DNA of 27,218 nucleotides from an uncultured Desulfurobacterium sp. (GTDB taxonomy: Bacteria > Aquificota > Aquificia > Desulfurobacteriales > Desulfurobacteriaceae), in the NCBI GenBank assembly GCA_913055135.1, contig CAJXJV010000001.1, positions 1 through 27,218 on the forward strand, written 5' to 3'. The translations under genes and the position numbers were made by a program. The notes beneath the pieces were generated by a model, which saw nothing but the letters and a program-made list of their open reading frames with translations, made no database searches and was not told the origin of the DNA. This document shows positions 1 through 27,218 of this stretch, one piece after another (the first letter of the stretch is position 1; each line of letters opens with the position of its first letter).

Positions 1-695
1 TTTTTTTCCTCTAATTCTCTCTTCTTGGCGAGAAGTTTTTCGATTAGTTTGGATGCTTTCTCAGCAGTAATGGTTTCGATATTGACTTTGATGGTTGCTC
101 CGGTCTCTTCGGCAAGCTTCTTTATAAGAGCAATCTGCTTTTCGCTTGCCTTGTTGTTACCGTTACTTTTCTTCTTATCTTTGAATAGTTCGTGTAGCTC
201 TCCTCTATAGGCTTTTCTTCCTATTGAGTATAGAGAGAGAGCCTTCTGTATAGCGTCTGTAACAGAACCTTTTAGTGAATCTCCGGGAGTGTAATTCTCA
301 CTCCCTCCGAAAACTTCTTTAGCTGTGGATGGGTCTATGATCCACAGTCTAATCCTTACATAGGAGAGATAACGAGTTTGAATCTCTCCTTTTTTCTTAA
401 TTTCAACCGGGGTAACATTGTAGTCTAATACCTGATAACCCCAGTTGTTAGCACCCACTACTTTGTTGAGGGCATCGATAACTGATTGAGGTTTGTATCC
501 ATATAGTGTTCTACCACCACGTGCAGGAACTTCCTGAATACCAGAAGTTCCTTCTTTGTCCAAAATCTCATCGATTCGCTGGACTATCTCATTCCAGTAG
601 TCAAGTCCAGTAAATAGTTCTGCTTTCATGGTTTCGGCTTTCATGGTTGCCTCCTGTGTAATGGTTTTTTGGTTTTCAATGGTTTCTACTGCCAT
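1..695 (-). CDS. Rad52-family single-strand annealing protein (partial)
   Basis: The visible 231 codons, open at the left edge, read as a Rad52/Rad22-type single-strand annealing protein, which in phages and mobile elements pairs complementary ssDNA during recombination. Seen in the sequence: a GYKPQSVIDALNKVVGANNW stretch (compare the Rad52 pattern of a YxxxxYVIExLNxxFGxxNW segment) near residues 66-85, then the hallmark KGSVTDAIQKALSLYSIG near 143-158, and a C-terminal SEKQIALIKKLAEE segment that is common in phage annealing proteins. Two in-frame starts are possible: ATG at 695 behind AAGGGAGGTG, and ATG at 644 behind AGGAGG six bases upstream; both sites are strong, so two isoforms differing by 17 residues are conceivable. 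It is read away from the 696-1136 non-coding stretch. If the element is circular, this gene may lie near the ssb gene at the other edge. I am confident of the family, less of the start. Confidence 0.82.
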   Translation of the reverse strand, partial: MAVETIENQKTITQEATMKAETMKAELFTGLDYWNEIVQRIDEILDKEGTSGIQEVPARGGRTLYGYKPQSVIDALNKVVGANNWGYQVLDYNVTPVEIKKKGEIQTRYLSYVRIRLWIIDPSTAKEVFGGSENYTPGDSLKGSVTDAIQKALSLYSIGRKAYRGELHELFKDKKKSNGNNKASEKQIALIKKLAEETGATIKVNIETITAEKASKLIEKLLAKKRELEEK

Positions 696-730
696 GGCAC
701 ACCTCCCTTAATGGATTATGGTTTAAGAAG

Positions 731-1063
731 TTAATGGTTAAAAAGCAAAGAAAGAAGTAAGTAAGAAAAAAAGGAATAAGGAAAAAGGAAAATGCACCTT
801 TCGGCTTCCTGTTTACCCGCCTGCCATAGGCATACGCCCGTAGGCACAGCGGAGCCTTTTTGGGATATGGAAAATCCCTCAGGCTACTCCCTTTTTCCTT
901 ATTCCTGGATTTTTTTGATATTAATGGAGGGACCTTTAGGAGTGTGTATTGGAATGAAGATTACAATGAAAGAAGGGGAGGGAGAGGAGATTGCCCTCGC
1001 TCGAAGGAGGGCTAAAGGTGGGATATATGTCAACTACGCCTTCCTTTAATGGATAAAAAGCAA
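731..1063 (+). repeat. 18-base direct repeat pair flanking the structured element
   Basis: TTAATGGTTAAAAAGCAA at 731-748 and TTAATGGATAAAAAGCAA at 1046-1063 match at 17 of 18 bases and lie 315 bases apart, one on each side of the inverted-repeat element. They could be protein-binding sites, duplicated promoter parts, or the scar of an insertion; the sequence does not decide. Confidence 0.5.
766..918. ncRNA. Candidate structured RNA or two-way terminator with GC-rich core
   Basis: A perfect 17-base inverted repeat, AGGAATAAGGAAAAAGG at 773-789 and its complement at 890-906, closes a roughly 100-base interior that is far richer in GC than its surroundings. A-runs before the left arm and T-runs after the right arm extend the symmetry, so a U-run follows the stem whichever strand is transcribed. 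Inside, GGGAT/ATCCC pairs around 859-875 within an outer GCCT/AGGC pair, and GGCTtCC pairs with GGAGCC around a further GC-rich arm (TGCC/GGCA). In AT-rich thermophiles, GC-rich islands outside genes often mark structured RNAs; that is general knowledge, and its use here is inference. I do not recognise a known RNA family. A strong bidirectional terminator is the simpler alternative. Confidence 0.4.
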
Positions 1064-1136
1064 GTTAGAATATTATTTCCAAGTTATGAAACTGCTCTAA
1101 TGGTTCTAACAATCCTTATTTAACTTTCAAAGACCG

Positions 1137-1904
1137 TTATCCTAATAATAGTAATAACTTGATGGCATTTTTGTCAAGGGGAATTTGTACCCTCTCTATG
1201 CCTATAAATGCTTTTCCGTTTCTATTAAAGCTCTTAATGTTTCTGAATGCGAATGGTCTCACTTCCCAGGTATTGGGAAATTCTTCAAGAGAACCCCAGA
1301 GTAAGAATCTCTCATAGAAGGAAAGAGTATGAGAGTAACCTGTGGAAGTTGTTACGGTAACTCTGTCATTCTTCCGTTGAAATATAGCAAACTCTTCATT
1401 ATTACCTTTTAGAGCTACGCTACCGTTGAGGGTTTTTGCTATTCCTTTAAACAAAGCTTTCAGTGCAAGGTCATTAAGTAAAATTCGGCTCCTCTTTCTG
1501 TTTTCTCCATCTGTGAACATTAATGCAGCTGGTTCTTCCTTGGAGTTAGGTTTATAGAGCTCTATGCTCTTCCTACCGTCACGGATTCTGCACATTCTTA
1601 AAGGCTCATATTTCTGAAGTATTTCTTCGGGAATTCCTTCCCTTTCTCCTTTTGCAAGCTTCTGAGCCAATTCTTCATCTACTTCCACATATTTCTTTAT
1701 GAAATCTGGATTACTGTTATTTTGTCTGGTAAGATGAAATGCTGTTTCAAGTAGGGGAATCCAGTTTTGTATCCTGATAGTTCCCTGAAATCGGGACCAT
1801 CCTTCGGGGTCGTTTTTTACGGCAGAGACTACGTAGCACTCAGCTTCTATCTGATTGGGGTTTAGGGTAACGTTTCCACCCTCAAAAGAGAGCTTAATTG
1901 CCAT
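1137..1904 (-). CDS. Unknown 255-residue soluble protein
   Basis: I do not recognise this protein. It has no signal peptide, no membrane segment and no motif I can assign. The N-terminus (MAIKLSFEGGNVTLNPNQIE) looks beta-rich, the middle is charged (residues about 75-130), and the C-terminal third has alternating hydrophobic residues ending in a leucine run, LLLLLG. The start is well supported: GGAGG lies eight bases before the ATG, and the previous gene ends 12 bases upstream. It is the last gene of the five-gene minus-strand operon that begins with the RHH gene at 3236, so it is probably expressed with two membrane proteins. Its position near transfer and recombination genes says it is plasmid cargo or an accessory function; nothing more specific is supported. 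Confidence 0.75.
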   Translation of the reverse strand: MAIKLSFEGGNVTLNPNQIEAECYVVSAVKNDPEGWSRFQGTIRIQNWIPLLETAFHLTRQNNSNPDFIKKYVEVDEELAQKLAKGEREGIPEEILQKYEPLRMCRIRDGRKSIELYKPNSKEEPAALMFTDGENRKRSRILLNDLALKALFKGIAKTLNGSVALKGNNEEFAIFQRKNDRVTVTTSTGYSHTLSFYERFLLWGSLEEFPNTWEVRPFAFRNIKSFNRNGKAFIGIERVQIPLDKNAIKLLLLLG

Positions 1905-1916
1905 AGTTCAGACCTC

Positions 1917-2195
1917 CTAATGGTTTTTTGAAGTTTGTGATTCTAAGGCTTTCCCAATTGTGTAAAAGAATCCAAAAAATCCGCATAGAGCTCCTGAATA
2001 AATGACTAACTTAGTTATATCTATTAGCTGCCATAAGCCTACAGTCAAAGAGGGAACCTGCATCAGACAGATGCCTCCTCCAGCGTCTATACACGTAGGA
2101 AGGCTGTCACGCCATGTATCTAATAGAGGAACCGAGAAGAAAGGTAACGCTATAAGAAATGCGAAAATTGGAAGCAGAAGACGAGCACTATACAT
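1917..2195 (-). CDS. Small two-pass membrane protein, unknown
   Basis: A 92-residue protein with two hydrophobic segments: residues about 5-24 (LLLPIFAFLIALPFFSVPLL) and about 60-82. Between them lies a hydrophilic loop with two cysteines six residues apart (CIDAGGGIC), which could form a disulfide if the loop is outside the cytoplasm. AAGGAGG sits four bases before the ATG. The gene follows the 47-residue peptide gene by nine bases and precedes the 255-residue gene by 12 bases, so the three are surely co-transcribed. The first segment could be a signal peptide rather than an anchor. Small membrane proteins next to transfer genes are sometimes entry-exclusion or mating-pore accessories, but no homology is visible and I give no function. 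Confidence 0.75.
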   Translation of the reverse strand: MYSARLLLPIFAFLIALPFFSVPLLDTWRDSLPTCIDAGGGICLMQVPSLTVGLWQLIDITKLVIYSGALCGFFGFFYTIGKALESQTSKNH

Positions 2196-2204
2196 CTTTC
2201 CTCC

Positions 2205-2348
2205 TTATTCGTTGAACTCGATCCACTTTTCCCATTCTTCCGTAACTTCAGCAAGCTCTTCTTCTTTAGCCTTTAGCCACATTCTTTCAAGCTCTTCAAG
2301 TTCAAGTGTTCTTTTCCACATTTCTTCAAGTGTTCTAATTTCTTCCAT
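2205..2348 (-). CDS. 47-residue charged coiled-coil peptide, Trp-rich
   Basis: A short gene with every sign of being real: AAAGGAG six bases before the ATG, tight packing (nine bases to the next gene), and a biased composition. The peptide runs MEEIRTLEEMWKRTLELEEL and onward, nearly all Glu, Leu, Lys, Arg and Trp (four Trp in 47 residues), with a partly repeated LEEMWK/LERMWLK unit, so it should be one amphipathic helix or coiled coil. At DNA level AGAACACTTGAA occurs twice in its first half, hinting at an internal duplication. It has no membrane segment. It could partner one of the membrane proteins beside it. Function unknown. Confidence 0.65.
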   Translation of the reverse strand: MEEIRTLEEMWKRTLELEELERMWLKAKEEELAEVTEEWEKWIEFNE

Positions 2349-2380
2349 CTTAGGCTCCTTTTCGTAAAACTTTGTCTTCA

Positions 2381-3040
2381 CTATTCATTATGAACAGTTG
2401 TGTCATAACCGTAGTAGTAAGTCCTATAAGGTTCTACTCCAGCAGCTGCTAAACTGAGTCCGCTTTCGTCCTCGTCGTCTTCATTGGGAAAATGGACATT
2501 GCTTTCATTTGCCTCAACAGTAACTTTAAACTCTCCCGGACTCGGTATTTCCTCAATTGAGAAGAAGAGAGATAGAAGAATACCGGGAGAGATGACCAGT
2601 CCCAGCAGTAGCCATCCAAACAGCTTTTCTTCGTAAAACTTTGGGATCTGGCAGAATCCAAAAGCCCAACAAGCCAAATATACGGACACTAAACCGATTG
2701 CAGTTGCTATCAAACTTTTTATTAAGGACTTCCATTTAAAGCGACTGGCTTCTTTCTCGAATTTTTTCCACTTTTCCTTGAACTCCTTAAAGCTTTCAAG
2801 AGTTTTCTGATTGATCATCACCTTCCCATGCTGGATAGCTCCTACTACCAGGTTCCCATCTTGTGAGTTCACAACAATCCTATCTTCCATGTCCTTTTCT
2901 TTCTCTTTCCATTCCTCCAGTTTTTCCGCATGCTTTTTGATGAATTCATTCCTCTTTGCGAACATCCCTAAACTTGTGAATAAAGCCAGACAACCGTACA
3001 TTCCAACTATGGCAATGGATGCTGCTCTTTCAAGTTCCAT
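2381..3040 (-). CDS. Membrane protein with cytoplasmic helical domain, unknown
   Basis: A protein of 219 residues starting at ATG 3040. I prefer this over a TTG two codons upstream because AGAGG lies six bases before the ATG. Hydrophobic segments lie at about residues 7-27, 110-132 and 140-160. A long Lys/Glu helical stretch (about 30-105) lies between the first two, and a tail follows the last with an acidic patch (NEDDEDESG) and a tyrosine-rich end (YRTYYYGY). The stop of the RHH gene is 13 bases upstream. This layout, two helical hairpins around a charged soluble domain, suggests an inner-membrane protein with a substantial cytoplasmic part. No family is recognised. It shares an operon with three other unknown genes and the RHH regulator. 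Confidence 0.72.
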   Translation of the reverse strand: MELERAASIAIVGMYGCLALFTSLGMFAKRNEFIKKHAEKLEEWKEKEKDMEDRIVVNSQDGNLVVGAIQHGKVMINQKTLESFKEFKEKWKKFEKEASRFKWKSLIKSLIATAIGLVSVYLACWAFGFCQIPKFYEEKLFGWLLLGLVISPGILLSLFFSIEEIPSPGEFKVTVEANESNVHFPNEDDEDESGLSLAAAGVEPYRTYYYGYDTTVHNE

Positions 3041-3053
3041 CTTCAACCTCTAA

Positions 3054-3236
3054 TCAGAGTTTCCCTCTTTCCTCCAGGTATCTAAGAATCCATTCTTCAA
3101 TGAGCTCGGTTTTGCTCTTGTATCTGTGATCCTCTTTCAGGGCTTCTTCTAACAGCTTTAGTAAATCGGGATTAATTCTTATACTTAAAGTCTTAGTTCT
3201 ATTTCTTAACAACCTTGCTATCTCGCTTTTTTTCAA
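3054..3236 (-). CDS. Ribbon-helix-helix DNA-binding protein
   Basis: A 60-residue protein with the ribbon-helix-helix pattern: a short strand (TKTLSIRINPDLL, residues about 14-26), then two helices (LKLLEEALKE and KTELIEEWILRYLEE) separated by a turn (DHRYKS). RHH proteins of the CopG/Arc type bind operators as dimers through the strand and often repress their own operon. The start codon is TTG at 3236 with AAGGAGG four bases upstream; no ATG is available. Directly upstream is a good promoter whose -35 overlaps a short palindrome (3285-3296), which fits autoregulation. It heads the five-gene unknown operon. An antitoxin role is possible, but the downstream genes do not look like a known toxin. 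Confidence 0.8.
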   Translation of the reverse strand: MKKSEIARLLRNRTKTLSIRINPDLLKLLEEALKEDHRYKSKTELIEEWILRYLEERGKL

Positions 3237-3268
3237 TTTGCCTCCTTAATTTCCAGTGTTTACTCTTT

Positions 3269-3297
3269 AATATAAAAAATCCGATTACAAATGTAAA
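3269..3297 (-). promoter_or_regulatory. Promoter and overlapping operator of the RHH-led operon
   Basis: On the minus strand TTTACA (3297-3292) and TATATT (3274-3269) are separated by exactly 17 bases, close to the sigma-70 consensus. The palindrome TTACA-AA-TGTAA (3285-3296) covers the -35 element, and a further ATGTAA lies just upstream, so a repressor bound here would block polymerase. The RHH protein encoded 33 bases downstream is the natural candidate. Confidence 0.65.
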
Positions 3298-3322
3298 GAT
3301 GTAACGTCATACAAATTGTGGA

Positions 3323-6300
3323 CTAATTATCCTTCCTGTAGTTGGGCAAGTTATCGCTTCCTATGTGAAGAGAACCTATCTCAAGCCACCCAGGTGTACG
3401 TCCTTCATTTATGAGCCTGTCAGCGTCATCTCTATTCAAAATGAAAACTTGAGGTTTGTTTTGTTGTCCTTTTGCTACTATGGTGTAGGTACTGACATCT
3501 ACTCCTCGAGATGATGCCATTGCCTCTTCAGGAGTTAGATTGCCATCGTGCATTTCTTTTATTATTTCAAAAGTGTACCCTCCCCTCTGGATTATACCCA
3601 CTTCTCCTATACTAAGTTCGTCCAGAGAGTTTATCTGTTTTACTTGTCCTTCTCTTTCAGCCTTAGCTATCTTTTGGAGTTCCGTTTTGGCATAAGAATA
3701 GTTATCGTAGGCAATGATTGCTCCTTCAGCCAGAAGAGCTGTTGTTACGAGTCCAACGGGTGTCTTAACAAAGTTGAGAACGTTCTTTCCTGCTTCTTTA
3801 GCCATTTCTCCTAATTTTTCTACTCCCTCTTTATCGAGTAAGGATAAGCCTGAGGCTACAGATGAACTACCCCAAGCTATTTTTTCTAATGTTCCTGTGT
3901 TTTCCCAAAGTAGCTCAGCCCTATTTGTTGTTAAAAGATGTTTTGCTTCTTCCGGGGATAGATTCCATACCTTCTGTTTCATTTCGCTAAAGTCTCTAAG
4001 GTTATTAGGAGTAATGTTGCCTTTCCCTGAATGGATTCTTCCACTTGTAACTCTGTAACTTCCTTCAAACTGTCTTTCCATAGAATCGAATTCTCTCTGC
4101 AAGTTAGAGTGAAGATTATCGGCGACTCCTGATTCTATAGCTTTATTTTCAATTTCCTTTTTCTTGCGTGAGTAGAAATCTTTTGGATTAATGTTCTGAT
4201 GATTTTTGAATCTTTCAGTGATTTTCTCTGTGAGACCTTTGTTATCTATGCGATATTTCTTTGTGTAATCTTCAGAAAATTCAGTTGCAAGGGTTTCAAA
4301 ATTTAAAGGATAAAGAACAGCCATCTTGTTAAGGTTTTCGTGTGCTGCTTCCAGGGAAAGTCCAGTTTTTCTTGCGTACCACTCTATAAATCGCTGGCTG
4401 AGGTCTATAGAGAAACTACTTCCTTTTTCTGCAAGTAATTGTTCCTGTTCTTCATAGCTTTGGAGCTTGTGAAGAGATGAAGCCACCTTCTCCGAATAAG
4501 AACGGGTTTCAGAAAGGTCAATGCTTTTACCTTCTTGCTCCTGATAGCTACTTGCAAGAGAATGAGCTATACTGTCGTTCATTGAAAGTTTATGAATTGC
4601 TGAAAGTGCTTTTTCGTAACCTTTAGACTCAGCAAAGTCAGAAATTTCTTTAGTTGCTTTAGTTAGTATTCCAGCCTTTTCTTTGGTTACTTTAACTGTA
4701 TCTCCCAGAGATGGATCTATGAGGTTTAGTAATTTCCTGATATTACCTTTCTTTGCAGCTTCAGTAAACGCCTTCCTGAAGTTGGCGTCAAACTGGAGTT
4801 TCGCAGCTAAGTCATTTGTAATTCTTGTTGCTGTTTGCTTATCTACTCCTAATGCATTTTGCAGGTCGTCTCTAATTTGCTTCATTTCTTTAAGACTTTC
4901 AATTTCAGAAGATTCAAGGATTCCGGAATATGTCTTTCCATCTCTATATTGGTCAAGGACTGCCTCTTCAAACTTAGTGAATTCTCTATAGCCAGCCTGG
5001 GTGCTCACGCTATTTTCCGTAGTAAGGCTACTGAGCTCCTGGTAAGTTTGGCTTAATCTTTGCGAAATTGCCTTTCTATAATTATCAGAAAGTTGACTTT
5101 GGAATAGATTTCCATCAAATCTCTTTTGGAAACTTTGGGTAGCTACTCCTCCATCAAGAGTTGGTTTCTGTGTAATCACTCCGTAAGGAGTTGCATAAGC
5201 TTTAATTCCTTTAGTCAGAGCTCCTGTTTGCATCATCCCTTCTATTGATCCATCATGGGACCTGTAAGTTGCAGTTCCAGCTCCAGCTTCCATCGACGCA
5301 GAACTAATTCCCTGCATATATGAACCTGCAACCACACTTTCGCTAAATCCTGCCACTGCGGTTCCATAAGAAAGGGACATAGAAGTTGGATTCGCAAAGA
5401 GAGAGGAGCGTATCTTGAAACCTTCTCCTATTTTACCTGTCAGGTCATAACCTACCTTTTCTGCAGTGGAAGCCTTTATTCCCTCTTCTGCCGTCACTCC
5501 CCCACTAAATCTTGACATCACGCTTTGACCAAGTGAAGCTACTACGTATTCACTACCTTTTAGAAGAAGCCAGGCTATTCCTGGAATGGAGAAGAAACCG
5601 ATAATACCAGCAATGGCAACGCTATCCTCTATAGTTGTTAGAGCCTTGCCTACTGAATTGATTGTTAGTCCATTCGTTCCTGCAAGGGAAAAAGTTGATT
5701 GAAGCTTATATATAGCAGCAACTTTTGTAATTGCATCTACAACTGCAAAAGCTGGATTGAAGAATGAAACCCATGCCGAGAGCTCTACATATCTCCTAAA
5801 CGCTTCCACGGAAGAACCTGATACAGGAAGAAGGAAGAGAAATGCTATAGTTGAAGAGGCGATAATTATCAGGAAGTTCATTACATTTGCAAATTCAGGA
5901 ACCAAATCTTTGGCAAGTTCTCCAAGTGCTTTTGCTGAAAAATTAGTTTTGGCTTTTTCCTCTCCAGCAAGGTAAGAAGCAAGGATCTCCCTATTGAACT
6001 CCTCTGAATCAGAAGCATAGGATACTACGGCTTTCTTTAGAGCATTCAACGTTGCTGATTGAGCTATAAGAGACTGAACAGAATAAGAAGCTGAAGTAAG
6101 TGCATTTACAGAAGCCAAAAATTTGTTGGATAACTCTGTGTAGTCACTAAAGCCAATGAGGTTAGGACTTGATACAACTGTACTTATGAAATTTTCAATT
6201 TTTGGTTTCAGAACACTGTCATAAAACTCATCACAATACCACTTTACGCCATCATAGGACATTATGAGTTTAAGAGGAACCTTTAGCTTTCCAGTGTAGA

Positions 6301-6901
6301 AAAGGTCTTTTTCCTTAACGAAGTCTGTCAGCTGACTTTCGTCCATTGTAGCAATATAAGGAATCAGACATTGTTCATTGTAAGCTTTCCATATCCTTGA
6401 CGTTTCAACAATTTCATCGGTTGTAATTTCTTTTGTTGAAAGGAAATAATCAAAAGCTCCCAAATAACCAACCTTTTGATAATCAATATCTGAAACATAG
6501 GCATTGCTTGCACCGTAAACTATTACGGTTCCAGTGTGAAATGCATTATCTATAAGATTAGTAAGTGTATAGCTCAAAGTACTGAAAAGGCTACTTACAA
6601 TAGCAACTCCAAACGGAACATCTGTTACCAGGTAGCTCTGACCTAACTTGGTATCGATAATATTTACATTCACTCGTGCAGAATAGAAACCATTGAAAAA
6701 GAAGAAAGAAACCAAAAGCCAGCTTGTGAGCATGTTCTTTTTAAACATAGCCTGAAGTGTCCATATAACGATTCCCCAGAGGAGAGCAACCTTAAGGGCG
6801 TTCTTAAATGATGCATCTCCAAGTATAAGAACGATTCCCTTGAAAGCTTGAGAGATAAAGGGCAATCCTCCAACTGTATAAACATCAAAAGTAAGAGCCA
6901 C
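3323..6901 (-). CDS. traG: TraG-like mating-pair stabilisation protein
   Basis: At 1192 residues this is a TraG-family inner-membrane protein of F-type conjugation, needed for pilus assembly and mating-pair stabilisation. The N-terminal TraG domain is clear: a first hydrophobic block (about 17-75) is followed by the family pattern around IIDTKLGQSYLVTDVPFGV (81-99), where F TraG has a matching IIDxxxxxxVYRVDNVPVG segment. More membrane segments lie near 338-362, 370-392 and 425-448. The long C-terminal half is mostly helical and soluble, as in F TraG, but the protein is longer than F TraG (about 940). A late hydrophobic stretch lies near 1050. The start is GTG at 6901 behind GGAGG; reading from there matches the family N-terminus. 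traH ends 10 bases upstream, giving the order traF-traH-traG. Confidence 0.92.
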   Translation of the reverse strand: MALTFDVYTVGGLPFISQAFKGIVLILGDASFKNALKVALLWGIVIWTLQAMFKKNMLTSWLLVSFFFFNGFYSARVNVNIIDTKLGQSYLVTDVPFGVAIVSSLFSTLSYTLTNLIDNAFHTGTVIVYGASNAYVSDIDYQKVGYLGAFDYFLSTKEITTDEIVETSRIWKAYNEQCLIPYIATMDESQLTDFVKEKDLFYTGKLKVPLKLIMSYDGVKWYCDEFYDSVLKPKIENFISTVVSSPNLIGFSDYTELSNKFLASVNALTSASYSVQSLIAQSATLNALKKAVVSYASDSEEFNREILASYLAGEEKAKTNFSAKALGELAKDLVPEFANVMNFLIIIASSTIAFLFLLPVSGSSVEAFRRYVELSAWVSFFNPAFAVVDAITKVAAIYKLQSTFSLAGTNGLTINSVGKALTTIEDSVAIAGIIGFFSIPGIAWLLLKGSEYVVASLGQSVMSRFSGGVTAEEGIKASTAEKVGYDLTGKIGEGFKIRSSLFANPTSMSLSYGTAVAGFSESVVAGSYMQGISSASMEAGAGTATYRSHDGSIEGMMQTGALTKGIKAYATPYGVITQKPTLDGGVATQSFQKRFDGNLFQSQLSDNYRKAISQRLSQTYQELSSLTTENSVSTQAGYREFTKFEEAVLDQYRDGKTYSGILESSEIESLKEMKQIRDDLQNALGVDKQTATRITNDLAAKLQFDANFRKAFTEAAKKGNIRKLLNLIDPSLGDTVKVTKEKAGILTKATKEISDFAESKGYEKALSAIHKLSMNDSIAHSLASSYQEQEGKSIDLSETRSYSEKVASSLHKLQSYEEQEQLLAEKGSSFSIDLSQRFIEWYARKTGLSLEAAHENLNKMAVLYPLNFETLATEFSEDYTKKYRIDNKGLTEKITERFKNHQNINPKDFYSRKKKEIENKAIESGVADNLHSNLQREFDSMERQFEGSYRVTSGRIHSGKGNITPNNLRDFSEMKQKVWNLSPEEAKHLLTTNRAELLWENTGTLEKIAWGSSSVASGLSLLDKEGVEKLGEMAKEAGKNVLNFVKTPVGLVTTALLAEGAIIAYDNYSYAKTELQKIAKAEREGQVKQINSLDELSIGEVGIIQRGGYTFEIIKEMHDGNLTPEEAMASSRGVDVSTYTIVAKGQQNKPQVFILNRDDADRLINEGRTPGWLEIGSLHIGSDNLPNYRKDN

Positions 6902-6911
6902 TACTTCCTCC

Positions 6912-8294
6912 CTAAAATCTGAAAATGAAGGAAGGTTTTCCTATAGCATCAGCAATTCTTTTATCCACTTCGCTTTTAAGATTTGCATAGGTTTCCCCTA
7001 ACCTGAGTAATGCTTCCACATTTTTTCTGTATTCCTCAGACTTTTTGGAAAGTTCTCTCTTAGCAAGCGAAATTCTGTCTAAAACCTGATTTTGAACATC
7101 TTTAGGAAGAGATTTATCCGCTGTATCTATAGATGCAGCTCTTTGAAGTTGTTCACCAGCCGAATCTATGAATGACTGGAGTGTCAATATAGCAAGATGA
7201 TTTGCAAAAGCATTAGCATATCTATTGTAAGCTGTATCACCCAGGTTCTTTTTTGTAACAGCTAAAAGATTAACAATGTTGTAGATGTCGCCGAAATAAT
7301 AAAGGAAAGCTACCTGCTCATTGGATAAAGGAGTTCCACTTAAAATATTGCTAACTATCCCATCAATTTTTTCCTTTATCCTTTGAACCAAACCCTTAGA
7401 AACGTTTATTGTCTTATTTTGGTCTATCGTCTTACAAGTCATTACGCCGTTAACCAATTGCCAATTACAGTGGTAACCTGTTATTGTTCCTCCATCCAAC
7501 AGAACGCTTAACTGGACATCCTTCGGGGGAAGGATCACAGCTTTAATATTTTCAGGGTCAAGACAATCATTACTACTACACGGATTCCCGCTTGAGTCAT
7601 AAGGTTTGAAATCTATTACGCCAAAATAAGTCGCTATCGCATCGGCAAGGTCTGTGTCTGAACTTCCAAATCCACTGTTGTAAAAGTAGGTATAAGGAAA
7701 GTTCCAGTACAGCTTGCTCTTATCAAGATTTTCCTTAATTCTTTTCCACGCTTCGTTGAGAGTGGAAGTTGCCGAGCTCGCAAGACTATTACCTGCTGAT
7801 TCCGTAGAAGCCTCTCCAAACAATTGTTTACCAAATGTTTGTCCAATGCTTTGTCCTACCAAGCAAGCCTTCGCAAACAGATTTTGCCCATATCTTGCCC
7901 ATTGATTAAGTTTCGCAAAGGCATCTGCTACACCAGGAAGAGAGTAAATAAGACCTATCATGATTCCCCAGGCTAACGAAGCCCCAGCCTGTTCCAGCAT
8001 ATTCTGGAGCTGGTCAAGATTTAACAGTCCTATCATTCCAGCATCAAAATCCATTCCAGAACAAGAAAGAACTGCCCTTGGAGGTCTAATAGTGTATAAA
8101 GGCAAATTCAAAACATCGTTTCTTATCCTGAAAGAGAAAGAACCAAGAGAGGCTGTGGTCATAGTTGGAGACTTGTAGATACCAGGCGACGAAGCATGAA
8201 CAGTAACCATATTGTCAAGAACATTGTCTATAGATGCACTAACAGGAGTAGAAGCCATTAAGAAAGCTGTCAAGCAGGATATGAATCTCCTCAT
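6912..8294 (-). CDS. traH: TraH-like conjugal pilus assembly protein
   Basis: A 460-residue periplasmic protein of the TraH family, part of the F-type pilus assembly and outer-membrane apparatus. Residues 1-20 form a signal peptide ending ASTPVSA. The family core is visible near 48-100: LGSFSFRIRN, then PLYTIRPPRAVLSCSGMDFDAG, the counterpart of the PPSFKAGCGGIDLFAG region of F TraH, followed by LLNLDQLQNMLEQAG. The C-terminal half is helical with a possible coiled coil near 400-445. Further cysteines lie in the middle (CSSNDC near 238) that DsbC or TraF could pair. The ATG shares one base with the TAA of traF (TAATG), so translation is coupled. Confidence 0.92.
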   Translation of the reverse strand: MRRFISCLTAFLMASTPVSASIDNVLDNMVTVHASSPGIYKSPTMTTASLGSFSFRIRNDVLNLPLYTIRPPRAVLSCSGMDFDAGMIGLLNLDQLQNMLEQAGASLAWGIMIGLIYSLPGVADAFAKLNQWARYGQNLFAKACLVGQSIGQTFGKQLFGEASTESAGNSLASSATSTLNEAWKRIKENLDKSKLYWNFPYTYFYNSGFGSSDTDLADAIATYFGVIDFKPYDSSGNPCSSNDCLDPENIKAVILPPKDVQLSVLLDGGTITGYHCNWQLVNGVMTCKTIDQNKTINVSKGLVQRIKEKIDGIVSNILSGTPLSNEQVAFLYYFGDIYNIVNLLAVTKKNLGDTAYNRYANAFANHLAILTLQSFIDSAGEQLQRAASIDTADKSLPKDVQNQVLDRISLAKRELSKKSEEYRKNVEALLRLGETYANLKSEVDKRIADAIGKPSFIFRF

Positions 8295-9148
8295 TACTTC
8301 CTCACATCAACAGGTTCACCGAAAAAGCCCTTATAGTTTGGATTGAAATCTTTGAGTTTTAACTCATTTATTGACGCAAGAAACATCAATGTATTTCTTT
8401 CGATTTGGTCAAGAGGAGTTAAACCTCTTCCCACTACGGCAGTTTTAATATCTCCATTATCCTTTTCAAAAACAGCAATTAGAGTAGGAACTGACCGAAT
8501 CCCGTAAACATCAAATAATTGAGGAGCTACTACATTTTTAAAAGGGAGCTTACTATCGATTTTGTCAGAGCTAACTCCTCTTATAGACAGTCCAAGCTCA
8601 TAGAGGGTAAGAACATTTCTTTTCTCCACCTCACAGTAAGAACATCCTTCTTTATAAAAGAAAATAAATCCAAGCTTATTTTTAAATTTCCGCAGAATTC
8701 TTGCGAAGAAAAAGTTCTTCCTCGAGTTATACAAATCAGCAAAGAGAGGAGTTTCAGGATAACCAGCAACATTATAAATCTGTGGACCATACTTAAGGTA
8801 TGCTTCCCGAAGAGAATAACCTATCGTCCTGAGATGATTAAAATACTTTGCCTGCCACTCCAGGAAAGCTTTTGCAGTTTTTTCATTTGGATTTAACAAG
8901 AATTCTTTAACTACCGGGGGAGCATCTGGTCTAACAGGAAACCTGAATCCCTTTCCTGGACTTCTTCCCTTATTGTCTTTCTCCTTTGTTTTCGTTTGCT
9001 TAGTAATGGGTTTCAAAACTTTTTGTTTTTGAGGTTTTAATTTTTTCTTCTCTTTTTTTGGAGGTTCTTCGTAAAAAAACCAACCTCTATCTGGCTTATC
9101 TGGAGCTCCAGATAAAGCAACAGTAATCGCTAATGCGAGTGAGAACAT
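8294..9148 (-). CDS. traF: TraF-like thioredoxin-fold conjugation protein
   Basis: A 284-residue exported protein of the TraF family, which acts in the periplasm in F-type pilus assembly. Residues 1-15 are a signal peptide; the mature N-terminus reads RGWFFYEEPPKKEKKK, the typical GWxFYxxP-plus-charged-linker start of TraF. A thioredoxin-like domain follows (about 145-280) with FIFFYKEGCSYCEVEKRN: the C169-S-Y-C172 pair is intact, unlike F-plasmid TraF, which lacks it, and a candidate cis-proline lies in RSVPTLI (221). It should be redox active and work with the DsbC encoded in the other transfer operon. The gene overlaps the small upstream membrane gene by 19 bases and is coupled to traH through TAATG. 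Confidence 0.9.
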   Translation of the reverse strand: MFSLALAITVALSGAPDKPDRGWFFYEEPPKKEKKKLKPQKQKVLKPITKQTKTKEKDNKGRSPGKGFRFPVRPDAPPVVKEFLLNPNEKTAKAFLEWQAKYFNHLRTIGYSLREAYLKYGPQIYNVAGYPETPLFADLYNSRKNFFFARILRKFKNKLGFIFFYKEGCSYCEVEKRNVLTLYELGLSIRGVSSDKIDSKLPFKNVVAPQLFDVYGIRSVPTLIAVFEKDNGDIKTAVVGRGLTPLDQIERNTLMFLASINELKLKDFNPNYKGFFGEPVDVRK

Positions 9149-9378
9149 TTTCTGTACTTCTCCAAAATGATTCTTATCTCATCGAGCTTTCTTGCTATCC
9201 TCTCCCTATCTCTTTCATCGTCAACGTACTGAGCTGTAACGGATAGGACATTACTGATAGCCTCGGAAACTCTGTAATCAAAGTTATTTTTCATTAAGAA
9301 CTGATAGCCTATGTAACCGAGCATAAGTGCTATCAACGTAAAAGTCACAAGGGCAACAACATACTTCACTTCGTTCAT
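9130..9378 (-). CDS. Small single-pass membrane protein at head of traFHG operon
   Basis: An 82-residue protein with one membrane helix (about 6-29, VVALVTFTLIALMLGYIGYQF) followed by a charged soluble tail that ends KCSHSH. It is the first gene of the traF-traH-traG unit and overlaps traF by 19 bases. No Shine-Dalgarno sequence precedes its ATG (the upstream bases are TTTTACTCT), which is unusual in this window; the promoter predicts transcription starting at or next to the ATG. In F-type systems small inner-membrane proteins such as TrbI or TraQ occupy similar places, but I see no diagnostic motif, so the assignment stays open. Confidence 0.7.
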   Translation of the reverse strand: MNEVKYVVALVTFTLIALMLGYIGYQFLMKNNFDYRVSEAISNVLSVTAQYVDDERDRERIARKLDEIRIILEKYRKCSHSH

Positions 9379-9385
9379 AGAGTAA

Positions 9386-9413
9386 AATATATTTCAATTT
9401 AAGTGATAATCAA
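9386..9413 (-). promoter_or_regulatory. Minus-strand promoter for the traFHG operon
   Basis: TTGATT (9413-9408) and TATATT (9391-9386) are 16 bases apart on the minus strand. Transcription would start about seven bases past the -10 element, at or within a base or two of the ATG at 9378, which fits the missing Shine-Dalgarno site. The -35 is half of the perfect inverted repeat AATCAA-C-TTGATT (9408-9420), a possible operator in the 56-base gap between the two divergent transfer operons. On the plus strand GATAAT (9405-9410) could be the -10 element for traD. Confidence 0.5.
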
Positions 9414-9434
9414 CTTGATTTTAAAGGAGAACAC

Positions 9435-11573
9435 ATGGCATCAAGATATGGAATGCAACAACCTTTAATAATTCCAGAAGATCATGATAGAGAGGACATA
9501 AGACCTAAAAGTTTAATTTCATTCATAAGCTACGTTCAGAAGTTTTACAACATAGAGAATTACCTCGTAAAACAGGGAAAGAAACTTCCGCCTTATGCTT
9601 TTACCATAAAAGATAACCTTTGGGTTCTCGGAATTTCCTTTACTACAACTCTGGTAATAGAATTGTTGTTTTTCACATTTTTCTTCTTCCCACTCTTCAT
9701 AATCCTCAAAAGTGGCGTATGGCAACCCTTCCCTATAAGCGGATATATCTACTCGATAGTCGTTTACGGTTTCACTTTTCTAACACTCATAATCAATACA
9801 GGAATCTACATCTATCTTTCAAGGTATTATTTACCTGAATCCGTAGTTGTTAAGAAAGCTCTTCAAAGTCTCTTTATGGGAAGAGTAACAGCTCTAATTT
9901 TCAAAGCCATAATTTTTTTTCTAATTGCCCTTATAATAGGCTCATTTATCTACGACCCAAGAGGTTGCAAGCTTATAGCCGAATTTCTCTCTGGACTACC
10001 ACTATTTAAAAATTACTCTGTTGAATACCTCTACAACAAAATAATGCAAACGGAAAATGTAGCCTATATAGAAACTTACATTGCAACTGGCATCTTTCTT
10101 TTAACAGCTGGACTTACATATCTGCCACTTATCTATAAAGAACTCCTCCACAGAACATCTCGCATCTTCAAGTATGATAGGGATGTATTCAAAAAAAATG
10201 CAACTCACGTTGGATGGGGATTTGAGCTTGATCCGAACAAAGACTTTAAGATTAAGCCACTTTATCTTTCTGAAAAAACCACAAACGTTCATACAGGAAT
10301 TCTTGGAACAACAGGAACAGGAAAAACAAAATTACTCACATACTTTGTAGAGCAAGATATAAGAAAAGGACACGCTGTAGTAATTATCGACCCTAAAAAT
10401 GACGGGGAGCTCCTTGACAAAGTAGTCCAGGTTGCCCTGGAAGAAGGAAGAATAAGAGATTTAATCTTCATATCTCCTCTATATCCTGAATTCTCTGCAA
10501 CAGTCAACCCTCTGGCTTATTACTACATGCCCGAGGAAATAGTTAATCACATAATATCAGGAGTTAAATCAAGAGAGGAATACTTCATCAACATAGCCAA
10601 AGGAGTCAGTCTCGGCGTAGTATCAGCTCTTAGAATACTTCATAAGAACAATCCAGACTTCAAGTTTAACTTTGCAACCATAATGAAATATACATCTCGT
10701 GAGGGACTTGAAAGACTCGCTGAAATGCTCGAGGTTCTAAAGAACCAGCTACCTCCTGAAGAAAAACACGACGCAGAGATAACACTCAATAACATCAAAA
10801 CTATACTCGAGTATCCACCGGATTTCTTCTCGAAAGTCGCATCAGGTCTCTCAATCGTTCTGGCAATTCTGACAAGTGAAAACATAGGGAAAATCATAGG
10901 CAACATAGGAGAGAACCACTTTGTGAGGATGATTGAAGAGGGAAGACGTCCTATAGTTGTGGTTCAGACAGCATCAATGATGGTAAATCAGACCTCAGGA
11001 ATAGTTGGAAAGGTAATTCTCTCAATGATTCAATCCCTATGCGGTAGATTCGCCGCAAGAAAAGAAAAGTTCAAATATCCCCTTAAGCTCCACATTGACG
11101 AAGCTTATACCATGTTCTACGACGGAATAGAGAACCTCTACGATAAGGGAAGAGGCGTAGGGCTCCACATATTTACCTATTTCCAATCAATAGCCCAGGT
11201 TTATGCTTCTGTAGGAAAAGACAAGGGTAATGCCATACTTGACAACATCAACAACTGGATATGCTTCAGGGTTTTAAAGTTTTCAGCAAACTATATATCT
11301 GACCTGATAGGAACAGTTGATAAATATAACTTAATTTTCAACTCCTCTAACGACTACACTGTTACGACCGTAAGAGCTCCACTTGTAGAACCTGAAATGC
11401 TAACAAACCTACCTGATAGAACTTTTGTAATGTTTAAGAGACCAGAAGACAACAATATCTATCAAATATCAACTAACACATTCTTAGGAAAAGTTCCTTT
11501 CATTCCAGAACCTTACATTAACGTAAAGCTTCCAAAAATGAAAATACCAGGTATAGAGGAGAAAATAGCATGA
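9435..11573 (+). CDS. traD: TraD-type conjugative coupling ATPase
   Basis: A 712-residue type IV coupling protein, the inner-membrane ATPase that hands the relaxase-DNA complex to the secretion channel. Four hydrophobic segments lie in the first 235 residues (near 53-78, 98-122, 145-165, 205-230). The ATPase part follows: Walker A GTTGTGKTK near 290-298, VVIIDPKND about 30 residues later, and a Walker B region LHIDEAYTMFYDG near 552-564. The segment just before Walker A (GWGFELDPNKDFKIKPLYLS) and the whole layout fit the SXT/TOL subgroup of TraD rather than the F-plasmid form; this subgroup usually travels with MOBH relaxases. AAGGAG lies five bases before the ATG. It heads a three-gene operon and overlaps the next gene by ATGA. 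Confidence 0.93.
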   Translation: MASRYGMQQPLIIPEDHDREDIRPKSLISFISYVQKFYNIENYLVKQGKKLPPYAFTIKDNLWVLGISFTTTLVIELLFFTFFFFPLFIILKSGVWQPFPISGYIYSIVVYGFTFLTLIINTGIYIYLSRYYLPESVVVKKALQSLFMGRVTALIFKAIIFFLIALIIGSFIYDPRGCKLIAEFLSGLPLFKNYSVEYLYNKIMQTENVAYIETYIATGIFLLTAGLTYLPLIYKELLHRTSRIFKYDRDVFKKNATHVGWGFELDPNKDFKIKPLYLSEKTTNVHTGILGTTGTGKTKLLTYFVEQDIRKGHAVVIIDPKNDGELLDKVVQVALEEGRIRDLIFISPLYPEFSATVNPLAYYYMPEEIVNHIISGVKSREEYFINIAKGVSLGVVSALRILHKNNPDFKFNFATIMKYTSREGLERLAEMLEVLKNQLPPEEKHDAEITLNNIKTILEYPPDFFSKVASGLSIVLAILTSENIGKIIGNIGENHFVRMIEEGRRPIVVVQTASMMVNQTSGIVGKVILSMIQSLCGRFAARKEKFKYPLKLHIDEAYTMFYDGIENLYDKGRGVGLHIFTYFQSIAQVYASVGKDKGNAILDNINNWICFRVLKFSANYISDLIGTVDKYNLIFNSSNDYTVTTVRAPLVEPEMLTNLPDRTFVMFKRPEDNNIYQISTNTFLGKVPFIPEPYINVKLPKMKIPGIEEKIA

Positions 11574-12640
11574 AAACGGCATTTTGGATTGGTAGATTTT
11601 TATTCTTTCTATCGTTTCTATTAGGAACTTACGCTACGTTTGTTCTCCTGATGCCGTTCCATTTTTTTGTAATAGGACTTTTCTCCTTCAGTGGTTATCT
11701 TCTCCTTGAAATTGCTTTAAAGAAGTATCTACAACAAAGACCTCTTATTAAGAAGAGAGAAATTGCATTAGCAGAGCTATCATCTTTATGGACAAATCAA
11801 GAAACTATCCAGGCTTTAAAGAACGAACTCAAGGAACTCAAAGAACTTGTAAAGGAAGCTAAAAAAGTCAGTGAATCTCCAGCTCTGAAAGAATATTTCG
11901 GAAAGATAGACGAAGAAAAAGCCGAAAAAATGATAGATGATCCTGCAACGATAGAAAAAGTAGTAGAAGAAATTACTCCTCCACAACCATCTCAATCAGA
12001 AGATTCTCCAGAACACGAAGAAAAAGAAAAATCCCAGGTAACCGAAGATAAAGATAAAAAACCCGAAGCTTTAAGTGAGGAAGTGAAAAAACTATTAGAA
12101 CTTTTCCCGGAAGAAAAGGACTACATAAACACAGCAGTGGTCAACCTCCCTACCGAAAAGCTTAAGGAAGTAATCAAGATGTATGAAGCAATAAAGAATC
12201 TTAAACCTTCACTTCCATGTCTAATAAAGGCGCTTGAAGAAGAAAATGAATGCAGGATAGCTTACGAAGCTGAGAAGCTCAGGAAAAAATTCAATCCCGA
12301 AAAGTTTATCCAATTTGTAGAAGAACTCGTTAATAAGGAAATAAACCTTGAAGTCGATGGTAAGATTTTTAGATATATAGCTTTTTCACATAAAGACTGC
12401 ATATACGTCAATCCTATCCTGTTAAAGCAATACTATCCAGACCCTACTGTAAAAGAGAAAGTCTTAGCTTACCTTCTCAAAGACTATTTATGTCCATCAA
12501 TTAACTGGAAAGCAGGTTTCATAAGGAGAGGTTTCGCAATTAAGTTTCCTGGAGGCAAAGAGTTTAGAGTTCCCTTTATAGCACTAAAGCGAAGTTGCTT
12601 CTCATCAAACTTCGAGGATTTTGTGGAGATAAGTCCTTGA
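11570..12640 (+). CDS. Membrane/coiled-coil protein with relaxase-like C-terminal domain
   Basis: A 356-residue protein between traD and the HD-domain gene. Two hydrophobic segments (about 5-25 and 27-47) are followed by a coiled coil (about 60-110), an acidic, proline-containing linker (about 125-165), and a folded C-terminal domain. The last 90 residues (GKIFRYIAFSHKDCIYVNP... W...G..I.F.GGKEFRVPFIAL) resemble, by my own alignment, the C-terminus of the next protein (GKALYHAFTRNNIIFYDP... W...G...IP.DIGNKTLYLGAL), which in turn looks like the TraI_2_C winged-helix-like domain of MOBH relaxases. The gene overlaps traD by ATGA and its TGA overlaps the TTG start of the HD gene, so the three proteins are likely made together. 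A relaxosome or coupling-protein partner is my inference. Confidence 0.75.
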   Translation: MKTAFWIGRFLFFLSFLLGTYATFVLLMPFHFFVIGLFSFSGYLLLEIALKKYLQQRPLIKKREIALAELSSLWTNQETIQALKNELKELKELVKEAKKVSESPALKEYFGKIDEEKAEKMIDDPATIEKVVEEITPPQPSQSEDSPEHEEKEKSQVTEDKDKKPEALSEEVKKLLELFPEEKDYINTAVVNLPTEKLKEVIKMYEAIKNLKPSLPCLIKALEEENECRIAYEAEKLRKKFNPEKFIQFVEELVNKEINLEVDGKIFRYIAFSHKDCIYVNPILLKQYYPDPTVKEKVLAYLLKDYLCPSINWKAGFIRRGFAIKFPGGKEFRVPFIALKRSCFSSNFEDFVEISP

Positions 12641-13869
12641 AACAAATAGAACTACTGATACCTGCTATTGCTCTTTACGCACTTGCAGGTCTTTTCTGGA
12701 TACTCTATAAGAGTGATAAAGCAAGAATAGAGAAAAGAAGCTTTTCCCTTGACCTTAGCCTTGAAGATTTACCCCAAAACAGTAATAAAGAGCTCTACGA
12801 ACTTCGCTCAGAAATAAAGAAACTAAAAGACTCTATCAGGATATTACCGAAAGAACCCAAAGAGAAAGAAAGCAAAAGCGAATTCCTCACAAGAGAATTT
12901 GAGGAGCTCTTCAGCCATATTCGAGGTAAGCTCAAGGATGAAAACACATTAATGGCTATAAAATCCTTAATGCAGTTTTTAGAAAGTAAAGGCAATGTTC
13001 CCAGCATCGCATCTTTCCAAGGAGACAGAGAAGCTAAATATTTCAGAAAGATAAAAGCTGGAGCTACCACAACTTACGACTTACTTGCCAAGGTATCCCT
13101 TAGAGAGCATACTTTAAACGTTGTTAAGGAAATCCTCTTCCTTCTTGAAAAAGAATATGGAAATCATAGCTATGTTCTACTTCCACAAGCTCTATTTGCT
13201 GCTTTTGGTCATGATTTGGGAAAACTCCCGGAATTCAGAACAGGTGCTTATGCAACATCAGACCATCCCGAAATATCAGCCATTGCTATTAGAAAATGGC
13301 TCAACAAAAGCTCTCTGTCGGAAGAGGAAAAGGAAAATGTAATTAAAGCAATCAAACTCCATCACTCAAAGCCAGATGAAAAACTTGGGCAGCTTCTTAA
13401 AAAAGCAGATGAAAAAGCCAGAGAACACGAAACTCTAAAATATGGAATCTTTGCATCTCCTTTACTGGAACTGGAAAAGGACGGAACCCTACCAGTAGAA
13501 ATTATTGTAAGACTCCTTGAAGAGATATGGGAGTTCATAAATGTTAAAAAACACTTCAAGGGAAAAGCCCTATACCATGCCTTTACCCGAAACAACATAA
13601 TATTTTATGACCCTGACATTGCATCCAAAGCACTCAAGGATATGGGATTTAACAATCTTCCTGAAGATGACAAAGAAATTAAACTCCTAATAGATAAAAG
13701 CTTCAGAAAGCATAATCTTGTATGGGAAAAAGTTAAAGAGGGATATTACTGCATACCTGTAGATATAGGTAATAAAACTCTGTACTTAGGAGCTCTGAAC
13801 CTCACTAAAGTTGCAGATTTTCTCGGCAGATTAGCCTCAGAATTACCTCAAACTCCTAAGTTGGAATAG
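12637..13869 (+). CDS. Membrane-anchored HD-domain protein, candidate MOBH-type relaxase
   Basis: I place the start at TTG 12637, which overlaps the previous stop (TTGA) and has GGAG eight bases upstream; this gives 410 residues. One membrane helix (about 5-23) is followed by a helical region and then an HD-superfamily metal site: REHTLNV (about 156), FGHDLGKLP (about 190-198), DHPEIS (about 208), LHHSKP (about 240) and an aspartate in KADEKAREHE (about 256). All expected metal ligands are present. The C-terminal 90 residues look like the TraI_2_C domain that follows the HD domain in MOBH relaxases of R27/SXT type. The neighbour is an SXT/TOL-type TraD, and no other relaxase is in the window. 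However, the His-rich PASxxHHH stretch of classical MOBH enzymes is replaced by GATTTYDLLAKV, and a membrane anchor is unusual. It could instead be a metal-dependent phosphohydrolase. Confidence 0.7.
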   Translation: MKQIELLIPAIALYALAGLFWILYKSDKARIEKRSFSLDLSLEDLPQNSNKELYELRSEIKKLKDSIRILPKEPKEKESKSEFLTREFEELFSHIRGKLKDENTLMAIKSLMQFLESKGNVPSIASFQGDREAKYFRKIKAGATTTYDLLAKVSLREHTLNVVKEILFLLEKEYGNHSYVLLPQALFAAFGHDLGKLPEFRTGAYATSDHPEISAIAIRKWLNKSSLSEEEKENVIKAIKLHHSKPDEKLGQLLKKADEKAREHETLKYGIFASPLLELEKDGTLPVEIIVRLLEEIWEFINVKKHFKGKALYHAFTRNNIIFYDPDIASKALKDMGFNNLPEDDKEIKLLIDKSFRKHNLVWEKVKEGYYCIPVDIGNKTLYLGALNLTKVADFLGRLASELPQTPKLE

Positions 13870-13895
13870 CCATTTCTGATTAGTCATTACATATC

Positions 13896-14273
13896 TTATC
13901 TTCCTTGGACAGAACTATACTTTTTTCTTCTTCTTCTTATTCTTTCTTTAACTCTGTGCTTCACCTTAGCAATAAGATGTTCAATGTGCAGTGGAAACTG
14001 CCCATTTTCCTTCATAGGAATCTTAAAGAAAACTTTAACTAATCTTCTGACATCCTTAATGTGTGGAAAACAACCATGTTTATCATAGTAAGACGAATAA
14101 TACTCCTCAAGCCACCTTTCCAACTTGGATTTTTCTTTCTTCCTCGCTTTAAGAACTCTTCGGCAAGCCCTTTCTATATCATCAGTATGATAAAGCTTTA
14201 GAATCTCTACAAGGTCTTCAAATTTCTGCCTATTCTTAAGATAAAGCTTTATATCCTCCAATTTTAGTTCCAT
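13896..14273 (-). CDS. Small basic protein, possible DNA-binding
   Basis: A 125-residue, helix-rich, very basic protein ending in a cluster RIRRRRKKYSS. I take ATG 14273 as the start because GGGAGG lies a few bases upstream; the earlier in-frame ATG at 14285 sits inside that ribosome site's leader. A central segment LERWLEEYYSSYYDKHGCFP and the N-terminal LKLEDIKLYLKNRQKFEDLV give no family match I can name. It is transcribed divergently from parM across a control region full of repeats and is convergent with the HD gene. A DNA-binding regulator or relaxosome accessory would fit the charge and position; this is inference. Confidence 0.65.
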   Translation of the reverse strand: MELKLEDIKLYLKNRQKFEDLVEILKLYHTDDIERACRRVLKARKKEKSKLERWLEEYYSSYYDKHGCFPHIKDVRRLVKVFFKIPMKENGQFPLHIEHLIAKVKHRVKERIRRRRKKYSSVQGR

Positions 14274-14329
14274 ACTTCCTCCCATAGGAGAACAGGATAC
14301 TTTTCCCTCACAACTTCAAGTAATTGGTA

Positions 14330-14402
14330 AATATAGGACTTAATCTGACACTGTTCAAAAACGTGCCTGGCATATTTAAAATTCATGTCAGACACAATTC
14401 AA
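14330..14402 (-). promoter_or_regulatory. Tandem promoters with repeated operator-like site
   Basis: On the minus strand TTGAAC (14358-14353) and TATATT (14335-14330) are 17 bases apart, a good promoter for the 13896-14273 gene. A second, weaker one lies upstream: TTGAAT (14402-14397) with TAAATA about 18 bases on. Both -35 regions sit in a repeated 15-base site: TTGAACAGTGTCAGA and TTGAATTGTGTCTGA (12 of 15 match, 44 bases apart, about four helical turns), which suggests a regulator binding both. Confidence 0.5.
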
Positions 14403-14406
14403 GAAG

Positions 14407-14661
14407 AAAACTACATAGTAGTTTTATACTACATACCTACCACATCCAGCAGGGTAACTACATAAAAAACTGCATACTATCTACTACCAAAGTGACCATA
14501 TACCCCATGGTACTTTATCAACTTTTGGTACTCCTGGATTTTATAGTTACCATAGTAACTATATAAACTTAAGTTCCCAAAATATCAAGGTTACTTTAGC
14601 AACTAAAGTTATTTGGTCTATATAGAAACTTTGGTATAATAAGGTAACCAAAGTAACCTTA
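14407..14661. repeat. Iterons and palindromes upstream of parM, likely partition site
   Basis: The 400-base divergent gap is packed with related repeats. Perfect palindromes: AAAACTAC-ATA-GTAGTTTT (14407-14425), TATAGTTAC-CATA-GTAACTATA (14542-14563) and ACTTTAG-CAA-CTAAAGT (14593-14609). A recurring word close to GGTNACTTTNG appears on both strands: GGTTACTTTAG (14589), GGTTACTTTGG (minus, 14658), GGTCACTTTGG (minus, near 14497), GGTACTTTAT (14509). ParM-type loci normally carry the centromere parC as iterons directly upstream of parM, bound by ParR. This is the expected place and form. It may also hold the transfer origin, for which I see no direct evidence. Confidence 0.6.
14613..14661 (+). 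promoter_or_regulatory. parM promoter with operator over the start site
   Basis: TATAAT at 14635-14640 is a perfect -10 with an extended TGG before it; TTGGTC (14613-14618, spacing 16) is a weak -35. The imperfect palindrome TAAGGTAAC...GTAACCTTA (14640-14661) starts at the end of the -10 and covers the transcription start, so ParR binding to these GTAAC half-sites should repress parMR. AGGAGG follows at seven bases before the parM ATG. Confidence 0.65.
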
Positions 14662-14675
14662 TAGGAGGAAGGGCG

Positions 14676-15617
14676 ATGAAAGAAAACATTCTTTTGGCAA
14701 CAGACATTGGTTATGGAGACACTAAGTATGGCTTTCTGGAAGACGGAAAGCTTACCGTCAAAAAATTTCCTACTGCGATTGCAAGAGTTACAGGAAGAGA
14801 TAGTTTTGGAGACTACATAGAAGAAGATAATGAACTGATAGCTTATCAAGGGAAAAACTACTATGTAGGTTCTAAAGCTTTAAACTATCCAGATAGACTC
14901 ATACCTACCAGAACTCCAGATTTTAATTTAACCTACTCTCCTTTGATTCTTTACAAGATATTCAAACAGGAAGACCTCAAACCCAGGATGGTTTCTCTTT
15001 CTCTCTCAATAGGAGAATTCAAAAGGAAAAAAGAATCTATGAAGAAAATATGTTCTAAATTTTTCGTGAATGGCGAATACTTTGAACAGGAAATATTTGT
15101 ATTTCCCCAAGGAATAGGAATCTGGAAGATAGCAGGTAGCCCGCAAAATGCCATTGTAATAGACATCGGTCATAACACAGTTGACGTTCTCTCAATAAAA
15201 AATGGGACTCCGGACAGAGAGCTCTCCTTTGGCATAGACAATATGGGAACCTCAAACATAGCTACGGAAATAAGAAATTTCATTTTTCAGAAGTTTAATG
15301 AATTGATTACAGAACATGAGGCAAAAGAAATTCTCTCAACTGGTAAGTTTATGCTCTACAGAAAAGAGATACCGCTAACTGAAATGGTGGAAGACCTCAA
15401 GAAGGAGTATTCCGAGAAAGTCCTTAACTCCATTCTCCAGCATACGTCTCTTAAAGAATTTTTCAAAAGAGCTGAAAAAGTGATACTTGCTGGCGGAGGT
15501 GCTTACTTTTTCAGCAAAGAAACACAGAAGGAATATGGCATAGAGATACCTCCACGACCCGAATTTGCAAATACTGAAGGTTTCTTCCAGATCCTATCAG
15601 AGATTAGTGGAGGCTAA
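14676..15617 (+). CDS. parM: ParM-like actin-fold partition ATPase
   Basis: A 313-residue actin-superfamily protein of the ParM/StbA/archaeal-actin type, which polymerises to push plasmid copies apart. The three nucleotide-site motifs are visible: phosphate-1 LLATDIGYGDTKYG (6-19), phosphate-2 AIVIDIGHNTVDVLSI (about 159-174), and the adenosine motif KVILAGGGAYFF (about 268-279). The length fits single-domain plasmid segregation actins. AGGAGG precedes the ATG, and a repeat-rich centromere-like region lies upstream. The next gene, two bases after its stop, encodes the small adaptor, completing a type II partition operon. I am confident of the fold and role; the exact subgroup (ParM, AlpA, Alp7A-like) cannot be settled here. 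Confidence 0.88.
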   Translation: MKENILLATDIGYGDTKYGFLEDGKLTVKKFPTAIARVTGRDSFGDYIEEDNELIAYQGKNYYVGSKALNYPDRLIPTRTPDFNLTYSPLILYKIFKQEDLKPRMVSLSLSIGEFKRKKESMKKICSKFFVNGEYFEQEIFVFPQGIGIWKIAGSPQNAIVIDIGHNTVDVLSIKNGTPDRELSFGIDNMGTSNIATEIRNFIFQKFNELITEHEAKEILSTGKFMLYRKEIPLTEMVEDLKKEYSEKVLNSILQHTSLKEFFKRAEKVILAGGGAYFFSKETQKEYGIEIPPRPEFANTEGFFQILSEISGG

Positions 15618-15619
15618 TT

Positions 15620-15967
15620 ATGAAAAGAGTTTCCTACTCTATAAAACTTCATATTCCAGAATCCCTTTATGAAGTTCTCAAAAACAATGTTGAACATAGA
15701 TTGCCGAACAAAAACTTTGTATTCAATGAATTTGCTGAAGCTCTTGTTACAGCCTGTAACCACGACAAGGAAAAGATAGCACAGGTCTTAAGAGAGATAT
15801 TTCTTAAAGGTCTTAACTTTGAAGTTTCAGAGCTCAAAGTTGAAATAAAGAAAAATGAACCTTCCCGTTATCAAGATGCAAAAGAGAAGGAAACGAAGGA
15901 AAGTAATCACACGAAAGAAATCAACCCAGAAGATATTAAGAAGCTTGAAGAAAAATTCAACCTTTAG
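15620..15967 (+). CDS. parR: ParR-like partition adaptor
   Basis: A 115-residue protein directly after parM with GGAGG six bases before its ATG. The N-terminus MKRVSYSIKLHIPESLYEVLKNN has the strand-then-helix look of a ribbon-helix-helix DNA-binding domain (SIKLHIPESLYEVL), and the C-terminal third (about 80-115) is highly charged and probably flexible, ending in a short helix EDIKKLEEKFNL that could cap the actin filament, as the C-terminus of ParR does. Role from context: binds the iterons upstream of parM and links plasmid to filament, and represses the operon. Sequence identity to known ParR is not evident; the call rests on gene order and the RHH-like start. Its 3' end overlaps the convergent gene by 11 bases. 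Confidence 0.72.
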   Translation: MKRVSYSIKLHIPESLYEVLKNNVEHRLPNKNFVFNEFAEALVTACNHDKEKIAQVLREIFLKGLNFEVSELKVEIKKNEPSRYQDAKEKETKESNHTKEINPEDIKKLEEKFNL

Positions 15968-16358
15968 GAGCTCCCCTCTTGGAGCTCCTCCTCATTATTT
16001 CATTAACATCCTCTTGGGATTCTCCTATCTTCAAAAGTTCCTCGGCATTCTTCCTGACCTTTACTTCAAGATAAGATAGCAAACGGTTCACTCCTGCCTC
16101 TCCAGACTCCAAATAAGCAGCTGCTAAAGCCGATAGTGCAAGTCTCAAATATTGAGCAAGAGATAGGTCAAATCTTTCAAGGATAAATCTATCAAGCAAA
16201 ACTATTCCAGGTTTGTGCCTCGCTGAAACATTAACTATAGGAGTACCTGTAACAAGTCTATCTATAACAGCCAACTTTTCTTTCTGAGAAAGACTTCTGA
16301 ACTTTTCGATGAAGGCTTCAACGTCGTCATCGAGTTTTTTAAGCTTTTTCTTTCCCAT
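15957..16358 (-). CDS. Unknown 133-residue helical protein
   Basis: I do not recognise this protein. It starts with a lysine-rich segment (MGKKKLKKLDDD), continues with helices (VEAFIEKFRSLSQKEKLAVIDRLV), an alanine/leucine-rich helix (LALSALAAAYLESGEAG, about 80-96) and a basic end (RRSSKRGAPKG). There is no clear membrane segment. The ribosome site is poorly placed: GGAGG is 11 bases before the ATG. It is transcribed toward parR and away from the large transfer operon; two 19-base tandem repeats (16381-16418) lie just upstream of it, in the same gap as the transfer-operon promoter. A regulator acting on that gap is possible but not shown by any motif. Confidence 0.65.
   Translation of the reverse strand: MGKKKLKKLDDDVEAFIEKFRSLSQKEKLAVIDRLVTGTPIVNVSARHKPGIVLLDRFILERFDLSLAQYLRLALSALAAAYLESGEAGVNRLLSYLEVKVRKNAEELLKIGESQEDVNEIMRRSSKRGAPKG
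15966..15989. terminator. Hairpin shared by convergent gene ends
   Basis: AGGAGCTCC (15966-15974) and GGAGCTCCT (15981-15989) form a perfect 9-base stem with the loop CCTCTT. It begins in the parR stop codon and lies inside the last codons of the convergent gene. No long T-run follows on either side, so it may protect or separate the two transcripts rather than be a classical intrinsic terminator. Confidence 0.45.
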
Positions 16359-16380
16359 TAGCCTTCAAGCCTCCTATCGT

Positions 16381-16418
16381 CTTTAGATTAATTAGAATTC
16401 TTTAGATTAATTAGAATC
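16381..16418. repeat. Two tandem 19-base repeats, likely operator
   Basis: CTTTAGATTAATTAGAATT (16381-16399) is followed at once by a copy differing only in the last base (16400-16418). Each contains the palindromic core ATTAAT. They lie 23 bases upstream of the ATG of the minus-strand gene and about 75 bases upstream of the -35 of the transfer operon, a likely place for a regulator of one or both. Confidence 0.6.
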
Positions 16419-16493
16419 CAAATCTGGAAAGTCTTGAATATTGCATAAAAGAAAAGAAATCTGATAAATGCGTAAAACTAAAGCATTTAAATC

Positions 16494-16522
16494 TTGACAG
16501 TCACTATAAGCTCGCTTATTTT
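16494..16522 (+). promoter_or_regulatory. Promoter of the main transfer operon
   Basis: Consensus TTGACA (16494-16499), 17 bases, then TATTTT (16517-16522). Transcription would start near 16529, leaving a leader of about 28 bases before the first gene at 16557. No terminator with a clear T-run is seen from here to the end of traC at 25154, so this promoter probably serves the whole cluster. Confidence 0.7.
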
Positions 16523-16556
16523 AAGTGTAAATTAAACAGATATAAGTGGAAAATGA

Positions 16557-16739
16557 ATGAATCCATTTAGAACAACATTAGAAACACTAACGCACAGCTT
16601 GACAGGTGGAATAGGACTACTCGCAATGGGATTTTTAGTAATGACTACTTTTATTGGCTTTAAAGAACGACTCGTGCCTCTGGTAGTTGTAAGTCTATTA
16701 CTTGAAATTACATTAGGAGCAATGTTTTTGGTGAAATGA
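16557..16739 (+). CDS. Small two-pass membrane protein
   Basis: A 60-residue protein, first of the transfer operon, with two hydrophobic segments (about 19-36, GIGLLAMGFLVMTTFIGF, and 40-59) joined by a short basic turn (KERL). The glycine-flanked first helix and the length recall VirB2/TrbC-like pilins, but there is no signal peptide and the pilin of this system is more clearly the traA gene downstream. The ribosome site is weak (AAGTGGA before ATG 16557); another ATG four bases earlier leads straight to a stop. It overlaps the OmpA-domain gene by ATGA. Possible roles are a pilin chaperone or an inner-membrane accessory; no homology settles this. Confidence 0.62.
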   Translation: MNPFRTTLETLTHSLTGGIGLLAMGFLVMTTFIGFKERLVPLVVVSLLLEITLGAMFLVK

Positions 16740-17263
16740 TGATTGATACCACAGCTGTTCAACCTTACGAAATCTATGGAATAGCTGTAGAAAGAATTAC
16801 CCACAACTATGCTTATCAGACATGTCTGGATTGCAAAAAACCTTCTCTTCCTGTAAAAGACAGAGAGTTACCACATCCAAGTAAAATTGAATGCAAACCT
16901 GTTAAATTTACTATAACTGACCACATCACTGTTTTTTTCGATACAAACAGCTCAGAGCTCCACAGGGAAGAAAAAGAAAAAATAATGAAACTTTTGGAAT
17001 CTTTTCATCCAGAAGAAATAGAGGTAATAGGTTATACCGATAGACATGGAAGCAAAGAATATAACAATCAACTTGCACTGAGAAGAGCAAAAGCAGTAGC
17101 AAAAGTAATTAAAGAACTAACAAATGCAAAAGTAAAAATTAAAGGCTTTGGAAAATGTTGTTATCAGTCATACAAAGACTGTTACAACAGAAGAGTAAAA
17201 GTAATAGTCAAAAAAAACATCCTTTATAAACCAAATCTGGAGGTGCACTGTGAAGCTGAGTAA
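16736..17263 (+). CDS. OmpA/MotB-domain peptidoglycan-binding protein
   Basis: A 175-residue protein whose residues about 60-160 are an OmpA C-terminal-type domain, which binds peptidoglycan: ITVFFDTNSSELHREEKEKI, then EVIGYTDRHGSKEYNNQLAL with RRAKAVAKVI following, and a final NRRVKVIVKK. The usual TDxxGxxxYNxxLSxRRA pattern is well kept. The N-terminal 60 residues include a CLDC pair but no obvious signal peptide or membrane helix, so export is unexplained; alternatively a later start or a partner protein anchors it. More cysteines lie at KCCYQSYKDC near 142-151. Its place between a small membrane protein and the pilin suggests it ties the mating channel to the cell wall. It overlaps the pilin gene by 14 bases. 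Confidence 0.85.
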   Translation: MMIDTTAVQPYEIYGIAVERITHNYAYQTCLDCKKPSLPVKDRELPHPSKIECKPVKFTITDHITVFFDTNSSELHREEKEKIMKLLESFHPEEIEVIGYTDRHGSKEYNNQLALRRAKAVAKVIKELTNAKVKIKGFGKCCYQSYKDCYNRRVKVIVKKNILYKPNLEVHCEAE

Positions 17264-17558
17264 AGCAGATGTAGTAGTAGCAGCCTTGATTATTGCTGTG
17301 TGTGCTGTTAGTCCAGCATTCGCCGCAACGGATCCATGGTCTAACTTCTTCACCCTAATGAAAGATTGGATCACTGGAAACCTGGGTAAATTTCTGGCTT
17401 TACTCTCAGTGTCCATTGGTGCTGGAATAACACTGGTAACGCACAGGTTCCAGCCCCTCGCTTGGTCAGTCATTATTGCAGTCGTCCTGGGTGGAGCTGT
17501 AGGACTGGCTAAGCTCTTCTTTAGTGCCGGGGGAGACGCATTCGGAACAAGCTGGTAA
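17250..17558 (+). CDS. traA: TraA-like conjugative pilin
   Basis: A 102-residue pilin precursor. The start is GTG at 17250 with GGAGG six bases upstream. A signal peptide ends AVSPAFA near residue 25; the mature part ATDPWSNFFTLMKDWITGNL begins a two-helix protein with hydrophobic segments at about 45-63 and 70-92 joined by a short polar turn (THRFQP), the usual shape of F-type and VirB2-type pilins. The order pilin, traL, traE, traK, traB, then traV and traC is that of F-type systems. A GC-rich hairpin lies just after the stop and may raise pilin expression over the genes downstream. Confidence 0.82.
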   Translation: MKLSKADVVVAALIIAVCAVSPAFAATDPWSNFFTLMKDWITGNLGKFLALLSVSIGAGITLVTHRFQPLAWSVIIAVVLGGAVGLAKLFFSAGGDAFGTSW

Positions 17559-17572
17559 GTTGATAAAAAACA

Positions 17573-17590
17573 AGGGGGCTCTCGCCCCCT
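17573..17590 (+). terminator. GC-rich hairpin after the pilin gene
   Basis: AGGGGGC-TCTC-GCCCCCT forms a perfect 7-base stem with a 4-base loop, 14 bases after the traA stop. No T-run follows (the next bases are ACAAATAAGG), so it is more likely a 3' stabiliser or partial attenuator between pilin and traL than a full terminator, since the genes downstream have no promoter of their own that I can see. Confidence 0.55.
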
Positions 17591-17608
17591 ACAAATAAGG
17601 AATGCCAG

Positions 17609-17896
17609 ATGAAAGATAGAAAAAACTACCCAATCCCTAAGTATTTAGATGATACCCCAGAAGTAATAATTTTTCCAGTCGATGAGTTTCTTGTCTTTAC
17701 ATTTTTGTTTCTCCTGACCTATTTCATAAACATTCCCATGTTCGTTTGCCCGCTAATTGCACTACTGACCGCTTTTCTTTACCACAAAGCAAAGGAAGGA
17801 AAACCAAAGAACTATCACATGTTAATCCTTTACCAATTAGGTCTAATCAAACCTGAAGGAATACCAAGCTCAGTAGTAAAGGAGTTTCAAGAATGA
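17609..17896 (+). CDS. traL: TraL-like conjugation membrane protein
   Basis: A 95-residue TraL-family protein, a small inner-membrane component of F-type pilus assembly. The family start is clear: a PIPKYLDDTPEVIIFPVDEF segment near residues 8-27, then two hydrophobic segments (about 28-42 and 44-58), and a short cytoplasmic end that includes KAKEGKPKNYHMLILYQLGL. The position between traA and traE is the standard one. AAGGA lies seven bases before the ATG. It overlaps the following RHH gene by ATGA, so the two are translationally coupled. Confidence 0.9.
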   Translation: MKDRKNYPIPKYLDDTPEVIIFPVDEFLVFTFLFLLTYFINIPMFVCPLIALLTAFLYHKAKEGKPKNYHMLILYQLGLIKPEGIPSSVVKEFQE

Positions 17897-18057
17897 AAAG
17901 GGAAAAAGTAAACATAAGCTTTCAGGCGGATAAAGACTTAGTTGAAAAAGCTAGAAGAATTCTGAGAGAACGAGAACTTTCTCTCGCAGGCTTCATAAGA
18001 CTAAAACTGAAAGAATTAATAAACCAAGAGGAAGAGAATGGGAAGCAAATACATTGA
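17893..18057 (+). CDS. 54-residue ribbon-helix-helix protein inside the transfer operon
   Basis: A short gene that links traL to traE: its ATG overlaps the traL stop (ATGA) and its 3' end overlaps traE by 20 bases. The protein begins KREKVNISFQADKDLVEKAR and continues RILRERELSLAGFIRLKLKE, the strand-helix-turn-helix pattern of RHH regulators (compare DinJ/RelB-type antitoxins and Arc). The middle turn RELSLAGFI is typical of this fold. No toxin gene follows; the next gene is traE. It could be a transfer-operon repressor placed within its own operon, or a relaxosome DNA-binding protein. The overlaps on both sides argue strongly that it is real. Confidence 0.75.
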   Translation: MKREKVNISFQADKDLVEKARRILRERELSLAGFIRLKLKELINQEEENGKQIH

Positions 18058-18577
18058 GCTTTGGGAAAATCTAAAGGAAAAAAATAGAACTTTAGTAATC
18101 GTAATCGTTCTTTTAATAAGTGTTATTTTCATTCTCCTGCAAGGGATTATTTACTTAGCAACACATAAAAGGATTACTTTATATGTTCCAGGAGCTCCAT
18201 ACGCCATTTCCGTTCCAGGTTACGAATTTGCAATCTGGTGGGCAAGATATTTCGTGTCATTACTTGCAAATTTCAATTACGAAACAATAGATGGGAACCT
18301 TGCCGTCCTCAACGAAGTAATAGACCCTGAGCTCAAAAAGGAACTCTTGAAACAGGCAGCAAAAATAAAGAAAAACCGCATCTCACAAGCTTTCTACATA
18401 ATAGAAGGTAGTTGGGAAGTAAACAGGAAAGAAAAAATCGTTAGTGTTAAAGGGATAAAAAAGGTCTGGATAGGAGATAAGCTGGTAGAAGAATCAAAGA
18501 AAAAGCTTGTTCTTAAGCTCAGATTCGAAGGTGGACGGTTTATCCTGGAGGAATGGAGATATGAAGATACCATATAA
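18038..18577 (+). CDS. traE: TraE-like conjugation protein
   Basis: A 179-residue TraE-family protein, a VirB8-like inner-membrane scaffold of the F-type channel. One N-terminal membrane helix (about 19-43, LVIVIVLLISVIFILLQGII) is followed by a periplasmic domain with the family features YAIWWARY-like sequence (EFAIWWARYFVSLLANFNYE, about 63-82) and a C-terminal beta-strand region (YIIEGSWEVNRKEKIVSVKG, then VWIGDKLVEESKKKLVLKLRF). The ribosome site GAGG lies inside the preceding RHH gene. Its end overlaps the start of traK by 17 bases. Confident by family pattern and order. Confidence 0.9.
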   Translation: MGSKYIELWENLKEKNRTLVIVIVLLISVIFILLQGIIYLATHKRITLYVPGAPYAISVPGYEFAIWWARYFVSLLANFNYETIDGNLAVLNEVIDPELKKELLKQAAKIKKNRISQAFYIIEGSWEVNRKEKIVSVKGIKKVWIGDKLVEESKKKLVLKLRFEGGRFILEEWRYEDTI

Positions 18578-19334
18578 AGAACTTTTCTTAGCAATATGGG
18601 TAGGCTTAGGTTCTGCCTATGCAAATAGTATAGTGGAATATTCCGGGGAACCGGTTATCCTAACGGTTTCAGACAAGGTTGCTAATGTGATTAACTTCCC
18701 TGAACCAGTAAAAGAAGTATTTTCTTCTTCAAAAGACCTAAAAGTAAACTTTGCCCAAGGAAATACAAAATTAGTAGTTTCTGTTCCAGATAAACCTGTC
18801 GATTTAATTGTTTTCACTAAAAGTGGGAAACTATACACCCTAAACCTTGATCCTGCCCCTCTCCCAAGTCAGGTAATTACAATTGTTCCCAACAAAAAGG
18901 AAGTCCAAAAGAAAGAAGCCAAACTTTTTGAAGAGAAAAACGATTATGAAAGTCTGATAGCAGAACTTATTAAAGCAGTAGCTAACGATTCTCCACCGCA
19001 AGGATATGACGTTCAACCTTTCGAGAAGACCCTTGATACACCTGACATCATTTTCACTTGCGAAGCAAAATACACAGGCTGGGAATATGCCGTTTACAAA
19101 TGTGTAATGCTCAACAAAAGCAATAAAAAGCTATGGCTTAGGGAAACTTCCCCTTTAATGAAAAGAGTCTTACCAGAGATCACATCTCAACCATGGAAAT
19201 CTATAAGAGCAATCTCGTTTGAAAGAGACATTCTCTTTCCAAAAGGTAAAGGAGCTTGGTACTCAAAACTTTATGTAGTAACAGAAAACCCTGAAAGCAC
19301 ATTAAGTGCTATCTACGACAGAATAAAGAGGTAA
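18561..19334 (+). CDS. traK: TraK-like secretin-type conjugation protein
   Basis: A 257-residue exported protein of the TraK family, which resembles VirB9/secretin proteins and joins TraV and TraB in the outer-membrane core complex. I place the start at ATG 18561, since upstream in-frame codons lie inside traE; the chosen start gives a signal peptide (KIPYKELFLAIWVGLGSAYA) directly before NSIVEYSGEPV. Typical features are short beta-strand repeats: PVILTVSDKVANVINFPEP near 28-46, LKVNFAQGNTKLVVSVPDKP near 57-76, and VDLIVFTKSGKLYTLNL near 77-93. A region of charged residues follows (about 108-135), then a C-terminal TraB-interacting domain. TraB follows after two bases. Confidence 0.88.
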   Translation: MKIPYKELFLAIWVGLGSAYANSIVEYSGEPVILTVSDKVANVINFPEPVKEVFSSSKDLKVNFAQGNTKLVVSVPDKPVDLIVFTKSGKLYTLNLDPAPLPSQVITIVPNKKEVQKKEAKLFEEKNDYESLIAELIKAVANDSPPQGYDVQPFEKTLDTPDIIFTCEAKYTGWEYAVYKCVMLNKSNKKLWLRETSPLMKRVLPEITSQPWKSIRAISFERDILFPKGKGAWYSKLYVVTENPESTLSAIYDRIKR

Positions 19335-19336
19335 GA

Positions 19337-20590
19337 ATGGCTAAGGAACCTCAAACACTTGAAGAACTTGAAAAGAAGAAGAAAACAAGGGTCATCTCTG
19401 CTCTGATAATGATCCTCGGAATTGGCGTATTCGGAAGTCTCGCCTTTTCTATATACGACATGATAAGAATTGCCAAACAAATGTCCAAAAAAGAATCAAC
19501 AAAACCCAGAATTATCAGCAAAAAAGAAGTAGAAAAAGGCTGGAAGGATATAACAGAAGAACGACTTTCTGACCTTGAAGATAATCAAAGAAAAGTAAGA
19601 GACATACTTCAAAAACTTCAAAAGAATCAAGAAGAATTGTTTAAAAAGTTCCAGGAGATTGAAATTAAATTAGGAGAAATTAACTCAAAAACAAGGAGCT
19701 CCACGGTACAACCTTCCCACATTCACAAAGCTCAAAACAAAAAGCTTCCAAAAGAAAGTTTGAAAGAACTTGCACCTCCACCAAAAACTTATATAAACTC
19801 ACATAAAACTTTCGAGGAAAAGCTTCAACAGAAAGCTCCAGAAGAGAAAAAAGAACCAGAGCTCATAAAATTCACTCCAACTGAAACAAGCCAAGTTCAA
19901 GAACAAGAGAACGAACAAAAAAAACTGAAACTTAAAATCCCAGTCGGATTCGTAAGAGGAATAACACTCACAGGACTTGACGCTCCAACATTTCAGTGGG
20001 GAATGCAGAATCCACATCCGATTCTTATTTCCCTTGAAGATAGAGAAATTCTTGCCAACAATAGAAAACTTAACCTAAAAGCATGTTTCATTCTTGGTTC
20101 TGGATTCGGCGAAGTAAGCTCCGAAAGAGCATACATAAGACTCGTAAAGATTTCTTGCATAGGAAAAGATAACGGTCTATACGAAGGAAAAGTAAAAGGC
20201 TGGCTCATAGATGACGATGGAAAAGTGGGGTTAAAAGGTAGGCTTGTAACAAAACAAGGAGCCTACCTTTCCAAAGCTCTTATAGCTGGGTTCCTGAGCG
20301 GTATTTCCAAAATTCTACAAGCGGGTGCTACAACAGTTTCAGTTTCTCCTCTCGGAACTACATCAACCATCAGCCCATCCAAAGCTACCAAGATAGGAAT
20401 ATTCGCTGGAACCGGGAATGCAATGGATAGACTTGCAAGGTTCTACGAAAAAATGGCAGAACAGATATTTCCTGTTATAGAGATAACTCCAGGAAGAAGG
20501 GTTGTCGTCTTACTTGAAGGGGGAGATGAAATATCAAAGGGAAATGAAATAACACTCGATCCAATTGGAATACTTGGAGGTTTAAAGTGA
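19337..20590 (+). CDS. traB: TraB-like (VirB10/TrbI family) conjugation protein
   Basis: A 417-residue TraB protein, the envelope-spanning scaffold that links the inner-membrane complex with the outer-membrane core. One membrane helix lies at about 17-40 after a charged cytoplasmic start; a coiled coil (about 72-115) and a proline- and glutamate-rich linker (about 125-195) follow, as in F TraB. The C-terminal domain (about 200-415) begins with IPVGFVRGITLTGLDAPTF, and includes KACFILGSGFGEVSSERAYI and VVVLLEGGDEISKG, typical of the VirB10-type beta-barrel fold. AGAGG precedes the ATG. The TGA overlaps the GTG start of dsbC (GTGA). Confidence 0.92.
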   Translation: MAKEPQTLEELEKKKKTRVISALIMILGIGVFGSLAFSIYDMIRIAKQMSKKESTKPRIISKKEVEKGWKDITEERLSDLEDNQRKVRDILQKLQKNQEELFKKFQEIEIKLGEINSKTRSSTVQPSHIHKAQNKKLPKESLKELAPPPKTYINSHKTFEEKLQQKAPEEKKEPELIKFTPTETSQVQEQENEQKKLKLKIPVGFVRGITLTGLDAPTFQWGMQNPHPILISLEDREILANNRKLNLKACFILGSGFGEVSSERAYIRLVKISCIGKDNGLYEGKVKGWLIDDDGKVGLKGRLVTKQGAYLSKALIAGFLSGISKILQAGATTVSVSPLGTTSTISPSKATKIGIFAGTGNAMDRLARFYEKMAEQIFPVIEITPGRRVVVLLEGGDEISKGNEITLDPIGILGGLK

Positions 20591-21300
20591 AAAGAAAATT
20601 ACTACTACTTTTAACCATAGGATTCATAAATACCGCATCGGCTACAACGCCGAAAGAAATAATGAATAATCATCTAATACAAAAGGCTGGAAAGGTAGAA
20701 AGTGTCAGGAATCTTGGAAATTTATACGAAGTTGTAATTAATCGTTCCTATCATAAACAGATTCTTTACGTCACGAGAGATGGAAAATACATAATAGCAG
20801 GTGCTCTATTCGATAGCAAAACAGGCAAAAACATAACTGCCCAAAGAGAGAAAGAGATAAACAGGATAAATTTAGCTGAGCTTCCCCTTCAAGATGCAGT
20901 TCATATCAAATTCGGAAAAGGCGGCAGAAAATTGATAGCTATAATAGATCCTGAATGTCCATTTTGCCGCCGTTCTTTCTCATATCTCAAAAATAAAAAC
21001 GTTGATTTGTATGTTTTTTTCATGCCTCTATCATTTCACAAAAATGCACTTAACTGGAGCAAAAAGATTTTATGCTCAGAAAATCCTTCAAAAACTTTGC
21101 TGAAACTTGAGGAAAAAGGAGAAATTCCTACATGCAAAAAAAACAAAGAAAAGGAAGCCGAGAACCTATTAAAAAAACACATCCTAACAGCTCAGCTAAT
21201 AGGTGCAAGGGCAACTCCAACATTCGTAACTTCCGATGGCATCAAGATAGAGGGATTAAATAGAAAAGAACTTGATTCTTATCTGAAGGAGAAGAAATGA
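20587..21300 (+). CDS. dsbC: DsbC-like periplasmic disulfide isomerase
   Basis: A 237-residue exported thioredoxin-fold protein like the DsbC/TrbB proteins found in F-type transfer operons, where they isomerise disulfides in transfer proteins such as TraV, TraH or TraF. The start is GTG (20587) behind GGAGG; residues 1-19 are a signal peptide ending NTASA. An N-terminal dimerisation-like region (about 22-100) precedes the active site IIDPECPFCRRSF, with C-P-F-C near 124-127, and a cis-proline motif ARATPTFV near 212-219. Two further cysteines (ILCSEN, PTCKKN) lie between, as in DsbC. It overlaps both traB (GTGA) and traV (ATGA). Confidence 0.9.
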   Translation: MKRKLLLLLTIGFINTASATTPKEIMNNHLIQKAGKVESVRNLGNLYEVVINRSYHKQILYVTRDGKYIIAGALFDSKTGKNITAQREKEINRINLAELPLQDAVHIKFGKGGRKLIAIIDPECPFCRRSFSYLKNKNVDLYVFFMPLSFHKNALNWSKKILCSENPSKTLLKLEEKGEIPTCKKNKEKEAENLLKKHILTAQLIGARATPTFVTSDGIKIEGLNRKELDSYLKEKK

Positions 21301-21821
21301 AAGGAAAGTTCTTAGCCATGTCCTTAGTACTAATTACATCTTCATCCTGTGCAAGCCTAACGGTAGGACATGAACATTTCAGGTGCGAAGGAACCGATAA
21401 AGGCGGTATTTGTGCTCCAACTCATTATGTCTATCAACATAGAAAAGAACTCATGAAAGAACAAAAGCCAGAAACCTCCGGACAGAAAACAGCGAACAAT
21501 CTCTATCAAGAATATAAAAAGCTTGAACTAAAGGATTTCACACTCTATAGACCTGCTGGAATTCCTCAGAAACCTGTTAGACTCGAAGAACAAATACAGA
21601 GAGTATATATCTTTCCTTATCAAACTAAAGACGGTAATCTAATAGAGGGACATTACATTTATACCGTAGTCAAGCCTGCGAGATGGCTTTACTTCACGGA
21701 AGCCCCACTGATTCAGGTTCAACAAGTTAAGTCTCCAAGACCAGAAAAACCTCTCAAACCTTCCAAATATGACAGAATCATAAGGAGCTATCTCCATGAA
21801 AAAGCTACTAAGCATAAGTAG
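21297..21821 (+). CDS. traV: TraV-like conjugation lipoprotein
   Basis: A 174-residue TraV-family protein, the outer-membrane lipoprotein that anchors the core complex. The N-terminus MKGKFLAMSLVLITSSSCAS is a signal with a cysteine at residue 18; the lipobox (TSSSC) is weaker than consensus because the -3 position is Ser rather than Leu. The family cysteine region follows: HFRCEGTDKGGICAPTHYVY (about 27-46), like FxCxxxxxxxCxxxxxA in F TraV. The middle carries Pro/Lys-rich linkers and a C-terminal basic tail. AAGGAG lies five bases before the ATG. It overlaps the following gene by 26 bases. Good match in order and motif. Confidence 0.85.
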   Translation: MKGKFLAMSLVLITSSSCASLTVGHEHFRCEGTDKGGICAPTHYVYQHRKELMKEQKPETSGQKTANNLYQEYKKLELKDFTLYRPAGIPQKPVRLEEQIQRVYIFPYQTKDGNLIEGHYIYTVVKPARWLYFTEAPLIQVQQVKSPRPEKPLKPSKYDRIIRSYLHEKATKHK

Positions 21822-22443
21822 TGTAATGCTGATATTTCCAGCAGTAGCATACAGCAACGAAATAGTAGGAATTCAAGAACTTAAAGAGGCAATGGTCTTT
21901 ATGCTCCAAGATATAGAAAACTTAGAAAAAAAAGTAAAGTTTCTCCAAAAACAAGTTAACATGCTGCAAGAAGAAAACAAAAACCTAAAAGAAATAATCA
22001 TTCGCAACTCACTACCATCAATCTTCGCTGAAGGAAGATTAAGCGACTACCTACTTTATACTGGAAGTTTCAGAAGTCTAAAAGGAGCTTTAAGATGGAG
22101 CTCCAGATTCATAGAAGAAGGTGAGGAACCTATTATCGTATCCTCAAGAGAAAAAGCATTATTCTCTGTAGTTCTACAATGCAACTCCTATGAAGAATGT
22201 AAATCCTTGAAGAAAAAATATGGAGGATTCATATCCCACAGAAAGAATAGAGAAACCAGCAAAATACTTAACTTAGTCAAACTTTTCAAAAAAGCTGAAG
22301 AAAGACTTAAAAACCAAAACTTCACAGTTATTAATGGGATTCATTTCTTCAAAGTCCAAAAAGATGAAAGGGAAATAAGACCTTATCCTCATTTTAAAAC
22401 AGAAAACGGCTTCATAGTAATGAAGCTGGAGGGAATTCTATGA
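21796..22443 (+). CDS. Exported coiled-coil protein between traV and traC, unknown
   Basis: A 215-residue protein with a signal peptide (about 1-20, ending AVAYS) and a coiled coil (about 28-68, with LEKKVKFLQKQVNMLQEENK), followed by a folded domain (about 70-215) containing a cysteine pair (LQCNSYEECKSL) that could form a disulfide. I recognise no family. The AAGGAG ribosome site sits inside traV, eight bases before the ATG, and its TGA overlaps the traC start (ATGA). As an exported coiled-coil protein in the middle of the channel operon it is likely a periplasmic part of the mating apparatus, perhaps standing in for one of the F-type proteins (TrbI, TraW, TrbC) not found here; that is inference. 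Confidence 0.72.
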   Translation: MKKLLSISSVMLIFPAVAYSNEIVGIQELKEAMVFMLQDIENLEKKVKFLQKQVNMLQEENKNLKEIIIRNSLPSIFAEGRLSDYLLYTGSFRSLKGALRWSSRFIEEGEEPIIVSSREKALFSVVLQCNSYEECKSLKKKYGGFISHRKNRETSKILNLVKLFKKAEERLKNQNFTVINGIHFFKVQKDEREIRPYPHFKTENGFIVMKLEGIL

Positions 22444-25154
22444 TAGGTAAACTCTTGGAAAAGGTATTTTTAGGAGGAACACCTTCATACGATGAACCTC
22501 TCGACTTAAAAAAGATTCGTTACTTTAATGAAAAAGTCTCTTTGAGCGACTTTATGACATATCAGTTCTATTCGGAAAAAGATAAGCTCTATGAAACACT
22601 TACAGGTTGCGGTTTCATACTTGAGGTTGCTATCCCAGAATATCTGGGAAACAAAAATGCAGTCGATTTTGAAATATTACTTAAAGAAACCTACCCTCCT
22701 GATACCATAATAACCTTCTTTTCATTTGCATCAGAAAACATAGATCCAATACTGGATTTCTATCTCCAGAATCACATGCACCGTCCAAAAGTAAAACATC
22801 CAGAAGTTTTAGAGGAAATAGTTAAGAGTAGAGTTGAATATTTGAAAAAGGCTTCAAGGAGCTCCCTATGGTCAGACATGCAGGCAAGACCAAGATGGAT
22901 AAAAAACTATTTATCAGTTTTTATGCCGTGGGGAAACGACCTTAACAAAAGCTGGAACACAGCCAAGAACATAGCGAGAAGAACAAGAGCTCTACTTTCG
23001 AACTCAGGATACCATCCACGAGACGTAACTCCAGAAGAGTTCATTTCAACTTTGAGAGAGATTTTCGTTCCAAACTTCCGGGGAACAGCTTCCCATAATC
23101 CTCAAATGCCAATTAGAAGACAAATAATTGATAAGGAAACTCGCATACGAATTGACATAGACGATAATGAATTTGCGGATCTCCACTGCAAAAGAGGAAA
23201 GGAAGAACATTTCATAAGAGTATTCCACATAAAAGGTTTTCCAAGACAAATAAATCTATGGAAGTTCAGCAACATCATTTTTCCATACGATCAGCCTCAG
23301 AAAGAGAAGTTTCCATATCAGTTTGGCATCATTATGTCAGTAAGAATAAGGGACAGAGAGAGGAGAAAACAGGAACTGGAGAAAAAAGCTCAGTGGAACA
23401 TTCATCAAACAGACAATAATCCCCTGGCTAAGTTCTTTCCCAAACTCAAAGAAAAGAGAATGTATGCCGAATATGTCCTTGAGTTGATAAATGAAAATAA
23501 ATTACCTCTGGAGGGAGTTCTAACATTCTTTACAATGGCTCCAGATAAAGAATCTCTTGACTTTTACTCAAACGACATAATTCAAGCTTTCACAAGCGAA
23601 GGATTTGAAGTAACAAGAGAGATAGGAAGTTCCATAGTTCCAACTCTTCTTGAATATCTACCATTGAATCACATAGAAGAAAGGAGAGAATTCCTAAAGA
23701 AGGACTCCACACTTTTTGACGCTAACATCGCATCCTTGATCCCATTCATAGGAGCCGTTTACGGAACCAAAACACCTGCAACCATATATCTCGACAGAAA
23801 GTTCAACATATCCTTCTATGACTTATTTGACTCCAAAACAAACTACAATGCAGTAAAAGTAGCTACCTCTGGCGGAGGGAAGTCTTTTAGTGAAGGAGAT
23901 TTCCACGTACAACACTTATCAATGGGCAGAGTAATTAGAGTGATAGATATAGGATGGTCCTACAAAACCCTCTGTGAAGCTATTGGAGGAGAGTATATTG
24001 AACTCTCTGAAGATAAAAAACCATGCTTCAACCCATTTACCAATGTAATCACAGATGAAAGCGGAAATATCCATGAAGACGAAATGGAAAGCCTTGTCCC
24101 TCTTATAGGAATTCTTGCAGGAATAGATGTCTCCTACCAGATAGCAACTGAACAGGATAACGTCTTTGCAAGATTTGCCTCAGCAATAACTATGGCTATC
24201 AGTCAAGCCTGGAAAAAACACGGCAGAAAAATGGGAGTTAAAGAGGTCGCAGATGAATTAAAGAACATGGAAGACACCACAGGAGAAAGAATACCTCAAA
24301 AACTCTACGAAGCCCTTAAACCGTTTGCTTATGAACCAAATAAAGCCAGGTACTTCAACGGCACAAATAACATTAACTATTCCCTTGATTATGTCGTCTT
24401 AGAGATGGAACAGGTTGAACAAAAAGACGTAAGGCTTAAAGGAGCTATCCTGCTATCCTTAATTCAAAAAATCCTGAATGAGTTCTTCCTTGCTGAAATT
24501 AAAGGAGACAGAAGGAAAAAAATACTGGTAATTGATGAAGCATGGTCTTTGCTTGCAGATATGGCAGCTGCAAAGTTCATGGAAGCAGCTGCAAGAAGAT
24601 TCAGAAAGTATGGATGTTCTCTTGTAGTAATCACTCAGGGAATAGACGACCTTTTTAAATCCCCAACAACCCAAGCTATATATGCCAATGCAGCCCATTT
24701 AATTTTACTGAGACAGAAACCCGAAATCCTACAGAAAGTTCTTGAAGAGAAAAAGTTAGTTTTGTCAGAGTTTGCAGAAGAGATTGTCTCAAGCCTACAC
24801 ACACGTCCAGGTAAATATTCAGAGCTCTACATTAAAAGTGACGACCTCGAAGGAGCTGTTAGACTTGTAGTAGATAAGTTCTCCTACTGGATGTTCACAA
24901 CCCATCCAGATGATAAGAAAAAACGTGAAAAGCTAATGAAAAAATACAACCTATCCCTGTTTGAAGCATCCCGCATACTTGCAAAAAGAGAAAGAATAGG
25001 AGAGCTACTTGTCAAAGCAGGAAAAATAACGCCAACCCAATTGAAGTATGCCCTTGAGATAAAAGAGAAATATCCGGCGAAAAAAATAGGAGAAATCTTG
25101 ATAGAGATGGGAGCAACTACAAAGGAGGTAATAGATGAGGTTCTTGAAAAGTGA
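22440..25154 (+). CDS. traC: TraC-like conjugation ATPase with GspE/MshEN-like C-terminal tail
   Basis: A 904-residue TraC/VirB4-family ATPase that powers pilus assembly at the inner-membrane face. The N-terminal TraC domain covers about 1-450. The Walker A region is KVATSGGGKSFSEG (about 474-487), with the AxSGxGKS form seen in F TraC, and Walker B is ILVIDEAWSLL (about 694-704), followed by ARRFRKYGCSLVVITQGIDD. The usual family ends near residue 850. Here a further segment of about 55 residues reads ERIGELLVKAGKITPTQLKY and later KKIGEILIEMGATTKEVIDE, the two-fold RxGxLLxxxGxITxxQLxxAL pattern of the N-terminal domain of GspE/PilB/MshE ATPases. In MshE this domain binds cyclic di-GMP, but the glutamine after AL is lysine here. 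GGAGG precedes the ATG. The gene closes the transfer operon. Confidence 0.92.
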   Translation: MIGKLLEKVFLGGTPSYDEPLDLKKIRYFNEKVSLSDFMTYQFYSEKDKLYETLTGCGFILEVAIPEYLGNKNAVDFEILLKETYPPDTIITFFSFASENIDPILDFYLQNHMHRPKVKHPEVLEEIVKSRVEYLKKASRSSLWSDMQARPRWIKNYLSVFMPWGNDLNKSWNTAKNIARRTRALLSNSGYHPRDVTPEEFISTLREIFVPNFRGTASHNPQMPIRRQIIDKETRIRIDIDDNEFADLHCKRGKEEHFIRVFHIKGFPRQINLWKFSNIIFPYDQPQKEKFPYQFGIIMSVRIRDRERRKQELEKKAQWNIHQTDNNPLAKFFPKLKEKRMYAEYVLELINENKLPLEGVLTFFTMAPDKESLDFYSNDIIQAFTSEGFEVTREIGSSIVPTLLEYLPLNHIEERREFLKKDSTLFDANIASLIPFIGAVYGTKTPATIYLDRKFNISFYDLFDSKTNYNAVKVATSGGGKSFSEGDFHVQHLSMGRVIRVIDIGWSYKTLCEAIGGEYIELSEDKKPCFNPFTNVITDESGNIHEDEMESLVPLIGILAGIDVSYQIATEQDNVFARFASAITMAISQAWKKHGRKMGVKEVADELKNMEDTTGERIPQKLYEALKPFAYEPNKARYFNGTNNINYSLDYVVLEMEQVEQKDVRLKGAILLSLIQKILNEFFLAEIKGDRRKKILVIDEAWSLLADMAAAKFMEAAARRFRKYGCSLVVITQGIDDLFKSPTTQAIYANAAHLILLRQKPEILQKVLEEKKLVLSEFAEEIVSSLHTRPGKYSELYIKSDDLEGAVRLVVDKFSYWMFTTHPDDKKKREKLMKKYNLSLFEASRILAKRERIGELLVKAGKITPTQLKYALEIKEKYPAKKIGEILIEMGATTKEVIDEVLEK

Positions 25155-25253
25155 TAGAATGAATTCTAATTCAAGCTTGAGGAACCTGCTCCTCTGGCTG
25201 CCACCAGAGGAGCGGATCTGTATATCCGCAATCGGATTAAGGAGGCAAAAACT
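25155..25253 (+). promoter_or_regulatory. Structured leader of the replication initiator gene
   Basis: This gap between traC and rep can fold tightly. GCTCCTCTGG (25188-25197) and CCAGAGGAGC (25204-25213) form a perfect 10-base stem with the loop CTGCCA. Next, GCGGAT (25212-25217) pairs with ATCCGC (25224-25229), but the same ATCCG can instead pair with CGGAT (25233-25237), directly before the AAGGAGG ribosome site (25239-25245). In addition CTCCT (25189-25193) is complementary to AGGAG of that site. These exclusive pairings suggest control of Rep translation by RNA structure or an antisense RNA. A possible promoter is TTGAAA (25144-25149) with TAATTC 17 bases later; the -10 is poor. Confidence 0.55.
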
Positions 25254-26999
25254 ATGAACAATGTTATTTTAAGGGAAAATATAGACTATTTCAACCCCGA
25301 AAAAATTGAAATTCGGCAGTTTACTTCTGGCTTCTGCCGAATGCCAGATGCCCTCTTCCATATCCCTGAAGAACTCGAAATCAAAAGTTGGAAAGCAAGA
25401 TTCATAGTAGGGTTGTCTTACCTTTATGCTTTGAGCTTCGGTAAAGGAAAAGCACTAACAACGAAAAAAGAATTAATGGAAATATTACAAACCAAAAGCT
25501 CCAGTGTTACAAATGCATTCATCAACAAAGTCAACGAACTATCTAATTTGCTTAAAGCCAAAGCTGAAAAAGCAGGCATTCCTATCGAAGGAGGAGAACT
25601 TATAACACAAAAAGGGAGAAAAGGCGGAACCCAATGTTATCTAATAGACCAAACCATTATAGCCGAAGCTTTCAGACATAAAGTCAACCACGGCGGGACA
25701 TTTGCTTTCTACAATATAGCTCTCCTCCTTCCAATTTCCGCTCAGGCAAAAGCCGTTTTGCTCTATCTCCACCGGAAAGCCAGAGGTGGAAGTCTTCTCG
25801 ACGGAAAAGCTGAAGCCTCTGTTTCAGCAAGGGAACTGGCACAGATTCTTGCGATAGGAACCGGAGGAGGAAGACTGAAAGGCTATCTCTTAGAACTTGA
25901 AGAAGCTGGAATAATAGAAAAAACATCCCGAAGAAAACTCAAATTCAGAATAACCAAGCTGGATGAATGGAATAGAGAAGCTCTACTCAATATCCTACAT
26001 AACTGGAAAGGACATCCATTCCTCAAAAATTGGAAGTTCCCGATTGAGCCAATATCTCCCCAGGAAGATTGCAATGAAAAAAGTCCAATAGGGCGACAAA
26101 AAAAGTCCAATAGGGCGACAATAACAGATGAAAAAAGTCCAATAGGGCGACAAAAAAAGTCCAATAGGGCGACATATAGGAATAAGAATAGGAATAAGAC
26201 AAAAGAAAGGAATAAGTCTATGGAATACGACGCCATATATAACAATGGCGGCGGAACAAAAAACAGTATGGAATCCCTTAACAGAAGAAAAAGCGACAAT
26301 AAGGAAACTCCTTCTCTAAGTAAGCCTGACGGCTTAAATCTAAAGAGTGACGAGCGGAAGTTAGATAAACCTAACATTGCTGACCGTGTGGACCAGAAGG
26401 AGCTGGAGAAGATAAAAGAAGTCTTAAGAGTAATTTTGCCAGAGCTTAAAAGAGCTTATCCAGAAATTTTTACTTCAGAAAACCTGAAAATATTTGAAGA
26501 GTTATATGCTCCAGCACTGAGAAAAATTTACGGAGATGAGTGGTTGGCTTTAGCAGTTATGTATGAGTTGTTTAATAGAAAAGCGCCTCAATATGGCTAT
26601 TCAAGGAAGGTCAATAAGAATTTCTTAGGTTTGCTGATTTCGTTTGCTTTAAAAGATTCTTCATCGGATTTCTGGGAGTTCTACAAGAAATTCAGAAGAG
26701 TTTTTGGATTAGGACTTCAGAAGGTTGAGAATGTAGGACAGAAAGAACAACAAGGAGAGCAATCGGAACCAGGGTTATCTCTTTCTGACCTGAAAGAGTT
26801 CTTCAAGAGAAAGTTAAAAGATAAGAAAACCATTTACACAATGTTTATAGAAAATGGCATTAAGGCTTTAGAGAAGGTTGGTGGTAAGTGGGTTGTGAGA
26901 TGTAAGGACAGTATAACGAGAGATTATGTCTCTAATAACTTTATGGATTTCCTTAAGGAATTTTTGAAGTCTGAAAACATAGAGATTGAGGGGGCTTAG
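25254..26999 (+). CDS. Replication initiator with internal origin
   Basis: A 581-residue protein I read as the plasmid replication initiator. The N-terminal 250 residues hold two winged-helix-like units: one near 45-120 (KALTTKKELMEILQTKSSSV) and one near 155-245 (SAQAKAVLLYLHRKARG... SARELAQILAIGTGGGRLKG... LEEAGIIEKTSRRKLKFRI). A flexible linker (about 272-360) is encoded by four DNA iterons and so repeats the peptides EKSPIGRQ and KKSNRAT twice. A helical region follows (about 375-490), and the last 65 residues (FFKRKLKDKKTIYTMFIENG ... KWVVRCKDSITRDYVSNNFM) resemble DnaA domain I, the part that recruits helicase. AAGGAGG lies eight bases before the ATG. This layout, with DNA-binding N-terminus, ori in the middle and helicase-recruiting C-terminus, recalls lambda O. 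No family name can be given with certainty. Confidence 0.72.
   Translation: MNNVILRENIDYFNPEKIEIRQFTSGFCRMPDALFHIPEELEIKSWKARFIVGLSYLYALSFGKGKALTTKKELMEILQTKSSSVTNAFINKVNELSNLLKAKAEKAGIPIEGGELITQKGRKGGTQCYLIDQTIIAEAFRHKVNHGGTFAFYNIALLLPISAQAKAVLLYLHRKARGGSLLDGKAEASVSARELAQILAIGTGGGRLKGYLLELEEAGIIEKTSRRKLKFRITKLDEWNREALLNILHNWKGHPFLKNWKFPIEPISPQEDCNEKSPIGRQKKSNRATITDEKSPIGRQKKSNRATYRNKNRNKTKERNKSMEYDAIYNNGGGTKNSMESLNRRKSDNKETPSLSKPDGLNLKSDERKLDKPNIADRVDQKELEKIKEVLRVILPELKRAYPEIFTSENLKIFEELYAPALRKIYGDEWLALAVMYELFNRKAPQYGYSRKVNKNFLGLLISFALKDSSSDFWEFYKKFRRVFGLGLQKVENVGQKEQQGEQSEPGLSLSDLKEFFKRKLKDKKTIYTMFIENGIKALEKVGGKWVVRCKDSITRDYVSNNFMDFLKEFLKSENIEIEGA
26077..26216 (+). other. Probable replication origin: four iterons plus AT-rich element inside rep
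   Basis: The 15-base core GTCCAATAGGGCGAC occurs four times without a mismatch, at 26083-26097, 26105-26119, 26137-26151 and 26159-26173, each preceded by a run of six or seven A. Spacings are 22, 32 and 22 bases, close to two, three and two helical turns, so all copies and A-tracts face one side of the helix. An AT-rich purine-biased stretch follows with GGAATAAG three times (26179, 26191, 26209), a fitting site for strand opening. Iterons, phased A-tracts and an AT-rich block beside them are classic origin parts. No DnaA box was recognised. Confidence 0.7.
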
Positions 27000-27218
27000 A
27001 TGGAAAGGAAAGGCTATATCTATTTAAATGAGGTCAAGATCACCGGGAGACTTACGGATGAGGTGAACTACACGAGATTTGAAGGAGAAAAAAATGGTAG
27101 TGTTGCGGAATTTACTATTGCTCACAATCGTAGATGGAAGCCGAAAGAGGGCGAAGACTGGAGGGAGAGCACAAGCTTTTTCAGGGTTAAAGCTTATAAC
27201 GGACTTGCCGAGAAGGTG
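27000..27218 (+). CDS. ssb: Single-stranded DNA-binding protein (partial)
   Basis: The first 73 codons of an SSB protein, cut by the right edge. The OB-fold start is clear: YIYLNEVKITGRLTDEVNYT (6-25), GSVAEFTIAHNRRWKPKEGE (33-52), then STSFFRVKAYNGLAEKV, which matches the common NxVxLxGRLxxDPE... FxLAxNRxW... TxFFxVxxWGxLAE pattern. The ATG at 27000 directly follows the rep stop (TAGATG shares no base but leaves no gap), and the ribosome site GAGGGGG lies in the last codons of rep, so the two are coupled. SSB next to an initiator supports replication and protects ssDNA taken in by conjugation; with the annealing protein at the other edge it may form a recombination module. Confidence 0.9.
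   Translation, partial: MERKGYIYLNEVKITGRLTDEVNYTRFEGEKNGSVAEFTIAHNRRWKPKEGEDWRESTSFFRVKAYNGLAEKV

Follow-up and report, generated by a model that had tools for sequence, protein, structure and literature searches.

Where does a conjugation-type plasmid of a heat-loving deep-sea bacterium (Desulfurobacteriaceae) start its replication, and why does the gene of its putative initiator carry, in the middle of the coding sequence, four identical repeats that are read in more than one frame? An earlier reading of the DNA letters alone (the sequence-only reading) had proposed that these repeats are iterons and that the origin is embedded in the initiator gene, rep. We followed this proposal in the 27,218-nucleotide stretch that carries rep near its end (the window; Table 1) and in the relatives of Rep, and we consider it likely that the plasmid possesses a theta-type origin inside its own initiator gene, which would operate by the mechanism outlined below.

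The ten open reading frames scanned in the window include genes for TraG, TraH, TraC, TrbI, a coupling protein, an actin-like partition protein, Rad52 and a single-strand DNA-binding protein (SSB). Thus, the earlier description of a conjugative, partition-bearing plasmid was borne out by conjugation-type and actin-like partition genes, with no relaxase among these ten frames. The related plasmid pTHEAM01 of Thermovibrio ammonificans is typed as MPF_F but non-mobilizable. In both the window and pTHEAM01, rep lies close behind traC (on pTHEAM01 with a single gene intervening), and a 76,561-base contig of another genome of the same family (G020) also bears a rep homologue. The window genome (G000) consists of 315 contigs and is 89.58% complete; no DnaA of the host was found in it, an empty result that carries no weight. 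The ends of the window are occupied by Rad52 (3-695, minus strand) and SSB (27000-27218, plus strand), whereas on pTHEAM01 the two genes adjoin each other near rep, both on one strand; hence, the contig could come from a rearranged circle. The accessible text of the T. ammonificans genome paper names no plasmid origin (PMC3570795).

Table 1. Features in and around rep (window coordinates).
Feature	Coordinates	Strand	Remarks
Hairpin with 10-bp stem in the rep leader	25188..25213	+	fold z -2.38; 4/200 shuffles fold as well
rep, 581-aa replication initiator	25254..26999	+	open frame; homologue on pTHEAM01
N-terminal tandem winged-helix domain, residues 24-257	25323..26024	+	presumed iteron binder
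Iteron 1	26079..26098	+	KSPIGRQ
Iteron 2	26101..26120	+	KKSNRAT
Iteron 3	26133..26152	+	KSPIGRQ
Iteron 4	26155..26174	+	KKSNRAT
AT-rich second repeat block, AGGAATAAG three times, then CATATATAAC	26175..26244	+	presumed DNA unwinding element
All-helical middle domain, residues 381-484	26394..26705	+	predicted structure
DnaA domain I-like tail, residues 504-581	26763..26996	+	presumed helicase/primosome contact
Single-strand DNA-binding protein gene, directly after rep	27000..27218	+	cut by contig end; Pfam SSB 6.9e-11

Iterons inside rep and in its relatives

The 15-base core GTCCAATAGGGCGAC occurs exactly at 26083, 26105, 26137 and 26159 on the plus strand, always inside rep, and the perfect identity of the four repeats covers 20 bases (AAAAGTCCAATAGGGCGACA), more than had been noticed before. 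Start-to-start distances of 22, 32 and 22 bases set the copies in codon phases 0, 1, 0, 1, so that neighbouring iterons encode different peptides (KSPIGRQ versus KKSNRAT); the 54-base doublet encodes one peptide twice (EKSPIGRQKKSNRAT). The number and spacing of the repeats, their reading in two frames and the peptide-repeating doublet are therefore all as the sequence-only reading had claimed. With up to three mismatches allowed, the whole window holds five matches to the core, a number reached in none of 100 dinucleotide shuffles (mean 0.33, largest 3). Exact core matches also turned up in 98 stretches of genome contigs, one match each in the best 80 of the 98, from many unrelated phyla, and in nine viral contigs as single matches; the genome-contig matches are taken as chance.

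The position of the matches bears on another explanation, namely that Rep binds the repeats within its gene to adjust its own transcription or copy number, and that the origin lies elsewhere, for instance upstream of rep. Iterons also control copy number in many plasmids, and the rep leader is structured; its hairpin possibly controls rep expression. However, the fifth match, with three mismatches, is remote (5985), and none lies directly upstream of rep. We consider such a purely regulatory role improbable, also in view of the AT-rich block and the skew described below. By eye, the rep leaders of pTHEAM01 and of a second contig of the window genome (C35) appear hairpin-like too, with different sequence.

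The protein search, which scored only about 8000 candidates sharing most words and may thus have given an incomplete list of relatives, returned 13 proteins, and genome searches added the Rep of pTHEAM01 and a partial Rep in genome G009. A plasmid search with three queries found pTHEAM01 as the only relative; no relative was confirmed in viral contigs by protein and profile scans, and none was found in phages. The comparison set comprised 15 Reps (that of the window, P0002-P0013, pTHEAM01 and G009); P0001 (99% identical to the window protein), P0014 (a fragment) and two short proteins without the linker (G013 and C196) were left out. Iteron DNA was at hand for four of the 15, and the iterons of the other 11 were inferred from peptides by back-translation.

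Clear repeats were present in 14 of the 15 Reps, in the same linker following a conserved HPFL-like motif, and P0009 showed a suggestive pair only. Hence, iterons are conserved despite divergent linker peptides, as the sequence-only reading had predicted. In the Rep of C35 (P0002; same linker), the iterons are spaced at 22/26/22 with phases 0, 1, 0, 1, and three copies carry the variant CTCC(A/G)ATAGGG(C/A)GACA, the fourth being more diverged. On pTHEAM01, AAATTCCCCAATAGACGGACACC recurs at 29/23/31 in phases 0, 2, 1, 2, which covers all three frames, with 0-1 mismatches between copies of the 23-base word. G009 has five in-frame copies of 21 bases. The proposed whole-turn spacing holds for the window array (about two and three turns), but with spacings of 26 (C35), 29 and 31 (pTHEAM01) and 21 (G009) in the relatives, we do not regard strict helical phasing as a general rule.

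Among the 13 proteins examined by back-translation, off-frame iteron pairs exceeded the 95% shuffle level in P0005, P0006, P0008, P0011 and, marginally, P0001, and stayed below it in P0003, P0009 and P0013, while in P0004 and P0010 unrelated off-frame pairs exceeded it. The clearest pair, CSDRPHK and VPIDLIK, stands 23 bases apart in P0006, the former recurring as CSNRPHK in P0008. P0001 and P0003-P0008 also show a superperiod of 54 bases. Twelve of the 15 linkers are compatible with a common core, YCCNATAGR (three or more sites in eight; none in P0007, P0012 and G009), and the total of 38 sites compares with an expectation of 2.2 from shuffled linkers. Since the core was chosen after the sequences had been seen, this number is descriptive and no test; moreover, one of the five window sites agrees with the core in its peptide but not in its DNA.

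These comparisons allow us to weigh the idea that the linker repeats serve the protein, e.g., as a flexible binding segment, and that their DNA identity reflects recent duplication. The 54-base unit encoding the same peptide twice would fit, as would the arrays of P0010, P0012 and G009, which, being in-frame 21-base repeats, cannot separate selection on DNA from selection on peptide. Nevertheless, copies 22, 23 or 29 bases apart yield unrelated peptides, on pTHEAM01 all three frames are used for a single word, the core is compatible with most linkers although their peptides differ, and the linker is predicted to be disordered. We therefore regard a peptide-level origin of the repeats as very improbable and, in agreement with the sequence-only reading, favour repeats maintained at the DNA level.

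Some further observations concern Reps outside this pattern. Repeat-less homologues number two, both of them short forms, and the stretches examined around them contain no direct repeat of at least 14 bases within 200 bases. One (G013, L125:8989-11383) lacks the DnaA tail as well and lies in a 1.4-Mb contig, so that its element is probably integrated; by eye, the gene that follows resembles a zinc-finger/Toprim primase. The other (C196, L144:1510-2232), the third Rep-like protein of the window genome, consists of the N-domain only. The Reps of C35 (L122) and the window share 72% identity in the N part and 74% in the C part, and their iterons differ slightly; either two coexisting plasmids have diverged in specificity or the bin holds a strain mixture.

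Exchange of Rep modules at the array

Across the 15 Reps, identity in the N part says almost nothing about identity in the C part (Mantel r 0.18, p 0.06). Reps with similar linkers also have similar N parts (r 0.76, p 1e-4), to some extent perhaps because the two are neighbours, and no such tie was seen between linker and C part (r 0.17, p 0.07; partial 0.06). Individual pairs reveal the exchange directly: P0002 and P0005 share 35% identity in N and 99% in C, P0003 and P0012 29% and 72%, while the reverse is seen for P0006 and P0008 (90% and 65%) and for P0012 and G009 (87% and 35%). The second repeat block, judged by eye, sorts with the N part too, being of an RNK type in the window Rep, P0002, P0003, P0004 and P0007, and of a TTS type in P0005, P0006, P0008, P0009, P0011 and pTHEAM01. 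Hence, recognition domain, iterons and AT-rich block behave as one cassette.

Since the halves of rep are exchanged at the position of the array, and conjugation genes are present in the window, the array might not be a vegetative origin at all but an origin of conjugative transfer or some other site of recombination. We give this possibility very little credence: the array sits inside an initiator gene and co-varies with the DNA-binding domain of its product, and the GC skew of pTHEAM01 turns there.

Domains of Rep, the AT-rich block and the putative mechanism

The sequence-only reading had been unable to place the protein in a family, and with the window Rep alone this is understandable, as it matched no family in the libraries searched. 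Predicted structures altered the picture: compared with known folds, the N-domain adopts a pi/RepE-like tandem winged-helix fold, and the tail is a DnaA domain I by both sequence profile and predicted fold. The tail fold was taken from the full-length model; a model of the tail alone without alignment was poor (pLDDT 59.5) and was left out. The domain I tail was detected in 11 of the 15 Reps; it was not detected in P0007 and pTHEAM01, and in P0010 and P0012 its score did not exceed that of shuffles. The Pfam profile DnaA_N matched one of the 15 (E 0.028). The gene following rep on pTHEAM01 was considered as a split-off DnaA tail and rejected, since by eye it shows no such likeness. Judged by eye, the two residues that contact the helicase in E. 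coli appear to be kept neither in the window Rep nor in seven related DnaA proteins. In the accessible part of one report, E. coli DnaA domain I binds the replicative helicase via Glu21 and Phe46 (PMC5448010). A predicted phage protein, "DnaA N-terminal domain containing protein" (A0A6J5SN45), gave a weak fold match (E 0.053), so that arrangements of helix-turn-helix and DnaA_N may exist elsewhere.

PHROG families of replication initiation and of DnaD-like loaders are matched by relatives of the window Rep but not by the window protein; the loader matches lie in the N-domain and linker. Likewise, PF13730 (HTH_36) matched seven of the 15 members at E<=0.1 (best 6e-6), and the lambda O-like profile phrog_345 two of 13 at the same threshold (best 0.0016), neither of them matching the window protein. 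A PDB sequence search gave no usable match.

The claim that the array also shapes the linker of its own presumed binding protein holds in the sequence itself; since the linker is predicted to be disordered and its peptides diverge, the encoded peptide looks like a tolerated by-product.

Directly downstream of the iterons, AGGAATAAG stands at 26178, 26190 and 26208 (positions read by eye). The segment 26174-26213 (AT 0.75) is third among the least stable 40-mers of rep; when the 2716 60-mers of the window are ranked, the AT-rich block comes about 77th. Such a block accompanies the iterons in all four Reps with DNA (window, C35, G009 and, by eye, pTHEAM01), which argues against purely regulatory sites. 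Right after the block, at 26231-26250, we noticed by eye an inverted repeat, CGCCAT-ATATAACA-ATGGCG, located in a conserved YDxIYxGGG stretch of the otherwise poorly conserved linker; this stretch could be a DNA element, not a protein motif. DnaA-box-like words (one mismatch) are dispersed without a cluster at the origin, and Rfam gave no match at gathering level.

In pTHEAM01, which is complete, the detrended cumulative GC skew is lowest at base 1455 and highest at 36882, 46% of the circle apart. The iterons (1560-1665) are about 100 bases from the minimum, and the least stable 40-mer of rep covers 1458-1497. An amplitude as large as this arises in 61 of 2000 shuffles of 1.5-kb blocks and in a fraction of 0.0045 of 500-base-bin shuffles, so that it is only moderately unusual, and the TA skew disagrees, with its minimum at 68007; the GC skew minimum is thus support, not proof, of an in-rep origin, and it counts against an origin remote from the array. 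In the window, an incomplete contig ending at 27.2 kb, the cumulative skew has its minimum at about 16 kb, remains flat to 25.5 kb and rises thereafter.

As far as sequence can tell, the origin is probably embedded in rep, as first proposed; the linker repeats of 14 of the 15 Reps, the use of one DNA word in different frames, the linkage of the repeats to the N-domain, the restriction of repeat-less homologues to short forms, the skew minimum of pTHEAM01 and the initiator-like folds and families all point in this direction. We postulate that the tandem winged-helix domain would bind the four iterons, that the AT-rich repeats just downstream would melt, and that the C-terminal half, ending in DnaA domain I, would recruit the host helicase or primosome, opening theta-type replication. 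The iteron-coded linker would serve as a flexible tether whose peptide is irrelevant, hence the frame in which the DNA word is read would be of no consequence. A specificity cassette made up of N-domain, iterons and AT-rich block would move as one piece and be recombined with different C-terminal halves.

More broadly, we put forward, with belief and doubt evenly balanced, an initiator family of the Aquificota in which a pi/RepE-like domain is fused to DnaA domain I and the origin lies in the hinge; such a protein would bring its own copy of the helicase-recruiting handle of the host, a start free of DnaA would be possible, and recombination in the hinge would swap whole recognition cassettes. 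If so, new incompatibility types could arise by a single exchange that takes in domain, iterons and AT-rich block. We find the two-frame iterons less surprising than the DnaA domain I tail and the freely reassorting cassettes. Since a piece of DnaA can be recognised in the part presumed to recruit, the question of recruitment can be addressed directly in vitro.

Comparison with known initiators

The reading of iterons in two frames, which the sequence-only reading had treated as special, is not peculiar to this plasmid. The four annotated iterons inside lambda gene O are spaced 20/24/23 in phases 0, 2, 2, 1, and in pLS32 the initiator gene contains five repeats spaced 33/24/23/23 in phases 1, 1, 1, 0, 2; we take the latter initiator to be of the RepA_N type and its repeats to be its iterons. 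Lambda O resembles the window Rep in having multi-frame iterons inside the initiator gene, and through P its C-terminal half connects to the helicase, but it belongs to a phage rather than a plasmid, and the window Rep ends in DnaA domain I.

Embedded origins with exchangeable specificity cassettes have been described for lambda and for Gram-positive plasmids; in the accessible part of the account on the latter, RepA_N replicons have iterons central in rep, a winged-helix N-domain, a linker dispensable as protein and a separate C-domain, and the pSK41 rep contains four Rep boxes, its product contacting DnaG primase (PMC5703833). The window Rep shares the iterons within the gene, with their putative origin role, and the winged-helix N-domain, but PF06970 (RepA_N) matched neither the window protein (E<=1) nor the 15 members (E<=0.1), the N-domain is pi/RepE-like, and the tail is a DnaA domain I. 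The same source describes the hybrid pPR9, in which the exchanged region of about 500 bp comprises the origin and an HTH_36 (PF13730) N-domain, joined to a C-domain of the pSK41 kind (PMC5703833). N-domain and putative origin are likewise exchanged as a unit in the present family, in which the PF13730 matches fall on about half of the members and not on the window protein.

The N-domain itself resembles the initiators of the Rep_3 plasmids (pi of R6K, RepE of F), whose tandem winged-helix, iteron-binding fold is predicted for it. Plasmids of this type have iterons of about 22 bases followed by an AT-rich region. Unlike them, the window protein and the 15 members have no match to the Rep_3 profile (PF01051), the window iterons are inside rep, and middle and DnaA-like domains are added. 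With DnaA the protein shares domain I, which in Rep stands at the C-terminus, and no match to an AAA+ ATPase or DnaA domain IV was found in the window protein or the 15 members. No title among the literature matches listed, a set mostly outside the subscription literature, describes a protein that joins a pi/RepE-like domain to a DnaA domain I and whose gene contains the origin. The difference from the known systems is precisely this combination, a C-terminal DnaA domain I included. Hence, the design of an embedded origin with an exchangeable cassette would extend to a thermophilic phylum, built there on a Rep_3-like N-domain and DnaA domain I.
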